Assembly (NCBI GenBank): GCA_003649445.1
Contig: QMRV01000003.1
Span: 1-64,000, forward strand
Length of the DNA: 64,000 nt
Reading direction: 5' to 3'
Origin: Thermoprotei archaeon
GTDB taxonomy: Archaea > Thermoproteota > Thermoprotei > Thermofilales > B15-G2
A program made the translations under genes and the position numbers. The notes under the pieces are model-generated. The model worked only from the letters and a program-made list of their open reading frames with translations, was not told the origin of the DNA and did no database searches. Below, piece by piece: positions 1 through 64,000 of the stretch. The first letter of the stretch is position 1; the number at the start of each line of letters is the position of its first letter.

Positions 1-45
1 CTTGTAAGCCGTTGGTCGCGGGTTCAAATCCCGCCCGGGGCTCCA
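1..45 (+). tRNA. tRNA-Thr (anticodon UGU), 3' part only
   Basis: The window opens at tRNA position 32. The loop CTTGTAA gives anticodon TGT. It is followed by the 3' anticodon strand, a five-base variable loop, a perfect T-arm (GCGGG, TTCAAAT, CCCGC), the 3' acceptor strand CCGGGGC, discriminator T73 and an encoded CCA at 43-45. U73 is usual for archaeal tRNA-Thr. The 5' half lies outside the window, so the acceptor and D-arm cannot be checked. It is the only tRNA here with an encoded CCA. Confidence 0.9.
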
Positions 46-178
46 CCTTTTAATTCATTATTCGCTGACTGTTTTAGATCGATAATCCACCAGTCCTTAA
101 TTTAAACCATAAGTTCGCTTTTATAAGTAGCAATTAACTATAACGATGTTAAATTTGCAGCCATTAGCTAAAAAGAAT

Positions 179-1098
179 TTAAACAAAGACTAAAGTTACT
201 GCCCCGAGAAGAAAATCAAGTCTAGCTGAAGTAGACTTGACTTCAGTAAATAATTCTAGTTCAAGCAAAGCTCTAATTACGGAAACTTTACTATCAGGCT
301 CAGGGAAAGCTCTTTCCATTTTAATGCTCAGCCTAGTCCTAATTGTTGTCGCGAACTTAGCTCTCTTGATAAACCTCGGAAGCTTGTACACTCAGCGGCT
401 TCACTGGATTCTTAGCATGAGAAGTTTCGATGACATAAGTACCTTAGTTTCTCCTTTCTCAAACACGAAGAAGAAGTATTCTCTCAGTACTAATTTAGTG
501 CTTAACTGTCTATACATTGTCCTGAAAAGTATCAGTCTTAATACTCTACCTCCTCAAGCACATCTTTCCTTACAGTTGTCTCTAAGCCAAACAGGGAAAA
601 ACCTTGCTCTCTCTTATCCTATAGAGGAGAAGTAATACTATATTTACACTAGAGATCATTATCTCAGAAACTTAGCCCAGCTCCATAATATACCTTTTCC
701 AAGGAGCTACTATTACCGGCAGCTTAAGTTCGGCACGAAGACACACATGTCATCCAGGGCTCTGCAGGTATCTTGAGGTCTGAATCAAACATCATTACAA
801 ACTCGCCGTCAGCGATTTCAGCTCCATGGTCTAGCGCATCGCTTCTACCTCCTGCAGGTTTCTCTCTTCTTAGAATCTTAATATCATTAGAGTTAATCTC
901 GTCGTGTAGTATATAATGCATCTCTCTATGTAATCTTCCTTATCGCCAGAAACTATGGGAACATTACCTATGTAGTACTTCGCAAATGGAGTAGGGTGCT
1001 CAAACGATACTAGAGCTGCAATGCAGCATCGATTACTCTTGCTACGCCTGCACCTTCACTTGAGGATAAGCATTCAAGTCTTATAGGTTCTGACTGCA
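179..1098 (-). pseudogene. Decayed family 2 glycosyltransferase
   Basis: Reading the minus strand in shifting frames gives pieces of one GT-A glycosyltransferase in the expected order: EGAGVARVIDAAL near 1050, a conserved core with KPAGGRSDALDHG and the donor-site motif FDSDL near 770-850, then LETTVRKDVLEEVEY (about 550-600), YVIETSHAKNP (about 420) and RFIKRAKFATTIRTRLSIKMERAF in the 179-391 frame. Stops and frameshifts separate the pieces, so no intact protein is possible. What is seen is the order and motif match; that it is a single dead gene is inference. A functional GT2 gene sits at 4391-5476, but the two are not obviously close paralogues. Confidence 0.65.
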
Positions 1099-1153
1099 GA
1101 CAGTGGTACATTGATTTTCCTGTATACGAGCTTAATTGTCACTAGTAGTAATG

Positions 1154-1185
1154 TTTATATAGAATGTTCGGAATATACCGAACAT
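1154..1185 (+). promoter_or_regulatory. TATA box and palindromic operator of the HTH gene at 1198
   Basis: A TTTATATA box (1154-1161) is followed at once by a perfect inverted repeat with 8-base arms, ATGTTCGG (1164-1171) and CCGAACAT (1178-1185), spaced by 6 bases. A transcript starting about 25 bases after the TATA box would begin at the right arm, and the start codon lies 13 bases further on. A dimeric repressor bound here would block polymerase, so the simplest reading is autoregulation by the winged-helix protein encoded just downstream. Confidence 0.7.
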
Positions 1186-1197
1186 AAGGGAGAAATA

Positions 1198-1602
1198 ATG
1201 GAATCACTAGTCAAATTGCTTATGATGCTTAGGTTACCATTCGCTGCCGCCCTAGTGTTTTCTACCTTAATGCACAAGAGAAAGCCCCTAGCACTGAACG
1301 AGCTCGTTGAGGCTACAGGATACACTAAAAGTCACCTCTCCTCAGCTCTGAGGTTGTTAGAAGAGAAGCATTTAATCGAGAGAAGAAGGGTTCACGGAAG
1401 GAAGCACCTCTTCCAGGCAAAGACTGAAGGGCTGATTATGCTGATTTACGAACACTTAAGCAAAATACACACATATTTGAGATCTGTGATGAATGAGCTT
1501 GAAGATGAAGACGTTCTAAGTATTGTATGCATGCTTGAAAGCGAGTTACACTCACTTCTGACTAAGTTAGAGAGATGTGAAAGATGGTTAAACAACAGGT
1601 AG
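1198..1602 (+). CDS. Winged-helix transcriptional regulator
   Basis: A 134-residue protein whose residues 10-75 form a MarR/ArsR-like winged helix: a recognition region TGYTKSHLSSALRLLEEK, then a basic wing ERRRVHGRKH. The C-terminal half is helical and probably dimerises. ATG at 1198 is chosen over an upstream ATG because the TATA box and palindrome at 1154-1185 lie inside the longer frame and AAGGGAG precedes 1198. It overlaps the next gene by 19 bases, so the two are co-transcribed. The operator at its own start suggests autorepression. The ligand is unknown. Confidence 0.8.
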   Translation: MESLVKLLMMLRLPFAAALVFSTLMHKRKPLALNELVEATGYTKSHLSSALRLLEEKHLIERRRVHGRKHLFQAKTEGLIMLIYEHLSKIHTYLRSVMNELEDEDVLSIVCMLESELHSLLTKLERCERWLNNR

Positions 1603-1976
1603 CGATCAAGACAAGATTAAGGATAGAGAATAATAGCAAGAGAATAGTGTTGGTTATCTGCGACGGCGTGAGCTCAGCAGAAACTATGATACTTGTTAAT
1701 GAGGTAACCAAGAAAATAAAAAGGGAGGGTAAGCGTAGGGTACTCATATATGTAATATCACCGCTAGGTAGACCAAAATATTTCGAGGTGATTAGAAGAC
1801 TCATACAAGAAAACATAAGTTTAAGCATGAGTATAAGATACTCTGGGTCGAAACCTGAGAATCTCTTAGAGTTAATTAGGAAATTAGATAACCCAGATGT
1901 ATTTATAGCTGGGCTTTGCAGGGACTTCATTCAAGCACTAGATGATATAGGCTACAAGAACGTAATAGTTATTTAG
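1584..1976 (+). CDS. Unknown 130-residue protein co-transcribed with the HTH regulator
   Basis: I do not recognise this family. The protein alternates strands and helices: a hydrophobic strand near residue 20 (RIVLVICDGV), a second near 52 (VLIYVIS), a third near 105 (VFIAGLC) and a final strand YKNVIVI. This suggests a small Rossmann-like alpha/beta fold without a visible nucleotide-binding loop. There are no membrane segments. It starts inside the 3' end of the winged-helix gene, so translation is likely coupled. It may be the effector-binding partner of that regulator, but this is only inferred from position. Confidence 0.65.
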   Translation: MVKQQVAIKTRLRIENNSKRIVLVICDGVSSAETMILVNEVTKKIKREGKRRVLIYVISPLGRPKYFEVIRRLIQENISLSMSIRYSGSKPENLLELIRKLDNPDVFIAGLCRDFIQALDDIGYKNVIVI

Positions 1977-1997
1977 CCTAAGAAAGGGGTACGGGAC

Positions 1998-3530
1998 ATG
2001 AGTTCATGCAAAGGTTTTGAAATAGTTATCACGTCTGACAGGACTATGATGAGCAATCATCACGGCAAAGAGTTTCTAGGATTCATGACTACCGCGCCAG
2101 CTATCGGTTTACCCAAGTGGCTCTGGATGTGGATAGCAGCACCCAAAATGAAGGTTGATAGTTTAGGGAGACCCGTCGAGGCACCCTACGGACTTAGAAA
2201 GGTCGAAGCAGTACTACAAGATGCCGGGTACAATGCAGCAATAGTTGACCCAGATCACATACACAAGCACATAGATAGCATGAAGGTGTTAATGATAGGG
2301 CACCACGACTTCTTCGCGTATGGGCCACCCAGCTGTGAATGGTGGATGTTGACCGGTAAGGAACCTGTCAATAGAGTATCTTTTCGCGAGTTCATGGAAT
2401 CCCCGGCTGTCAGGGAGGCTGAGAGAAGAGGCGCTAAGATAATAGTTGGTGGACCTGCTGCATGGCAATGGCTCTGGGCGCTGGAGGAGTGGAAGAAATG
2501 GGGCGTAGACTGCGTAATTGATGGTGAGGCGGAGCTAGTAATCACAGACATCGTTGAGGCCGCACTGAATAACGAGCCTTTACCGGACTACGTGTATGTT
2601 GGACCAGCAGATACGCCCTCTGTGGAGCAAATACCCATAATTAAGGGTGCTAGTGTGAACGGCTTAGTAGAAATAATGAGGGGGTGCCCTAGAGGCTGCC
2701 GCTTCTGTTCAGTCACCTTAAGGCCCTTGAGATTCATGCCCATAGAGCACATAGTTAAGGAGATAGAGGTTAACGTGAGAGCTGGAGTAAAGAACGCAAT
2801 ACTACATAGCGAGGACGTACTCCTCTACTACGCAGATGGTGTTAAGCCTAGACCAGAACCCGTACTGAGGCTTCACGAAGCGGTCTTGAAAACAACCCCT
2901 GGCTCAATAGCATGGGCTCACATAAGCCTAGCAGCGACAAAGTACGCTGAAGAAAAATATAGGCTTATATCCAAGCTCATGAATGACATGATCATACCTA
3001 GGCAGAAGTATATCGGCGTTGAGGTCGGGATAGAGACTGGTAGCGTGAGACTAGCAAAGATAATTATGCCCGCGAAAGCTGCTCCATATTCACCAGAGCA
3101 ATGGCCGGAAGTAGTTGAGGACGCCTTCAGAATAATGCACGAAAATCACATAGTGCCAGCGGCAACTCTAATACTCGGCCTCCCAGAAGAGAAACCAGAA
3201 GACATAATAGCTACTGCCGAATTACTTGATAAGCTTAAGCCCTACAGGAGCTTGATAGTACCGATGTTTTTCGTGCCAATGGGTGCCTTCAAAAATAGAG
3301 AGTGGTTTAAGACACACGGGTTAAGGGAGGAACACGTAGATGTCCTGATTCAGTGCTTAAGGCATAGTGTACGGTGGGCTGAAGATATAATGAATAGATT
3401 TTATATACGTGAGCCACTATTGCTACCTGTCAGATTAGTGCTAAAATTATTCCTTTCATCTATACGTAAGAATATGGCCAAGGTGAAGCCGGCTCTAGAG
3501 GCAATAATAGCTAATGGAGAAAGAAGGTAG
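1998..3530 (+). CDS. Radical SAM protein with N-terminal B12-binding-like domain
   Basis: A 510-residue protein with the radical SAM cluster motif C230-x3-C234-x2-C237 (CPRGCRFC). Residues about 60-200 resemble the cobalamin-binding Rossmann domain found ahead of radical SAM in this superfamily, with hydrophobic strands at MKVLMIG and KIIVGGPA. Downstream are GVEVGIETGS and LILGLPEE, typical of the SAM-barrel beta strands. ATG 1998 follows an AAGGGGT ribosome site. Such proteins methylate or rearrange unactivated carbons (lipid, cofactor or RNA targets); no substrate can be assigned. The gene is less AT-rich than its neighbours. Confidence 0.85.
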   Translation: MSSCKGFEIVITSDRTMMSNHHGKEFLGFMTTAPAIGLPKWLWMWIAAPKMKVDSLGRPVEAPYGLRKVEAVLQDAGYNAAIVDPDHIHKHIDSMKVLMIGHHDFFAYGPPSCEWWMLTGKEPVNRVSFREFMESPAVREAERRGAKIIVGGPAAWQWLWALEEWKKWGVDCVIDGEAELVITDIVEAALNNEPLPDYVYVGPADTPSVEQIPIIKGASVNGLVEIMRGCPRGCRFCSVTLRPLRFMPIEHIVKEIEVNVRAGVKNAILHSEDVLLYYADGVKPRPEPVLRLHEAVLKTTPGSIAWAHISLAATKYAEEKYRLISKLMNDMIIPRQKYIGVEVGIETGSVRLAKIIMPAKAAPYSPEQWPEVVEDAFRIMHENHIVPAATLILGLPEEKPEDIIATAELLDKLKPYRSLIVPMFFVPMGAFKNREWFKTHGLREEHVDVLIQCLRHSVRWAEDIMNRFYIREPLLLPVRLVLKLFLSSIRKNMAKVKPALEAIIANGERR

Positions 3531-3699
3531 ATCCTAAATACTTATAAATAACTTCCTTAGCTTCAAGAACATAGTTCAGAATTCTCCTACCCTTCTTCAG
3601 TGATGTCAGAGTAAGTAATAGATCTCTCTCTGAGAAGAAGTTTCTCCCACCGTTACTGTAATAGCTTCCCCACGTATATAAGACTAGTTGCCAGCGCAC
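3511..3699 (-). pseudogene. Possible small gene or gene remnant
   Basis: A 62-codon frame from a GTG start reads as plausible protein (NFFSERDLLLTL, then KKGRRILNYVLEAKEVIYKYL), and a neighbouring frame just upstream also reads well (MGALATSLIYVGKLL), which suggests a frameshifted remnant. It overlaps the 3' end of the radical SAM gene by 20 bases. I see no promoter or ribosome site and recognise no family. It could equally be chance. Confidence 0.25.
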
Positions 3700-3757
3700 C
3701 CATCAATCTGGCAACACTCAGAAAACATCATTAGGAGAATTCTCTTTTTGTTAAAAG

Positions 3758-3829
3758 TGGGCCCGCCGGGATTCGAACCCGGGACCACCGCCTCGTGAGG
3801 GCGGCATCCTGCCGCTAGACTACGGGCCC
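3758..3829 (-). tRNA. tRNA-Val (anticodon CAC)
   Basis: A complete intronless cloverleaf on the minus strand: acceptor GGGCCCG pairs with CGGGCCC, the anticodon stem is CCGCC/GGCGG around loop CTCACGA (anticodon CAC), and the T-arm is CCGGG-TTCGAAT-CCCGG. The discriminator is A and CCA is not encoded. A TATA-like CTTATATAG (minus strand, about 3852-3861) lies about 27 bases before G1. Confidence 0.95.
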
Positions 3830-3873
3830 ATGTTTCTACTATTGTCACTACTATATAAGTTTCTTTCTCGTCA

Positions 3874-4347
3874 CTACTTCAATGTTTCTATAACTACATG
3901 AGTTACTGTTTCTTTAACTCCTTCTATTCTCGATATCTGCTTCAAGAACTCATCTAATTTAGACTGATTGACTACTACAATAAGGTCTATTTCTCCTGTA
4001 ACTCTGTATACTTTCTCTACGGGAAGTGTTTTAACTATTCGTGCATATGTCTGGTTTCTTGCTCTAGGCTCTACCTTCACTAGAACAAATACTTCAGCTG
4101 ACCTCATTCCTAGAATTTCTAGAGCTTTTTCTGTAAGCATTATAAAGCCTCTTCCTGTTTTTATGAGACCTTCTTCTCGTAGTTTTCGCAGATGAACATT
4201 TAGAGCCTGTCGTGTAATTCCAAGCTCTTTTGCCAGTTCACTTTGAGACTTGTTCACTATAAATATCTCCATTCCTTGGCTGTTTTCAAGTAGATACTTT
4301 AAGATAGTTAATTGTTTTTCTGTCAATTTTATATGGCCTTTTTCCAT
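3874..4347 (-). CDS. Lrp/AsnC-family transcriptional regulator
   Basis: 157 residues with the two domains of feast/famine regulators. The N-terminal helix-turn-helix spans about residues 8-65 (SQSELAKELGITRQALNVHL is the recognition part). The C-terminal RAM/SAM-like beta-alpha-beta domain spans about 83-157, with EVFVLVKVEP and VYRVTGEIDLIVVV. The G-E/D-D/I pattern at TGEIDLIVVV is the usual ligand-pocket and oligomer strand. The gene starts 44 bases beyond the glycosyltransferase stop, with its own TATA box (about 4378-4388) and a near-palindrome at 4361-4376. Effector unknown. Confidence 0.9.
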   Translation of the reverse strand: MEKGHIKLTEKQLTILKYLLENSQGMEIFIVNKSQSELAKELGITRQALNVHLRKLREEGLIKTGRGFIMLTEKALEILGMRSAEVFVLVKVEPRARNQTYARIVKTLPVEKVYRVTGEIDLIVVVNQSKLDEFLKQISRIEGVKETVTHVVIETLK

Positions 4348-4360
4348 AGTTATACCCTAT

Positions 4361-4376
4361 TTTAGATATATGTAAA
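4361..4376 (-). promoter_or_regulatory. Near-palindrome between TATA box and start of the Lrp-like gene
   Basis: TTTAGATATATGTAAA is an inverted repeat with one broken pair (positions 5 and 12). It lies just downstream of the TATA-like TATATATAGG for the minus-strand gene and about 14 bases before its ATG. Lrp-family proteins commonly bind 13-17 bp AT-rich palindromes at their own promoters, so autoregulation is plausible. AT-rich palindromes arise easily by chance, hence the modest confidence. Confidence 0.4.
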
Positions 4377-4390
4377 CCTATATATAAAAT

Positions 4391-5476
4391 TTAGCTTTCA
4401 GACTGCTTTTTGAAAAATTTTCTTAATGTGAAGACCATATCCCCTGCAATAATCCCTAAGCAGGATACTATTATTAGCAATAAATCGAGAAAAGCATACG
4501 ATACTATTTCTGACACTCTTATTTTTTTTCTATGGCGAATGATATTATGCAAAAGTAGCACACCATAAGAGAATAAAAACATGGAAAAACCAACTAAGTA
4601 GAAGCCGAGTAGTAGAAATATTATACTAAGAACAAAATACGATAACAAAAACAACAATATATAAGTTAAAGCCTTGGAAAATATACTTTCTGGATGCTTT
4701 CTTTTGAAAATAGAAAAACCGAGACCGTATTGAAAATATCTCTTTAATAACTTCACTAAAGTATTTCTATGATAGTGATACACCACCAGTTCTGGCACAC
4801 ATAAAATTTTGTAACCACTCTTAAGTATTCTATACGCGTAATCGATATCATCTGATCCATAAGCTTTATACTCTTCGTCGAAAAAACCCACTTTATCTAC
4901 TATTTTCCGCTTTATTGCAAAATTACATGTAACGATTAGAGTAGATAATGGTATATCATTTGCTATTAAAGCTCCTTCGTCAATTATTTGAACCTTAGTA
5001 TTATTTTTAAATAATTTATTTACAATATTAACTATCTCTAGATTAACCTTAGCAGCTCTTGTGGGCGAAATTATCGAGTAGTCTAAGTACTTTGAAAGAA
5101 AAGCCTCAGGATTTGCTGATACCATAGACCCTGCTACACAATAGATATCTGGATACTTTTCAAATAACTTAATTATATTCTCGACCCAATTTTCAGTAAG
5201 CCTTACATCACTATCAGTAAATATTAGAATATCTCCCAAAGCATTTTTAATTCCAATATTTCTTGCTAAATTTGCACCACTAGTTCCTCTAGCATCTATT
5301 ATTTTTATTTCAGATGCTGTGTATTTTTCAAAGATCTCGTCAAATCCGCCTTGGTATACTATTATAATTTCATCAGGCTTTAGTGTTTGCTGAAGAATAG
5401 ATAAATACAACTCCTCAGGTTTCGGAGGCTTCCCTTTAAGAGGCACTATCAAAGATATTTTAGCCAACAGACTCAC
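4391..5476 (-). CDS. Membrane-anchored family 2 glycosyltransferase
   Basis: 361 residues. Residues 5-250 form a GT-A fold: nucleotide-binding strands at ISLIVPLKG and DEIIIVYQG, the DxD-type metal/donor motif T87-D88-S-D90, and an acceptor-side GSDDIDYAYR (ED-like) motif. Two to three C-terminal membrane segments (about 273-318 and 325-350) anchor it. It likely transfers a sugar to a lipid-linked or cell-surface acceptor at the inner face of the membrane. The annotated start is GTG 5476; a TTG three codons later has a better spaced GGTGAG site. No pathway partners are adjacent apart from the Lrp-like regulator downstream. Confidence 0.85.
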   Translation of the reverse strand: MSLLAKISLIVPLKGKPPKPEELYLSILQQTLKPDEIIIVYQGGFDEIFEKYTASEIKIIDARGTSGANLARNIGIKNALGDILIFTDSDVRLTENWVENIIKLFEKYPDIYCVAGSMVSANPEAFLSKYLDYSIISPTRAAKVNLEIVNIVNKLFKNNTKVQIIDEGALIANDIPLSTLIVTCNFAIKRKIVDKVGFFDEEYKAYGSDDIDYAYRILKSGYKILCVPELVVYHYHRNTLVKLLKRYFQYGLGFSIFKRKHPESIFSKALTYILLFLLSYFVLSIIFLLLGFYLVGFSMFLFSYGVLLLHNIIRHRKKIRVSEIVSYAFLDLLLIIVSCLGIIAGDMVFTLRKFFKKQSES

Positions 5477-5631
5477 CTGCCTGAGAGGAGAGTTGCCTAC
5501 CCATATAGATATTTCATTTTATATTGCTGTTCTTTTTGTTATAGGTACTTTTCTTCAGTCCTCAAAATCTCTAAAGCTAGAAGGCTTTGAGAAAACTTAT
5601 ATACCTAAATTATGCTAGCTTAGTAGAGAAA

Positions 5632-6408
5632 ATGTCGGATAACACTCTAGATATATCAGCATTACTTGACGCAATGGAGCGCCAAAAAAGAATAGCCTTC
5701 AATAATCTCATCGATGGAATAATAACAGTCGCAGCATTTACCATAATAACTTTCATAACTCCATGGATCTTCAGAACATACTTTCCTATAGAGCTTTCAT
5801 CAGCAGAAGCTTTCTACAGATTTCTCCAAGTAGGTTTATTGTTTGCGCTTCTCTATGTATGTATATCTAGACTAATGTTCATGGGATGGGATCTCTACAG
5901 AATAGCCAAAATAACTTCAAGGACTATTCTTCTAGAGAACATTAAGACAAGCGACTACCGCAGCGATCCAGCCGCCATGAAGATGTACGAGCTCCTATCC
6001 CAAGAAGACAAACTAGTCAAGCGCTTACTGTGTATAGTAGCCGCCTTCATAACATTAACGTATATTCAATCAACAGAATACTTCGGTGAAATAGTATATA
6101 ACTTAGCTCTACCAACTCTATTCAAGTCATCCCCATCGCTTATAGTACTTCCTGTATATGTAATAATGCTGTTCTCACTGTCATTCGTAATCTCTTCGCT
6201 AATCTACGTTAAGGAACAACTTACCCCGCTGCTTGATGAAATATACGCCTATACAAAGAGCATAATATCTGCTCAGCTATCATCAAGCATATGCCCCGAA
6301 TGCGGAGCAAGAATTCCTCAGAAAGCAGTACACTGTCCATTCTGCGGTTTCAAAGTGGTTGCTGTCAATAAAGATAAAGTTAAGAAAATTGTGGACACTT
6401 CATCCTAA
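5632..6408 (+). CDS. Membrane protein with C-terminal zinc ribbon
   Basis: 258 residues with four predicted membrane helices in two pairs, a cytoplasmic loop rich in charged residues between them, and a C-terminal zinc ribbon (CPECGARIPQKAVHCPFCG). I recognise no family with a known role. ATG 5632 is chosen because a TATA box (CTTATATACC, about 5595-5604) falls inside the longer frame from TTG 5587, and places transcription start only a few bases before 5632. A second protein of similar plan lies at 42955. Confidence 0.75.
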   Translation: MSDNTLDISALLDAMERQKRIAFNNLIDGIITVAAFTIITFITPWIFRTYFPIELSSAEAFYRFLQVGLLFALLYVCISRLMFMGWDLYRIAKITSRTILLENIKTSDYRSDPAAMKMYELLSQEDKLVKRLLCIVAAFITLTYIQSTEYFGEIVYNLALPTLFKSSPSLIVLPVYVIMLFSLSFVISSLIYVKEQLTPLLDEIYAYTKSIISAQLSSSICPECGARIPQKAVHCPFCGFKVVAVNKDKVKKIVDTSS

Positions 6409-6775
6409 GTCTCTTAGCGAGTGTTAAAGCATCTTTTATTATATGGAGATGATCAAAAGCCAAAGTCTTAGGAATCTCTCTAAAGAACTTTACTTCTAGT
6501 ACCTCCTCTTCACAAGGTTTTTTGTAGACTCAGATAATTCAGCTAAATATGCTATAGAAACAACATGTCCTCTCGGATCTCTTCCAGGATCAGAATACAC
6601 TCCCACAAGCCCCTTTATTTTTACTTTAAATCCTGTTTCTTCCTTCACCTCTCTTAACGCTGCATCCTCTACACGCTCACCATACTCTACAAATCCTCCA
6701 GGCAGCGCCCTCCTTGTTCAATACAACTACGTCGACTGCCAGAAGCGGATGTTTTCTAGTCTTACTTTTATCCAC
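6380..6775 (-). pseudogene. Broken Nudix hydrolase (ADP-ribose pyrophosphatase-like)
   Basis: The minus strand encodes an almost complete Nudix protein in three frames. A GTG at 6775 starts [19 protein letters not shown]; the frame then jumps, with the segment expected before it missing, to [15 protein letters not shown] and [10 protein letters not shown], a perfect Nudix box (Gx5Ex7REUxEExGU). After YLAELSEST it shifts again to [15 protein letters not shown] and LAFDHLHIIKDAL, ending at a TAA at 6380. A deletion of roughly 15 codons and a frameshift are seen directly, so a functional enzyme is unlikely. The 3' end overlaps the preceding gene by 29 bases. Confidence 0.85.
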
Positions 6776-6873
6776 TTGTCATTACTCTCAACACTTTTAA
6801 AAATCATTAACGCCTAGCCGAGATAAAGTATAATTTTCTCCCTTACTAATCAATACTACGCGCGGGAGAGACC

Positions 6874-8181
6874 ATGAGACTGGAGGCTAAAAAAGGAAAT
6901 ATTATAAGAATCAAGGGACCCGCTTCCGTAGTTCTAAGAGAAGGAAGTGTTGAATACTTAGGTAAAACCTTAAGGGAAAAGGAAAGAATATCAATACCCG
7001 TTGGAAAAGTAGCGTTCATAAATATTCTCGAAAATAGTTCACTAGAAGTCAATTTAGGGGAAGATGCTGAAATAGAAGTATTAGAAGAGATTGAGGACGT
7101 AACTGTACCTTATCACTGGAGAACTCTCATTGAGCCGCTAGTTTCGGAGCTAAAGAAAAAGCCCACAAAAATTATGATATTAGGCGACGTAGGTACAGGC
7201 AAAAACTTGCTAGCAACTTATATTGCAAACTTAGCTGTAAAGAAAGGATATACTGTCGCTATTCTCGATAAAGATGTCGGTCAAAGCTCCTTAAGTGCTC
7301 CGACAACAATAGGTTTAGTCATAACGAAAAAAGCCACTACTTCACTTCACAAAGTAAAAACTCATTACGCCTACTTTGTGGGATCGATATCTCCGGGAGG
7401 ATTTATTCACAGAATACTGGTAGCCTCAGCCTTTCTTTTAGAAAAAGCAATGTCTCAAAATGTAGACTTAATAGTAGTTAATACCGACGGCTGGATTCAC
7501 GGAAAAGAAGCTAGGGAGTACAAATGGAGCCTTATCGACATAGTTCGTCCTGACTATATTATAGCACTTCAATCAACTAGAGAATTAGAACATATTTTGA
7601 GAGCTTACGAAACCCAAAAGTGGGTAGAAATAATTAGATTACCGAGTATTAAAGAAGCTGTTTCAAGAGACCCCACTAGCAGAAAAATTTACAGGGAATC
7701 TGCATATAAAAGGAAATTAGCTAAATCAAAAATACGGACACTTAGTTGGAGTAGAGTCAGATTTAAGGGAACTATTTTTGGATCGGGGTTTAAGCTAGAC
7801 AAAGACAAGATAAGCAGACTAGAGGCCCTACTAAAAGCATCAATAGTCTACGCTGAAGACGCTTACGATGCTTTGCTTATAGTTACAAATGAGAAAGTAA
7901 GAGTCCCCGAGGAAGTATTGAACACGATAAAAACAGAATTTTCCAAAAACGATGTGTTAGTAGTGCATAAAGGATATGAAAAAGGACTTATAGTGGGACT
8001 GTACGATGACCAAGGATTATTCCTCGATATAGGAGTAATGACAGAAATAGACTACAAAAAAGAAATAGTAAGAGTTCTCACAAACGTAGAGGCAGAAAAA
8101 ATAGCACTTATATATGTTGGTAATTTAAAGCTTGGAGGAGATCTATCAGAAAAAACTAAAATCTACGGTTTTCCTCTTTGA
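6874..8181 (+). CDS. Clp1/Grc3-type polynucleotide 5'-hydroxyl kinase homologue
   Basis: 435 residues with the Clp1/Nol9 layout: an N-terminal beta domain (1-75), a central P-loop kinase (about 95-300) with Walker A G104-DVGTGK110 and the family-specific LDKDVGQSS (about 131-139), and a C-terminal beta domain. These enzymes phosphorylate 5'-OH ends of RNA. Oddly, the residue after the Walker lysine is Asn111 where Ser or Thr normally coordinates Mg2+. The start has a GGGAGAG site. The gene converges on the thermosome gene with 2 bases between the stops. Confidence 0.8.
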   Translation: MRLEAKKGNIIRIKGPASVVLREGSVEYLGKTLREKERISIPVGKVAFINILENSSLEVNLGEDAEIEVLEEIEDVTVPYHWRTLIEPLVSELKKKPTKIMILGDVGTGKNLLATYIANLAVKKGYTVAILDKDVGQSSLSAPTTIGLVITKKATTSLHKVKTHYAYFVGSISPGGFIHRILVASAFLLEKAMSQNVDLIVVNTDGWIHGKEAREYKWSLIDIVRPDYIIALQSTRELEHILRAYETQKWVEIIRLPSIKEAVSRDPTSRKIYRESAYKRKLAKSKIRTLSWSRVRFKGTIFGSGFKLDKDKISRLEALLKASIVYAEDAYDALLIVTNEKVRVPEEVLNTIKTEFSKNDVLVVHKGYEKGLIVGLYDDQGLFLDIGVMTEIDYKKEIVRVLTNVEAEKIALIYVGNLKLGGDLSEKTKIYGFPL

Positions 8182-8183
8182 AG

Positions 8184-9833
8184 CTAGTAAAACTTCTTTT
8201 CTCCTTTCTCCTTCTCCTTTTCTTCAAGCCTGCTAGCTGCGATTATATCGTCTATTCTTAGTATCATGCTAGCTGCTTCCACTGCTGATCTCACTGCATG
8301 AGTCTTGACAATTAGTGGCTCGATTATTCCCTCTGAAAGCATATCGCAGACTTTTCCTGTATATACATTAATACCCATTTTCCATCCCTCAGGCTGCTCG
8401 TGAGCAGCTCTTAGCTCAGCTAATATGTCTATTGGATCTAGTCCAGAGTTTTCTGCTAGAGCTCTTGGAATAACTTCTACTGCATTAGCAAAGGCCTCTA
8501 TTGCGAGCTGCTCCTTTCCACCTATTTCAGCAGCATATTCTCTTAACACTTTAGCTATTTCTACTTCTGGTGCACCGCCTCCTGGAAGTATGTATGGCTC
8601 TTCAATTACGTCAGCTACTACACTCAGAGCATCAATTAGCGACCTCTCTGCCTCATCTACTACTTTTTCTAAACCTCCTCTGATGAGTATGCTCACTGCC
8701 TTGGGGTTCTTGCAGCCCTCTACAAAAACCATTTTCTCTTCGGCGACCTTTCTTTCTTCAACTAGCTCTGCTTCACCTAGGTCCTTGGGGCTTAGATCAT
8801 CAACTCTTGTCACTATTCTTGCTCCAGTTGCTCTAGCAAGCTTCTCCATATCAGATTTCTTTACTCTCCTTACTGCTAGAATTCCTTCCTTAGCTAAGTA
8901 GTGTTGAGCAATATCATCTATTCCTTTTTGGACAAAGACCACGTTAGCTCCCGTTTCTTTTATCTTTTTCACCATTTCCTTTAGAAGTCTTTCCTCTTCT
9001 TCTATGAACGCCTTCATCTGTGATGGATCATTTATTCTAATCTCAGCGTCTATTTCTGTTTTCTCGATTTCAAGTGGACAGTCAAGTAAAGCTATTTTAG
9101 CTTTTTCTATACGCTTCGGCATTCCTGGATGAACTACTTCTTTGTCTATTACAACACCGTAAATGAGCTTAGTATCGAATAAACTGCCTCCCTGCTTCTT
9201 TATTATCTGAATGTAGTCGATGTCTGCCACATATTTACCGTCTCTTTCTTCAGCTATCTGCTTAACAGCTTTTACTGCTATATCAGCGAAATAGTCTTTG
9301 ACCCCGGCAACAGCCTTACCATGCATTGCTGTTAGCGCAACTTTCTTTAAAGTGTCATAGTCATTTATGTCTACCTTTATTGCTCTCTTCTTTAAAACCT
9401 CAATAGCCTTTTCAAGAGCCTTCTTATATCCGCTTATAATAATTGTTGGATGAATGTCCTTATTTAGTAGGTGTTCAGCCTCCTTTAGTAATGCTCCGGC
9501 AAGCACTACTGCTGTCGTTGTTCCGTCTCCAACTTCATCGTCCTGTGCTTTTGATATTTCAACAAGAAGTTTAGCTATTGGGTGCTGTACGTCAATTTCG
9601 TCGAGAATCGTTGCTCCGTCGTTACTTACAGTGATATCTCCTAGACTATCAATAAGCATCTTGTCCATGCCTTTAGGACCTAGTGTAGTTTTAATAGTCT
9701 CGCTAATTGCGCGAGCGACCATTATGTTGAGTCTAATAGCCTCTTTGCCTACAGTTCTAGTAGTACCTTCTTTGAGTATCAGTACGGGCACCCCACCAAT
9801 TTGTGTTAATACAGCTGGCTGCGCCTGAGACAT
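8184..9833 (-). CDS. Thermosome subunit (group II chaperonin)
   Basis: 549 residues, the normal size of an archaeal CCT-type chaperonin subunit. The ATP-binding signatures [17 protein letters not shown] and [12 protein letters not shown] and the C-terminal GGGAPEVE are present, and the apical domain has the usual helical-protrusion region. It forms a double-ring complex that refolds proteins using ATP. The C-terminus is charged ([11 protein letters not shown]) and lacks a GGM tail. ATG 9833 follows a strong GAGGTGAT site. No second subunit gene lies in this window. Confidence 0.97.
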
Positions 9834-9909
9834 ACTATCACCTCTTCAGCAGAATTTACGACTAGCACTTCTATTTAAATTTTTCTATAAAAAACTTCTG
9901 CACAAATTG

Positions 9910-10140
9910 TTAAAGAGTAGGTAAAATCCATTTAGTTAATCTTCGCGCAGCTAGCTTAACGTCCTCTTCAGTAACAGTTCTTCGTCCTGCATGTTTAGCA
10001 AGCTCTATTGCTTCTTTAGCTATTTCATATGCTATCGCTTCAAGTACATCTCGAAGAACTATAGCTGCCCCGTTACTTACTCTCTCTGCTCCCGCCTTAT
10101 GAATTATTCTATCTACAGGAGCTAAAGGTATCTCTGGCAC
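9910..10140 (-). CDS. Archaeal histone
   Basis: 76 residues with a complete histone fold: helix 1 [14 protein letters not shown], long helix 2 through [18 protein letters not shown], and helix 3 [11 protein letters not shown]. The loop arginines RRT and the RxTxxxxD pattern are kept. It should dimerise and polymerise to wrap DNA. A short extension (KWILPTL) follows the fold. Histones are absent from Sulfolobales and Desulfurococcales, so this gene limits the likely source lineage. Confidence 0.95.
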
Positions 10141-10268
10141 ATTTTTATTCCACTTTCCTAAGCAATAAAACTATCTCTTTATCTAAAATAATACATGTTA
10201 AACTGCTCATTTAAAGACATAAAACGCCGGGAACAAATATATTAATACCTTAAACCAAAGATTGGTGT

Positions 10269-10469
10269 ATGGGTAAAGTTAGACCGGGGTTCATTAAAAG
10301 ACTAGCGCGAAAACTACTAGAAACATATCCCGATAAATTCACTACAGACTTTGAGGCAAATAAAAGGCTAGTAGCTAAATTAACAAATATTCAGTCTAAA
10401 AGAGTACGCAATAGGGTCGCCGGATACATAACACGTTTGGTTAAATTATCCGAGCGAGAACAAGTTTAA
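10269..10469 (+). CDS. rps17e: 30S ribosomal protein S17e
   Basis: 66 residues matching archaeal S17e throughout: [17 protein letters not shown], then a helical [13 protein letters not shown] and the [17 protein letters not shown] end. It is a small-subunit protein shared by archaea and eukaryotes. The start follows a GGTG site. A C/D guide RNA candidate begins 18 bases after its stop. Confidence 0.96.
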
Positions 10470-10486
10470 AGTAATCTTGCCCCGAG

Positions 10487-10535
10487 ATGATGTCACTGAC
10501 CTGCGCTGACAAATGATGACCTAAAAATCCTCTGA
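10487..10535 (+). ncRNA. C/D box methylation guide sRNA
   Basis: Box C ATGATGT (10487-10493), 12-base guide, box D' CTGA (10506-10509), 3-base spacer, perfect box C' ATGATGA (10513-10519), 12-base guide, box D CTGA (10532-10535). The symmetric 12/3/12 spacing is the hallmark of archaeal C/D sRNAs. Guides are CACTGACCTGCG and CCTAAAAATCCT, so by the D+5 rule the targets are the G in CGCAG|GTCAGTG and the U in AGGAU|TTTTAGG. I could not place the targets. It lies in the 134-base gap between S17e and the FKBP gene, downstream of a TATA-like GTTTAAAG (about 10464-10471). Confidence 0.85.
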
Positions 10536-10603
10536 TCTTTTAATTCTCCTTCTGAAACTAGAGTAATAGTTATAAGCAGTTTCTAAAGTATGTGATGGGT
10601 ACT

Positions 10604-11380
10604 ATGCCATTTAACGAGGGAGACTATATCTTAATCGACTACATAGTAAAAGTCAAGGAAGACGACCGCGTTATAGATACGACAATAGAAGAAGAAGCTA
10701 AAAAGGCAGGAGTATACGAGGAAGGAAAAGTCTATGGCCCAGAGCTAGTCATAATAGGCGAAGGCTGGATACTAAAGAGCGCAGAAGAAGAAATTAAGAA
10801 AATGAACGTTGGCGAAGAAAAAACATTCGAAATACCTCCTGAAAAAGCGTTTGGTCAAAGAGATCCTTCAAAAATAAGAGTCGTCTCAATAAGAGATCTA
10901 CAGCGGAGAAACATTAGACCAAAGATAAATGAAATAATAAATTTCGACGGAAAGCCAGCTATAGTCAAGAGAATAGGTAGTGGAAGAGTAATCCTAGATT
11001 TTAATCACCCTCTAGCTGGAAAAACATTAGTATATACTGTAAAAGTAGTAAAGAAAATAGAAAAAACAGAAGATAAAATAAAAGAGTTAATTAGAAGAAG
11101 AATACATTTAATTGATTTAAACAAGGTAAACGTAACAATAGAAGACCACACAGCTACGGTATTATTACCGCTAGATCTACTATCTTACTCTAACATCAAT
11201 TTAGCGTTAAGAGGAATAATCAGAGATATAGATAGATACATAAAAGAAATTTCTGCTGTTAAAATAATATTTGAGGCTACATTCGAACGGGAAACTGCAG
11301 AAAAACCTAAAAAAGAAGAAGAGAAACCAGAAAAACCTGAATCAAAATCAGCGTCAGAAAAAGCAGCCACCACTGAGTGA
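10604..11380 (+). CDS. FKBP-type peptidyl-prolyl isomerase (SlyD-like, long form)
   Basis: 258 residues from ATG 10604. Residues 1-150 form an FKBP domain with an inserted flap (IF domain): GDYILIDYIVKVKEDDRVIDTT, then GEGWILKSAEEEIKKMNVGE and PPEKAFGQRDPSKI, and the NHPLAGKTLVYTVKV end characteristic of SlyD. A second alpha/beta domain follows (about 155-235), then an acidic-lysine tail EKPKKEEEKPEKPES. It catalyses proline isomerisation and acts as a folding helper. An ATG at 10595 and a GTG at 10592 are alternative starts; the TATA box near 10570 fits 10604 best. Confidence 0.92.
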   Translation: MPFNEGDYILIDYIVKVKEDDRVIDTTIEEEAKKAGVYEEGKVYGPELVIIGEGWILKSAEEEIKKMNVGEEKTFEIPPEKAFGQRDPSKIRVVSIRDLQRRNIRPKINEIINFDGKPAIVKRIGSGRVILDFNHPLAGKTLVYTVKVVKKIEKTEDKIKELIRRRIHLIDLNKVNVTIEDHTATVLLPLDLLSYSNINLALRGIIRDIDRYIKEISAVKIIFEATFERETAEKPKKEEEKPEKPESKSASEKAATTE

Positions 11381-11448
11381 ATTTTATTAGTTTTTTAATG
11401 TAGAAAAAATTAATTAACTTTTAAGAGAAATATTGTAAGGCTAATAAT

Positions 11449-12099
11449 ATGCTGGGGGTTGAATTTATAAGACATAAGTTGTTTAAAGGCACAACAACTG
11501 TAGGCATCGTTTGCAAAGACGGAGTGATAATGGCAACCGACCGTAGAGTAACCAGCGGCTTCTACATTTCGCATAAAAGAGGAAAGAAGATCCATAAAAT
11601 AGACGACCATGTAGGAGTAACAATAGCAGGAGTTGTGGCAGAAGCACAGTTCCTCGTAGATAGGCTCGCTAGCGAAGCTACTCTATATCGGCTCGAAAAC
11701 AATAAGCCTATTCCACTGAAGTCAGTAGCATCGATAGCATCATCTCTACTTTTCAGTGCAAGGCCTTTCGTCATGGTAGTTCAGCTTATAATAGGAGGAG
11801 TAGATAACGAAGGCCCAGCCATATATGAGGTAGACTGGTTCGGCTCAACAACAAAAGAAGATAAATTCATTGCAACAGGATCAGGTTCTCCCTATGCTTT
11901 AGGAGTTCTTGAATCAGAATATTCAAAAGATATACCGCTATCAGACGCCATTAAGCTGGCAGTAAAAGCAGTCTTTTCAGCAATGCAAAGAGACCCCGGC
12001 AGCGGCGAAGGCATAGATGTCGCATATGTATCTAAGGATAAAGGTTATAGGGAGCTATCTGAAGAAGAAATTAAGAAAATACTGTCTACCGCAAAGTAG
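11449..12099 (+). CDS. psmB: Proteasome beta subunit
   Basis: 216 residues. A 14-residue propeptide precedes the catalytic Thr15 (GTTTVGI); after autocleavage Thr1, Asp17 (ATDRR) and Lys33 (GKKIHK) are all present, as are the GSGSPYALG and GSGEGIDV loops. It should therefore be an active peptidase of the 20S core. It is followed 12 bases later by aCPSF1, a pairing seen widely in archaea. No alpha subunit is present here. Confidence 0.96.
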   Translation: MLGVEFIRHKLFKGTTTVGIVCKDGVIMATDRRVTSGFYISHKRGKKIHKIDDHVGVTIAGVVAEAQFLVDRLASEATLYRLENNKPIPLKSVASIASSLLFSARPFVMVVQLIIGGVDNEGPAIYEVDWFGSTTKEDKFIATGSGSPYALGVLESEYSKDIPLSDAIKLAVKAVFSAMQRDPGSGEGIDVAYVSKDKGYRELSEEEIKKILSTAK

Positions 12100-12111
12100 A
12101 GGTATCTGATA

Positions 12112-14016
12112 ATGACGACAGATTTTGTTTTAGCAAATATAAGAGAAACTATATTAAAAAATATTCCCCCAAACGTAGGAAAAGTAAAAATAGATTTTGA
12201 AGGACCTAAAATAGCAATAATACTAGATAATCCACAGTCTCTCATAGAAAACGAAGATATTATTAAAAGAGTAGCAAAAACCATCAAGAAAAGAATAATT
12301 ATCAAAGTAGACCCTGAATCGCGGTTACCTGAAGAAAAAGCAAAGGAAGTAATATTAAACATAATTCCTCCTGAAGCTGAGGTTAAACATCTGTACTTTG
12401 ACGAAAATACAGGCGAAGTTGAAATAGAGGCTCTGAAACCTGGATATGTTATAGGTAAGGAGGGAAAAAACTTAAGGCAAATAATACTGCTCACAGGCTG
12501 GCGCCCTAGAGTAGTTAGAACTCCTCCGCTCGAATCTAAAACTATAAGAGAAGTAAGAAATATTTTAAGAGCTACATCTCCTGAAAGACAGAGATTTCTC
12601 AGAGACTTAGGCACCAAAATACATAGATCGCCATTCTTCAAGACAAGCCGTGTGAGAATAATAGCATTAGGAGGATTCCAGGAAGTTGGTAGGAGCGCCA
12701 TTTTAGTTCAAACAGATGAAAGCAATATACTATTGGACTGTGGAATTAAACCCTCGTTATCAGGAGACGAATATCCGTTCATATATATGCCGGAGTTTGA
12801 TATAGATCAACTCGACGCCGTTATTGTAACTCATGCGCATTTGGATCACTGCGGTCTAGTACCGTATCTATTCAAGTACGGTTATAGAGGCCCAGTCTAC
12901 TGTACGGCACCTACAAGAGATCTTATGAAGTTACTACAAGAAGACTACATTCAAGTCTCTATTAAAGAAGGAAAAACTCCATTATACTCGAAAAAAGATA
13001 TCTACGATGTAATATCACACACAATAACTCTAGAGTACAGCGAAGTAACTGACATAGCTCCTGATGTTAAGCTAACATTACACGACGCTGGCCACATCTT
13101 AGGGTCTGCGATTGTACACCTGCACATAGGTAACGGTCTTTGCAATATTGTGTACACAGGTGACTTCAAATTCGAACGAACAGCGCTTCTCGAAGCTGCA
13201 AACTACAAGTTCCCTAGACTTGAAGTTCTTATAATGGAGTCGACTTACGGCGGTAGAGAAGACCGAGTACGCTCAAGAGAAGAAACAGAAAGAGAATTCA
13301 TAGAAATATTAAATAGAACGCTTTCAAGAGGAGGAAAAGTTCTGATTCCAGTTTTAGCTGTTGGAAGAGCTCAAGAAATAATGCTTGTCATAAGTAATGC
13401 TATGAAAAATAAACTCATACCCGAAGTACCTGTATACATAGAGGGAATGATGAAAGAAGTAACAGCAATTCACCTAGCATATCCAGAATTTCTCTCAAGA
13501 GAAATGAGAGAAAAAATATATCATGACGAAAACCCATTCTTATCAGAATACTTCACTACAGTAGACGACCCTCAAAAACGCATAGAAGTAGCCGAAGGAG
13601 AGCCCTGTATAATTCTCGCAACATCCGGCATGCTCATGGGGGGCCCTGTCCTAGACTACCTAAGGCTTTTAGCCAGTGATCCCAAGAACTCCTTAGTATT
13701 TGTAAGCTACCAGATAGAAGGCACTCTCGGTAGAAGAATACTAGATGGTCAGCGCGAAATAGAGTCTGTAGACCCTACCGGAAAAATATCTTTAGTAAAG
13801 CTACAATTAGAAGTATACAGAGTTGAAGGATTTTCAGGACATAGCGATAGAAGACAGCTAATTAGATATGTGAATAGAGTCACTCCTAAACCAGAGAAAA
13901 TAGTGCTCTGTCACGGAGAGAAAACAAAAGCCCAGAGCTTAGCCTCATTCATCAACAGTAGATTAAAAATACATGCAATAGCGCCGAGCAATCTTGAAGC
14001 TATAAGAGTAAGATAA
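12112..14016 (+). CDS. aCPSF1 (beta-CASP ribonuclease with KH domains; transcription termination factor)
   Basis: 634 residues: two N-terminal KH-like domains (about 1-145, with GYVIGKEGKNLRQI), a metallo-beta-lactamase domain with H241-A-H243-L-D245-H246 and further metal ligands at AGHILGSA and YTGDF, and a beta-CASP domain with LIPVLAVGRAQE, ending in FSGHSD and LCHGEK. This is the archaeal CPSF73 homologue (FttA/aCPSF1) that cleaves RNA 3' ends and drives termination. A GAGGT ribosome site lies 12 bases after psmB, so the two form an operon. Confidence 0.96.
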   Translation: MTTDFVLANIRETILKNIPPNVGKVKIDFEGPKIAIILDNPQSLIENEDIIKRVAKTIKKRIIIKVDPESRLPEEKAKEVILNIIPPEAEVKHLYFDENTGEVEIEALKPGYVIGKEGKNLRQIILLTGWRPRVVRTPPLESKTIREVRNILRATSPERQRFLRDLGTKIHRSPFFKTSRVRIIALGGFQEVGRSAILVQTDESNILLDCGIKPSLSGDEYPFIYMPEFDIDQLDAVIVTHAHLDHCGLVPYLFKYGYRGPVYCTAPTRDLMKLLQEDYIQVSIKEGKTPLYSKKDIYDVISHTITLEYSEVTDIAPDVKLTLHDAGHILGSAIVHLHIGNGLCNIVYTGDFKFERTALLEAANYKFPRLEVLIMESTYGGREDRVRSREETEREFIEILNRTLSRGGKVLIPVLAVGRAQEIMLVISNAMKNKLIPEVPVYIEGMMKEVTAIHLAYPEFLSREMREKIYHDENPFLSEYFTTVDDPQKRIEVAEGEPCIILATSGMLMGGPVLDYLRLLASDPKNSLVFVSYQIEGTLGRRILDGQREIESVDPTGKISLVKLQLEVYRVEGFSGHSDRRQLIRYVNRVTPKPEKIVLCHGEKTKAQSLASFINSRLKIHAIAPSNLEAIRVR

Positions 14017-14124
14017 TTTTGTTTTTAGTCATAAAAATTCTTAGAAAACATCTATTTACTAAATTGATAAAAACGCAAGTTTTATAATAGTGAACAGAAT
14101 ACACCTTTTGCAAAGGTGCTTTAC

Positions 14125-14349
14125 ATGTCTAGCGAAATGCTTAATGAAGCTCTAGGTAACATGGTGTTAGTGAAACTCAAAGGCGGAAGAGAAGTTAGGG
14201 GAATTTTACGAAGCTTCGATCAGCATTTAAACCTAGTATTAGATGAAGCAGAAGAAATTAAGGATAAAAAATCTAGAAAATTAGGAACTATAATTGTGAG
14301 AGGAGATAATGTAGTTCTTGTAAGTCCTGTATCGGTAACGGTGAAGTAG
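14125..14349 (+). CDS. LSm/Sm-like RNA-binding protein
   Basis: 74 residues from ATG 14125 with Sm1 ([31 protein letters not shown]) and Sm2 ([13 protein letters not shown]) motifs. It should form a ring that binds U-rich RNA. A GTG at 14116 would overlap the AAAGGTG ribosome site, so the ATG is preferred. It is one base upstream of L37e, the usual archaeal LSm-L37e pair. Confidence 0.95.
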
Positions 14350-14350
14350 T

Positions 14351-14539
14351 ATGGTCAAAGGAACAACCTCATTTGGTAAAAAGAGCAAAGGAAAAACCCA
14401 TATAAGATGTAGAAGATGCGGAAGACACGCATACCACGTGAGAAAGAAATACTGTGCAGCTTGCGGCTTTGGTCGATCTAAAAGAATGCGCAGATATTCG
14501 TGGCAAAACAAGAAATACAACAGAGTTAGGTTAGTATAG
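14351..14539 (+). CDS. rpl37e: 50S ribosomal protein L37e
   Basis: 62 residues with the L37e zinc ribbon ([20 protein letters not shown]) and a very basic tail ending in the [11 protein letters not shown] type signature. It is a large-subunit protein. Its GGTGA ribosome site is inside the LSm 3' end, so translation is coupled. The 3' end overlaps the convergent riboflavin kinase gene by 9 bases. Confidence 0.97.
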
Positions 14540-15208
14540 TCCTAAGTAAACCTTTACTACTACCGGATCTCCGTCTTTAATATTGAGGACTTTCCTAATA
14601 CACAGGGGGGCTATTATCTCGATTATCTCAGGCCCATGATGTGTTCTCTCTATAAGAATTAATGCTCCTTTAACTTTATCATTTACTATAGCATAAAAGC
14701 ACTTGGCTCCTCCGTATTTTCTCTTACCATTATAGTGTTCACTTATCTTTATTCCGCTAATATAATTCAAAATATTTTTTCTTTTTATACTATCACTATC
14801 TAGTTTAACATTAAAGGTCCCCGGATAAGGCTCAAATCCTAATTTTTCTTTAAACTGCTTATAGTAGAAGGGTAATGAGACGTAGTAGGCTCCTTCACCT
14901 AATCCTGATACAGCAGTGCCTCTCAGTATTACTACTTCATTAATTTTCTCGAAAATTTTCTTAAACTTTAAATAGTAGCTATAAAGTAAACTTAAACCTT
15001 TTTCACTTATCATAATATATGTTCCCTCAATGGATTTTCTTCTAATAATTAAGTTTTCTTGCTCTAACTCTATTAACTTACGAGACGCAGACTGCTGAGA
15101 ACATTTGATATACTTAGCTAGCTCACTAGTGCTTATTTTTACCGGAGAAAAAATTCCTCCCTTTAGCGATATTTTCATCAATATGTACACTTTCTCGTGC
15201 TCCTTCAC
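14531..15208 (-). CDS. ribK: CTP-dependent riboflavin kinase with N-terminal winged helix
   Basis: 225 residues. Residues 1-90 are a winged helix ([22 protein letters not shown]), and about 92-225 are the archaeal RibK (DUF120) barrel with [18 protein letters not shown], the [11 protein letters not shown] substrate loop and [10 protein letters not shown]. It phosphorylates riboflavin to FMN using CTP. The fused DNA-binding domain suggests it also regulates flavin genes. GTG 15208 overlaps the DUF99 stop (GTGA), so the two are translated together. Confidence 0.93.
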
Positions 15209-15834
15209 AGCAGTCTCCCCCTACTACAACACACATACTTATTAATGCTTCTAGCAATCATTTTTGCCACCTTAATTGGCTCTGGATGCTTTCCCTCTAC
15301 AGTAAATTTATTAACTAAATGCATGCATTCTCTAAAGTCAACACCAAAATATCTCACATAGACTATATGTCCTGTTCTAAGAGGTAATGGTACTCGTTTT
15401 CCATTTTTCCTGTAAACTTCTACTCTTTCTTTCCAGTCCGGAAAATTCTTTCTAATTATTTCCTCTAATCCTTTTGATTCTCTGTAGGTTACTGATATTA
15501 CAGGAATTTTTACTGAGTTAAATACTTCGCTCAAATCTATTATGTTGTAGTAGCTTATAATTACACCATTTATTAAAATAAAGTTAATGTCATTTCTCCC
15601 AGTATTGTAATACATTCTTATAACAGCTTTCGTAGAATCCATTCCTCCTACAGTTACTCTCTCTATGTAGACTCCATCTATTAGAAAGTCACTTCTCATA
15701 ACTACTCCAACTAATACTGCATATTTGTTCTCTTTTCTAAAGCTTTCAGCTATTCCAAGACACCGTATAGCTTTTTTATATACGTTTATTTTCCTAAATT
15801 TACTGGTATTTTCATGTATATTCTTTTCAGCCAT
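15205..15834 (-). CDS. DUF99 family protein
   Basis: 209 residues with DUF99 signatures: an early GIAESF, GVVMRSDFLIDGV, a central DINFILINGVIIS, PVISVTYRESKGLEE, and HPEPIKVAKMIARS at the end. The family is related in fold to endonuclease V, but its biochemical role is not established. It is the first gene of a coupled pair with ribK. ATG 15834 is used. Confidence 0.85.
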   Translation of the reverse strand: MAEKNIHENTSKFRKINVYKKAIRCLGIAESFRKENKYAVLVGVVMRSDFLIDGVYIERVTVGGMDSTKAVIRMYYNTGRNDINFILINGVIISYYNIIDLSEVFNSVKIPVISVTYRESKGLEEIIRKNFPDWKERVEVYRKNGKRVPLPLRTGHIVYVRYFGVDFRECMHLVNKFTVEGKHPEPIKVAKMIARSINKYVCCSRGRLL

Positions 15835-15844
15835 CCTTGCTTTA

Positions 15845-16384
15845 TTATGAGTAAATACTTCTTAATATATTAGCTCCTTCTTCACCGATTTCAACTATAT
15901 TTTTTACGTTTCTAAAAAGTATTTTCATATAAAGGCTTTTATATGAGTACTCTTTATTACTGATAGGCTGAAATACAATACTTCTATTAAAATGAATTTT
16001 AAATAATGATAATAATTCATTTAGCCACGAAATACATTTATTTAAATTATAGTTAATTATACTTGATTTATATACTATATCAATATCAGAAACTATTATT
16101 AAATATTTTTTTAACATATGTTTTAGCGAGGTTAATGTGTGAACTAGTACCAGTAATTTGAGTAAATCATCTACAACTATAATAGATCCTTTATTCTTAT
16201 TCTTACTTAAAATATTTTCAAAAACATCAAATAGAGGTGAAATAATTAAGAAATTTTCTGCAGTATTGTTTATGTATTTTAGAAAGGAGTTTACTACAGA
16301 CTTTCGTAAATTCACATCATATAGTAGTAGGCTAGGACCTTTTTCCACCAGTATTTTTCTCAAAGCACTTTCTTTATCTTGCAT
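15845..16384 (-). CDS. Unknown 179-residue alpha/beta protein
   Basis: No family recognised. Hydrophobic strands at LLLYDV, NFLIISPLF, GSIIVVDDLL and KYLIIVSDIDIV look like the core of a RecA/KaiC-type alpha/beta fold with a Walker-B-like VVDDLL, but no Walker A loop is present. It starts 11 bases inside the upstream membrane-protein gene and ends 11 bases before DUF99, so it is part of the minus-strand operon with the RNR-like protein. Confidence 0.6.
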   Translation of the reverse strand: MQDKESALRKILVEKGPSLLLYDVNLRKSVVNSFLKYINNTAENFLIISPLFDVFENILSKNKNKGSIIVVDDLLKLLVLVHTLTSLKHMLKKYLIIVSDIDIVYKSSIINYNLNKCISWLNELLSLFKIHFNRSIVFQPISNKEYSYKSLYMKILFRNVKNIVEIGEEGANILRSIYS

Positions 16385-16730
16385 ATATTTTTAGATAATA
16401 TAGATAGCTTAACATTAGAAATGTTATTAGTAGAAGCAGCACCGATAATCCAGCCATTTTTAAAGACTCTTCAGTTTTCTTTTTTAACGCTGAATACATG
16501 TAAACTATGCTGAATGCCCCAAATATATAAGAAATTGCAGTAACTATGACTTCTGTTAAAGACTGATACAAATTGTGTTGTATGATAAATGCCTGAAGCT
16601 CTCTCGGCGATGCTACAACAAGAGCGTATAAGATTCCTCCTAAAAGTAGTGCTGCAACGAAAATTATTACATAGGACAAAAATTTCGGTTCAAGCAGAGC
16701 TTCAAGATATCTTTTAGCAGTACCGATCAT
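16374..16730 (-). CDS. Small membrane protein, three to four helices
   Basis: 118 residues from ATG 16730; ATG 16736 lies too close to its GAGGG site. Membrane segments are YVIIFVAALLLGGILYALVV, IVTAISYIFGAFSIVYMY and MAGLSVLLLLITFLMLSYLYYL. No family or function is recognised. It lies between the RNR-like regulator (26 bases upstream) and the unknown 179-residue protein (overlapping). Confidence 0.7.
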   Translation of the reverse strand: MIGTAKRYLEALLEPKFLSYVIIFVAALLLGGILYALVVASPRELQAFIIQHNLYQSLTEVIVTAISYIFGAFSIVYMYSALKKKTEESLKMAGLSVLLLLITFLMLSYLYYLKIYAR

Positions 16731-16761
16731 CTGCATTCCCTCGTCTATTTTAATTCCGATA

Positions 16762-19002
16762 CTATATATTTTTTCGGCTCAAGTATTCATCTCGATAGAA
16801 GCTGTGAACATAGGTTATTGGCTCATACACCGAAAAAACTCTAGAAAAGTGAGCTCCCATTGGTATCATTGCTAAACATTTTGGACAAAATTGATGAAAA
16901 CCATCTAGGATTATTCGGCATCGTGGACAATAAGTATAGTCCAGAGATAACATTAAGGGCCTCTCGTATTTAAGCAAGTAGTCTAGCAGAGTAACTAAGT
17001 CGTCTTTAGTGAAGTATATAGGATCTACCCGTAGAAAAACTCCTCCTTTAAGTTCTCTAAATGGTTCGCTATGATAAATCTTTAAGTATTCTTCGAGTGA
17101 CCCCGCTATATTGTAGGGCATCAATGTTAGTGGAGAGAAATATTGCTCTAGATTTTTTATTGGAATGTTCTTTTTTCTTAGTACGTTTCTAATAATACTG
17201 ACTACTCTTACAAAGTTTCTATCGTTACACATAAAAGAAAACTCTACTGTATACTCTTCGTTTTTAACAGCATCTCTAAATACCTTGATCAGTTCTTTTA
17301 CTAGTTTTCTAGCAGTTGATATGATGTGATCTTTGTTATCGTTACCCGCTAGCAAAAAGGCTGTAAAGTATACTCCTATAAAGGAAATTAAATAACGCGA
17401 ATATTCCCACCTATAGTAATAGTCTCCTTTAAGTATATACTCTGTTAACGGTTTTAGCCTTCTTTTAGCTACAATATCTTTAATAAAGCTATGTTTGCTG
17501 TTAAATGCCAGCGCCACAGAATCTGCTACGTTATATATTTTGTCAAAAAACTTTTCTTCCGTATGACTTTCAAGCATTATTAAAGGCAAATTAACAGCAA
17601 TAGAGGAAATTATCCCGTAAGCTGGCAGAATCGGTACTTCCTTAGGTTTTTCGAGCTGTATACCTTCACTAGAAGTAGAAACATAGTTTTCTTCCTTAAC
17701 AAGTGTTATTGGAACTCTTGATGCAAGCGCCTTATATATAGTACTTAGAAGATCATCATCCCTTAGGACTCTGTCATTTACTTTGAGCACTACTATGGGA
17801 GTTTTTGAAGGATACTTGCTATTAACATTTGCTAAAACATTCAACAATGTTTTTGCTAATAGTAGCGCTTCATCCATGTAGTCTACAAAGGAGAATAAAC
17901 CTGTATTTTTGTATTTAATCTTAATATCTTCGTATTCTTTAGGTAAAGAAAACGCACAAGCTAGTGCTACGGGTCTATAGTTTCTATAACTTAAGTTATT
18001 TATGTTGAGTATTTTAGTAAAATAGAGTAATTCCAATGATACTTTGTCTTGATCACCTTTACTTATAAAAGGTGACAAAATAAAATTAAAGTTGTCTATG
18101 ATTTGAGAAATATAATAATAATCTTTAAAATAATTTAATGTAATATACATTGAGAAAAGAGCCTCTCTAAAGTTTTTCGGAGCAGGTATGATTATCTCGG
18201 GAAAAAATTTATTTCCCATAAAATTTTCTTTCGACAAACATAGACATAAATCATGTCTAATGTCTTCAACCCCAATAAACCAATCACTGCTGTTCGCTAT
18301 GTGTATATATCCGTTTAAATGCGCAACAAGAACACTAGGAGGTATTAGCTGAGACATTGTATAAGCCTCGATTATCGACCTCCCAAGTATTCTTAGCAAA
18401 ACATTGGGAGTGTAAGGTCTTACTAAATCATAAGATTCAAATATATTTTTTACATCGTAGACAGGTAAACCGTATCTACTATATTTCTTTATATATTCTT
18501 CACATCCTTTCTCAAGTAGCGTAGCAATTACTAGTTCTCTTATTAAGTTTGTTGAAACATAGCGTAGATTTGCATTCTTAAGTTTCTCCTCTACATCAAC
18601 TGCTACTTCCTTAGCCAGCGACCTTTTGATACCAGTCTCTCTGACTAGACTATCTATTATTTTATTTTTATCAAAGTACTCCATTACATATTTTGATGTC
18701 GAAACAAGCATGTCTCTACTTTGTAGAGCAAGATAAGACTCCCTAAATTCTTTAAATAAATCAAATATCTTAAATCCTAGATCAGTTAATCTATATTTTC
18801 CTGTATTTCTATCTATTTCTATTATTCTATTGTCTACTAATTGTCTTAAATGATAACCAAATTTTCCACTTTTATCTCTTGCGATACCGATCTTCTGCAT
18901 TAATTCGCCATAAGATAACTCTCCTTCATTATATAATAGTTTAATTATTTGCATTCTAACTTCATTACCTATAATTCTCAATATTTTTACTATATCCTGC
19001 AC
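16762..19002 (-). CDS. Winged helix, ATP-cone and NrdD-like domains in one protein; probable nucleotide-sensing regulator
   Basis: 746 residues. Residues 1-75 are an ArsR-like winged helix (NEVRMQIIKLLYNEGELSYGEL). About 95-185 resemble an ATP-cone (VMEYFDKNKIIDSLVRETG, then VRPYTPN). From about 200 the chain follows anaerobic ribonucleotide reductase, with VLVAHLNGYIHIAN. The C-terminus keeps the two zinc pairs C692-PR-C695 and C706-PK-C709 and then reads RVFSVY (721-726) where NrdD has R-V-x-G-Y: the glycyl radical Gly appears to be Ser724. The protein is thus probably not a reductase. An inferred role is sensing ATP/dATP and acting on DNA. Start is GTG 19002 after GAGGGGGG. Confidence 0.75.
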   Translation of the reverse strand: MQDIVKILRIIGNEVRMQIIKLLYNEGELSYGELMQKIGIARDKSGKFGYHLRQLVDNRIIEIDRNTGKYRLTDLGFKIFDLFKEFRESYLALQSRDMLVSTSKYVMEYFDKNKIIDSLVRETGIKRSLAKEVAVDVEEKLKNANLRYVSTNLIRELVIATLLEKGCEEYIKKYSRYGLPVYDVKNIFESYDLVRPYTPNVLLRILGRSIIEAYTMSQLIPPSVLVAHLNGYIHIANSSDWFIGVEDIRHDLCLCLSKENFMGNKFFPEIIIPAPKNFREALFSMYITLNYFKDYYYISQIIDNFNFILSPFISKGDQDKVSLELLYFTKILNINNLSYRNYRPVALACAFSLPKEYEDIKIKYKNTGLFSFVDYMDEALLLAKTLLNVLANVNSKYPSKTPIVVLKVNDRVLRDDDLLSTIYKALASRVPITLVKEENYVSTSSEGIQLEKPKEVPILPAYGIISSIAVNLPLIMLESHTEEKFFDKIYNVADSVALAFNSKHSFIKDIVAKRRLKPLTEYILKGDYYYRWEYSRYLISFIGVYFTAFLLAGNDNKDHIISTARKLVKELIKVFRDAVKNEEYTVEFSFMCNDRNFVRVVSIIRNVLRKKNIPIKNLEQYFSPLTLMPYNIAGSLEEYLKIYHSEPFRELKGGVFLRVDPIYFTKDDLVTLLDYLLKYERPLMLSLDYTYCPRCRIILDGFHQFCPKCLAMIPMGAHFSRVFSVYEPITYVHSFYRDEYLSRKNI

Positions 19003-19139
19003 CCCCAGCCCCCCTCATATCATTTCATGTCTAAAAATATAATCTTTAATTCGTCTTGTCTACTTATATTTTTCCAAGAATCAATCGATCATTGCTAAGA
19101 CCGTATATATTTATTACACCTCTATAGAATACTGAATGA

Positions 19140-19841
19140 ATGCCTTCAATAAGAGTAGTATTAGTCGAACCGTACTACGAAATTAATATAGGATACGTGG
19201 CTAGAGTAATGAAAAACTTTGGTTTCAAAGAACTCTACTTGGTGAAACCTAGAGCACAAATAAGTGGTATTGCTAGACGCTATGCTATGAAAGGAAGAGA
19301 TGTATTAGAAAGAGCAGTAATACTAGATTCTATAAATCCTGCTATTAAAGACGCTGAGTTAGTTGTCGGAACAACTGGAAAAACATCAGATACATCACTT
19401 TTAAGACAGACCCTCTCTGTGAGAACTTTTGCCGAAAAAGTTAGCTCTATTCAGGGAAGAGTAGCGATTTTATTTGGTAGAGAGCCTTCGGGCTTAACAA
19501 ACGAAGAAATAAAACTATGCGACTACATGGTAACTATTCCTGCGAACCCCGAATACCCTATTCTAAACCTCTCTCATGCAGTAGCCATAGTTCTATACGA
19601 GATATACATGGCCACGAGAAAAAGAGCTGTAAAAGAACACAAAATTCCAAGAAATTACGCTACATTATTTCTTGATTATGTTTCCAAAATATGCGATAAT
19701 ATAGAGTTTCATGATATGAAAAAAGATAATATTATATTAGCTTTTAAGAAAATAATATATAAATCAAATTCTACAGAAAAAGAACTAAGAACAATATTAT
19801 TATTTATTAGAAAAATATATGTTTTATTATGTAAAAATTGA
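19140..19841 (+). CDS. trmJ: TrmJ-like tRNA 2'-O-methyltransferase (SPOUT)
   Basis: 233 residues. Residues 1-160 are a SpoU/TrmJ SPOUT domain with EPYYEINIGYVARVMKNFG, LFGREPSGLTNEE (motif 2) and IPANPEYPILNLSHAVAIVLYE (motif 3, knot). Archaeal TrmJ methylates the ribose of C32 in tRNA. A helical C-terminal extension (160-233) is common in this family. It starts at ATG 19140, close behind its promoter. Confidence 0.9.
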   Translation: MPSIRVVLVEPYYEINIGYVARVMKNFGFKELYLVKPRAQISGIARRYAMKGRDVLERAVILDSINPAIKDAELVVGTTGKTSDTSLLRQTLSVRTFAEKVSSIQGRVAILFGREPSGLTNEEIKLCDYMVTIPANPEYPILNLSHAVAIVLYEIYMATRKRAVKEHKIPRNYATLFLDYVSKICDNIEFHDMKKDNIILAFKKIIYKSNSTEKELRTILLFIRKIYVLLCKN

Positions 19842-19908
19842 TTCTAAATTCCTACTTAGTTAACTAAGCAATCTTTATAAATCAGCGTGAAGACATATAG
19901 TGATAATT

Positions 19909-20421
19909 ATGCCTCTGCGGCCAGGCAGATGCTATAGGCGGTTCGACACACCACCTTACACTAGACTAGAGTATATTAAAGGAGCTCCACATGTACAAAT
20001 ACCAAAATTTGACCTCGGGAATGTTAAAGGAAACTTCACACACATAGTTAAGCTAATTACCAAGGAAAGAGGTCAAATCAGAGCAAATGCATTAGAAGCA
20101 GCAAGAGTCATAGCACACAAATATTTAAGCAAAAATGTTGGCGAAGCAAACTATCATATGAAATTATGTGTATACCCACATCACGTTTTAAGAGAAAATA
20201 AAATGATGGCCATGGCTGGCGCCGATCGTCTCCAGGATGGAATGAGACTAGCGTTTGGTACGCCTATTGGAAGAGCCGCCAGAGTATATGAGAACCAAAC
20301 AGTAATATATGTGAGAATAAACGGTGAGCACATAGATAAAGCAAAAGAAGCCCTTAGACGCGCTGCATCAAAGCTACCTTTACCATGTAGAATAGTTGTA
20401 GAGCTTCTAGCTGCTCAATAA
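19909..20421 (+). CDS. rpl10e: 50S ribosomal protein L10e (L16 family)
   Basis: 170 residues from ATG 19909, matching archaeal L10e: MPLRPGRCYRRFDTPPYTR, GAPHVQIPKFDLGN, the KMMAMAGADRLQDGMR loop and a C-terminal AASKLPLPCRIVVE. It binds near the peptidyl-transferase centre. A GTG at 19900 is an alternative start but lacks family support. Confidence 0.97.
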   Translation: MPLRPGRCYRRFDTPPYTRLEYIKGAPHVQIPKFDLGNVKGNFTHIVKLITKERGQIRANALEAARVIAHKYLSKNVGEANYHMKLCVYPHHVLRENKMMAMAGADRLQDGMRLAFGTPIGRAARVYENQTVIYVRINGEHIDKAKEALRRAASKLPLPCRIVVELLAAQ

Positions 20422-20465
20422 CAATCTATTCAAGTAAATTAATTAAGTAAAATAGGGTGTTTTCT

Positions 20466-21173
20466 GTGAATCAAGGAATAAAGAGAATGATAGAGGCATG
20501 CATATACGTATGGAGCCATATTATAAATAACGAAAACGACAAAGTCTCTAGAGAGAAAATTGTAAAAATGCTTAAAGATGCCTATCATAAGTTTAAAGTA
20601 AAACCTATAAAAGACTACAGTAGAACAGGACTTTACGAGAGAGAAATAATAACGCTATACATTGTTGGAAAATATGGACTAAACCTCGTAGATGAAATAA
20701 ATTCATTATCAAAAGTATTCTACAAGGAAAAAGAATACGACTCACTATATCATGAACTTATTGAAAATTCATCCAGCAGTAACACTTTAGAAAAAAAGCT
20801 GTCTGCTGAAGTTATATTGAAGACTGCCAGATTCGGACTAATAATGTCTTTACTTGGATTTGGATTAAATAATAAGTTTTTAGAAGTTATATCACTTTTA
20901 GCAACTAATTACCCAGACTATGCACCAAAATTACATAAACTTGCCAAAATATATATAGCTATAGAAATAGCTAAAAAGATTGCAGAAGGTACTGTAAAAA
21001 ACCGTTTAGAAAAAGAAGCTCTTAAGCAAGCACTTTGTATGAAAATAAATTCGCCGAAAGCAGCGCCATCCGACAAGATGATCTACAAGTTTGCAAAGTA
21101 CTATTTCGGTGTACCAGAAGATCGGGCATTCCAAGTGCTCAATGTCAAGGATTCAATACTAGCTGAAATTTAA
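20466..21173 (+). CDS. DUF2192 family protein
   Basis: 235 residues from GTG 20466, which has a GGGTG site 6 bases upstream; GTG 20457 overlaps that site. The protein is all-helical with IEACIYVWSHI near the start, a central RTGLYEREIITLYIVGKYGL, and APSDKMIYKFAKYYFG near the end, the pattern I associate with the crenarchaeal DUF2192 family. Function unknown. It follows L10e by 44 bases, so may be co-expressed. Confidence 0.65.
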   Translation: MNQGIKRMIEACIYVWSHIINNENDKVSREKIVKMLKDAYHKFKVKPIKDYSRTGLYEREIITLYIVGKYGLNLVDEINSLSKVFYKEKEYDSLYHELIENSSSSNTLEKKLSAEVILKTARFGLIMSLLGFGLNNKFLEVISLLATNYPDYAPKLHKLAKIYIAIEIAKKIAEGTVKNRLEKEALKQALCMKINSPKAAPSDKMIYKFAKYYFGVPEDRAFQVLNVKDSILAEI

Positions 21174-21502
21174 TCTTTATTTTTTATACACTCAGATATA
21201 ATCTCGAAAACAATCTCTCTATCTTTTATTTTACAAGCGGACCATAGTGGTGAATCACAATTAACAACAAATATACGTCCCTTTTTTCTTCTAAGTCTTC
21301 TCACCATTCCTGCTCTCATGAGTTTATATAGAACCTTTTTAATAGAGTAAAGAGTATAAGCATTAATGGGTAGTCCCGCTAGTTTAGCTATATCTATGCT
21401 CTCAAAGGAGACACATGTGCCTTTAGCCTTACTAATTAGCTCTACAAGTGCATCACATACCGCCTTCTCATATACTTCACTTCTTTTATTTTTCTCAGAC
21501 AT
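21170..21502 (-). CDS. Winged-helix DNA-binding protein, paralogue 1
   Basis: 110 residues. Helix VCDALVELISKAKGTCVSF is followed by IAKLAGLPINAYTLYSIKKVLYKL, a winged-helix recognition region, and a basic wing RRLRRKKGR. It is a clear paralogue of the next gene (shared ALVEL/DLIKKS, G-C-V-[ST]-F, KLAGLP/TIAGLP, SPLW/SPIW). ATG 21502 follows GGCGGAG. It overlaps the convergent DUF2192 gene by 4 bases. Confidence 0.75.
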   Translation of the reverse strand: MSEKNKRSEVYEKAVCDALVELISKAKGTCVSFESIDIAKLAGLPINAYTLYSIKKVLYKLMRAGMVRRLRRKKGRIFVVNCDSPLWSACKIKDREIVFEIISECIKNKD

Positions 21503-21511
21503 TCTCCGCCC

Positions 21512-21853
21512 CTAGAGCTCTACTATTTTGCTAAGAGTTTCTAGATCTCCGTGTTTAAAAGCAACCCATATAGGACTTTCCTTAGTCGCCATATATTTTA
21601 TTCCGTGACTAGATCTGCTGTATCTTGTGATAAGTCCTTTATCGCATAGCTCATCTAGTATACTTCTTATAACTGTTAAAAGAACTGGCTGCGACGGTAA
21701 ACCAGCTATTGTAGCAAGTTTCTTGCAAGTGAACGTAACACAGCTTCCTCTAGACTTTTTAATTAGGTCACCCATCGCTTCTATTACAGCAAGCCTTACT
21801 TTTCTATAGTCCCGATAAGGTATCTCCCCTAAACCAACACTCTTTACTTTCAC
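21512..21853 (-). CDS. Winged-helix DNA-binding protein, paralogue 2
   Basis: 113 residues from GTG 21853. Longer frames reach back to 21964, but a TATA-like CTTATACTTATTAG (minus strand, 21873-21889) sits inside them about 27 bases before 21853, and the shorter product matches its 110-residue neighbour in length. Core features are AVIEAMGDLIKKSRGSCVTFTC, a helix-turn-helix KLATIAGLPSQPVLLTVIRSIL and a basic wing. The tandem arrangement suggests a local duplication. Targets unknown. Confidence 0.7.
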   Translation of the reverse strand: MKVKSVGLGEIPYRDYRKVRLAVIEAMGDLIKKSRGSCVTFTCKKLATIAGLPSQPVLLTVIRSILDELCDKGLITRYSRSSHGIKYMATKESPIWVAFKHGDLETLSKIVEL

Positions 21854-22041
21854 GCTTTTCTCTTCAAAAATACTAATAAGTATAAGACTTTGAGAAAAAG
21901 AACATATTAAACAGAGTAATACGGAGCTAGTATCAAAATATATTTGACCCCACAATATATTCAATGAAGCAGAATCTTAGTAAGAAAAATATATATTTAA
22001 GCTGGTTTTCACACTAGTCCCTAAGGATCAGGTTGGTGAAA

Positions 22042-23622
22042 ATGCTTAGAGAAATATACATACCAGACACAACGGTAATAATTAAAGGCACTCTGAGTAC
22101 TGCACTTGAGAGACGGTCTCCAAAAATTTTAGGTAAAATAATTATCCATAATCTGCTCGTGTTACACTTCGAAAAACTTTTAAGAGAAGGGAAAAGTCAA
22201 GGTCTATTAGGTTTACAGGAATTAAGAAAAATAAGAAGTATTATTAAAGAAAAGTATAGCGAAGAAGAACTAATTATAGAGGAAAGCCGAGAACTCCCAC
22301 AAGGATACCAAATGCTAAGAGATGAAGGCATAGACGCTATCCTGAGAGAATTAGCTAAGGACTGGAACGCCACACTCATAACATCTGATAGAACACAGTA
22401 CGAAACATGTTTAGCTGAAGACGTTAAAGTAATTTACTTAAAAACGGAAACTGGAAAAGCACTAATTTTTGAAAAAATGTTTCCCGAGAACGCTATGTCT
22501 TTACACTTGAAGGAAAACGTTGTTCCTTACGCAAAAGTGGGAAAACCTGGAAAATGGATCTTCGTGAAGATAAGAGATGAGCCTTTAACTAGAGAAGAGC
22601 TAGAAAGTATGATAAGAGAAATAATTGAGGCTGCTCGTAGCTCGCCTGATGCATTCATAGAAATAGATAGGCCTGGATCAACAATAGTACAGCTTAAGAA
22701 GTATCGTATCATAATAACTAAACCGCCTTTCTCTGATGGATACGAGCTAACTATAGTTAGACCACTTGTCAAGTTAAGTATTGAAGATTATAACTTACCT
22801 AAAAAACTTCTAGAACGTCTTGAGAAAAGAGCTGAAGGTATTTTAATAGCTGGAGCCCCTGGAATGGGTAAGACTACATTCGCTCAAGCTCTAGCAGAGT
22901 TCTACATGAGAAAGAACAAGGTCGTTAAAACAATAGAGTCTCCCAGAGATATGCATTTGCCTCCGCAAATAACCCAATATTCTAAGGCTTACGCGAGCTC
23001 GGAGGAAATACATGATGTCTTACTCTTATCTAGACCAGACTACACCGTATTTGATGAAATGAGAGATACTAGAGATTTCGAATTATTTGCTGACCTTAGA
23101 CTAGCAGGCGTAGGCATGATAGGTGTAGTTCACGCAACAACTCCTATAGACGCCATACAACGCTTTATAGGAAGAGTAGAATTAGGGATGATTCCCTCTA
23201 TAGTAGACACTGTAATATTCATTAAAGACGGTGAAGTCGCAAAGGTCTACGAATTAGAGACTGTTGTTAAGGTACCCTATGGTTTGAAAGAAGAAGACCT
23301 AGCCAGACCTGTAGTAGTAGTAAAAGACTTCTTTACAGGTGAGCCGGAATACGAATTATATGTCTTCGGCGAAAGAACATTTGTTGTCCCACTAAAGAAG
23401 AAAGAATCAGAAAGGAAAGAAATGACTAGAATTCTTATTGAAAAAACTATAAGAAAATACGTGCCTGATGCTGAATTCGATATAATAATTCATGATACTC
23501 ACGCTGAAGTTCTAGTTCCTACAGAGATATACAACTATGTACGTAAAAAATGCCGTAAAAGACTAGAGAGACTGAGTAGAAAACTCGGAATAAGAATTGG
23601 GCTGAGACCTAAGGTGCTCTAA
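22042..23622 (+). CDS. PIN domain-PilT-type ATPase
   Basis: 526 residues. An N-terminal PIN-like domain (about 1-130; [12 protein letters not shown], then [20 protein letters not shown]) is followed by a P-loop secretion-type ATPase with Walker [10 protein letters not shown] (about 271-279), an acidic FDEMRDTRD and [13 protein letters not shown] box (here [11 protein letters not shown]), and a C-terminal KH-like domain. The architecture is conserved across archaea as the COG1855-type PilT family; the function is unknown, though RNA or membrane-complex work has been proposed. ATG 22042 follows GGTTGGTG. Confidence 0.9.
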
Positions 23623-23702
23623 TAATACTCAAGCCATATAAATATATACTGGATTGCTAGATTTTAATCACGATTGAGACCTAGTAGTGTAAAGTGGTTA
23701 CT

Positions 23703-24746
23703 ATGGCAAAGAAGTGTATAAATTGCACGTGGTATGACGCTTCACGCAGAATATGTAGAATTCTAGGGAAAGAAGTCGTCGACCCAGATAATCCTCCATG
23801 TTCACTAGGCTCACTTTCACGAGACAATAGTTCGTTGAAACCCACTTCCGTCGAAACTTCCTTGTCGAGAATTCTCTCTAAAACCTCTCCTTCACCAACT
23901 ACAGCTACTAAGTATACAGACTCTACAACTACTCTCGAAACTTCATCGATAGCACCTCCTCCTAAACCCACTTTCCCCTTAAAAAAGACCCTTTTGATGT
24001 ATGCCCCGACTGGTATACCTGAATTGGATAGAGTACTTGGAGGAGGATTCCTTAGAGGAAAGACTTATCTTATTGCAGGCGAAACTGGTTGTGGAAAGAC
24101 AATTTTTTCTATGCAATTTTTGTTAAAAGGAGCTGCTTTAGGAGAACCAGGTATATATCTCGCTATAGATGAACCTTCTGAGCACGTTAAAAGAGGTTTA
24201 AGGCTATTCGGATGGGATGTTAGTGAACTCGAGGAAGAAGGATTACTTCTCTTTCTCGATATGAGAACTCACTTCAGTAAGATATACTTAAGAGAAGAGA
24301 GAAGAAAAATAGAGCCAAAATACATTATAGAGTCTATAATAAGTAATATCAAGAAAATTAGAGCTAAGCGTCTAGTTATAGACCCCATAGCACCTCTTAT
24401 CTATGGAGGATCTCCTTCAGACGTAGTATACGTTAGAGAATTCGTTAGAGAAATAGTATTTTCCCTAGAAAGACTAGGCACAGTAACCACAATAATGACA
24501 AGCGAAATACCCACAGGGTCTACGCAATTGAGCAGATTTGGTGTCGAAGAATTTTTAGCCTCAGGAATAATAGTTCTTTCTCTAGAAGAAATAGCAGGAA
24601 AAATATATAGAGTCATGTACATAAGAAAGGCCCGCTGGGCTCCTGTTCAGCCGTGCAAATATGTCTTTGAAATAAGAAGCGGTGTAGGAATAGTAATACT
24701 TGGTCCGCTAGAAAAGTTTAAGAGAGCAGCAGCAAGCATATATTGA
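23703..24746 (+). CDS. KaiC-like RecA-fold ATPase with N-terminal four-cysteine motif
   Basis: 347 residues. The first 33 carry C5, C8, C18 and C33, which could bind zinc. A Ser/Thr/Pro-rich linker (about 35-90) leads to a single KaiC domain with GIPELDRVLGGGF, Walker A GETGCGKT (about 126-133), the LAIDEPSEHV loop (family E-E/D site) and LVIDPIAPLI (Walker B). The role is unknown; archaeal KaiC-like ATPases often act in signalling. Stop is 5 bases before SRP54, so an operon is likely. A GTG at 23694 is an alternative start. Confidence 0.85.
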   Translation: MAKKCINCTWYDASRRICRILGKEVVDPDNPPCSLGSLSRDNSSLKPTSVETSLSRILSKTSPSPTTATKYTDSTTTLETSSIAPPPKPTFPLKKTLLMYAPTGIPELDRVLGGGFLRGKTYLIAGETGCGKTIFSMQFLLKGAALGEPGIYLAIDEPSEHVKRGLRLFGWDVSELEEEGLLLFLDMRTHFSKIYLREERRKIEPKYIIESIISNIKKIRAKRLVIDPIAPLIYGGSPSDVVYVREFVREIVFSLERLGTVTTIMTSEIPTGSTQLSRFGVEEFLASGIIVLSLEEIAGKIYRVMYIRKARWAPVQPCKYVFEIRSGVGIVILGPLEKFKRAAASIY

Positions 24747-24751
24747 CATAG

Positions 24752-26071
24752 ATGCTACGAACTCTCTCTGAAGAACTTATTAAAGTAGTCAAGAAAATAA
24801 AAGGAGCTCCACTAATAGACGAAAAGACACTTAAGGAAGTAATAAGAGATATCCAAAGAGCTCTTCTTAAAGCAGACGTAAGTGTAGATTTAGTTTTCAA
24901 AATCTCTGAAAACATTAAGAATAGAGTTTTAAACGCCGAAATACCTCCAGGATTCTCTAAAAGAGATGTGCTTCTAAAAGCTGTTTACGAAGAACTAATC
25001 TCGCTTTTAGGAGGAGAATCTATTCCTGAAGTTTTACCGCCAAAAGACAAAGCTTATACTATAATGCTAGTTGGTCTACAAGGCTCCGGTAAAACAACGA
25101 GCGCAGCTAAACTTGCTTGGTTTTATTCAAATAAGGGATATAAAGTCGGACTAATATGTGCTGACACTTACAGACCCGCGGCATTTACTCAGTTAAAGCA
25201 ATTGGCAGAAAAAATAAATATACCTGTATGGTTTCAAGAAAACAAAGACCCTGTAGAAATAGCTGTCAACGGAGTAGAGTATTTTAAATCCAAGAAATAC
25301 AATTTAATAATAATAGATACTGCAGGCAGACATAAACAAGAAGAAGCTCTACTTAATGAAATGGAAGCTATGTTTGAAAAAATAAAGCCTGACGAAGTAA
25401 TGTTCGTAATCGACGCCACAATAGGCAAACAAGCTAAAAAGCAGGCTAAAGCTTTTAAGAAAAAAGTTCCTATCTCATCGATTTTTATAACAAAACTAGA
25501 CGGCAGCGCCAAAGGTGGCGGAGCACTAGCAGCTGTAGCTTCTACGGGAGCTATAATAAAGTTCATTGGAGTGGGAGAAAAAATAGATGAAATAGAAGTC
25601 TTCAATCCACCTAGATTTGTAAGCCGTCTACTAGGGTTAGGTGATCTAGAAGCACTCATAGAGCGATTCAAACGCCATGAAGAACTTATAAAGCTTCAAG
25701 AAAAAATCATGAGAACAGGCAAACTTACACTATATGATATGAAAATTCAACTCAAAAACCTGCAAAAAATGGGGTCTTTAAGCAAACTTCTATCGTTTAT
25801 TCCAGGAGAAATGCAGCTAACTATAGACACTGAAGGCCTTGACAAAAATAAAATAAAGAAATGGGTAGCTATCTTAGACTCAATGACTAAAGAAGAGCTA
25901 CTAAATCCCAGTATTCTAAATAGCTCTAGAATAAGGAGAATATCTAAGGGAGCTGGTGTAACTCCACGCGATGTAAAAGAACTTTTAAAAAGCTATGAAC
26001 TCGCAAGAAGATACATAAAGCAGTTAAGTAGAAAAAGGACTCGCTTGTCTAGGCTCGGCAGACTATGGTAG
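24752..26071 (+). CDS. srp54: Signal recognition particle 54 kDa protein
   Basis: 439 residues with NG GTPase and M domains: N-domain helices, G1 GLQGSGKTTSAAKLA, G3 DTAGRHKQEE, G4 TKLDGSAKGG, and a methionine-rich C-terminal M domain containing GGVTPRDV-like GAGVTPRDVKELL. It binds signal sequences and 7S RNA and docks to FtsY. ATG 24752 lies 5 bases after the KaiC-like gene. Its 3' end overlaps the TrmY-like gene by 7 bases. Confidence 0.97.
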   Translation: MLRTLSEELIKVVKKIKGAPLIDEKTLKEVIRDIQRALLKADVSVDLVFKISENIKNRVLNAEIPPGFSKRDVLLKAVYEELISLLGGESIPEVLPPKDKAYTIMLVGLQGSGKTTSAAKLAWFYSNKGYKVGLICADTYRPAAFTQLKQLAEKINIPVWFQENKDPVEIAVNGVEYFKSKKYNLIIIDTAGRHKQEEALLNEMEAMFEKIKPDEVMFVIDATIGKQAKKQAKAFKKKVPISSIFITKLDGSAKGGGALAAVASTGAIIKFIGVGEKIDEIEVFNPPRFVSRLLGLGDLEALIERFKRHEELIKLQEKIMRTGKLTLYDMKIQLKNLQKMGSLSKLLSFIPGEMQLTIDTEGLDKNKIKKWVAILDSMTKEELLNPSILNSSRIRRISKGAGVTPRDVKELLKSYELARRYIKQLSRKRTRLSRLGRLW

Positions 26072-26631
26072 TATCTTTTGCAATAGCTACTTCGATAACT
26101 CATCTATCCGAAAAATATTCACCGATATTAATGAGGTGTATTCCCGCCACACTTATGCTCTCACACGATATCCGACGTGATAGATGTCTCCTTTTTATAT
26201 GCAAAGAAAACAATGTAATAGTGAGAATAGAAGGCAGCAGAGTCAAGAGAATATTTACTGACGAAGCATCGCTTTTAGGAGTTTACAGAAAAATAAGACT
26301 AGCATTAGAGAAGAAGATTCGGAAAAAAGTAATTCACCCAGGAATAAAAGTCTACTACACTAACATAGCGAGTTTCCTTTCAAAAACCTTTACTTCAATT
26401 ATCTTTCCAGACACTAAAGGCAAAGATATTCCCGAATTATCTTCAGTAGAAAATGCACTATATGTGCTATCACTTGATAGAAAAACTCTTACAGATTTTC
26501 TAGCAGATATAGATATCGAGAAGATACCTTTAGTTTTTCCTAAGTCAATATACAACTTATCTCCTGACAAGATTATAGCCATAGTTAATATATGTCTTGA
26601 TAGAATAACTGGCAGACTATCTCCCTATTAG
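26065..26631 (+). CDS. trmY: TrmY-like tRNA (pseudouridine-54 N1)-methyltransferase
   Basis: 188 residues. The region LMLSHDIRRDRCLLFI matches the TrmY signature (LSHGIRRD), followed by VIVRIEGSRVKRIFTDEASLLGVYRKI, which parallels the VRFEGSxLRxLxPDERSTAxLIxKAL block, and HPGIKVYYTNIASFL. This SPOUT enzyme turns pseudouridine 54 of tRNA into m1-pseudouridine. The next gene is Pus10, which makes pseudouridine 54, which strongly supports the assignment. Sequence is divergent from the family elsewhere, so the call rests on motifs plus context. Confidence 0.78.
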   Translation: MVVSFAIATSITHLSEKYSPILMRCIPATLMLSHDIRRDRCLLFICKENNVIVRIEGSRVKRIFTDEASLLGVYRKIRLALEKKIRKKVIHPGIKVYYTNIASFLSKTFTSIIFPDTKGKDIPELSSVENALYVLSLDRKTLTDFLADIDIEKIPLVFPKSIYNLSPDKIIAIVNICLDRITGRLSPY

Positions 26632-26751
26632 ATTTCCTACAATAACTTACTCTAACAGCAATGTTCACATTATTTCATTAAATCTATATAAAGTTCTATA
26701 CCTCTTTTCGATAAAACTATATATTTTAGGAGTAGAAGTTATGGGACGGTG

Positions 26752-28116
26752 ATGTTCGACATTCTAGAAAAAGCTGAAAATATAGTAAGCAAATACTGTC
26801 TCTGCGACTATTGCTTAGGAAGGCTGTTCGCTCAGCTTGGTAGAGGCTTAGACAATAATGAACGCGGATATGCTATTAAATTGTGTTTAACTCTGCAACA
26901 TCACTTAGAGTTATTGACTACAGAAAGCGATGAGAGTAAGAAAAAAAGCATAAAAGTTCTCGAAAATTTAGCTAAAACAAACTTTAATCCGGCAAAAGAA
27001 GTACTACAGAAATACGGCTATAGTGTTCCAGATCCAGTGCCATGCTATGTCTGCGAAGACTTTTTTATCAGAAACATAGACCCCATTTTAAAAGAAATAC
27101 TATCTTTGGTCAGTGACTACGAATTTAATACATTTCTAATAGGAGCGAGAATACCAAGAGATATAGCTAAACGAGAAGATGAAATTAAAATTACTTATGG
27201 GCTCGAAAATATAAGTGAAAGCTTCAAATCAGATTTGACCAGAGTCCTTGGAAAACGATTTCAAAAAGTAACAGGCAAAGTAGTCGATTATAAGAAACCA
27301 GACCTTATTATCATGGTCGATATACCTAACAATAAAATAAGTGTGCACTCTGCACCTATCTTCATTTATGGAAGATACCGAAAATATGTCAGAAATCTTC
27401 CTCAAAATAAGTGGCTTTGTCCACGTTGCCGGGGTAAGGGATGTGAAGAGTGCTCGTGGACAGGTAAAAAATATCCGACTTCTGTAGAGGAAATAATATC
27501 AGAGCCAATAATTAAGCTCTTTAAGGCTGAAAAAACAAAGTTTCATGGAGCAGGAAGAGAAGATATTGATGTACGAATGCTTGGCTCAGGACGCCCCTTT
27601 GTTGTAGAAATTTTAAATCCAAAAATAAGAACAATTGATCTTAAAAAAGTTCAAGAAGAAATAAATAAACATGGAAAAGGATTAGTAGACGTCTCTGACT
27701 TGAAGTATACTACACGTGATACTATCAAGAAGATCAAAGTATATTCCGAGTACACCATTAAAACGTATAGAGCTATAGTTTCAGTAAACCGCGACATTAC
27801 TGAAGACGACCTCAAGAAAATTGAGGAGGTTTTCAATAACATAATAATTGAGCAGAGAACCCCCCTAAGAGTCCTTCACAGAAGAGCGGATAAATTACGC
27901 CGGAAGAAAGTATACAAGATTACCAGCAGAATACTGGGTAAGAGGAAACTAGAACTGACTATAATCTGTCAAGGAGGCCTCTATATCAAAGAGCTAATAA
28001 GTGGAGATAAGGGGAGAACTAGACCCAATATCTCTAATATCCTCGGAGCTCAAGCTGTCTGCGAAGAACTAGACGTAGTAGACATAGCAGAGCCGCCCAT
28101 AAAGGGCTTTATGTGA
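26752..28116 (+). CDS. pus10: tRNA pseudouridine synthase Pus10
   Basis: 454 residues from ATG 26752. The N-terminal part has zinc cysteine pairs (CDYC near 21, CYVC near 101) and a THUMP-like region; the catalytic domain has GAGREDIDVRMLGSGRPFV with the active-site Asp, and the late GGLYIKELISGDKGRTRPN motif. It makes pseudouridine at tRNA 54 (and often 55). A second cluster CPRCRGKGCEEC (about 222-233) is also seen. A GTG at 26749 is an alternative start. The 3' end overlaps convergent L21e by 67 bases. Confidence 0.95.
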   Translation: MFDILEKAENIVSKYCLCDYCLGRLFAQLGRGLDNNERGYAIKLCLTLQHHLELLTTESDESKKKSIKVLENLAKTNFNPAKEVLQKYGYSVPDPVPCYVCEDFFIRNIDPILKEILSLVSDYEFNTFLIGARIPRDIAKREDEIKITYGLENISESFKSDLTRVLGKRFQKVTGKVVDYKKPDLIIMVDIPNNKISVHSAPIFIYGRYRKYVRNLPQNKWLCPRCRGKGCEECSWTGKKYPTSVEEIISEPIIKLFKAEKTKFHGAGREDIDVRMLGSGRPFVVEILNPKIRTIDLKKVQEEINKHGKGLVDVSDLKYTTRDTIKKIKVYSEYTIKTYRAIVSVNRDITEDDLKKIEEVFNNIIIEQRTPLRVLHRRADKLRRKKVYKITSRILGKRKLELTIICQGGLYIKELISGDKGRTRPNISNILGAQAVCEELDVVDIAEPPIKGFM

Positions 28117-28388
28117 TCTGCCGTAGTAATTATAGTCTTCTTCTTGCCTCCCAAATAGATCTCAATGATATACGCTCTTCCACGCTTTCCGACAATAGTT
28201 CCAGTTAATCCCTGATAGCGCCTGTGAGGTGCAGTTCTTATGTAAGTAGGGTCTATATCTATACAGACCTTATCCCCTACTTTGTATTCAATCATGAGTC
28301 TACTTAGACCAGGTCTACCTCGAGCTCTAGGGTGTTTTCGAAGAAGTTTACGTCCTCTAGTTCTATAGCCTTTTGAATGCCGAGGCAT
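28050..28388 (-). CDS. rpl21e: 50S ribosomal protein L21e
   Basis: 112 residues. MPRHSKGYRTRGRKLLRK, VCIDIDPTYIRTAPHRRYQG and GRAYIIEIYLGGKKKTI are standard L21e. The C-terminal 20 residues (GGSAMSTTSSSSQTA and preceding) are a Ser/Thr-rich tail coded in the 67-base overlap with the convergent pus10 gene, suggesting the tail arose from readthrough into it. In many archaea L21e sits beside rpoF and DUF655; here those two are together at 34.5-35.4 kb but L21e is apart. Confidence 0.96.
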   Translation of the reverse strand: MPRHSKGYRTRGRKLLRKHPRARGRPGLSRLMIEYKVGDKVCIDIDPTYIRTAPHRRYQGLTGTIVGKRGRAYIIEIYLGGKKKTIITTADHIKPFMGGSAMSTTSSSSQTA

Positions 28389-28522
28389 AGCGAGACAAAA
28401 AACATATACGCGTAAATATAAGGTTTGTGCACATTCCTAATTTCGACTAAATACGTCCTTGACAAAAATTTGATGACAGCGAACTTTATGCTTATATTTT
28501 TGTGCATCCTTTATTTCACAGA

Positions 28523-29272
28523 ATGAATCTCGACACTCTATGTCTTCTTGAAAACATAAAGAGACTTACTGCCATAATTTGTCTATCTGTAGCTTCTTTC
28601 CAAGATATTAAGACAAGAGAGGTAAGTGACAAAATATGGTTGCCTATAATACTTGTAGGTATTGCAGTAAATGCTGTAGAAAAAATTTGGACTAATGCAA
28701 GTATTCTTAGTCTATACTTGCTCTCCATAGCTATAACATTTCTTATAGCTTTAACTTTAGCATATTTTGGGCTAATGGGAGGCGCCGACGCAAAAGCCTA
28801 TATATGTCTAAGTATTCTCGAAACACCTTCTGCACCTGCTAATATAGGCAAAATGTTCCCCGGCATAAGTATATTTATGAACTCCATTATTTTATCAATT
28901 TTCGCTATGATAATTATAGCTATAAACAATACAATACTATTATTTAAATCAAAATTATTCTATCCCAAAAATATTAGTATATTAAAGAAAATTATTTTAT
29001 TTTTAAGTGCAACAATAGTTGATTTAAAAGAAGCGAAAAAGCATCCTCACAAATATTTCATTTTATCGTCGACACAAAATACTATTAAAATAAAAACAAA
29101 TATTCATAATATAGATAAGTGCACTGAAATAATAGACATTCTCGAAAAGAAAGGTGTAGAAAAAGTATGGGTATCCCCTACACTGCCTTTTATTTTATTC
29201 ATACTTATAGGCTATATGTTATACTTATTTATAGGCAATATTATTATATATGTTTTCGAAATTATATTTTAG
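28523..29272 (+). CDS. Archaeal prepilin/preflagellin peptidase (FlaK/PibD type)
   Basis: 249 residues, five to six membrane helices. Catalytic Asp28 in SFQDIKTREVSD and Asp89 in the GGxD motif (GLMGGADAKAY) are both present, as required for the aspartic protease that cuts class III signal peptides of archaellins and pilins. A large soluble loop (about 155-215) precedes the last helix. ATG 28523 is 27 bases after a TATA box (CTTATATTT), so the mRNA is probably leaderless. No pilin genes are adjacent. Confidence 0.88.
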   Translation: MNLDTLCLLENIKRLTAIICLSVASFQDIKTREVSDKIWLPIILVGIAVNAVEKIWTNASILSLYLLSIAITFLIALTLAYFGLMGGADAKAYICLSILETPSAPANIGKMFPGISIFMNSIILSIFAMIIIAINNTILLFKSKLFYPKNISILKKIILFLSATIVDLKEAKKHPHKYFILSSTQNTIKIKTNIHNIDKCTEIIDILEKKGVEKVWVSPTLPFILFILIGYMLYLFIGNIIIYVFEIIF

Positions 29273-29612
29273 TTTTTATAACATTAATGGTTTTCTCAAT
29301 AACTTTTCTTGTAGACTCTTCCACTGTACGGCCCTGAGCCGCAGCACTTATTAATTCATCTATTGTTATCCAACCGTTTACCCATACATAAGCTATTAAT
29401 GCTTCAATTATATCCTCTATTTTCATATTTTTAAAACTACTTTTATTTACAATTTTCTCTATTTGATCCTTGGATATGCTCTTCCTTAATATCTTATCGG
29501 CTACTTTTACTCCTTCAGGTTTTCCCAAAGATATACTTATACCAGCAGATACAACAAAGTTTAGTACAGCGTCACCAAGCTTAGCTAGTCCTTTGGACAC
29601 TACTACTTTCAT
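29262..29612 (-). CDS. Ribonuclease III-like family protein (archaeal short form)
   Basis: 116 residues with LAKLGDAVLNFVVSAGISISLGKPEG, then KVADKILRKSIS and an EALIAYVWVNG helix, which matches a short archaeal protein group annotated as RNase III-like. The usual RNase III acidic signature is only partly recognisable (GDA, EALIAY), so enzyme activity is uncertain. It begins 32 bases inside rpoL and converges on the peptidase gene with an 11-base overlap. It is in the csl4-DUF2067-rpoL operon. Confidence 0.6.
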   Translation of the reverse strand: MKVVVSKGLAKLGDAVLNFVVSAGISISLGKPEGVKVADKILRKSISKDQIEKIVNKSSFKNMKIEDIIEALIAYVWVNGWITIDELISAAAQGRTVEESTRKVIEKTINVIKTKI

Positions 29613-29889
29613 ACTTCGATACAGCTTCCTTAAATCTGTCTCTTAATACTCTCATTAATTCTTCTATTTTATCACATGCTCTAATAACTGCTTCTCTAGG
29701 GCTCCCCTCTTTAGTCTTCACATAGACTATAGGCTTTCTAATGAGAGGATGTGGTATTTTATATGCGCTAAATTCTACCGCTGGGTCTTCAAGAAGAATG
29801 TTTACCAGTAAGTTGCAGAATGTATGATCCTCACCCTCTAAAATGAACTCTAGTTCATGTTCTGTCTCTCTTACTATTTTAAGTTTCAC
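29581..29889 (-). CDS. rpoL: RNA polymerase subunit L (Rpb11-like)
   Basis: 102 residues matching RpoL: an early EHELEFILEGEDHTFCNLLVNIL, DPAVEFSAYKIPHPLIRKPIV, and a C-terminal helix IRACDKIEELMRVLRDRF. It pairs with subunit D to nucleate polymerase assembly. It lies in the operon csl4-DUF2067-rpoL-(RNase III-like), 11 bases after DUF2067. Confidence 0.96.
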   Translation of the reverse strand: MKLKIVRETEHELEFILEGEDHTFCNLLVNILLEDPAVEFSAYKIPHPLIRKPIVYVKTKEGSPREAVIRACDKIEELMRVLRDRFKEAVSKYESSSVQRTS

Positions 29890-29900
29890 GCAACCATTAA

Positions 29901-30533
29901 TTAAGAAGTATTATTTGAGTTTTTCTCACAGCTAGATTTTATAAGTGTTTTAATTTCTTCAATATTTCTAGTTAGTACAATTTTTTCGTCTTGATAGTCT
30001 ATACATTTATTTTCCTCTAAAAATTTAATTGCTTCATCGACATTTTTATTCATTAGTAAAGCTACATATGTTATTGCCTTTCTAGCAGATGCAGTAGTAT
30101 TCATTTTTGTTAATTTTTCATATATTTTTCCTAGTTTATTAAAAATTTCAATAGTTGTGCTTAGATCAGCATTTGTTTGGAGAAAACCTTTGGATACATT
30201 TACTTTATATCCTTTCAGTTTAAGTACTTCTAATGCCACATTTATCGGAATGCCTACTGATAGGTTTATTGACTTTAATATATTTCGCAGACTATATGCA
30301 AAGTATCCGCTGTAGTTTTTTCGCCTTTTATACTTTATTTCGGTAGCAATTCTTCTTAGTTCAATTGCAGCTGTCTTTACTGCTTCCTTATCGCCTTGCA
30401 GCGCAAAGTCTATAGTATTTAGTCTAGTTCTCACTATGACTACTACATTCCGTATTCTTCTATTTACTTCGTTTAAAATCTCCTCTAATTCGTCTCTGTC
30501 TTCAACCTTTATTGCTACTCTTTTTTCATACAT
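29901..30533 (-). CDS. DUF2067 family protein
   Basis: 210 residues. The N-terminal half is a ferredoxin-like alpha/beta region with KVEDRDELEEILNEVNRRIR and DFALQGDKEAVKTAAIELRRI; the later part is helical, with INVALEVLKLKGYKV. Family and context (between exosome Csl4 and RpoL) match the crenarchaeal DUF2067 proteins, whose function is not established. RNA handling is a reasonable guess from neighbours only. Confidence 0.7.
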   Translation of the reverse strand: MYEKRVAIKVEDRDELEEILNEVNRRIRNVVVIVRTRLNTIDFALQGDKEAVKTAAIELRRIATEIKYKRRKNYSGYFAYSLRNILKSINLSVGIPINVALEVLKLKGYKVNVSKGFLQTNADLSTTIEIFNKLGKIYEKLTKMNTTASARKAITYVALLMNKNVDEAIKFLEENKCIDYQDEKIVLTRNIEEIKTLIKSSCEKNSNNTS

Positions 30534-30545
30534 AGTCTCGACACG

Positions 30546-31100
30546 CTATATTGATAGATAAAGTGAAGAAATTTTCTTGCGGTAGCTTGTCCTACATATG
30601 CTACAGAAGAGATAATTCCCACGCTTACAAAGCGGTTTTACACAATTAGGACACCAAGATAATACTACTCCGAATTCTCTTCCTCTTAATGTTAAGTGGA
30701 AGGGCGGCCCTTCGTCCGAAAGAACTCTGGCTCTTATTATATCACCTATTCTCAGAAGATCATGCATGTCTCTTACGGGTTCGCTTAAAGCGTAGCTTAC
30801 GTGAATTATACCTGTAAAAGGTATCGGTAGTAGCCCTCTGCCCTCTACTTCATATATTCGTGCAAGAGCGTAGAGACTTCTCACATATGATACTTGAGCA
30901 TATACAGCGTCCTTAGCTTTAGGTATTAATGGTCTTCGTGACGGAATTACTGACAGTACATGGTTCACTCTATCAGCATTGAGCACACCAAGTGCTGCTG
31001 CTCTCAGGAATCCGTTTTCCTCGTACACATATTCTCCCGCTGTATACTCCTCAATTACAGCCACTTTATCTCCTGGAGTAACTAGCTCTTTTTCAGTCAC
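30546..31100 (-). CDS. csl4: Exosome subunit Csl4
   Basis: 184 residues from GTG 31100; a TTG at 31118 would extend it by six codons, but the TATA box (minus strand, about 31128-31135) places transcription start near 31103. The N-terminal domain has TPGDKVAVIEEYTAGEYVY, the middle is an S1 domain (KDAVYAQVSYVRS, PIPFTGIIHVS, IGDIIRARV) and the end a zinc ribbon CPNC-x3-LC...CSIC. It caps the archaeal exosome and recruits DnaG. First gene of the rpoL operon. Confidence 0.93.
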   Translation of the reverse strand: MTEKELVTPGDKVAVIEEYTAGEYVYEENGFLRAAALGVLNADRVNHVLSVIPSRRPLIPKAKDAVYAQVSYVRSLYALARIYEVEGRGLLPIPFTGIIHVSYALSEPVRDMHDLLRIGDIIRARVLSDEGPPFHLTLRGREFGVVLSWCPNCVKPLCKRGNYLFCSICRTSYRKKISSLYLSI

Positions 31101-31192
31101 TAGTTTGTGAAATAACAATATGCAGATAAAGCTTTCGTAAATCTAGCGAATAAGAACTTAACTTTATATACTTCCTCAGAAAATTCTCACAT

Positions 31193-31296
31193 GCGGGGGT
31201 GCCCGAGCCAGGACAAAGGGGCGGGACTCAGGACCCTAAAAAGGGCGAGACCTCCCGTGGCGCAGGCCTGCGTGGGTTCAAATCCCACCCCCCGCA
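31193..31296 (+). tRNA. tRNA-Leu (anticodon CAG) with 19-base intron
   Basis: Acceptor GCGGGGG pairs with CCCCCGC; the T-arm is GTGGG-TTCAAAT-CCCAC; a long variable arm (TGGCGCAGGCCTGC) marks a type II tRNA; discriminator A73, no CCA. The anticodon stem CGGGA/TCCCG pairs only if 31233-31251 is removed, giving anticodon CAG. The intron lies at the canonical 37/38 site and folds into a bulge-helix-bulge (bulges GGA and ACC, inner stem CCC/GGG). A TATA box (TTTATATA, about 31163-31170) is about 26 bases upstream. Confidence 0.93.
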
Positions 31297-31311
31297 CTAT
31301 TTCAATAGACC

Positions 31312-32481
31312 ATGAGACATCTCCCTTACTTAAACAAAGACCTCGTGGCCTGTCTTTCGAAATGGTTTGGCTTAGGTCAGACCTTATGCATGCTTAAAGC
31401 TCTCTTATCTCCATCGTCTCGCTACTATATCAGAGTAAATACACTCAAGTCGACTAGAGATGAAGTCTTAGAGAGTCTGCTTAAAGAGGGAATAAAAGCC
31501 TTTAAAAGCAAAATACTACCAGAGGCTATATGCGTACCTATAAGAGGACCATTCAAAATAAGACTACATAAAAAGATAGTTGTAGTGGATAAATTTACTG
31601 CAGAAAGTGTGCTTTTAGGAGCTGACGTGTACATACCGGGCGTTCTTAAAGCGCACAACGTTAAAGAAGGAGATATAGTTTCCATAGTCTCTCCGGAAGG
31701 CTATCTCGTGGCTGAAGGAATAGCTCTGATGTCTTCAAAAGAAATGCGCGGAAAATCACATGGCATAGCTGTAAAGGTAACAAATTCAAAATATAGAGCT
31801 CCCAAAGTTAGAGAACTATATACATTTAAGAAAGGACTCATATACGATCAAAGCCTTCCTGCAATGATCACTTCTAGAGTTCTCGAACCAAAGCCGGGAG
31901 AATTAATAGTTGATATGTGTGCAGCTCCAGGAGGAAAAACTACTCATATCGCACAACTCACAGAAAACAAATCTAATATCATAGCTGTAGACAGATCGGA
32001 AAACAAAATTAAACGCTTAATTGAAAACTGTGAAAGACTAGGAGTAACATGCGTCAAGACTCTCGTCTACGACTCTCGATATCTTTCCAAAGAACTAGGG
32101 AAAAATGTAGCTGATAAAGTCCTATTAGATCCTCCCTGCACAGCATTAGGTGTTAGACCTAAAATATACGAAAATAAAAAGTGCAAGGATATATTAGCGA
32201 CTGCTGCTTACCAAAGACAGTTACTAAAAGAAGCTACCAAGATAACTAGAAAAGGAGGAGTAATAGTATACTCTACGTGCACTCTTTCAGTAGAGGAGAA
32301 TGAAATGAATATTCTTTACGCGATAAATAAACTTGGACTAAAACTACTTAAACAAAGTATCACAGTAGGTATGCCTTCATCATTAATTCTACCTGAGTTG
32401 CACTTAACATATGTTCAGAGATTTCTACCTCATATTCATGAAACACCAGGCTATTTTATAGCAAAGCTTCTTAAGCCTTAA
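31312..32481 (+). CDS. NSUN-family RNA (cytosine-5) methyltransferase with PUA domain
   Basis: 389 residues. A PUA domain (about 90-165; KKIVVVDKFTAESVLLGADVYIPGV) is inserted ahead of the Rossmann methyltransferase with motif I DMCAAPGGKTT, motif IV DPPC276 and motif VI STC323, the two cysteines of the m5C mechanism. Targets are tRNA or rRNA cytosines. It starts 15 bases after tRNA-Leu and likely shares its promoter region. The 3' end overlaps nob1 by 11 bases. Confidence 0.92.
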   Translation: MRHLPYLNKDLVACLSKWFGLGQTLCMLKALLSPSSRYYIRVNTLKSTRDEVLESLLKEGIKAFKSKILPEAICVPIRGPFKIRLHKKIVVVDKFTAESVLLGADVYIPGVLKAHNVKEGDIVSIVSPEGYLVAEGIALMSSKEMRGKSHGIAVKVTNSKYRAPKVRELYTFKKGLIYDQSLPAMITSRVLEPKPGELIVDMCAAPGGKTTHIAQLTENKSNIIAVDRSENKIKRLIENCERLGVTCVKTLVYDSRYLSKELGKNVADKVLLDPPCTALGVRPKIYENKKCKDILATAAYQRQLLKEATKITRKGGVIVYSTCTLSVEENEMNILYAINKLGLKLLKQSITVGMPSSLILPELHLTYVQRFLPHIHETPGYFIAKLLKP

Positions 32482-32965
32482 CATATTTACTTCTAAGCTT
32501 ACTTCCACATATAGGGCAAAAATCTCCATTAGTATACGTTTTTCCACAAATACTGCAATAGTATATCTTTTTACGGCATTTATCTATTGGCTTATGGACA
32601 ACACTACTGTAAGATATATTTAATTTACTTAAAATACTTTGAATTTTATAATCATCCGTATATACTATAACACTTATTCCTTCAGATATATATTTAATTG
32701 CTAGAGCTATTAAACTTATGTCTGTTTCTGATAAATCGCGTAAATATCCCATTTTTTTAGCTATTTTTATAGCTTTAGTTAAGTATTTTCTTTCAGGCTC
32801 GACTACGCTAATCTTTTTTCCTTCGAGCAAAGTAAGTAAAATATATCTAGCTACACTAGATTTAACTTCCTCTAATACTTTAGGAGTAGTAACTACTGTG
32901 TCTTTACAAAGAAGTGCAGTACCATGAATTATAGCTGAAGTATCAGCTACTATTATCTTCTTCAC
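32471..32965 (-). CDS. nob1: Ribosome-maturation endonuclease Nob1
   Basis: 164 residues: a PIN domain (ADTSAIIHG with the first catalytic Asp, LSETDISLIALA with further acids, VYTDDYKIQ) and a C-terminal zinc ribbon CSICGKTYTNGDFCPICG. Nob1 trims the 3' end of 16S rRNA. The GTG start overlaps the nadK stop by one base (TAGTG), so translation is coupled. Confidence 0.94.
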   Translation of the reverse strand: MKKIIVADTSAIIHGTALLCKDTVVTTPKVLEEVKSSVARYILLTLLEGKKISVVEPERKYLTKAIKIAKKMGYLRDLSETDISLIALAIKYISEGISVIVYTDDYKIQSILSKLNISYSSVVHKPIDKCRKKIYYCSICGKTYTNGDFCPICGSKLRSKYVKA

Positions 32966-33792
32966 TATAACGCTCCCCCTTTAAGTCTGTATTCTAGCTT
33001 TTTGAAAGGATTATTTGTAAACCGAATAAATTCTACAGAGTAACTATCGGAGAGCTCTACTGATATTTTTTCTCGAGGCCGAACACTATAAGACCCGATG
33101 CCATCGTAAACTACTAACCCAGGTTGCTTAACTGAATAAAGAGTGATTTTTCTACTAGCACTAACAACAAGAGGTCTTGTCCAACTATTGTAGGAACATA
33201 AGGGACACAAAACAAGAGCCTTTATCTCGGGATCCAGTACAGGTCCACCTGCAGACAGAGAGTATGCAGTAGACCCTGTTGGAGTAGCTACTATGATTCC
33301 GTCTCCCCTATCTTCATAAACCAAATGTCCGTCAACAAGCACGCGGTACTTAAATACCTTAAATGGACGCTCTCCTGTAAATACTATTTCATTGAGAACA
33401 AGAAATGACGCTTTATTGCCTACTGTAACTTTAGCACGTGCTCTTTTATCTATGAAATAGTCCTTTTCAATAATTTTCTCGAGTGCCCACTCGATAAGTC
33501 TTTCATCAATTTCTGTCAAGAAACCTACGGTGCCTGCATTAATTCCCAGTACTGGCGGCACTTTCTTAAGAACACTTACTGTCTCTAATATTGTACCGTC
33601 TCCTCCTATACACATAATAAAATCAACGCTACTTAATTCTTCTTCATCACAATATTTAGCACACACCCGTAAGTGCTCGCATGCTCTTCTATATACAACA
33701 TACTCAATACTCAGCTGCTCCAATATTTTAATAGCATTTAAAGCAACATGTACAGCTTTCTCATCGTCAGACACTACAATACCAGCTTTCAT
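32965..33792 (-). CDS. nadK: NAD(P)+ kinase
   Basis: 275 residues with the NAD kinase signatures GGDGTILETV, GINAGTVGFLTE, LNEIVFTGE and GDGIIVATPTGSTAYSLSAGGPVL. It phosphorylates NAD to NADP. It heads a two-gene unit with nob1; this pairing is inferred from the one-base overlap only. Confidence 0.96.
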   Translation of the reverse strand: MKAGIVVSDDEKAVHVALNAIKILEQLSIEYVVYRRACEHLRVCAKYCDEEELSSVDFIMCIGGDGTILETVSVLKKVPPVLGINAGTVGFLTEIDERLIEWALEKIIEKDYFIDKRARAKVTVGNKASFLVLNEIVFTGERPFKVFKYRVLVDGHLVYEDRGDGIIVATPTGSTAYSLSAGGPVLDPEIKALVLCPLCSYNSWTRPLVVSASRKITLYSVKQPGLVVYDGIGSYSVRPREKISVELSDSYSVEFIRFTNNPFKKLEYRLKGGAL

Positions 33793-34000
33793 TATTCCCG
33801 AAAAGCCTTACTTAGTGAGTTTATTTAAGGTCTTCGGATATTTGAGCAGCACTTTAACTACAGTTTTAGCAACATAGTTTATTTAGTTTTCACTAAAATG
33901 TTTTCATCATTTCCGCCGTATAAGGTCTTTTAAGAACTTACCGTAACAAATATTTAAGACTCTTTTATGTACATAGTTAAGTAGTTATAGAGGTGGCATT

Positions 34001-34393
34001 ATGTCTAAGCCCGTTGATGCAGGAAGCTTAAAAGTAGGATCGTTTATCGTAATAGACAACGAACCATGCAAAATAATGGAAATAGAGAAATCTAAACCAG
34101 GAAAACACGGCTCAGCAAAATGCAGAATAGTAGCAATAGGTCTCTTTGACAGAAATAAGCGAAGCATAGTCGTTCCAGCAGACTCTAAAGTAGAAGTACC
34201 TATTGTTACTAAAAAAACTGCACAAGTATTAGCACTACTACAAGACTCTGTCCAGTTAATGGATCTATCCACATATGAAGTATACGAAGTCCCATTACCA
34301 GAAGACGAAGATTTAAGAAAAAGACTAGCCCCTGGAATCGAAGTAGAAGTATGGGAAGTATTAGGTAGAAGAAAGATAATGAGAACAAAGTAA
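34001..34393 (+). CDS. Translation factor aIF5A
   Basis: 130 residues with an SH3-like N domain and OB-fold C domain. The hypusination loop SKPGKHGSAK carries the modified Lys35. It relieves ribosome stalling and needs deoxyhypusine synthase, which is not in this window. ATG 34001 follows a strong GAGGTGG. A C/D guide RNA begins 12 bases past the stop. Confidence 0.97.
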   Translation: MSKPVDAGSLKVGSFIVIDNEPCKIMEIEKSKPGKHGSAKCRIVAIGLFDRNKRSIVVPADSKVEVPIVTKKTAQVLALLQDSVQLMDLSTYEVYEVPLPEDEDLRKRLAPGIEVEVWEVLGRRKIMRTK

Positions 34394-34404
34394 CTTCTCT
34401 TAAA

Positions 34405-34452
34405 GTGATGATCCCCTCGAATCTGATAGATGAAGAAGATTATGAGTACTGA
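34405..34452 (+). ncRNA. C/D box guide sRNA; D guide matches elongator tRNA-Met anticodon loop
   Basis: Box C GTGATGA (34405-34411), 11-base guide, D' CTGA (34423-34426), 3-base spacer, C' ATGAAGA (34430-34436), 12-base guide, D CTGA (34449-34452). The D guide AGATTATGAGTA is complementary to TACTCATAATCT, i.e. stem base 31, loop CUCAUAA and 39-41 of an elongator tRNA-Met. The fifth base before box D pairs with C34, the residue 2'-O-methylated in several archaea by a C/D sRNA. D' guide TCCCCTCGAAT targets ATTCG|AGGGGA; site not placed. Confidence 0.88.
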
Positions 34453-34479
34453 TACTGAATACAGAAATATTCATCAAGA

Positions 34480-35070
34480 CTAAATACGCGAGAACGAAGG
34501 CTTGGGAGGAGGAGCAACAAATATGTAGTATTTTTCTTCTCCTCTTATTTCTTCAAGTATCCTTTCTATGATAAGCTTTTTGGGATCAGGCAATTTAATT
34601 CTCTTCTTTATGTCCTCAAAGCTTGTAAAGGGAGATTTTTTACGTTCTTCTAAGATTTTCCATAATGTCTTCTTGCCTATTCCTCTTAAGAGCTCTAAAC
34701 TGTGCATTTTTGTTGTTAAAGGCTGAGCCTTATTGAAAAACTCGACAAATCTTGCTTCCTGTTTAGTTACTATTTCTTCCACTATTCGAGGTAACTCATC
34801 ACGCGCTAGGGGTGAGAGATCCTCGTAAGAAATTCTTCTTAATACTCTTTCAACTTTATCTCTTATCCCTTTACCTATGAAAATTCTTTCGCCCGCAGAC
34901 AATATTACTCCTGGATATGGGGCAACTTCAAGTAAAGTAAAGCAGTTTTCTCCAATCACTTGAGCTACAGGGCCCCTATACCCCTTGTATCTCTTTAGAG
35001 GAGTCGGAATATAGTCTAACACATATGCATATTCTTCATAACATTTTCTTGTGAAAAACATTCTATTCAC
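34480..35070 (-). CDS. DUF655 family RNA-binding protein
   Basis: 196 residues with an N-terminal OB-like domain (AYVLDYIPTPLKRYKG, VAQVIGENCFTLLEV) and a C-terminal helix-hairpin-helix LRGIGKKTLWKILEERKKSPF. It follows rpoF with an ATGA overlap, the usual archaeal rpoF-DUF655 order. A role in RNA or ribosome processing is likely but unproven. Confidence 0.93.
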   Translation of the reverse strand: MNRMFFTRKCYEEYAYVLDYIPTPLKRYKGYRGPVAQVIGENCFTLLEVAPYPGVILSAGERIFIGKGIRDKVERVLRRISYEDLSPLARDELPRIVEEIVTKQEARFVEFFNKAQPLTTKMHSLELLRGIGKKTLWKILEERKKSPFTSFEDIKKRIKLPDPKKLIIERILEEIRGEEKYYIFVAPPPKPSFSRI

Positions 35071-35396
35071 CGATACTCATTTATAGTAGACAGCATTTTC
35101 TCCAAATCTTCGGGTAAGAATACTTTGGTTGTCTCCTTAGCTAGAATGGCTCTAAGTTCATCTACTGTTCTAGGCATAATGTTTACTATTTGTACTGCCG
35201 AAAATTCGGATACTCCATACTTCTTAGTTAGTTTTTCTAGAAGCTCTACTGCTTTTTCTTCATCTATTTTACTAAACTTCTTTAAATAGTCTAAAACTTT
35301 TTCTTGTAACTGAGATAAACCATATTTTTCCTTAACTTCCTCTACTATTTTAGCAGCTTGAGGTAAGGCAATCATTCTTTGCGATAGTATTTTCAT
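35067..35396 (-). CDS. rpoF: RNA polymerase subunit F (Rpb4-like)
   Basis: 109 residues matching archaeal RpoF: an early MKILSQRMIALPQAAKIVEE, YGLSQLQEKVLDYLKKFSKID, and the HRDC-like VQIVNIMPRTVDELRAIL. It forms the polymerase stalk with subunit E. L21e, commonly its upstream neighbour, is located instead at 28 kb. Confidence 0.94.
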   Translation of the reverse strand: MKILSQRMIALPQAAKIVEEVKEKYGLSQLQEKVLDYLKKFSKIDEEKAVELLEKLTKKYGVSEFSAVQIVNIMPRTVDELRAILAKETTKVFLPEDLEKMLSTINEYR

Positions 35397-35505
35397 ATCT
35401 TAGTTTTTAATGGATAGAGCCTTTTTATCTTTTTCGTTGAAACTCGAGACCATCCGAACAGAAAACATTTTAGTCAGCTGAATTTCTCCTAGTAGTAGAT
35501 ACTTC

Positions 35506-37242
35506 ATGACCTTAGAGAAAACCATACTTAAGTACGCACTTATTAATGCCATAAAGTATGGAGGCACCGCCTCACTGAAAGCAGTTATAGGCAAAGTACT
35601 CGCTGAAAATCCATCACTAAGAAAAAATATTAAAGAGGTAATAAAAGAAGCCGAAAAAATAGTAAATGAAGTCAACAAGATGAGTCTAGAGAAACAGCAA
35701 GAACTTCTTAAGAAAATGTTTCCTGAAGCAATAGTTGAAGAAAAGAAAGAAGTCAAAAAAGGTCTGCCGCCTCTACCTAATGCTGACAAGTATAGAGAGA
35801 TTAGAACAAGGTTCGCACCAAATCCAGACTTTGTGTTGACGCTAGGTAATGCAAGGCCAGCAATATTAAGCTATGAGTATGCTCGATTATATAAAGGTAA
35901 ATTCATATTAAGGTTTGAGGACACCGACCCTCGAACAAAAAGACCTTTACCAGAAGCATACGATTTGATAAAGGAGGACTTAAAATGGCTTAAAATTAAA
36001 TGGGATGAAGAATATATTCAATCGCTTAGAATGAAAATATACTACTATTACGCTAAGAAGCTTCTCGAAAAAGGTTATGCATACATATGTACATGTTCTC
36101 CTGAAAAAATAAGAGAATACAGAACTAAAGGAATCCGCTGCACATGTGCCGAAAAAGCTCCTGAAGACCAACTAGAGTTATGGGATAAAATGCTTGACGG
36201 ATCTTTCGAGGAAGGACAAGCTGTTCTAAGAATAAAGACTGACCCCAAATATCCTGATCCTTCAGTAAGAGACTGGATTGCATTTAGGGTAATTGATACA
36301 AGTAAATATCCCCACCCAATAGTGGGAGACAAGTATATTGTATGGCCTACATACAATTTTGCTTGCGCCATAGATGATCACGAAATGAAAATAACGCATA
36401 TATTAAGAGCAAAAGAGCATATATCTAACACAATAAAGCAGAAGTTTTTATACGAGCATCTTAAATGGAAATACCCGGAAGCAATACATTTTGGTAGATT
36501 GAAACTTGAAGGATTTATCTTAAGCAAGTCGAAAATACGTGCTGGAATAGAAAAGGGATTGTACATAGGTCCTGATGACATTAGGTTAGGAACATTAATG
36601 GCTCTACGTAAAAGAGGATTCCTTCCAGAAAGTATATGGGACTTAATACTTGAAGTGGGTGTAAAATCTTCCGAAGCAACTATAAGCTTCATAAATCTCT
36701 GTGCTTTAAATAGAAAATATCTCGAGCCTATAGCTAACAGGTACATGTTTGTATATGATCCGATACTTCTCGAGATACCCTCTGATAAAGACTTAGTGGC
36801 TAAGCTAAACTATCATCCATCATTTCCAGAAAGAGGTACCAGAGAAATAGTTTTAAAATCAGTGGAAGGCAAAGTAAGAGTATATATTTGTAGAAACGAT
36901 GCAATTAAGAACTTGGGTAAGCCTTTAAGACTAATAGGGCTAATCAACATTAGCTTATCTCGCGTGGAGGAAAATGTAGCTGAAGGAAATATAATCGGAG
37001 AAGATGTTAAAGAAGTAAAGGACCTTGGCGGTGAAATTATTCAGTGGGTGCCAGCAGATAATTATATTAAAGCCGAAGTAATGAGAGTTCAAGGAAATAG
37101 TATTGTAGTAGAAGAAGGACTTGCTGATCCTGGTGTAAAATTGCTTTCAGTTAACGACAGAATACAGTTTATCAGGTACGGGTTTGTAAAACTAGATAGT
37201 GCTAGCGAAAATAAATATAAATTTATATACATTCACGACTAG
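35506..37242 (+). CDS. gltX: Glutamyl-tRNA synthetase, archaeal type
   Basis: 578 residues. The N-terminal helical extension (1-85) is typical of archaeal GluRS. The class I site reads FAPNPDFVLTLGNARPA, so the HIGH-like box is TLGN, with Thr where the first His is expected; the KMSKS box is ILSKSKIR. The CTCSPEKIREYRTKGIRCTC insert (four Cys) may bind zinc. The C-terminal beta-barrels are GlnRS-like. It charges tRNA-Glu and probably tRNA-Gln. ATG 35506 is used; the 3' end overlaps Trm112 by 4 bases. Confidence 0.93.
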   Translation: MTLEKTILKYALINAIKYGGTASLKAVIGKVLAENPSLRKNIKEVIKEAEKIVNEVNKMSLEKQQELLKKMFPEAIVEEKKEVKKGLPPLPNADKYREIRTRFAPNPDFVLTLGNARPAILSYEYARLYKGKFILRFEDTDPRTKRPLPEAYDLIKEDLKWLKIKWDEEYIQSLRMKIYYYYAKKLLEKGYAYICTCSPEKIREYRTKGIRCTCAEKAPEDQLELWDKMLDGSFEEGQAVLRIKTDPKYPDPSVRDWIAFRVIDTSKYPHPIVGDKYIVWPTYNFACAIDDHEMKITHILRAKEHISNTIKQKFLYEHLKWKYPEAIHFGRLKLEGFILSKSKIRAGIEKGLYIGPDDIRLGTLMALRKRGFLPESIWDLILEVGVKSSEATISFINLCALNRKYLEPIANRYMFVYDPILLEIPSDKDLVAKLNYHPSFPERGTREIVLKSVEGKVRVYICRNDAIKNLGKPLRLIGLINISLSRVEENVAEGNIIGEDVKEVKDLGGEIIQWVPADNYIKAEVMRVQGNSIVVEEGLADPGVKLLSVNDRIQFIRYGFVKLDSASENKYKFIYIHD

Positions 37243-37631
37243 CTCTGCTTCCTAAGCGAAAAAGGTTTTCCTTCAAAAACTATTTCTTCGGGCAGTTTAT
37301 CCTTATACTTATTGAGGAACGCTAAGTCCTCTTTCTCTTTTCTCAAGTCGTCCGGCAGTAAAATTGCTATCTCGTCGATTATAGGATACCATCTTCCACA
37401 GTTTTTACAGAAGAGAACTCCTTCCTTAACTTCATACTTTACACACTTTTCACACGGCATATTTTTATCTTCACCTATATCTCTCCCTAAGTAACCGCAG
37501 TAAAGCTCGCAGAGAGGCTTTTCTTCCTCCAAAGTTCTTTCAGGATATTCAGTCCTCTCTATTACTATTAGCTGCAACGGAAAATGTTTACACATAGGAC
37601 ACGCTAACTTGTCCACTAATCTGTATTTCAC
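37239..37631 (-). CDS. Trm112-family methyltransferase activator
   Basis: 130 residues. A first zinc pair CPMC (12-15) and later CEKC and CKNCGRWYPIIDEIAILLPD are the Trm112 zinc-binding and partner-docking features. These small proteins stabilise RNA and protein methyltransferases. The middle segment (LYCGYLGRDIGEDKNMPC) is longer than in bacterial Trm112. The GTG start at 37631 is used. Confidence 0.82.
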   Translation of the reverse strand: MKYRLVDKLACPMCKHFPLQLIVIERTEYPERTLEEEKPLCELYCGYLGRDIGEDKNMPCEKCVKYEVKEGVLFCKNCGRWYPIIDEIAILLPDDLRKEKEDLAFLNKYKDKLPEEIVFEGKPFSLRKQS

Positions 37632-37762
37632 GAGTATTTTACTTGCTCCTATAACATAAGGTTTTCCACAGATAAACCACGTCCTTCAGCTGAGATAACC
37701 TTTATAGCGTAGAATGTATTCTGCCTAAAGAACACTAAATACATACACTGCTGGGTGACCTT

Positions 37763-38308
37763 ATGAAACTTTTAGAAAAAGAACTAAAAAATCTTCTTCG
37801 AAAACATCCTGCCTTAGTCGAAGTACTTGTACATGCACAAAAATTAAGAGAATTTAGACTTCCTGATTTAGCCAAATCATGCGGTGGAGTAAAAACTCCC
37901 ATAATCAGACGTTATATTAGACCTTTCATGAAAATGAATATAATTTACAGGAAGGAAGAAGGAGTGTATTGCTTTAATGATCTTTTTGACTCAGTAATAT
38001 CCAATATATTAAACCAATTAAATATTATTTTACATACTGAAAAATTCTTACTAATGGAAGATAAAAGATATTATATTCTCTTAATTAATAAAAGAAAAGG
38101 AATCTATGTTAAAAGGCTTGATAAAAAAGTAATAGAAGCAATTCAAAGAAACTCGCAGACACTACCCCGTGAATTTTCTTTAAAAGATCTCTATACTAAA
38201 CTAAATATGCCAAAGCCTTTAGCTTCACTTGCATTAAAGATAATGTGTTTAATTAACATTATAGAGAAGAAAAAAGTAAACAATAGAATAGTGTACTCAT
38301 TTAAGTGA
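37763..38308 (+). CDS. Winged-helix-containing protein of unknown role
   Basis: 181 residues. Residues 15-75 look like a winged helix (FRLPDLAKSCGGVKTPIIRRYIRPFMKMNII), and a second helical repeat near 140-180 (FSLKDLYTKLNMPKPLASLALKIM) resembles another. No known family. ATG 37763 has a GGGTGA site. It overlaps the convergent gene by 8 bases. Confidence 0.65.
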   Translation: MKLLEKELKNLLRKHPALVEVLVHAQKLREFRLPDLAKSCGGVKTPIIRRYIRPFMKMNIIYRKEEGVYCFNDLFDSVISNILNQLNIILHTEKFLLMEDKRYYILLINKRKGIYVKRLDKKVIEAIQRNSQTLPREFSLKDLYTKLNMPKPLASLALKIMCLINIIEKKKVNNRIVYSFK

Positions 38309-38654
38309 TTATCTCATATACTAGTTGACCCATTTCACCATCAAAGCGCTTTCTAACAAGTCCCTTTTTCTCTAAGGAAATAATGGCCCTATATAGCTCT
38401 GCTGGAGAAATTTTTCTTCTCTTCGACCAGACATAAATTTCATCTTTACTGACTTTTCCTCTTTGCCGAATATAGTTATATATTAAACTCTCATAGCCCT
38501 GTTCATCCACTTTTACCTCCTTTAATTCAGTATCTTTTTTGACCTCTTTTACTGCAGTTACCCGCTTACTTTCTTCTTCCTTTTTACTTTCTACAAACTG
38601 AAAAAGTGTCACAGAAGGTACTTCTTCCTCTCTTTTTCTTCTTTTTCTCGGCAT
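38301..38654 (-). CDS. Small basic winged-helix protein
   Basis: 117 residues from ATG 38654. A lysine-rich tail (PRKRRKREEE) and charged linker (to about 60) precede a winged helix: YNYIRQRGKVSKDEIYVWSKRRKISPAELYRAIISLEKKGLV, with a beta wing RKRFDGEMGQLVYEI. It probably binds DNA; target unknown. The upstream TTG is not preferred. Confidence 0.7.
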   Translation of the reverse strand: MPRKRRKREEEVPSVTLFQFVESKKEEESKRVTAVKEVKKDTELKEVKVDEQGYESLIYNYIRQRGKVSKDEIYVWSKRRKISPAELYRAIISLEKKGLVRKRFDGEMGQLVYEIIT

Positions 38655-38765
38655 AAGCAACTATTCTTTTATCATCAAAAAGAGGTATTTATTATTGACT
38701 ATGATAAACTAAATTTCAATATTGGGGCAGAAAAACTTATTTCACACAAAAGTAAGGGAGATAGT

Positions 38766-38871
38766 GGGCCGGTGGTGTAGCCTGGAGGCATGCCGCCCTC
38801 GCGAGCCTCTTCCCCAGAACTGCGCGGGCCAAGAGAGGCGGAGGACCCGGGTTCAAATCCCGGCCGGTCCA
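38766..38871 (+). tRNA. tRNA-Ala (anticodon CGC) with 32-base intron
   Basis: Acceptor GGGCCGG pairs with CCGGTCC, including the G3:U70 pair that identifies tRNA-Ala. The T-arm is CCGGG-TTCAAAT-CCCGG; A73; no CCA. Anticodon stem CCGCC/GGCGG pairs only after removal of 38804-38835, leaving loop CTCGCGA with anticodon CGC. The intron is at the canonical 37/38 site with a bulge-helix-bulge (3-base bulges, inner GCC/GGC). A TATA-like AAACTTATTTC near 38737 fits the 5' end. Confidence 0.93.
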
Positions 38872-39083
38872 CTACTACTATTCTCTAGAGTACATTTATC
38901 AAATCATTTTTTACTAAAAACACAATATTTTGAGTCCTTTAGATTATGTGTTTACTAAGGTATTTCTTTATGAAACAATTATTACATGAAAAATATACTA
39001 CAGAATATTAGCTGATAATATTTCAGTATATCAGATAAAATAGCTTAGCATATTTTAACTATTTATAAGCCGAATAAGTCCCC

Positions 39084-39269
39084 GTGAGTAGAAGAAATCT
39101 TGGTGTAAAGAAAATACCAATCCAATGTAGGATTCCGGTAGACCTAGATAGAAGATTTCGCCTAAAAATAGCAGAAAAATACGGCGTAAGAAGAGGCGCT
39201 CTTGAAAAGGCTTTAACAGAAGCCATTATGTTATGGCTTAAGGTTCAAGAAGAGGGTGGTAGACAATGA
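39084..39269 (+). CDS. Ribbon-helix-helix-like small regulator
   Basis: 61 residues from GTG 39084, with a strand IPIQCRIPVDLDRRFRLKIAEKYG followed by GALEKALTEAIMLWLKVQ, the strand-helix-helix pattern of CopG-type DNA-binding proteins. A TATA box (ATTTATAAG, about 39060-39068) is right upstream. Its stop overlaps the start of the surface protein (ATGA), so it probably controls or accompanies that gene. Confidence 0.7.
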   Translation: MSRRNLGVKKIPIQCRIPVDLDRRFRLKIAEKYGVRRGALEKALTEAIMLWLKVQEEGGRQ

Positions 39270-41269
39270 GATGCAAATCACTTATTTCTATAATAGCTGC
39301 ATTAATCTTAGTAGCTCCTGTAATAGCTAGTTTAGCTCAAGTCTATGCCAGTCCTAGCACTACGACTTTCTACATTGAGATAGAGTATATCCTCAAGAGC
39401 CGTACACAAGTAAGCATTATACTTGCACCGAATGAAGTAAGAGAAATAATAGCTCCTCCTGAACCCGAGGGCTATAAGCTAGAGTACATGATAGTAACCA
39501 CTTCGCAGAAATATATACCCAAATACCTCGCTATAATGAACTACGATAAGGAGATACTAGAAGGAGACAAACTTTCGGCAGTAATTTCACTCAGCGGAAA
39601 AATTAAAATAGTGAACTCGGCTTCCAAGAACTTCACTACAACAATAGTAGTTGAAGCAATATACGCAAAGAGAACATGGATACCGATAACTCCTGAGACT
39701 AAAGAAATATCATTTAATGTAACTAAACCAGAGGATCCTCTCTTTACGCTGAAAAACTTAACCATAAGAGTAACTATAGACAACTACGCCCCCTACAGAG
39801 TATCCGACGTCATAGGTCCTGAAGGAACTTCTCTCATAGCGCTGGAATCTGCAAACAAGATCTCTGCATCGGCATTTAGCGTAGATCTAAAACACGTTGT
39901 GCTCGACTTTAGCTCAAGAGACCTTAGAGAAGGAACATACACTATAAAGCTGCTGTACTTTGAAAACGCAGAGCTCCCTTCAGCATTCATTGTTAGAAAT
40001 GAGAAGTTCATTAAAGATTCTGTACCGCCACAGTCTCAGAAGAGCTTTACTGAGAGACAGCAGACAACAGCGAGACATTTAGGTTATGTAATAGTTCTCT
40101 ACTCTGTAATCCCGAAACCAAGCTATACTAAAGCTGAAGTAAAAGTGATATCAGACTTAGTGGACCTAGTATTTAACCGGGCACAAGAAATAGTTACTTA
40201 CGGAGCATCATACCTTGTTCCACCTCTCAGATTCAAGTTCTGGGTTAAAGCGTTCGTAGTATTCGGAGAAAAATTCACAGTAGTAAATGGACTCAAAGAA
40301 CCACTAAATGTCCTGTACATGCCTATAACAATAAAGCCTACAGGCAAGTGGACTCCTAAAGAAGTAATCGCAGAAGTCAGCAGCGAAGCCATTGAAGGCG
40401 CCGAGTATGCCTACCTAGTAGTACAGCTCCCACCCAACGCTAGAATAAGAGATGCAGTCTCGCCCTCCGGTATAACATTCTCAAAGTACGTCAGCAGCCA
40501 GATCGCCTGGGGTTCTACTAACAGAAGTGTAAGCGTCTCTTCAAGAGAACTGTACATTCAAGTAAAGTCTAAGAACATTATGGAAGTAGGCTCCTACAGA
40601 ATTTACGTAGACTGGCTCCCAATAAACTTGAAAGTCGTCGACTATAAGGGCAATCCTATTCCAGGAGCCAAAGTAACAATAAAAAGCGGCGCAATGATAC
40701 TCAAAGGTGAAACTTCAGAATCAGGGCAAGTGAAATTAACCCCCTATGTCCCTGGAACTTACGAATTAACAGTATACTTCAAAGGAAAGCTAGTAAACAA
40801 AACAATAATTCCAGCATTTTACGAAAAAACATTCACAGTAAAGTGCTCAGTATACGACTTAAAAGTAACAGTAGTAGGTGCCAGAGGCCAAAGCCTAAGT
40901 GGAGCTATAGTACTGCTAGTCGATAGCTCAACTAACACAGAACTCTACAGCCTAGTGACAGATGACACAGGCACTTGTGTGTTCAAACAAATACCAGCAG
41001 GAGAATATACACTAATAGCTAGATATAAACGTGTATCTTCATCGATAAAAATAACTGTAGACAAACCTCTCGAAAAGAAAATTCAGCTAGATGTATTCAT
41101 AGATACTCCACTACTAAATCTAACACTAACAACTAAAGAAACAATAGGCGTAGCATTAGCACTGATTACTCTGGCAGGACTAATTAAAATCGCAAGCTCC
41201 CGCCTAGTCAAGAAAAAGAGTAAAGATAACGAAATAGAGGAGTCGATAGAAGAGGAAAAAGAACAATAA
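39266..41269 (+). CDS. Secreted, C-terminally anchored surface protein with Ig-like domains
   Basis: 667 residues. An N-terminal signal peptide (1-28, cleavage after QVYA) and a C-terminal membrane helix (about 620-642) followed by a charged tail indicate surface display. The middle is beta-rich. Residues about 455-535 and 535-610 are two carboxypeptidase-regulatory-like/Ig-like repeats (VVDYKGNPIPGAKVTIKSGAM and VVGARGQSLSGAIVLLVDSS). No enzyme motif is seen. It is coupled to the RHH gene and is followed by a membrane protease. Confidence 0.78.
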   Translation: MRCKSLISIIAALILVAPVIASLAQVYASPSTTTFYIEIEYILKSRTQVSIILAPNEVREIIAPPEPEGYKLEYMIVTTSQKYIPKYLAIMNYDKEILEGDKLSAVISLSGKIKIVNSASKNFTTTIVVEAIYAKRTWIPITPETKEISFNVTKPEDPLFTLKNLTIRVTIDNYAPYRVSDVIGPEGTSLIALESANKISASAFSVDLKHVVLDFSSRDLREGTYTIKLLYFENAELPSAFIVRNEKFIKDSVPPQSQKSFTERQQTTARHLGYVIVLYSVIPKPSYTKAEVKVISDLVDLVFNRAQEIVTYGASYLVPPLRFKFWVKAFVVFGEKFTVVNGLKEPLNVLYMPITIKPTGKWTPKEVIAEVSSEAIEGAEYAYLVVQLPPNARIRDAVSPSGITFSKYVSSQIAWGSTNRSVSVSSRELYIQVKSKNIMEVGSYRIYVDWLPINLKVVDYKGNPIPGAKVTIKSGAMILKGETSESGQVKLTPYVPGTYELTVYFKGKLVNKTIIPAFYEKTFTVKCSVYDLKVTVVGARGQSLSGAIVLLVDSSTNTELYSLVTDDTGTCVFKQIPAGEYTLIARYKRVSSSIKITVDKPLEKKIQLDVFIDTPLLNLTLTTKETIGVALALITLAGLIKIASSRLVKKKSKDNEIEESIEEEKEQ

Positions 41270-41368
41270 ATATTTAAATAAATTTTGTAGAAAATTTATT
41301 AATAAACGTTTTCTTTATCCTTAAAGAATAATTAAGCTTTTATACTAGCTAGGAGACCCTTTCTTGAG

Positions 41369-42829
41369 ATGTCTATAACTATTTTACAGAGAGAACTTAA
41401 AGAAGTAGAGCTCAAGGATACTCTATTCGATAAATACTTAGATTTCATGAAAGAAGTTTTCGAAACTAGATTTAAAAACTACCTTGAATACACAATTAAA
41501 TCAACATACAATATGTCTCCCTGCCTTTTAGTAAAAATTTCACAACCACCTGGCGCTTCTACTGAAGTACTAATACTTGCAGCAAAAAATCCTAAATACA
41601 GCATCAGCGGTCTACATGCACGTCATGAGATATTAAATGAAATATCGCAAATAATCGAGCTATACACCTACTTTTTCATAGAGACAGAAGGTTTCGGTCA
41701 TGTGTATTTTATATACGTACCAGGTCAGCCGATAATTCCCTTAAGACAATTAACAAGAAAACATAAGATAGTAGAGAGACTGTTCTTTGAAAATATGATT
41801 TACTTATTTGTATTCTCTATGTTAATATCAGTAGGAATTTATTTACTATTATCAGCATTCATACCATTAGAATATTTACCTATTGCAATAATATTATCTC
41901 AAACTCCCCTCATTATTTTTGCGCCACAAATAATAGAAGCACTTACCGACTGGGTAATAACCAGAGATTTCCCCTTGGTAGTAATTGTAGATATTTCTTT
42001 ACCATTCAATGAATATGATAACTTTGTAAAAAATATATTTAATAAATACAAATATGAAATAAAAAGAGAAATCTATAACGTAATATCAAAAAACTTCACA
42101 TCAGAAGAAAATAGCCAGAAAATAGCTAGTATACTAGAAAAGTATGGAGCATCAGTAGACCCACTTCATATTAAGATCAGGATAACTGACTTATATTCAC
42201 TAGTTACCACTGTATTTGAAAAATACAATCTCAAGGTGCCGAAAATAATACTGTCGAATATAATAATTCCGAACGCCGCTGCTAGTGGAGTACTAAGCTC
42301 TAATTCAGTTCTTTTAATTACATCAGGTTTACTAGTAAAACTCAACGATGAGGAGATAATGGCCGTAATAGGTCATGAAGCTAGCCACATGAAAAATAAA
42401 GACCCGCTCATATTCTACTTGTTAAGCTCAGTAGAGTACTTGACTAGAGTGTATATTTTGACATATATTCTCTTCCCACTACTACTTAAACTAGGTGTAT
42501 TCTTTGAGCTAGTTTACCTATACATATCTTTAACAGCCTTATTCTTTGTAGCAAAATTCTTAGAAACAAGAGCCGACATAGAGTCAGCTGTTGTTCTCGG
42601 AAAAGGCTCTGCCCTCGCTGCAGCTCTTAAGAAAATAGGCTTGCGTAGACTTTTAAGAGAAATCAAAGTATATGGAAGAACTAGAAGCTGGCTACTATGG
42701 GACCCACATCCACCTATAGCTTTCAGAATAACGCTACTCGAAAAAATTAATCAGCTTCAAGTAAAGAATCCGTGGATTTTCTCAATAAAATACTGCCTAA
42801 AAGATTTTATCAAATCACTAACAGTATAG
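41369..42829 (+). CDS. M48-family membrane zinc metallopeptidase
   Basis: 486 residues. The zinc site is H336-E-A-S-H340 (GHEASHMKNKDP) with the third ligand E399 (FLETRADIESA), the Ste24/HtpX signature. Helices at about 145-195 and 345-395 place it in the membrane. HtpX-like enzymes degrade misfolded membrane proteins. It has a 340-residue N-terminal region longer than HtpX. ATG 41369 follows a CTTTTATACT-type TATA region. Confidence 0.88.
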   Translation: MSITILQRELKEVELKDTLFDKYLDFMKEVFETRFKNYLEYTIKSTYNMSPCLLVKISQPPGASTEVLILAAKNPKYSISGLHARHEILNEISQIIELYTYFFIETEGFGHVYFIYVPGQPIIPLRQLTRKHKIVERLFFENMIYLFVFSMLISVGIYLLLSAFIPLEYLPIAIILSQTPLIIFAPQIIEALTDWVITRDFPLVVIVDISLPFNEYDNFVKNIFNKYKYEIKREIYNVISKNFTSEENSQKIASILEKYGASVDPLHIKIRITDLYSLVTTVFEKYNLKVPKIILSNIIIPNAAASGVLSSNSVLLITSGLLVKLNDEEIMAVIGHEASHMKNKDPLIFYLLSSVEYLTRVYILTYILFPLLLKLGVFFELVYLYISLTALFFVAKFLETRADIESAVVLGKGSALAAALKKIGLRRLLREIKVYGRTRSWLLWDPHPPIAFRITLLEKINQLQVKNPWIFSIKYCLKDFIKSLTV

Positions 42830-42873
42830 CTTCCTCAACGAAACATTAATATTATAGTATTTAAAAGTAGATA

Positions 42874-42945
42874 GTGACTCGCCGCGATGATTTAGGGCCC
42901 AAGCTATGATCTAATGAATAGTGTTTGTAATGAGCGGCGAATCAC
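42874..42945 (+). ncRNA. Structured RNA: probable C/D box sRNA closed by a 12-bp stem, or leader hairpin
   Basis: GTGACTCGCCGC (42874-42885) pairs with GCGGCGAATCAC (42934-42945), one mismatch. Directly inside are a box-C-like ATGATTT (42887-42893), a 12-base guide AGGGCCCAAGCT, ATGA (42906-42909) as a weak D', a 4-base gap, ATGAATA (42914-42920) as C' and ATGA (42930-42933) as D. Boxes D are non-consensus (AUGA, not CUGA). The stem ends one base before the GGTGA ribosome site of the next gene, so a cis-acting leader hairpin is an alternative. Confidence 0.5.
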
Positions 42946-42954
42946 GGTGAAAAC

Positions 42955-43485
42955 ATGCCTAAAGCGAGAAGATCTAAGAGAAGACCTCCTAAAAGGAAAG
43001 TAAAGAAGAAAAAGAAGTCTTCGGGCTTCTCATCAAAACACATAATCATTATAGGCGCGATTTTATACATAGTACCCTTAATAGCTAGCCTACTTAATCA
43101 GAACTTTTCAGAAGAAGTATTTCTGAGAAAAATGTTAGAGACTTTAGCCTCATTGGCCTTATTTATATCAATATACATGGCGCTCAAAGTAGAGATCAGT
43201 AAACATTACAGAAAACTTATAGAGTCAAAGCTTCTCTTAAGTAAAGCTCCAGCAGTTACTGCTGTTGCTGAACAAGTTGTAGAAACTCCTACAGCAAGGC
43301 CTACGACGACTGTAGCTGCAACCAAGTCAGAAGCTCCAGTAACTATAACTCCTTCAATTAGTAGAGAAGAAAGAGAAGAGGTCCCCCTAGCTTCTAAGAA
43401 AACATGCCCCTATTGTGGAGGAGATCTCCCTCTAGGAGATATTCACATATTCTGTCCTCACTGTGGAAGAAAACTTAGAGATTAA
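42955..43485 (+). CDS. Membrane protein with basic N-terminus and C-terminal zinc ribbon
   Basis: 176 residues. A strongly basic tail (KARRSKRRPPKRKVKKKKK) precedes two membrane helices (about 30-46 and 58-78), a Thr/Ala/Pro-rich linker (100-145) and a zinc ribbon CPYCGGDLPLGDIHIFCPHCG. The layout resembles the protein at 5632. Function unknown. ATG 42955 has GGTGAAAAC before it, just after the structured stem at 42874-42945. Confidence 0.72.
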   Translation: MPKARRSKRRPPKRKVKKKKKSSGFSSKHIIIIGAILYIVPLIASLLNQNFSEEVFLRKMLETLASLALFISIYMALKVEISKHYRKLIESKLLLSKAPAVTAVAEQVVETPTARPTTTVAATKSEAPVTITPSISREEREEVPLASKKTCPYCGGDLPLGDIHIFCPHCGRKLRD

Positions 43486-44027
43486 TGATTTTCACTTTCT
43501 TTGAGCTCCCTTCCTATCTTCACACCTTTACGCAAAGCTGCAATGTTTAGGTCTACATACTCCTTTTTAACTAAGTCTTCGAGAGCCCTTCGTAATGCCT
43601 CCTCTGAAACAACCCCTGTATACCCTGCAAAAACTCCCAGAGAAACCACGTTCATTACTATCGGGCTTCCTATGCTCAGTGCTACTTCATACGCTGGTAT
43701 TGCTATTGTTTTTATATTTTTATAGTATTTTCTTACATATGTTTTATCTATAAATACTATACCATTCTTTTTGACTTTCTTAATGTATCTATCGTATGCT
43801 TTTTGAAAAAGCATTATAGCGTAGTCGGCTTCCACTACACCTACCAGTGATATCTCAGTATCACTTATGATTATCTCGGACCTAGACTCTCCTCCTCTCG
43901 CCTCAGCACCGTAAGACTCTACCTGGACAACATACTTATCCATATATATGCAGGCAGCTCTTGCTAACAAGTGTCCTGCAAACTGTATTCCCTGTCCTCC
44001 CCTACCACCTATAATTATTTGAATCAT
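43482..44027 (-). CDS. korC: 2-oxoacid:ferredoxin oxidoreductase, gamma subunit (Kor type)
   Basis: 181 residues with the gamma signature GGRGGQGIQFAGHLLARA, SYGAEARGGESRSEI and a Rossmann-like ADYAIMLF. It completes the CoA-binding and product-release part of the enzyme. It overlaps korB by 4 bases and converges on the zinc-ribbon membrane gene with 4 bases of overlap. Confidence 0.93.
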   Translation of the reverse strand: MIQIIIGGRGGQGIQFAGHLLARAACIYMDKYVVQVESYGAEARGGESRSEIIISDTEISLVGVVEADYAIMLFQKAYDRYIKKVKKNGIVFIDKTYVRKYYKNIKTIAIPAYEVALSIGSPIVMNVVSLGVFAGYTGVVSEEALRRALEDLVKKEYVDLNIAALRKGVKIGRELKESENH

Positions 44028-44839
44028 GTTCTCAGAGCCCTCTCTCTATACTTTATTAATCTATCCATATACCCCTCTTCATCTTTATTAACAAAAACTC
44101 CACACACTATTTTATCAGCAGATATTTCAGCTTCTTCTGGAGGAACTTTTTTAACGACAGAAATTTTTCTCAATAGCTTTATCATATTTGGTGCACCTCC
44201 AAGCTTATTTAGTCTGCCATAGATCGTTGGACAGATAGATACTACTTCAATAAATCTGAACCCTCTTTTCTTAAGACACTCCTTTATTGAAAGAGTTAAC
44301 TGTATGGGATGAGCTACAGTCCATCGAGCAACATAATTTGCTCCGGCTGCGGCAACAAGTTTAACCGCATTAAATGGTCTCTCAATAATATTCCCATAGG
44401 GCGTTGTTGTAGTATAGGCACCCAATGGCGACGTCGGGGCCACTTGTCCTCCAGTCATTCCATAAATCTGGTTATTAACCATTATCACTAACAGATCCAT
44501 GTTTCTCCGCGCTGCATGTATTAAGTGATTCCCTCCTATCGCTAGTATATCGCCGTCTCCTCCTACAACAATTACTTCAAGATCAGGCTTGGCTAATTTG
44601 ACACCTGTAGCAAAAGGTATAGCTCTTCCATGCAGAACATGTGCATTATCTGTATAGAGATACGTAGCCATGCGTCCAGCGCACCCTATTCCTGTAACTA
44701 ACACAACTTTATCCGGGTCTACTTTAGCTCGCTTTAAAGCCCTAGCTATAGCCCCTAGCACTATGCCATTTCCACAGCCCGGACACCATATCGTAGGAAA
44801 TGCCTCTATTCTTAAATACTCGTCAAGAGGATGTTTCAT
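44024..44839 (-). CDS. korB: 2-oxoacid:ferredoxin oxidoreductase, beta subunit (Kor type)
   Basis: 271 residues. It has the cluster cysteines WCPGCGNG and GIGCAGRM and the thiamine-diphosphate motif GGDGDILAIGGNH (GDG...N). It catalyses decarboxylation of a 2-oxoacid (2-oxoglutarate is the typical substrate of Kor paralogues) to acyl-CoA with reduction of ferredoxin. The 4-base overlaps with korA and korC show coupled translation. Confidence 0.93.
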   Translation of the reverse strand: MKHPLDEYLRIEAFPTIWCPGCGNGIVLGAIARALKRAKVDPDKVVLVTGIGCAGRMATYLYTDNAHVLHGRAIPFATGVKLAKPDLEVIVVGGDGDILAIGGNHLIHAARRNMDLLVIMVNNQIYGMTGGQVAPTSPLGAYTTTTPYGNIIERPFNAVKLVAAAGANYVARWTVAHPIQLTLSIKECLKKRGFRFIEVVSICPTIYGRLNKLGGAPNMIKLLRKISVVKKVPPEEAEISADKIVCGVFVNKDEEGYMDRLIKYRERALRT

Positions 44840-45987
44840 ATTCTCTCCCTTATAAGATTGATAATATCTCGAGGGGTAGGGGGTTCATAAGATAACCACG
44901 GTATTAATTCGACATTTTCAGAAAATCTAGTGACCTCTTTGTAAACTTGTCCATAATTCATTTCAATCACGAATATTTTCTTCGAAACCTTGCTAGCTAC
45001 TTCTCTCAGTTCTTTATCTGGAAACGGCCATATTGTTATTGGTCTAAAAAGACCTATTTTGAGGCCCTTCTCTCTGAGTTCTAGAACTGCCGCCTTGCAT
45101 ATTCTTGCCATAAATCCTTCAGAAACAATTAAATAGTCTAAGCTTCCTTCACAAAACGCTATATCCCATTTTACAATCTTATCTCTATTCTTCCTTATTT
45201 TATCGCAAAGTCTCTTTACAAGCGCGCCGTGAACATCAGACTTGTTGTCTGCCGGCAGTCCCCACTCATCATGAGCACTAGTTTCGCACCGAGTTCTCCA
45301 TCCTTCGCCAAAGCAGGCCATAGGCGGAACAAGAGTTTCTGGATCAGGCTCATAAGGCTTAAACCTTTTCCTTGATTCTTCGTCAGGAACTCCGCTAGGC
45401 TTTTTTCTATTAACTATTTTTATCTGATCTTTTGGAGGAATAACTAGTTTTTCTCTCATATGACCTACAACTGCATCTAAGAGAAAAAAAACAGGCACTC
45501 GATACATTTCAGCCAAGTTGAAAGCATCTATGGTCAAGAAGTATGTTTCCTGAACACTCCAGGGGTAAAGCGCTATTATTTCATAGTCTCCGCTACTAAG
45601 CCACTTTACTTGCTGAAGATCCCCTTGCCATGGCCTTGTAGCTGCACCTGTCGCGGGCCCAGCTCTCTGCACATCAACTATTACACAAGGAGTTTCAGTC
45701 ATAGCTGCAAAGCCTATAGCTTCAGCCATAAGACATATGCCGGGCCCCGATGTAGCTGTCATAGCTTTAAGGCCCGCCCAGGACGCTCCTATTATAGCCA
45801 TAATAGATCCTAGTTCGTCTTCAAACTGTATGAAAACTCCACCTACTTTAGGGAGCTCTCTAGCCATATATTCAGCTATTTCTGTACTAGGTGTTATTGG
45901 GTAGCTAGCGAAAAAACGGCACCCTGCATCAATTGCTGCCATTGCGCAGGCATAGTCTCCATGTACAAACTCAACGCGCCCTGACAT
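44836..45987 (-). CDS. korA: 2-oxoacid:ferredoxin oxidoreductase, alpha subunit (Kor type)
   Basis: 383 residues from ATG 45987, which is preceded by a perfect GGAGGAT site; an ATG at 45999 overlaps that site. The signature YPITPSTEIAEYM and a Rossmann-like EDELGSIMAIIGASWAGLKAMTATSGPG are those of Kor/Por alpha. RPWQGDLQQVKW is typical of the 2-oxoglutarate-type group. It forms a heterotetramer with korB, korC and korD; the substrate is inferred, not proven. Confidence 0.92.
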   Translation of the reverse strand: MSGRVEFVHGDYACAMAAIDAGCRFFASYPITPSTEIAEYMARELPKVGGVFIQFEDELGSIMAIIGASWAGLKAMTATSGPGICLMAEAIGFAAMTETPCVIVDVQRAGPATGAATRPWQGDLQQVKWLSSGDYEIIALYPWSVQETYFLTIDAFNLAEMYRVPVFFLLDAVVGHMREKLVIPPKDQIKIVNRKKPSGVPDEESRKRFKPYEPDPETLVPPMACFGEGWRTRCETSAHDEWGLPADNKSDVHGALVKRLCDKIRKNRDKIVKWDIAFCEGSLDYLIVSEGFMARICKAAVLELREKGLKIGLFRPITIWPFPDKELREVASKVSKKIFVIEMNYGQVYKEVTRFSENVELIPWLSYEPPTPRDIINLIRERI

Positions 45988-46108
45988 AATATCCTCCATT
46001 CGCCTAAGACTGTCTTTATACCTTATTCAAAGGTTTTAAATCTAGCCTTGACTACTTCTTTGCTTTATTTTTACTTACATTAAGGTTTCTTTTACCAATA
46101 CTATGTTT

Positions 46109-46321
46109 TCACTCTACCTTCTTTACAAAAATAGCGAAATCTGGACAGTGATATTCACAGTTCCTACAACCTATACATCTATCCTCAGCAACAACTATAG
46201 GATATCTGTAGCCATACCTATTTATTTCATTGCCCATCTTTAGCACTTGACGCGGACAAACCTCTATACATATTCCACATTCCTTACATCTATCCGCTAT
46301 TACATGCACTTCAAATTTCAT
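46109..46321 (-). CDS. korD: Two-[4Fe-4S] ferredoxin subunit (Kor delta)
   Basis: 70 residues with two complete CxxCxxCxxxCP clusters (CKECGICIEVCP, CIGCRNCEYHCP). It accepts electrons in the oxidoreductase. It is upstream of korA by 121 bases, on the same strand, giving the order korD-korA-korB-korC. Confidence 0.93.
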   Translation of the reverse strand: MKFEVHVIADRCKECGICIEVCPRQVLKMGNEINRYGYRYPIVVAEDRCIGCRNCEYHCPDFAIFVKKVE

Positions 46322-46359
46322 AGTGGTTCTTTTCCTCTTTTCACTGATAAATAGCTTCC

Positions 46360-47484
46360 TTATTTTTCTAAAAAGCTCTTATAACTACTTTCTGACTCTA
46401 AGACTAAGTACACTATATAACCGATTAAAACTCCCATCATTAGAGAGTAAAATATCTTTGTGTAGTCTATTTCAATAGGCATAGGTACTCCTTCATACGT
46501 GACACTTACCTTTGTACCGTCTTCGGGTGCAATAATTAGGAATATATTTGGATCCATTTCTATGGCTCTCCCATAGACTATTAGCCGCTCATTAATATTT
46601 ATTCCAGCACTTTCTACACAATCCTGAGGCCTATTACCTGCATGGATCACTATGTCTACAGGAACCCATCCAACAGAGTCTAAATAGACCATAACGAATG
46701 CGTGTGGTCCTAAGTTTCTATATTCGACAGACAGAACAGGAGTTCTCTCCGACACCTTTAGACCTTCTTCATAAACATAGCTAAAACAAATATATGCAGG
46801 GATATGTTTTGCTCTAAGCATAGCTACAAGTAGAGCTGAGATATCTCCGCAGCTTCCATAACCTCTTTCTAGGGTTGCTGCTGGAGGAGTAATACCGTAT
46901 GAGGAATTAGAATACTTGATTTTATTTAAAATTAATTCAATGCAATGTAATAAAATCTCTTTATCATCACCATATACTTTCTCTATTAACTGAACTACTT
47001 TACTAAAGTTACCTTTTTTGTAGAAATTATTTAGTTTAGTAAATTTACTCGAAGGAAGAGGATACTGAAAGCCATTGCTTAGTCCGCGGACTTCTCTCTT
47101 AAATCCGGGAAAAACAAACCTATATGCAGTAACTTCCTGAAAAACAGTCACATTAAGTTTTTCTCCAGGCTTAAGTCGAAAAAGCGGAACCTCTATTATC
47201 TTGTTTCCATCGACCTCTTTTATACTATATTTTTGTAAAGCTTTACCATTAACTACTACCTTAATTTTCTCTACCTTCTGCCATCCTTCGATTGTAGGAA
47301 TTAAATAGAAATTCAAGATATTTGAAGGTGTTATGAATAAATCTCTATTAGATATATTTTCTATAACACATTCAGTTATTAAACAATACTTTCTCACTGT
47401 AATTAGGCTTAAAATAGTATCTACGTTAAGTAAAGCCACGAACAATAAAGATACAATAATTGCAATTGAGTGGCTCCTTTTCAT
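46360..47484 (-). CDS. Membrane-tethered transglutaminase-like protein
   Basis: 374 residues with an N-terminal membrane helix (about 7-25) and a C-terminal helix (about 341-360). The papain-like fold residues are Cys212 in YGSCGDISALLVAMLR, His in GPHAFVMVY and Asp in VPVDIVIHAG, so it should be active as a protease, peptidase or amidase at the outer face. The substrate is unknown. It lies between the korD gene and the divergent PhoH gene. Confidence 0.85.
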   Translation of the reverse strand: MKRSHSIAIIVSLLFVALLNVDTILSLITVRKYCLITECVIENISNRDLFITPSNILNFYLIPTIEGWQKVEKIKVVVNGKALQKYSIKEVDGNKIIEVPLFRLKPGEKLNVTVFQEVTAYRFVFPGFKREVRGLSNGFQYPLPSSKFTKLNNFYKKGNFSKVVQLIEKVYGDDKEILLHCIELILNKIKYSNSSYGITPPAATLERGYGSCGDISALLVAMLRAKHIPAYICFSYVYEEGLKVSERTPVLSVEYRNLGPHAFVMVYLDSVGWVPVDIVIHAGNRPQDCVESAGININERLIVYGRAIEMDPNIFLIIAPEDGTKVSVTYEGVPMPIEIDYTKIFYSLMMGVLIGYIVYLVLESESSYKSFLEK

Positions 47485-47630
47485 CGACCACTCTATTCGA
47501 CCTTCCTTAGATTATTAAAATTTACTACGAAACCTCAGACTTTTCCGCGTAAATAGAATACCATGTCTTCCAGCGTATTTTTTCGAAGAAAACTTTTTGT
47601 ACATCTTACTAAAGCAAATGTAGGGGACTT

Positions 47631-48779
47631 ATGTCCATATTAGATAAAATTAAACCTCTCACTCCAGGTCAAGAAAAACTACTCAATGCACTGAAGAGTA
47701 AAGACTGTGATATTGTCGGAGTATTTGGTCCCACAGGAACAGGAAAAAGCTTACTAAGCTGTGCTTACGGAATTTCAGCAATAATGAACAACGAGTACGA
47801 GCGATTCGTCATAGCTAGACCAGTAGTAGATATAACTACAGGAAAAGAATACACTTCAGTAGAACTGGGAGACCTCTTCTACTCTATGGCAGGAGAGTAC
47901 TTAAGAGACATACTAACAGGATGGATCTCTGACGAGGAATTAAACAAACTTAAAGAAAACGGAAAAATCGTAATAGTAGACCCCCACTTCCTGAGAGGAA
48001 GAACGTTTGATAATACCATAATACTGCTCGACGACGTACAATCTGTAGTACCGGAAGTAGTCTGTGAAATAATAATGCGTATTGGCAGAAATTCTAAACT
48101 AATCATTGCCGGAGATCCTATTCTTCAAAAAGACCCCTCAATAGAAAAAGACTCAGCAACACTCTCAAGAGAACTGCTTCTAGGTGAAGAAAAAGCCATA
48201 GTCATAGACTTAGGTCTCAAGGACATCGTAAGGCCCGGCGCCAGAAAAGGTGTACGCCTAGCATTGGAGATGAGAATGAGAAAAAGACCACTAAGCGACT
48301 CAGAAAGAAAAATCTTAGACTCTATTAAAGTTCACGCACCCGACGCAGATGTAATAACAGTAGTAGAATTTAAGGAAGAAAAAGAAAAATTCGAAATAAA
48401 GGCAGAAAACGTTCCAGAAGCACTTGTTGTAGTAAAAGAGGAATACCTCGGAAGAGTTGTTGGAAAAGGAGGCGAAAGAATTCAAGCAGTAGAAGAAGAC
48501 GTAGGACTCAAAATAAGGTGTATCGAGCTAACTTTAGATCTAAGAAATCTTATAACGGCAATTCACCCAGTACCATGGATAGGTAAACACATAGTAGACG
48601 CAGATTTTGCTGGCTCAGAGCTACAAGTACTTGTTCGCCAGAGAGCATTTGGAGCATTCATAGGTCTAAGAGGCTCTAATATAAGATTCGTAGACAGCGT
48701 TATGAAAAAACTAATGAAAATAGGGGTTAGAGCCCTCGAAGCAGAAGAACCTAAAAAGCCGAAGAAACGAAGCAAATAA
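47631..48779 (+). CDS. PhoH-like ATPase fused to C-terminal KH domain
   Basis: 382 residues. A P-loop ATPase of the PhoH type has Walker A GPTGTGKS (33-40), RPVVDITTGKEY and Walker B IILLDDVQ (about 125-132), with GDPILQ as sensor. Residues about 270-330 are a KH RNA-binding domain (VVGKGGERIQAVEEDVGLKIR). The combination points to ATP-driven RNA processing. It is separated from DUF2070 by 12 bases, so an operon is likely. ATG 47631 follows GGGGAC. Confidence 0.88.
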   Translation: MSILDKIKPLTPGQEKLLNALKSKDCDIVGVFGPTGTGKSLLSCAYGISAIMNNEYERFVIARPVVDITTGKEYTSVELGDLFYSMAGEYLRDILTGWISDEELNKLKENGKIVIVDPHFLRGRTFDNTIILLDDVQSVVPEVVCEIIMRIGRNSKLIIAGDPILQKDPSIEKDSATLSRELLLGEEKAIVIDLGLKDIVRPGARKGVRLALEMRMRKRPLSDSERKILDSIKVHAPDADVITVVEFKEEKEKFEIKAENVPEALVVVKEEYLGRVVGKGGERIQAVEEDVGLKIRCIELTLDLRNLITAIHPVPWIGKHIVDADFAGSELQVLVRQRAFGAFIGLRGSNIRFVDSVMKKLMKIGVRALEAEEPKKPKKRSK

Positions 48780-48791
48780 TAGCACAGCAAT

Positions 48792-50465
48792 ATGCAGCGA
48801 GAAAAACTCGACCTACTAGTTCAATACTATAAGAAATACTTATTTTCTCTTCCAAACTGGAAAATCCTTTTAATCATACGCCCTATTCCTTTAATAATAC
48901 TTATTTACATTTTTAATTCATTTATACCGCTATTTCTTCTCCTATACGATATTCTACATAAAATTATAGATAATCTATCAAAGACGAAAATATTTAATAA
49001 ACGTAGATTGCTGGGATTAGGCATATTTGCTTCTATCTTTTCTCTATTAGCTACATTAATTGAATATTTATTTTTCTCAAAAATAAGCATTTACTCAATG
49101 ATAATATCATATGTAATACCATTTATAATCATAAGTATAGGATTATACAATGTCATTCTTTCATTTATATACATTATATTAGCTTTTATGCTAAATGCAT
49201 TTCTTTCTAGCTTACCTTATGGCACAAGCTACGCTCATACCATAGCTTTTCGATGCTTTGTTCTAGCCGTAGTTGTGTCTGCTGCATATTGTTTGCTTAA
49301 GTCAAATGCACAGCTTTTTAAATTAGGAAAGAAATTTTTCAATTACTGGCTTACAGGAAATTCAGAAGTATTTGAACAAGAATTATTAAAATTAAGTAAA
49401 TTATCAGAAATAATAATATATAACATAATCTTTACATCAAATGAAAATAAGGTAAAGTGCGTCATTACAATCCCATATGTACATCCAGGGCCTTTTAGGA
49501 ACATTGGAAGTAGTTCACTGCCATACTTGCTGATCGACAGTATATCCAGTAAGCTTTCCTGTCCGGTAATAGTTTTACACGGAGCATGCGACCACACATT
49601 GGATCTAGTCTCTAGGAGAGAAGCCGAAGAAATGGCCAAAAATCTTTCAGAGCATTTACTTTCAGAATCAAGTACCGAGATACTGTTAAGTCACTTTGCT
49701 TCACTATCAAACAATGGTATAGTGCTTTACTATACATCTATTATAGATTCTTCGCAGAAAAAGAATTTCAGTAAAAACATTGTCTTTGTAGAAGATAACA
49801 GCGGATTAATTGACGATATTCCTCATTCACTGCAATCAAGTCTCTCTGAAAAAGCTCTGCTCATAGACTGCCACAGCTCATTTAGTGAAAAGACAAGTTC
49901 CCAAGATATTAATTCTGTTCTGCTCAAAGCATTGACTCGTGTACTTGAAGAAAGACTTAAACCGAGCGAGACTCTCTCTGTCGGATCATCTTCAATAAGG
50001 TCTCCTGAAATATTTTATTTAACTAAAGGAGAGATATGCGAAGGAGGCCTTAGCGCATTAGTACTAGACTATGGAACCGAGAAAATACTAATAGTAGTTT
50101 ACGATTCAAACAATATTGTACTTTCAGTTCGAAAAAAGCTGCAAGAGCATCTACGGGAAAAATACGGCTTTAGTAAGGTTATAATATGCTCAACAGACAC
50201 ACATAGATATACTGGACACATAAAGGGTAGAGGCTACAGTCCTCTTGGAGAAAAAACAGATCTGAATACTATAATTAGTTTAACAGAAAAAGCTGTAGAA
50301 GACGCTTTAGGTAATATTACTCGTGTCAAAGCGAAACTAAGTGTTTTTTCTAAAGAATGTAGAGTGCTCGGAGAGAAAGTATATGAAGTTTCTTCTTATA
50401 CAGCACGGGCCGTAAAAATAACTATACTTTTACTGTTTACACTCTTTGTTCTAGCTCTCATTTAG
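48792..50465 (+). CDS. DUF2070 family membrane protein
   Basis: 557 residues. Several N-terminal membrane helices (about 25-175) precede a soluble alpha/beta part with PYVHPGPFRNIGSSSLPYLL, HGACDHTLDLVS and STDTHRYTG, the signatures of DUF2070, and a last helix near 537-556. The H-x-G-P-F and D-T-H motifs suggest a metal-binding hydrolase. It ends 8 bases into the porB gene, tail to tail. Confidence 0.82.
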   Translation: MQREKLDLLVQYYKKYLFSLPNWKILLIIRPIPLIILIYIFNSFIPLFLLLYDILHKIIDNLSKTKIFNKRRLLGLGIFASIFSLLATLIEYLFFSKISIYSMIISYVIPFIIISIGLYNVILSFIYIILAFMLNAFLSSLPYGTSYAHTIAFRCFVLAVVVSAAYCLLKSNAQLFKLGKKFFNYWLTGNSEVFEQELLKLSKLSEIIIYNIIFTSNENKVKCVITIPYVHPGPFRNIGSSSLPYLLIDSISSKLSCPVIVLHGACDHTLDLVSRREAEEMAKNLSEHLLSESSTEILLSHFASLSNNGIVLYYTSIIDSSQKKNFSKNIVFVEDNSGLIDDIPHSLQSSLSEKALLIDCHSSFSEKTSSQDINSVLLKALTRVLEERLKPSETLSVGSSSIRSPEIFYLTKGEICEGGLSALVLDYGTEKILIVVYDSNNIVLSVRKKLQEHLREKYGFSKVIICSTDTHRYTGHIKGRGYSPLGEKTDLNTIISLTEKAVEDALGNITRVKAKLSVFSKECRVLGEKVYEVSSYTARAVKITILLLFTLFVLALI

Positions 50466-51360
50466 CTTCAAACCAGCGCTTTAACCACTCCCACTCTTCA
50501 TCAACTACCTTCTGGAGCTCAGCTATATCTTCTTGAGTCAGATGCGAGAACCTTCCCTGCGCTCTGATGTAAAGTTCTACTGGCTTTCTTTTGCTTTTAT
50601 CGATGAGCGCTTTGCTTGGCCCGGTTAGCCGGAACTCCCCATCTTCAATTTCATATAAAATCCACATTCCTGTCTCAACTGCCAGTCTACTGATTTCTAT
50701 TGTTTTACTGGAATCAAATCTCCATCCAGGAGGGCAGGGAGCTAGCAGATGAATATACTTAAATCCTTTCTTTCTGGCCGCCTTTCTCAGCTTCATAATA
50801 TAGTCGTGAGGATACGCCAGAGAAGCCGTAGCAACATAAGGTATTTTATGCATAGCTACTATAAGAGGTACATCTTTCTTCTTCTCACGTTTTCCTGTAG
50901 GTGTAGTTGTTGTCCAGGCCATGTATGGTGTAGCTCCTGACCTCTGTATTCCTGTATTCATGTAGGCCTCATTATCGTAACATACATAGATAATGTTATG
51001 TCCTCTCTCAGCTGCACCTGATAACCCTTGCAAACCTATATCTGCTGTTCCTCCGTCCCCGGCCCAGACCACAATATTTACATCTTTTACTCCCTTGAGC
51101 TCCAAAGCCTCAGCTATTCCCGACGCAGTGGCCGCTGACGCGGCAAAGGCTATGTTTATCAAAGGAACCTTTATGGCAGTCTTCGGGTAAGCTCCTTGAA
51201 TTATGCTTGAACATGATGCCGGAATAACCAAGACTGTTCTAGGCCCTAGTGCCTTAAGTAGTAGTCTTAGTCCAAGAGCTGCCGGACATCCGGGGCAGGC
51301 CGGAGTTCCCGGCAAGAAGTACTCTTCCTTAGGAACAGTCTTAAATAGAGGGTGACTCAT
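50458..51360 (-). CDS. porB: Pyruvate:ferredoxin oxidoreductase, beta subunit
   Basis: 300 residues from ATG 51360, which has a GGTGAG site; a GTG at 51369 overlaps it. Cluster cysteines are in PACPGCPAALGLRLL and ASCSSIIQG; the thiamine-diphosphate motif is WAGDGGTADIGLQGLSG; CPPGWRFD is near the end. It carries the catalytic site for pyruvate to acetyl-CoA with ferredoxin. It overlaps porA by 20 bases. Confidence 0.93.
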   Translation of the reverse strand: MSHPLFKTVPKEEYFLPGTPACPGCPAALGLRLLLKALGPRTVLVIPASCSSIIQGAYPKTAIKVPLINIAFAASAATASGIAEALELKGVKDVNIVVWAGDGGTADIGLQGLSGAAERGHNIIYVCYDNEAYMNTGIQRSGATPYMAWTTTTPTGKREKKKDVPLIVAMHKIPYVATASLAYPHDYIMKLRKAARKKGFKYIHLLAPCPPGWRFDSSKTIEISRLAVETGMWILYEIEDGEFRLTGPSKALIDKSKRKPVELYIRAQGRFSHLTQEDIAELQKVVDEEWEWLKRWFEAK

Positions 51361-52549
51361 AGTACTCACCTACAGCTTTCTTAATATACTCCACATTTAC
51401 ACCATACCAAAGATACTCAGGGATCTCCCCGCTTTCAACTATTTTCAATGCTTTTTCAAACATTTTAATAATATCTACATAGCTTATATCTCTTCCCCCT
51501 ATTCCAGCAACAATATCAACTACAGGAACATCTCTTAGAAGTGCTTTTATTTCAACTCCCATAACTCCTCCTCTGCCTAGCGAAATATTTCGGTCAATAA
51601 CACATACAATTTTTCTTGAACTTAACTTCTCTTTGAGCTCGCTTGCTGGAAACGGTCTGATAACTCTCAAGCGGAGTAAGCCTACTCGATATCCCTTTTC
51701 TCTAAGCAGGTCTACAGCGTACTTCGCATCGCCTGAGATCGCACCCATAGTCACTATTACTGCTTCGGCATCACTACACCTATATTCCTCGAAGAGTCCT
51801 CCGTACTTTCTTCCAAATAGTTTACCGTACTCTTCATCAGCTTCTTTAATAACTTCTTTTGCCTTAGACATAGAGTAGTCTATGAGATATCTGAACTCCA
51901 TATACTTGTCTGGATAACATAGACTTCCATGAGTAAACGGTTTATCGAAATTTATGACATAGGGAATGGGTCTTCTGTCTGGAAGATACTCTGCAATATC
52001 TTTTTCAGTCAGCACGTTTACAGGCTCTGCTGTATGAGATGTCTGGAAAGCATCCCAGCTGACCATTACCGGTAAGAGAACTCTTTCGTCTTCAGCAACT
52101 CTATAGGCCTGAATTATAGAGTCAAAGACTTCTTGAGCATTTTCACAGAAGAAAATTATCCATCCTATATCTCTCAAAGAAAGCATATCGCAGTGATCGG
52201 ACCATATGCTCCACGGCGGAGCCATTGCTCGCGTAACTACTCCCATGACTATAGGTAAGCGCGCTCCTGCAGCCCACCAGAGCATTTCGCTCATATAGAT
52301 AAGGCCGTGAGCTGACGTCGCTGTAAATACTCTAGCTCCGGCCATAGCTGCTCCAATACAGGCGGCCATGGCGCTGTGCTCTGATTCAACTCTAATAAAC
52401 TTCGCTTTCATTTCTCCTTTTTCAATGAACTCAGAAAGTTTTTCTACAACTTGCGTCTGCGGTGTTATCGGATACGCTGAAACTACTTCTACTCGAGCTG
52501 CTTTAGCAGCATAAGCTGCCGCATAATTTCCAGTTAAAACCATTTTCAT
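51341..52549 (-). CDS. porA: Pyruvate:ferredoxin oxidoreductase, alpha subunit
   Basis: 402 residues: GNYAAAYAAKAARVEVVSAYPITPQTQVVE, ESEHSAMAACIGAAMAGARVFTATSA, SWDAFQTSHTAEPV and ADEEYGKLFGRKYGG, matching archaeal PorA. ATG 52549 follows GGAGTGA. It acts with porB, porD and porG in one enzyme. Confidence 0.94.
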   Translation of the reverse strand: MKMVLTGNYAAAYAAKAARVEVVSAYPITPQTQVVEKLSEFIEKGEMKAKFIRVESEHSAMAACIGAAMAGARVFTATSAHGLIYMSEMLWWAAGARLPIVMGVVTRAMAPPWSIWSDHCDMLSLRDIGWIIFFCENAQEVFDSIIQAYRVAEDERVLLPVMVSWDAFQTSHTAEPVNVLTEKDIAEYLPDRRPIPYVINFDKPFTHGSLCYPDKYMEFRYLIDYSMSKAKEVIKEADEEYGKLFGRKYGGLFEEYRCSDAEAVIVTMGAISGDAKYAVDLLREKGYRVGLLRLRVIRPFPASELKEKLSSRKIVCVIDRNISLGRGGVMGVEIKALLRDVPVVDIVAGIGGRDISYVDIIKMFEKALKIVESGEIPEYLWYGVNVEYIKKAVGEYYESPSI

Positions 52550-52553
52550 ACTC

Positions 52554-52829
52554 TCACTCCTCTACCATCCTTATAGCCTTAACAGGACATTCATTAGCAC
52601 ATATACCGCATCCTTTACAATAATCGTAGTTTATAGTAGGGTACCCCTTCTCGTCAACAGTTATGGCTGCCTCGGGACAGTAAAGCCAACACAAGAGACA
52701 TTTCTTACATCTGTTTTTATCAATAATCGGCTTAAAAACTCTCCAAAATCCTGTTAATCCAGCTGATCCCTCATTAGGCCGAGATATAGGAGTTAACAAC
52801 TCATGCTCAATTTTTCTCCTAGAAGTCAT
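52554..52829 (-). CDS. porD: Pyruvate:ferredoxin oxidoreductase, delta subunit
   Basis: 91 residues from ATG 52829, which overlaps the porG stop (ATGA) and has GAGGTG six bases upstream; GTG 52838 overlaps that site. Two [4Fe-4S] motifs (CKKCLLCWLYCP, CKGCGICANECP) follow the PISRPNEGSAGLTGFWRVFKP region typical of PorD. Confidence 0.95.
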   Translation of the reverse strand: MTSRRKIEHELLTPISRPNEGSAGLTGFWRVFKPIIDKNRCKKCLLCWLYCPEAAITVDEKGYPTINYDYCKGCGICANECPVKAIRMVEE

Positions 52830-53398
52830 CTCATCCACCTCACATTACGGTATCCTTCTCTAAACACCTCAATATTTATTTCAGCTTTTTTTCCACCCCA
52901 CTTGTCTTCAATACTTTCCTCATATTTCTCCGGAGGTATTTTCTCAAAAATCTTAGCAAAAGCTCCTAGCATAGCAGTATTCGTAAGCGGTATTCCAGCT
53001 AAAACTAACCCATGCTTCAAGACAATTCCCGTAGCATCAACAAAAGCTACTTTACTCCATTCCAGGCCCTTGAGCTCTTCTTCAGTAGCATTAACCACAA
53101 GAATACTATTTTCCTTCAAGCCCCCAAACACTTTTTCTCTATGTTCCTTTAACTTCAACAGTTTCGAGTCTAAGACAATTACATAATCTGGAGTTTTTAT
53201 CATAGACTTTAGCAGTATAGGCTTATCTGATATCCTATTAAAGGCAAATACGTGTGCTCCTCTCCTTTCAGCCCCAAAAAATGGTATTGACACAGCGTAA
53301 AGTCCGTTTTTTACGGCAGCTGAAGCCAGGAGCTCTGCTGAAGTAACAGCACCTTGTCCTCCTCTTCCATGCCATCGAACTTCTTTATAAAACACCAC
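52826..53398 (-). CDS. porG: Pyruvate:ferredoxin oxidoreductase, gamma subunit
   Basis: 190 residues with the gamma signature WHGRGGQGAVTSAELLASAAV and FFGAERRGAHVFAFNRIS. It is the first gene of porG-porD-porA-porB, all on the minus strand with overlaps, so one transcript. The operon sits 5 kb from the Kor operon; the gamma subunits are paralogous, not identical. Confidence 0.93.
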   Translation of the reverse strand: MVFYKEVRWHGRGGQGAVTSAELLASAAVKNGLYAVSIPFFGAERRGAHVFAFNRISDKPILLKSMIKTPDYVIVLDSKLLKLKEHREKVFGGLKENSILVVNATEEELKGLEWSKVAFVDATGIVLKHGLVLAGIPLTNTAMLGAFAKIFEKIPPEKYEESIEDKWGGKKAEINIEVFREGYRNVRWMR

Positions 53399-53626
53399 AA
53401 TGATATATTACTCAACTTAAGTAAATTAAGCTTTTTAATCCTAGCAAATACAATTCAAAAAGAGAAAAAATCATTCTAATCTCTCAACAAACTAGAATTT
53501 TTTCATGACAATTACTATTGACCTGGCGCTTCTCTTTCATTTATTTAAATATCGACTGCTGTATGTAAAATTTCTACTTAACAATCTTTACACAAGCATT
53601 AAAAACTATCAAAACGGAAAATACAT

Positions 53627-54961
53627 GTGAAAAATCTTCCTCTAATTAAAGTCGAGCCCCCTGGACCAAAAGCCTTGGAGATCATTAAAGAAGACGAAAA
53701 ATATCTCATGCAGTCATTCGTTAGATACTATCCCCTAGTTGTAGCAGAAGCTAAGGGAGCTGTCATAAAGGACGTCGATGGAAATGAGTATATAGACTTC
53801 AACTCAGGAATCGCAGTAATGAGCATAGGTCACTGTCACCCTAAAGTAGTCGAAGCAATAAAAAGACAGGCCGAAAAGCTTCTCCATTACAGCCTAACAG
53901 ACTTCTACTATGAAGAACCAGTAAAACTAGCTAAAAAGTTAGTCAAAATAACACCCGGCACTTTCGATAAAAAGGTATTTTTCTGTAACAGCGGAGCAGA
54001 AAGCATTGAAGGAGCCCTAAAAATAGCTAGAGGATACTTTAAAGGCGCACGCCCCTATATTCTAGCCTACATAGGCTCTTTCCACGGAAGAACTTTAGGC
54101 GCGCTGTCACTTACTTCAAGCAAACCTGTTCAAAGGAAATACTTCTCTCCGTTAATTCCGTGCGTTGAGCATATTCCATACCCCTACTGCTATAGATGCC
54201 CGTGGAAGCAAACTTTTCCCGACTGCAACTACTGGTGCGTAGACTTCATAGAAGAGTGGTATTTCAATAAGTACATTTCCCCTGAAGAAATAGCGGCAAT
54301 AGTCTTTGAACCTATTTTAGGAGAAGGAGGATACATAGTCCCGCCACCAGAGTACTGGAAGAGAATAAAAAAACTCTGTGACAAATACGGAATTTTAATG
54401 ATAGATGACGAAGTACAGGCCGGCATGTGCCGAACAGGAAAATGGTTCGCCATAGAACACTGGAATATAGTACCTGACATAATATGTGTAGCCAAAGCAA
54501 TAGCCTCAGGCCTCCCTCTAGGAGCAATAATAGGAAAGAAAGAAGTAATGTCGCTTCCTAAAGGCTCTCACGCGACAACTTTCGGAGGAAATCCTGTAGC
54601 ATGTGCAACAGCGAACGCCGTAATAGAGGTTATAGAAGAAGAGAACCTCTTGGCTCGTGCAGAAAAGTTAGGAGAAAAAACACTGAAATTCTTCAACGAC
54701 CTAAAAGAAGAGTGTAAAATAATAGGCGATGTCAGAGGAAAAGGCTTAATGATAGGCGTAGAACTCGTAAAGAACCGCGAAACCAAAGAACCAGCTAAAA
54801 AAGAACTTCAAGAAATACTAACAGAGTGCTTTAAGAAAGGAGTCTTAGTAATAGGAGCTGGAGTATCTACATTAAGACTAGCCCCCCCTCTAAGCATTCC
54901 TGAAGATCTTCTTGAAAAAGGTTTAGAAATAATAGCCGACATATTAAAGAAATACAGTTAA
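53627..54961 (+). CDS. Class III PLP aminotransferase (ornithine aminotransferase/amino acid racemase group)
   Basis: 444 residues. PLP Lys290 is in VAKAIASGLPLGA; GSFHGRTLGALSLTSS and IDDEVQAGMCRTGKWFAIEH are class III signatures. An insert PCVEHIPYPYCYRCPWKQTFPDCNY, with three cysteines, occurs in the archaeal group that includes ornithine and broad amino-acid racemases/aminotransferases. Exact substrate cannot be set. The GTG start lies in a 228-base spacer after the divergent por operon. Confidence 0.88.
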   Translation: MKNLPLIKVEPPGPKALEIIKEDEKYLMQSFVRYYPLVVAEAKGAVIKDVDGNEYIDFNSGIAVMSIGHCHPKVVEAIKRQAEKLLHYSLTDFYYEEPVKLAKKLVKITPGTFDKKVFFCNSGAESIEGALKIARGYFKGARPYILAYIGSFHGRTLGALSLTSSKPVQRKYFSPLIPCVEHIPYPYCYRCPWKQTFPDCNYWCVDFIEEWYFNKYISPEEIAAIVFEPILGEGGYIVPPPEYWKRIKKLCDKYGILMIDDEVQAGMCRTGKWFAIEHWNIVPDIICVAKAIASGLPLGAIIGKKEVMSLPKGSHATTFGGNPVACATANAVIEVIEEENLLARAEKLGEKTLKFFNDLKEECKIIGDVRGKGLMIGVELVKNRETKEPAKKELQEILTECFKKGVLVIGAGVSTLRLAPPLSIPEDLLEKGLEIIADILKKYS

Positions 54962-55004
54962 CATGATTATAATTTTATAAATTTCTCCCACGATATTTTT
55001 CTCG

Positions 55005-55604
55005 ATGTCTTCTCTTCCAACACCTCAGTATATTAGATCCTTGAGGAAAAAAGCCGGCCTAACTCAAAAAGAAGTAGCCAGACGTGCTGGTGTAAGTCAA
55101 TCTCTTATAGCGCGAATAGAGGCAGGAACTGTAGACCCTCGTCTTTCGACACTAAGGAAAATTTTAGCTGTTCTTGAAGAGGCACTAGAAAAACTGCCAA
55201 AAGCTAGAGATGTAATGAAATCTCCCGTAATAACAGTAAACGAAGACGATCCCGTGAAAAAAGCTGCAAAAATCATGTGGGATAATGGAATTTCTCAAAT
55301 ACCAGTACTGGACAAACACGGGCGAGTTATCGGAACAATATTTGAAGACAATATAATAAATTCGCTATTATCAAACAAAGAATCCACTCTATTTAAACCA
55401 GTTAAAGAGATAATGGGGCCTGTTCTTCCTATTGTGCCTCCCAGTGAAACAGTAGATAATGTTACACAATTACTCGCAAAAGGAGTCCCTGCAGTCCTAG
55501 TAATGGACGGAGACAAACTTTTAGGAATAATAACAAAAAGCGATATCATCGCATACCAGATAGAAGAACGGAAAATCAGTCAACAGAAATCTCAACAGTC
55601 TTAA
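55005..55604 (+). CDS. XRE-family helix-turn-helix with two CBS domains
   Basis: 199 residues. An XRE helix-turn-helix (5-60; LRKKAGLTQKEVARRAGVSQSLIARIEAG) is fused to a CBS pair (about 70-190; ARDVMKSPVITVNEDDPVKKAAKIM, then VKEIMGPVLPIVPPSETV). CBS pairs bind adenine nucleotides, so it may sense energy charge. A TATA box (AATTTTATAAATT) lies upstream. Its 3' end overlaps the convergent gene by 29 bases. Confidence 0.9.
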   Translation: MSSLPTPQYIRSLRKKAGLTQKEVARRAGVSQSLIARIEAGTVDPRLSTLRKILAVLEEALEKLPKARDVMKSPVITVNEDDPVKKAAKIMWDNGISQIPVLDKHGRVIGTIFEDNIINSLLSNKESTLFKPVKEIMGPVLPIVPPSETVDNVTQLLAKGVPAVLVMDGDKLLGIITKSDIIAYQIEERKISQQKSQQS

Positions 55605-55995
55605 CTCTATACCTCATATCAAATTTTCCTCCAGCTCTATCAAGAAGCCCCGCCTTATAAAATCGAAGTAAATAAGTAGCTATAGTATTCAACGAAACAT
55701 CCACTCCAGCCTTACGCAAAACCTCCTGCAAATCACGTGAAGAAAACCATATACCGCTACCAAAGTTCTCTAAAATCGCATCCCATATAACTTCCTTAAG
55801 CCGACCCCTACTTCCCCCTTTACACCTCAAAAATCCTTCATTTATACAGCTCTCAGACTCCTGGCCTCCAGAAGACATTATCTTAAGAAGCTCGAGAACC
55901 TGAAGTACCCTCCTCTCAGAAATCTCTCTACCCTCAAGCGTAATAACGATCTTCTCCCCTGAAGGCAGCGTATCTTCTATTTTTATCTTAGGCAT
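55576..55995 (-). CDS. Winged-helix protein of unknown role
   Basis: 139 residues from ATG 55995, which is 27 bases after a TATA box (GTTATATATTTT, minus strand 56020-56031); TTG 56019 overlaps it. A beta hairpin (KIVITLEGREISERRV) is followed by a C-terminal winged helix (WFSSRDLQEVLRKAGVDVSLNTIATYLLRFYKAGLLDR). It faces the CBS regulator and overlaps it by 29 bases. Confidence 0.7.
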   Translation of the reverse strand: MPKIKIEDTLPSGEKIVITLEGREISERRVLQVLELLKIMSSGGQESESCINEGFLRCKGGSRGRLKEVIWDAILENFGSGIWFSSRDLQEVLRKAGVDVSLNTIATYLLRFYKAGLLDRAGGKFDMRYRVKTVEISVD

Positions 55996-56184
55996 TTCCA
56001 CTTCTACACCCTTCTTCAAAATATATAACGGTAGCGCTTAGAGTTGAGAAATAACATAATTTGAAGAAATGGATTAAAATTGTAGAAACAGCTTATTCAA
56101 GAAAAATTCATTTGATATTTATAAAAAGAGAAAAAACTACAACGATATATTCACTTTTCATAAAATCTTTGCTTAAAACAATTC

Positions 56185-56204
56185 TCCAGTGGAAACAAAG
56201 GGGT
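56185..56204 (+). repeat. Dispersed repeat, copy 1
   Basis: TCCAGTGGAAACAAAGGGGT recurs at 56729-56748 with one change, and 56561-56583 holds the reverse complement (19 of 23 positions over the longer span starting at 56182). Copies 1 and 3 are inverted around the small gene at 56294-56491. No CRISPR spacing and no target duplication are seen. Confidence 0.65.
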
Positions 56205-56293
56205 CTACAAGAATTCTACAGTAGTAACATCTACATCATTTTACGGTAGATAAAGACATCAACAGTAGAAAATACAGTGTCTACAAGTAGAAT

Positions 56294-56491
56294 TTAGCGA
56301 AGAAGAAGCTCGTTACGACCTTTGTTGGCCTCAACCATTATTCTAAGAAATAGCTCACAGAGATCCCTGTCCTTACCGAACGTCTTCCTAAATCCAACAA
56401 AAGCTAGCGCAAAGATCACTTGAAAACGCTTTACGCTCGGATCTACTTGGTATAATAGCGTTTTCTCCAGCTCGAGAATATCTCTGCTCAT
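56294..56491 (-). CDS. Small protein of unknown function between inverted repeats
   Basis: 65 residues from ATG 56491 (GGTGA eight bases upstream; a TATA-like ATATTTAAGTACAAG near 56514-56522). The sequence is helical and charged (ILELEKTLLYQVDPSVKRFQVIF, then RIMVEANKGRNELLLR). No family is recognised. Inverted repeats lie at 56182-56204 and 56561-56583 on either side. Confidence 0.5.
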   Translation of the reverse strand: MSRDILELEKTLLYQVDPSVKRFQVIFALAFVGFRKTFGKDRDLCELFLRIMVEANKGRNELLLR

Positions 56492-56560
56492 ATTCTTTTT
56501 CACCAAAAACTTGTACTTAAATATTAGACTCTAGGCTTTTTTCTCCACAAGAACCCTAGT

Positions 56561-56583
56561 CCCCCTTCGCTTCTACTGGAGAA
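56561..56583 (-). repeat. Dispersed repeat, copy 3 (inverted)
   Basis: On the minus strand this reads TTCTCCAGTAGAAGCGAAGG plus GGG, matching copy 1 at 19 of 23 positions. With copy 1 it forms an inverted pair spanning about 400 bases. Confidence 0.5.
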
Positions 56584-56728
56584 AAAGCTAATTCAAAAAT
56601 TTTGGAGAAACAAAATAGACCGCTATATCAAAAACTTTTGTATGAAAATTTTTATATTTTGTTTTTTCTTTTAAATGGGAGAATATAATTATTTTATAAT
56701 AAATAAATGTAATTAAAAAAAATATTTT

Positions 56729-56748
56729 TCCAGTGGAAATAAAGGGGT
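56729..56748 (+). repeat. Dispersed repeat, copy 2
   Basis: TCCAGTGGAAATAAAGGGGT, identical to copy 1 except one base (T for C). It lies 55 bases before the first of the two tandem C/D sRNAs, in an AT-rich tract. Confidence 0.65.
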
Positions 56749-56802
56749 GTGTGGGACAGAGGAATAGATTTATTTTAATAGAAGTCCAGAAATGAATAGG
56801 CG

Positions 56803-56850
56803 ATGATAGGGAACACGGGTTCTGATTCGTGATGAAAGAGGCCATGTTGA
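56803..56850 (+). ncRNA. C/D box guide sRNA, first of a tandem pair
   Basis: Box C ATGATAG (56803-56809), 12-base guide GGAACACGGGTT, D' CTGA (56822-56825), 3-base spacer, perfect C' GTGATGA (56829-56835), 11-base guide AAGAGGCCATG, box D TTGA (56847-56850; one change from CTGA). A TATA-like TTTATTTTAA (about 56770-56779) lies at the right distance for a start near 56798. The predicted methylated target bases are the C of AACCC (D') and the G of CAUGG (D). Targets not placed. Confidence 0.72.
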
Positions 56851-56901
56851 GCTCAGAGGCTAAAGATATTAATGGGGGATAGGAAAGTGAATTGTATTGT
56901 C

Positions 56902-56951
56902 GTGATGAAGATGGGGAAGAGATGAGCTGTGATTGAACCATCTCACGCTGA
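56902..56951 (+). ncRNA. C/D box guide sRNA, second of a tandem pair
   Basis: Box C GTGATGA (56902-56908), 13-base guide AGATGGGGAAGAG, D' ATGA (56922-56925, weak), 3-base spacer, C' GTGATTG (56929-56935), 12-base guide AACCATCTCACG, box D CTGA (56948-56951). The D guide could pair, with two internal mismatches, to a CGUGAGACAGUU-like stretch that I recall from conserved 23S rRNA; this needs a real alignment. Confidence 0.7.
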
Positions 56952-57024
56952 CTATTCGGGTGATAATCTTAAATACGATGACAATAATTAGGATACAGCT
57001 AAGCTGCTGAAATGAGGTGACTAT

Positions 57025-57441
57025 GTGAGACGAGGAATTAGAGTCAAGGGCGTTGCTGTATTTGAGGTAGATAAAGATCACAGTGTAGTACTGTTAGAAC
57101 TGCAGTCAATTGGTTTAAATACTGTTGTTAGAAGAAAAAGCAATTTAATTAGAGTTGCATTGAACGCTGTTGCTGAAATAGAGAGGTATATTAAAAGTAG
57201 GTCGGATGACATAGGTAGGAGAAAAGAGTATATTATGGTTGTTGGGCGTAAGAGGAGACAGTATTTGGTTTGTATAATGTATATGAGTCTTAAAGCTCCG
57301 TGGAGAGTAAAATATGTGACTCTTGTGTCGTATGTGCCAGGTATTCTTAAGAGAATGTCTATTAGGCTAGAAAATATGGGATGGAGCCGTATTCTTCTCT
57401 TCGAATATGCGAAGCGTTTTCTTACGCGGAAATACTATTAG
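57025..57441 (+). CDS. Unknown 138-residue protein
   Basis: GTG 57025 has a GAGGTGA site. It reads as a basic alpha/beta protein with IRVKGVAVFEVDKDHSVVLLELQ, a helix NLIRVALNAVAEIERYI and a KYVTLVSYVPGILKRM segment. No family recognised. It overlaps the convergent next gene by 20 bases. Confidence 0.6.
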   Translation: MRRGIRVKGVAVFEVDKDHSVVLLELQSIGLNTVVRRKSNLIRVALNAVAEIERYIKSRSDDIGRRKEYIMVVGRKRRQYLVCIMYMSLKAPWRVKYVTLVSYVPGILKRMSIRLENMGWSRILLFEYAKRFLTRKYY

Positions 57442-58075
57442 TTTTCTTAGATACCTCCCGTAGATGTTTTCCTATAATTTCCATTATTTCAAATATCCCT
57501 CTGACATTTTTAGTGAATTTAGGTCCTCTTATTAGCATGTGTGTTAGTGTTATGTACCAAGTTACTTCTGTCGGATTTTCATAGAATTTTGCTTCTGCTC
57601 TTAGTAGATACTCCTTTGAGGTCACAAAGGGGAGTAGTTCTTCGTGAACGGATTTAAGAAGTATTGTGAGTTCTGAAGGTTTGATATCCATTATAAGTTT
57701 TTTGAGTTCAGGGTCATTGTTCAGTCTAGTAATTAGGTTATCGCTTATAACCATGGAGGGGACCATTTCCTTTAGAGTGTTGAGTTCTTCGCGTGAATTG
57801 AAGAACGCGTTACGCCTAAAGAGTCCACTATACTTTAAGTAGCATTCGAGACCTTTGAGAGATCTATACAGATTTGCATCTTCTTCGCTTTTTACTGAGG
57901 GAACTATGCGCACTACACCTAAGAAGGACTGCTTTACGTCGAATGAAAATGATATTGGCTGTGATCTTATAAATACCTCGTCGAGGGGTGAGTCTTTGAG
58001 TTTCACGTATGCAAGGCCTCCTTTGACCTTTTTTTCAGCTATTTTTTCTTCGATTGCTCTTAAAATTAAATTCAT
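57422..58075 (-). CDS. Unknown 217-residue protein
   Basis: From ATG 58075 (preceded by GGGGTAGAC). Two regions: a beta-rich N-terminal half (GGLAYVKLKDSPLDEVFIRS, FLGVVRIVPSV) and a helical C-terminal half. I recognise no family. It diverges from the 488-residue protein to its right by 81 bases. Confidence 0.6.
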   Translation of the reverse strand: MNLILRAIEEKIAEKKVKGGLAYVKLKDSPLDEVFIRSQPISFSFDVKQSFLGVVRIVPSVKSEEDANLYRSLKGLECYLKYSGLFRRNAFFNSREELNTLKEMVPSMVISDNLITRLNNDPELKKLIMDIKPSELTILLKSVHEELLPFVTSKEYLLRAEAKFYENPTEVTWYITLTHMLIRGPKFTKNVRGIFEIMEIIGKHLREVSKKTNSISA

Positions 58076-58156
58076 GTCTACCCCTATAATCACGTAAAGA
58101 TAATTGAGTATAACGAAATATATTTTTTCCAAAGCAGAGTCAAGTAAACCGGCACT

Positions 58157-59623
58157 ATGATTAGTCGCTCCGAAAATGTGTTGACTAAAGGTAAGCTAGT
58201 TCTGGAAATTGAAAAAGATGGATTTATTATAAAAAATATTGATTTGAAAGTTTATCCAATATACTTTTTTAGTGGACGAATATTTATTGAAAATATTATT
58301 AGAAAAACATACTGTCTAAAGGCTGTGTGTCGTGCAGAAATGGATGAAACAATAGCCCATATTGTATTAAGGTTATTTAATAATTGTGTAAACTTACAGT
58401 TTTATTACTATTCCGTAGATGAAGTATATGTAGTTGAGAATTTTCTCCCGCTTTTCGTTATAAACATACCACTTGAAGATATAGAAATAATAATTCAGGG
58501 TAAAAAGCAGCCTCAGAATCTTTATGAATATAAATACTGTACTAGAAGCTTTAGCTTAAGAAACAAGGAAAATGAAGTAACTTTCTACTTAAGTAATTTA
58601 GTAAATGGTTTAAAGGAAGTAGACTATGATTTTTACAAAGTAAAGGTTTTTCCTGTAGAAACCATTATTCGAGGACTTAAATCTGAAAAAACTATTATAG
58701 AGTTTACAACACATAGTATAGATAAGTTGAGCAATGCATATTTTTCAGTAAGTATCTTTATAGGAGAGAATGTACTTGATTTTTCTCCATTAATGAGATA
58801 CATTAGAATTGATGATGGAAAAATATATAAAATTATTGAGAATAGCGAGAAATATTTCTTGAAAAGAATAAATGAATATGATTTAGTTAATTTTGTCCGT
58901 GAAGCTGTATATAGTTACATGTATTCTTGTGGAAGTGGGTTTCTCCCCGACTATATCAAAGACGTTATTTTTTCTTCAAGTAGAAAAATTAATTTTAGAC
59001 AAGGAAAGTCTATTGATGAAATTTTTGCACTTATAGGATTAGATCTGTTAAATAAAAAAACTATTCGTGATGAGGGAAGAGAGGTTTATCGGAGGCTGTT
59101 AACTAAATTATCTGAGAACAAAAAGTGCCGTAAAATAGATTCTCTGTATGCAAAAATACTTGCTGATTATCTAGAAGGGCAGGAAGCAGCATGTGACTTG
59201 GGTAATATTGATGAGTATTTATCTTGCTTTGATATTTTTTCGCTATTGAGGATAATTAAAATGACGGGTCAGATAGATTCTGATAAGGCGGCGAGAATAT
59301 TTTACGAATATCTACGTAGCGATGTAGTGAGGGCGGAGGCAGCGGGCCTTGAGGAAATTACTTTGCTCTGCGGGTATCCTCTGCTCCTTTTCTCTGAGGA
59401 AGCTTTGCCGATTTTTACTGGAGTGAGAGAAAGTAAAATTCAATTTAAAATATGGGCTGCTAGAGGAAGCCCTAGACTTTACTTGAGAAGTGTGGTTCCC
59501 TTAAATATTAGTATCGAAAGTAGAGGAAGAAAAATGGATTTAGAGGGTAAGAACTTATCTGTAGTTCTTGATATGAATAAAAATGATTTTAAGAATATTT
59601 TATTAAGTATTAGAAGAGATTAA
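58157..59623 (+). CDS. Unknown 488-residue protein
   Basis: Not recognised. The N-terminal 240 residues are beta-rich (repeated strands such as GKLVLEIEKDGFIIKN, VEDIEIIIQG), the rest mainly helical, ending in another beta segment (KNLSVVLDMNKNDF). No signal peptide, membrane helix or enzyme motif is seen. Its 3' end overlaps the convergent small membrane gene by 21 bases. Confidence 0.6.
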   Translation: MISRSENVLTKGKLVLEIEKDGFIIKNIDLKVYPIYFFSGRIFIENIIRKTYCLKAVCRAEMDETIAHIVLRLFNNCVNLQFYYYSVDEVYVVENFLPLFVINIPLEDIEIIIQGKKQPQNLYEYKYCTRSFSLRNKENEVTFYLSNLVNGLKEVDYDFYKVKVFPVETIIRGLKSEKTIIEFTTHSIDKLSNAYFSVSIFIGENVLDFSPLMRYIRIDDGKIYKIIENSEKYFLKRINEYDLVNFVREAVYSYMYSCGSGFLPDYIKDVIFSSSRKINFRQGKSIDEIFALIGLDLLNKKTIRDEGREVYRRLLTKLSENKKCRKIDSLYAKILADYLEGQEAACDLGNIDEYLSCFDIFSLLRIIKMTGQIDSDKAARIFYEYLRSDVVRAEAAGLEEITLLCGYPLLLFSEEALPIFTGVRESKIQFKIWAARGSPRLYLRSVVPLNISIESRGRKMDLEGKNLSVVLDMNKNDFKNILLSIRRD

Positions 59624-59746
59624 AAGTTTTACGATTATTCTTTCTCTCCACTTCTTGTATTCGTACAGTATGATATATATTAGAACTACCAGGGCTATTA
59701 CCAGGACAATTAGGCCTATGAATTCTAAGAGTGATAGTGCTAGCAT
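59603..59746 (-). CDS. Small single-helix membrane protein (47 residues)
   Basis: The frame reads MLALSLLEFIGLIVLVIALV, then a hydrophobic VLIYIILYEYKKWRERI and a short tail: one membrane helix (about 5-28) followed by a basic stretch, i.e. N-out/C-in. A TATA-like CCTTTTATCTGC (minus strand, 59767-59778) lies about 27 bases before the ATG, which is leaderless. It follows the COG2521 methyltransferase gene on the same strand. It is a candidate for a small regulatory membrane peptide. Confidence 0.6.
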   Translation of the reverse strand: MLALSLLEFIGLIVLVIALVVLIYIILYEYKKWRERIIVKLLISSNT

Positions 59747-59785
59747 ATCTTGTTTTCTCGGATAGCAGATAAAAGGATAGCTATG

Positions 59786-60646
59786 CTATTTTGAGGCTAT
59801 TATCCCAGTAATTTCGCTAATGTATGCTGCTCTTCTAAATCCTGCAGCTCTTAACCTGTTGAGAATACCTTTGATTATTTTATAGCCTATTTTTTCAAAA
59901 GGCTGGCCAGTGTAGTGGAATAGTTTTCCTTTAGGTTTTAGAAGCGTGTATAGTTTTTTGTAGAATTCAAGGCTATATAGTTCTCCTGCGAGGCTGATTC
60001 TTGGAGGGTCATGTACTATGTAGTTGAAGGAGAAGGGCCTTAAGTATTCGACTACTTCAGAGGCGTCTCCCAGGAGAATTGTTATTCTATGGTCTGATAG
60101 TTTCCAGGACCACGGATTTAGTTCAGCTAGCTTCAATATGTTCTCGTCTTTTTCAATTGAAATTACTTCTTTAGCGCCTCGCATTAGTGAGTGAATAGCG
60201 GTATAGCCTAGTCCTGTACATATGTCTAGAACTACTGCTCCTGGCCTAATTTTGAGAAATTTTATTTTCAAGTACGAGTCTTTCCAAGGAGTAGTATCCT
60301 TTACTCGATGCATGTGTATGCCATCTATCTCTACTGTAGGAGCAGTCTGTGGTGAAATAGCACGTAACTTATAGAAATGTTGCCCTGAAAAAAACGCTAG
60401 CTTAATTAGCTCTCCTGAAGGGGAAACTGCGTAAACACAACTTTTGTCTATTCTAATGGATTTTAAATAATTTAAATCTATTTTATATTTGCCTAAAGTT
60501 GCTGTACTGTTTGAGTATTCTACTTTACATGAATTGAGACCTAAATTACATGAAATCTTTTCAGGTCTATTGTAGATAATTGATATTAGCGTTTCGCCAT
60601 CTAAAATTAGGTTATTGGTTTGCGGTCTAAAAATATACGTTAACAT
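59786..60646 (-). CDS. COG2521-type archaeal methyltransferase
   Basis: 286 residues. A N-terminal beta region precedes a class I SAM domain: VEIDGIHMHRVKDTTPWKDSYLKIKFLKIRPG, motif I LDICTGLGYTAIHSLMRGA, IVHDPPRISLAGELYSLEFYKKLY and the LFHYTGQPFE motif. The family target is unknown. It ends 5 bases before the KaiC-like gene upstream, which it follows on the same strand. Confidence 0.85.
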   Translation of the reverse strand: MLTYIFRPQTNNLILDGETLISIIYNRPEKISCNLGLNSCKVEYSNSTATLGKYKIDLNYLKSIRIDKSCVYAVSPSGELIKLAFFSGQHFYKLRAISPQTAPTVEIDGIHMHRVKDTTPWKDSYLKIKFLKIRPGAVVLDICTGLGYTAIHSLMRGAKEVISIEKDENILKLAELNPWSWKLSDHRITILLGDASEVVEYLRPFSFNYIVHDPPRISLAGELYSLEFYKKLYTLLKPKGKLFHYTGQPFEKIGYKIIKGILNRLRAAGFRRAAYISEITGIIASK

Positions 60647-60651
60647 TTATT

Positions 60652-61413
60652 TTAAGTTAATTTTTCTTCTAGAAAACCGCGTCTAGTGAACTTAAGGACT
60701 CTATCTGGGTAAACTATTATTCCTTTATCCGTTATTTCGAATGGGTGGCGGCGCATACTGTGACTTGTGCCTCTCATTTTCCACACTATTAGGCTTCTCT
60801 TGAGTTCTCCTTCTATCTCGTCTAAATCTAGTCTTATAATACCGTCTGCAGCGTGCTCTACTCCAGGGCCTCCGAAACCTCTCTCAGTAACTGAGACCTG
60901 TGATACTAGTATTGATGTACATCCGAGGCCTGAGAGAACACGTTTTAATTGCATTACAACGCCTCTAGCTACGGCGGGCTTAGTAATGTAGAGTGTTGTA
61001 ACGGAGTCTATTACGACTCTTTTTGCTCCTAAGTCTTTTACAGCCTGTCTCAGAACATCTGTTAGAAGGGATACATCGTCAGGATCTCTCACAACATAGC
61101 GTTCTCTTTTTGCTGCTTCACCTATTCCTCCTGTGAAAGCATCAACTATAGCGAAGAGGCCCTCGTTTTCATATCTTCGAACATCCCATCCAAATTGACT
61201 CATGTTAATTCTTATTTGTACAGGATGCTCCTCTAACGCCACTAAAATTCCGGGCTCGCCGCTCATTAAACCATAATACAAGAACTGCTGGCCGAAGATA
61301 CTTTTACCTGTACCAGGTCCACCTGAAAGCAGCACTACATTTCTTTCAGGAAATCCTCCGTGCAGTATTTCATCTAGTCCTGGAATACCCGATTTAACTC
61401 TTCTAACGGGCAC
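60652..61413 (-). CDS. KaiC-like RecA-fold ATPase
   Basis: 253 residues, one KaiC domain: [38 protein letters not shown] (Walker A GGPGTGKS), [27 protein letters not shown] (Walker B), and [14 protein letters not shown]. Such single-domain proteins are archaeal signalling ATPases of unknown targets. The GTG start at 61413 is used. It forms a unit with the COG2521 methyltransferase. Confidence 0.87.
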
Positions 61414-61501
61414 AGTAGTAAGATTTACTAGGTTTATTTAAGCTTATCTTAATGTTAGACCAAATTTATTAGTTTCCGAGGAATTATTGCTTAGCGTGAC
61501 T

Positions 61502-62548
61502 ATGACATACGAAGAATTAGTGGCAAAAATATCTTGTGAAAGTATATTTGACAAGCAGGTCTTAGTGTCTAAAGACTGGCTCGGACACGATATTTTGGCC
61601 GGAGTAATCGAGGCAGGAGAAGATCGACCAAATATATTAATCACTGCTGGAGTCCATGGAGACGAGCCTGCCGGAGTACTAGCTGCTATAAAGGCTGCTG
61701 AGGCCCTACCTGTTTCAGCAAATCTCTACGTACTTTTCTGTAGAGACCCTGTAGGCTATAGTCCGCTTGAGCACGTCTTTTCCGAAATGTTTGAGGAGAA
61801 AATACAGATAGCCGATTACAACGACTTAAATACACTTTGTAAAAATTACGGAGAAATAATAGAGCTAGAAGAGCTGACAATAGGAATTTTTAGAAATATA
61901 TGCTTAGTCTACAAGCCGGGCTTTGAGAAGACCACCAGCATAATGATAGCGAAAAGCCTTAGTAACATATTAAATACCAGTGAAGATCTTCGAGAAAAAT
62001 TGGATAGAATGAGAGTTTTAGTTCCCTCCCTTAGCCGTAAATCAGAAAAACTTGAAATAGTTTCACGAGCGTTTTATGTAATGGATGGCAAGGTCATAGA
62101 TTATGACTGTTTAAGCAAGGAAATAGATTTACCTGAAAACATAGCTTTAAGAGATTTCATTGATAGTATAAAGCCTAGCCTTATTATTGACCTACATGAG
62201 GGAGAACATCAGGGGTTCTGTGTTATAGTGCCTGAGGGGGCATTAGAAGAGTGTAAAGATATAATAGATGCAGTACGCAAGCAAGTAGAGGCCCACGGTA
62301 TGGGGTGTACGCCGCCTGAAGGTCTAAAGAACTGTGAGGTAGACTACGACCTAGAAATAGAACGAGTACTTGGACCGGGGACGGGAATAGCGAGGCTCGA
62401 CGAGAGGCTAGTAGGCTACGCCAACAGGCACGGTATATCTCTTTTCTTCTCGAGCGAAAGAAAGAGAGACTTTAAGGAGAGAGTCGAGACACATATAATA
62501 GCAGTTCACTCTGCTGTACATATGTACGCGACTCTCTACGGACTGTAG
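61502..62548 (+). CDS. M14-family zinc carboxypeptidase/deacylase (succinylglutamate desuccinylase-aspartoacylase type)
   Basis: 348 residues from ATG 61502. Zinc ligands H52 and E55 (AGVHGDEPAG) and the later His in DLHEG are visible; R-x motifs are not clear. A long insert (about 75-215) separates them. Family members remove succinyl or N-acetyl groups, or trim peptides; substrate unknown. GTG 61496 and TTG 61487 are alternative starts. Its 3' end overlaps the convergent edge gene by 13 bases. Confidence 0.8.
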   Translation: MTYEELVAKISCESIFDKQVLVSKDWLGHDILAGVIEAGEDRPNILITAGVHGDEPAGVLAAIKAAEALPVSANLYVLFCRDPVGYSPLEHVFSEMFEEKIQIADYNDLNTLCKNYGEIIELEELTIGIFRNICLVYKPGFEKTTSIMIAKSLSNILNTSEDLREKLDRMRVLVPSLSRKSEKLEIVSRAFYVMDGKVIDYDCLSKEIDLPENIALRDFIDSIKPSLIIDLHEGEHQGFCVIVPEGALEECKDIIDAVRKQVEAHGMGCTPPEGLKNCEVDYDLEIERVLGPGTGIARLDERLVGYANRHGISLFFSSERKRDFKERVETHIIAVHSAVHMYATLYGL

Positions 62549-64000
62549 CTTCTATATTTTTGAACACAAATTGAGGCTAGAGGGCAGGGGCCTTTGATAC
62601 TCACACATGTTCTCTTAAAGCACCACTGTTCAGAAACATAAGAAAGGTAATAGGCTTTATGAATATTATTATAAAGTATAGATGAAAGTAAATTGATTAC
62701 ACTGTCGTAGACTCTTCCTTTAACCTTATAAGCCGAAATAAGTTTTGATGAAAAAACACCGCACATAATAAGAGGTTTGACGATGCTCCAGTCTACAGGT
62801 AAAAATGAGTAATGAGACCTAATTATGCCAGTTATATTGCAGGACAGAAACAGGAAGAAATCTGCAGAATACCTACTTAAGCCAGGTAAAGTTTCCAAAC
62901 AAAGGAGAAGAGTCGATTGATTAAAAATTTTGCGATTATACATATAAAGTAGTCTTCCCAGGTTACTCAGTTTTTCCTGGATTTGGGAAGAACACTTGAA
63001 GAGAATATACTCTGCAAGCTTATATGTAAAGGAAGTTAATGGAATGCATTCAAATTCTTTAAATTCCTTAATAAAATTCTTAAATAAAATAATTGATTTT
63101 GTATTCTTGAGAACAAGCGATCTATAGATATCATAACTGAAAAGCACATCGAAAATAGCTTCAGAGAGAACTGAGTCAGTGTGCTCTATAAGGGGTTTAA
63201 AATCGAGTCTTTTCATTAAGTTTGAAAAAACATTGAAAATATCTACATCTCCTCTAAAATTAGAAAAGGTGGAGAGAACGAATATTCGCATTAAAGTCTC
63301 TTTTTTGCTCTTTGGAAAAAGTATATAGTTATGTATGAGTAAATTTTTTAGTTTGCTTTCGATAATAGGATAGTTGTTAATTATTATTTTCTTTAGTTCA
63401 AGTAGTTTAGAATAATAACTATTTAAACTTGATGTAAGATGTTTATAAGTATTTAGAACACTGTATTTTGATAATATAAAGAGTATAAGCGACGTTAAAG
63501 CAGGGCTAGAAATTTTCTGTTTCACTCCCCAGCCACCATTTGGTAGCTGTTTGTCGCGCAGTATTTCTAGTCCTTTTCTAGCATAATCTGGGTTTAAAAG
63601 TCCTAGTCCTAAGTAGGCAAGTGCTGTAAGAGGAGATGGGTCGAGTGTAGGCAGGAGGGACTTAAGACCTTTAGCTGCAAGAAGTGCAGATTCGCCAAGA
63701 GAGTCCTTAAAGAGTATTATTGCCAATGAAGATATCAGCACCGAGGGCCGGTCTTGAGAATACCACAAACCATTAGAGGTTTGGGCCGCTTTAAGAGCTT
63801 CAATGAAGTTCTCATAGGTCTTGCATCCAGCTAATTTAAGAGCATATGCTGCCAAGAGGCTTGAGTATAGACTTGACGTCGTGTAGTCGCGGGGATTAAT
63901 AAAGTCTTCCACAGCTGAAAGCTGAGTAGGGTTTTCTTTCCAGAATCCGTACGACGAAATACTCTCCTTTAAATACTTAATTATTCTGTTAGATGCTTCA
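62536..64000 (-). CDS. Alpha/alpha-toroid (prenyltransferase/cyclase-like) fused to HhH-type domain with four C-terminal cysteines; 5' end outside window
   Basis: The reading frame stays open through position 63999 (29 further codons beyond the GTG at 63912), so the true start lies outside. The N-terminal part has toroid repeats with QW-like motifs (LRDKQLPNGGWGV; YLKESISSYGFW). The last 150 residues read as a helix-hairpin-helix glycosylase-like region (LETLPGLSRYSADFF, then LPVDW with the possible Asp) and end WCFKRTC-x6-C-x5-C, like an iron-sulfur loop. The Lys of EndoIII is replaced (SRYSA). Fusion is inferred. Confidence 0.6.
   Translation of the reverse strand, partial: EASNRIIKYLKESISSYGFWKENPTQLSAVEDFINPRDYTTSSLYSSLLAAYALKLAGCKTYENFIEALKAAQTSNGLWYSQDRPSVLISSLAIILFKDSLGESALLAAKGLKSLLPTLDPSPLTALAYLGLGLLNPDYARKGLEILRDKQLPNGGWGVKQKISSPALTSLILFILSKYSVLNTYKHLTSSLNSYYSKLLELKKIIINNYPIIESKLKNLLIHNYILFPKSKKETLMRIFVLSTFSNFRGDVDIFNVFSNLMKRLDFKPLIEHTDSVLSEAIFDVLFSYDIYRSLVLKNTKSIILFKNFIKEFKEFECIPLTSFTYKLAEYILFKCSSQIQEKLSNLGRLLYMYNRKIFNQSTLLLCLETLPGLSRYSADFFLFLSCNITGIIRSHYSFLPVDWSIVKPLIMCGVFSSKLISAYKVKGRVYDSVINLLSSILYNNIHKAYYLSYVSEQWCFKRTCVSIKGPCPLASICVQKYRSYSP

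Follow-up and report, generated by a model that had tools for sequence, protein, structure and literature searches.

A probable transcription regulator built from a dead class III ribonucleotide reductase in an archaeon

The window, the whole 64,000-nt stretch of archaeal DNA analysed here, carries on its minus strand a gene that starts with GTG at 19002 and stops at 16762 (Table 1); plus-strand frame 1 is full of stops, and a previous sequence-only reading had the coordinates right, the strand being minus. The encoded protein shows three Pfam domains in linear arrangement, each scoring above cut-off: a DUF7347 winged helix (E 2.2e-11), an ATP-cone (E 2.5e-9, 38 bits against a cut-off of 25.8) and an NRDD region (E 1e-18). 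The N-terminal winged helix and the relationship to NrdD and ATP-cone proteins, both proposed in the sequence-only reading, are thus confirmed by profile search. The HTH_5 profile stays below its cut-off (15.3 bits against 22), and the structural match of the winged helix to BigR is weak (Foldseek, 30% identity over 94 alignment columns, E 8e-3). Structure prediction places the ten-stranded NrdD barrel in the window protein, and this fold is retained in the predicted structures. TIGR00244 (NrdR) is absent among the families listed for the protein, the N-terminus being a winged helix and not a Zn ribbon. With winged helix-turn-helix (wHTH), ATP-cone and NrdD region in this order, and the catalytic motifs absent, the window protein has the combination by which we define the pseudo-NrdD family.

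The same reading had set the gene in an operon with a small membrane protein and a further protein; the neighbours stand in identical order at L001, a locus of Thermoprotei archaeon B40_G2 encoding a protein 53% identical to the window protein. No above-cut-off Pfam family was found for the 120-residue membrane protein or for the 179-residue protein, the latter being kept in L001 between the small membrane protein and Endo_dU. Apart from the window gene itself, no ribonucleotide reductase (RNR) gene was matched within the 64-kb window.

Table 1. Positions of the pseudo-NrdD gene, its domains and key codons, and its neighbours in the window.
Feature	Position	Strand	Basis
wHTH - ATP-cone - pseudo-NrdD gene, 746 aa, GTG start	16762..19002	-	ORF, Pfam, structure match
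Winged helix-turn-helix domain, residues 8-80, DUF7347, ArsR-like	18763..18981	-	Pfam; BigR chains among Foldseek matches
ATP-cone domain, residues 100-177	18472..18705	-	Pfam 38 bits, cut-off 25.8
NrdD-like barrel region (predicted fold), residues 196-744	16771..18417	-	Pfam NRDD
Ile448 codon, position of thiyl-radical Cys	17659..17661	-	Alignment
Zinc-ribbon segment, Cys 692, 695, 706, 709	16876..16929	-	Sequence and alignment
Ser724 codon, position of radical Gly	16831..16833	-	Sequence and alignment
120-aa membrane protein, gene 2 of putative operon	16374..16736	-	Order kept in L001
179-aa protein, gene 3 of putative operon	15845..16384	-	Order kept in L001
Endo_dU (endonuclease dU family), gene 4 of putative operon	15205..15834	-	Pfam E 1.2e-57
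CTP-dependent riboflavin kinase, HTH-like N-terminus, gene 5 of putative operon	14531..15208	-	Pfam E 2.5e-41

A protein search at E <=1e-5 gave 27 relatives, and in one of these the identity to the window protein reaches 98%; a second search with the alignment as query added just two proteins. Single-sequence search of genome contigs found no relatives, and an alignment-based search of one genome per species gave 227 loci, of which the best 80, mostly from Bathyarchaeia and Methanomethylicia, were analysed; B40_G2 contributes two, L001 and L052. At E <=1e-5 the window protein is matched in 210 of 300 genomes from the phylum of L001's genome, which we take to be Thermoproteota in GTDB, this count being an upper bound because canonical NrdD matches too (best 2.8e-21, in a different search space); about 178 of the 300 match at E <=1e-24, by hand count of the listing. 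The protein of Nitrosopumilus sp. K4 (L131) is matched in 57 of the 61 genomes of its taxonomic family at E <=1e-100. Names supplied by the sources for part of the proteins are helix-turn-helix protein, ArsR family regulator and, often, (anaerobic) ribonucleoside-triphosphate reductase; what is often annotated as an anaerobic reductase in the aerobic ammonia oxidisers, L131 and its relatives, belongs to the pseudo-NrdD family. A separate canonical NrdD is present in 21 of 24 family-bearing genomes searched, with a partial, N-masked match in one more and none in two.

The alignment comprises 77 family rows, namely the window protein and 76 of the best 80 of the 227 loci (L016, L037, L042 and L063, being truncated or masked, were left out), 15 further members hand-picked from the matches of the 300-genome search (eight AOA-like, six crenarchaeal-type, one other) and 22 canonical NrdDs from the 21 genomes with a separate canonical gene. 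Catalytic roles were assigned after the available text of PMC11226230 and PMC12662201. The RVxGY motif, the CC pair of the catalytic loop and the NxN flap are each present in all 22 canonical sequences and in none of the 77 and 15 family rows, and the second His of HxHD, likewise invariant in canonical NrdD, survives in 4/77 and 0/15. In the window protein the HxHD position reads HIAN, Ile448 replaces the thiyl-radical Cys of the finger loop, and RVFSVY, with Ser724 at the radical site, was found as the sequence-only reading had described it. In the C-terminal alignment the radical-Gly column, Gly in 22/22 canonical NrdDs, is Ser in the window protein and Thr in L001, and the last 90 residues hold no R[VI]xG[YF] by which a Gly elsewhere could align with this site. 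Across the family 13 of 77 rows, the window protein not among them, have Cys in the thiyl column, but this column holds another letter in 12/22 canonical rows through local misalignment and the CC-pair count is therefore the safer measure; any Cys within the loop region is found in 27/77. Gly stands in the radical column in 9/10 Methanomethylicia rows, in all ten of which the thiyl column is Ser, and in 2/64 Bathyarchaeia rows. No family row combines a loop Cys with the radical Gly, and at the radical site the eight AOA-like rows are gapped throughout.

The zinc pairs CPRC (692-695) and CPKC (706-709) are where the sequence-only reading had placed them, and each of the four Cys is present in 77/77 family rows; the second ligand is His or Glu in 10/22 canonical rows. 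Gln225 and Glu293 of the StNrdD specificity site are not conserved in the family, nor in all canonical rows, so we draw no conclusion about it. Profile search, fold prediction and these residue counts together back the earlier view of an RNR paralogue that is without the chemistry and has an added winged helix. Judged by its sequence, an ATP-cone-NrdD protein has gained an ArsR-like winged helix, and the glycyl radical, the thiyl Cys, the flap and part of the substrate-phosphate motif are gone; the zinc ribbon and the predicted barrel are kept after the loss of chemistry. A pseudogene was considered and rejected: the frame is open, and L001 is intact in the identical gene order.

In many relatives the family gene is followed by an RNR gene, which belongs to class III in some Bathyarchaeia and, in Nitrosopumilus-like genomes, to class II. 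Ten of the best 80 of the 227 loci have canonical nrdD as the first RNR gene after the family gene, read in the same direction and 188-898 nt away; at least 1.5 kb of downstream sequence is available for 59 of these 80, including all ten with nrdD, and 49 of the 70 loci where nrdD is not next downstream fall in this group. L142 has a family gene and then nrdD, as in the tandem loci. Class II nrdJ is the next RNR gene downstream in 8/8 chosen AOA-like loci, and a second AOA-like draw, with four places common to both, found it downstream in 29 of 30 loci, the thirtieth being a contig end. Each of the eight AOA-like genomes has one class II RNR, the family gene's neighbour, which in L140 has its own ATP-cone according to Pfam; no other NrdD was found there above cut-off, with one weak match below cut-off in G129. 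Two Hecatellales loci among the best 80 have an nrdJ match starting 1.2 and 1.6 kb downstream, and in the six crenarchaeal-type loci no RNR gene is nearby, a class II RNR being encoded elsewhere. Of 39 family-bearing genomes, seven have an NrdR scoring above cut-off (nine match at E 0.001), and for six of these seven NrdR genes an RSMCCRL-type nrdD is no more than 0.4 kb away. In those six genomes the family gene is elsewhere or, as in G005, beside a second nrdD; the family member is therefore not the sole candidate regulator there, and NrdR is the nearer candidate for the RSMCCRL-type nrdD. A glutaredoxin-family gene lies directly upstream of canonical nrdD at L043:12450-12755, in the gap between regulator and nrdD, and at L092:841-1101, and its product is perhaps the electron donor of NrdD. 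A glutaredoxin gene also comes before the unlinked nrdD of B40_G2.

Candidate operators were found in two groups of relatives. In Bathyarchaeia a 20-bp imperfect palindrome, TACTYTAAWTTTTTAAACTA, overlaps a TATA-like stretch; it was spotted by eye, written as a pattern from eight loci that were later counted, and then tested. Allowing at most two mismatches there are 14 matches in the best 80 of the 227 loci (1.10 Mb), against 0-1 for eight shuffled patterns and none for the reversed pattern. Eleven of the 14 precede the assigned regulator start by 53-108 nt, some of these starts being internal (L002, L004, L016, L019, L022, L024, L028, L043, L044, L063 and L064, with L016, L024, L028, L063 and L064 not used in writing the pattern), two lie 160-161 nt before nrdD (L048, L059) and one is elsewhere (L057). 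At the same stringency, among 16 whole genomes, the 12 chosen for the site have one match each, always the known site, and G014, G016, G020 and G021 have none, with two matches for the reversed control across all 16; in 24 more family-bearing genomes there are four matches, of which one precedes the regulator (G019, L064) and three are at other places, the reversed control giving three. In sum 13 of 16 matches in 40 genomes are at regulator or nrdD promoters, 12 of the 40 having been chosen for the site, and the site is missing from most loci and most of these genomes. At the ten tandem loci, the regulator promoter and the gap that separates regulator from nrdD have no words in common longer than the maximum in shuffles.

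In the Nitrosopumilus type, GATC occurs 21 times in 8 x 220 nt before the regulator, with none in L136 or L141, against 19 times in 7504 nt of other intergenic sequence. A double TGATCYAA has 14 matches in five genomes, eight of which fall in the 300 nt that precede the regulator (2/3, 5/5, 1/2, 0/2 and 0/2 by genome, matches that are not independent because the genomes are related), and the reversed control has four matches, their places not given. By eye, the nrdD promoters of five Methanomethylicia loci (L091, L094, L095, L096 and L099) have in common a CACTCWAAAAA-like stretch just before a TATA-like box, TACTCTAAAAA in one of them, which may be a related regulatory site.

Within this family the window protein represents a divergent paralogue. 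Its subfamily was found in two lineages with the identical five-gene order, and the pair it forms with L001 sits on a long branch (1.84). Besides the window type, B40_G2 encodes a more standard family member, a class II RNR and canonical NrdD, so that the window type is the second of two family copies in that genome. Of 80 columns conserved at 95% or more in the other 75 rows, 22 are altered in both window-type rows (3/13 in the winged helix, 7/28 in the cone, 12/39 in the barrel). Among the altered positions are Arg101, Asn159 and Arg171 of the cone, invariant in the 75 other rows and replaced in both of these, and the window protein has lost Arg474, Glu546 and Asp604 of the barrel. Because of the long branch and the loss of the three cone residues, its cone may not bind nucleotide. 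The upstream regions of L001 and of the window gene were searched for inverted repeats and shared words, and no common operator was found; the longest word present in both is a purine-rich stretch at the start codon.

Our preferred reading, to which we give a probability of about 75%, is that the window protein regulates transcription as a one-component system derived from a class III reductase that has lost its activity, and that it probably senses the levels of DNA building blocks and controls genes. Control of RNR genes by part of the family is supported by the gene neighbours and operator searches in relatives. In such a mechanism the barrel would dimerise in NrdD fashion and place two winged helices onto the palindrome, and ATP or dATP in the cone would alter the dimer and with it the grip on DNA, so that RNR expression comes under feedback; the overlap of the 20-bp candidate site with the TATA-like stretch suggests that this would be repression. 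The window protein probably acts likewise at a different target, which may be the operon that it shares with the Endo_dU gene, though for this protein we infer both the nucleotide sensing and the target. It is possible, if doubtful, that the family regulates RNR genes and the window paralogue has ceased to sense nucleotides, binding DNA of its own operon with a different tuning. The lost cone and barrel residues, the lack of an RNR neighbour in the window and a different operon, kept in L001, fit this; against it, the ATP-cone still scores above the Pfam cut-off and the entire architecture is preserved at 53% identity.

Adjacency to RNR genes would fit a subunit as well as a regulator, and the models retain the barrel fold, so that the dead NrdD could pair with a live NrdD, or NrdJ, and tune the enzyme, with the winged helix as a protein-protein module. 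We consider this unlikely, since the family is also found beside class II nrdJ where there is no other above-cut-off NrdD match, the palindrome is concentrated at the family gene's own promoter, which fits DNA binding, and the winged helix is near-identical in the eight AOA-like rows. An active enzyme was rejected, the flap being gone in 92/92 rows and the loop Cys and radical Gly never occurring together. A working but unusual reductase, or another radical enzyme with a different radical site, could be read from the retained barrel and zinc ribbon, the Gly of the Methanomethylicia and the Cys in 13 thiyl positions; it is highly improbable, as these two residues share no single row, the second His of HxHD is also missing in 88/92, the AOA-like radical site is reduced to gaps, and canonical RNRs are encoded alongside in most genomes searched.

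Returning to regulation by a dead reductase, we think it rather likely that across much of Thermoproteota a gutted class III enzyme, which would be a copy of the allosteric apparatus stripped of its chemistry and fitted with a DNA-binding head, controls RNR genes of two classes, so that homologous sensors set both expression and activity. In aerobic ammonia oxidisers, whose annotations often misname it an anaerobic reductase, it would have persisted after the class III enzyme was lost, and in NrdR-less genomes it would fill the role of bacterial NrdR. The full-text literature searched, with most subscription papers outside its scope, yielded no description of how NrdR-less archaea control the DNA-precursor route, nor, in titles and abstract openings, of a wHTH-ATP-cone-pseudo-NrdD protein. 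For such archaea, including the abundant Nitrosopumilus, the family offers a specific answer with candidate operators; if true, it is a rare reuse of an essential enzyme's allosteric core as a transcription factor of its own pathway. The misannotation credits aerobic archaea with an oxygen-sensitive reductase.

Enzyme folds reused as ligand sensors together with a winged helix are familiar from NrtR and MocR-type regulators, and the full-text literature, most subscription papers again outside scope, yielded no RNR-derived regulator of this kind. The RNR fold has also been reused after loss of catalysis in the dead large subunits of beta-herpesviruses, which differ from the pseudo-NrdD family in being class I-like, acting on host signalling and having no DNA-binding domain. 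The window protein shares with class III NrdD the predicted barrel fold and the C-terminal four-ligand zinc site, but the family lacks the radical Gly, the thiyl Cys, the NxN flap and a full HxHD, and has the winged helix added. To ArsR/SmtB repressors such as BigR its winged helix bears the weak resemblance given above, whereas its sensor would be cone plus reductase barrel. NrdR, as described in the available part of PMC9110341, is a bacterial Zn-ribbon-ATP-cone repressor of RNR genes that is rare in archaea; the family resembles it in joining an ATP-cone to a DNA-binding domain and in having RNR genes as its candidate target, but is archaeal, has an ArsR-like winged helix instead of the Zn ribbon and carries an entire dead NrdD barrel. 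One further NrdD-like protein of 707 residues (P0028) has a similar cone, no winged helix and, as read, no terminal RVxGY, and it sits on a long branch beside canonical NrdD.
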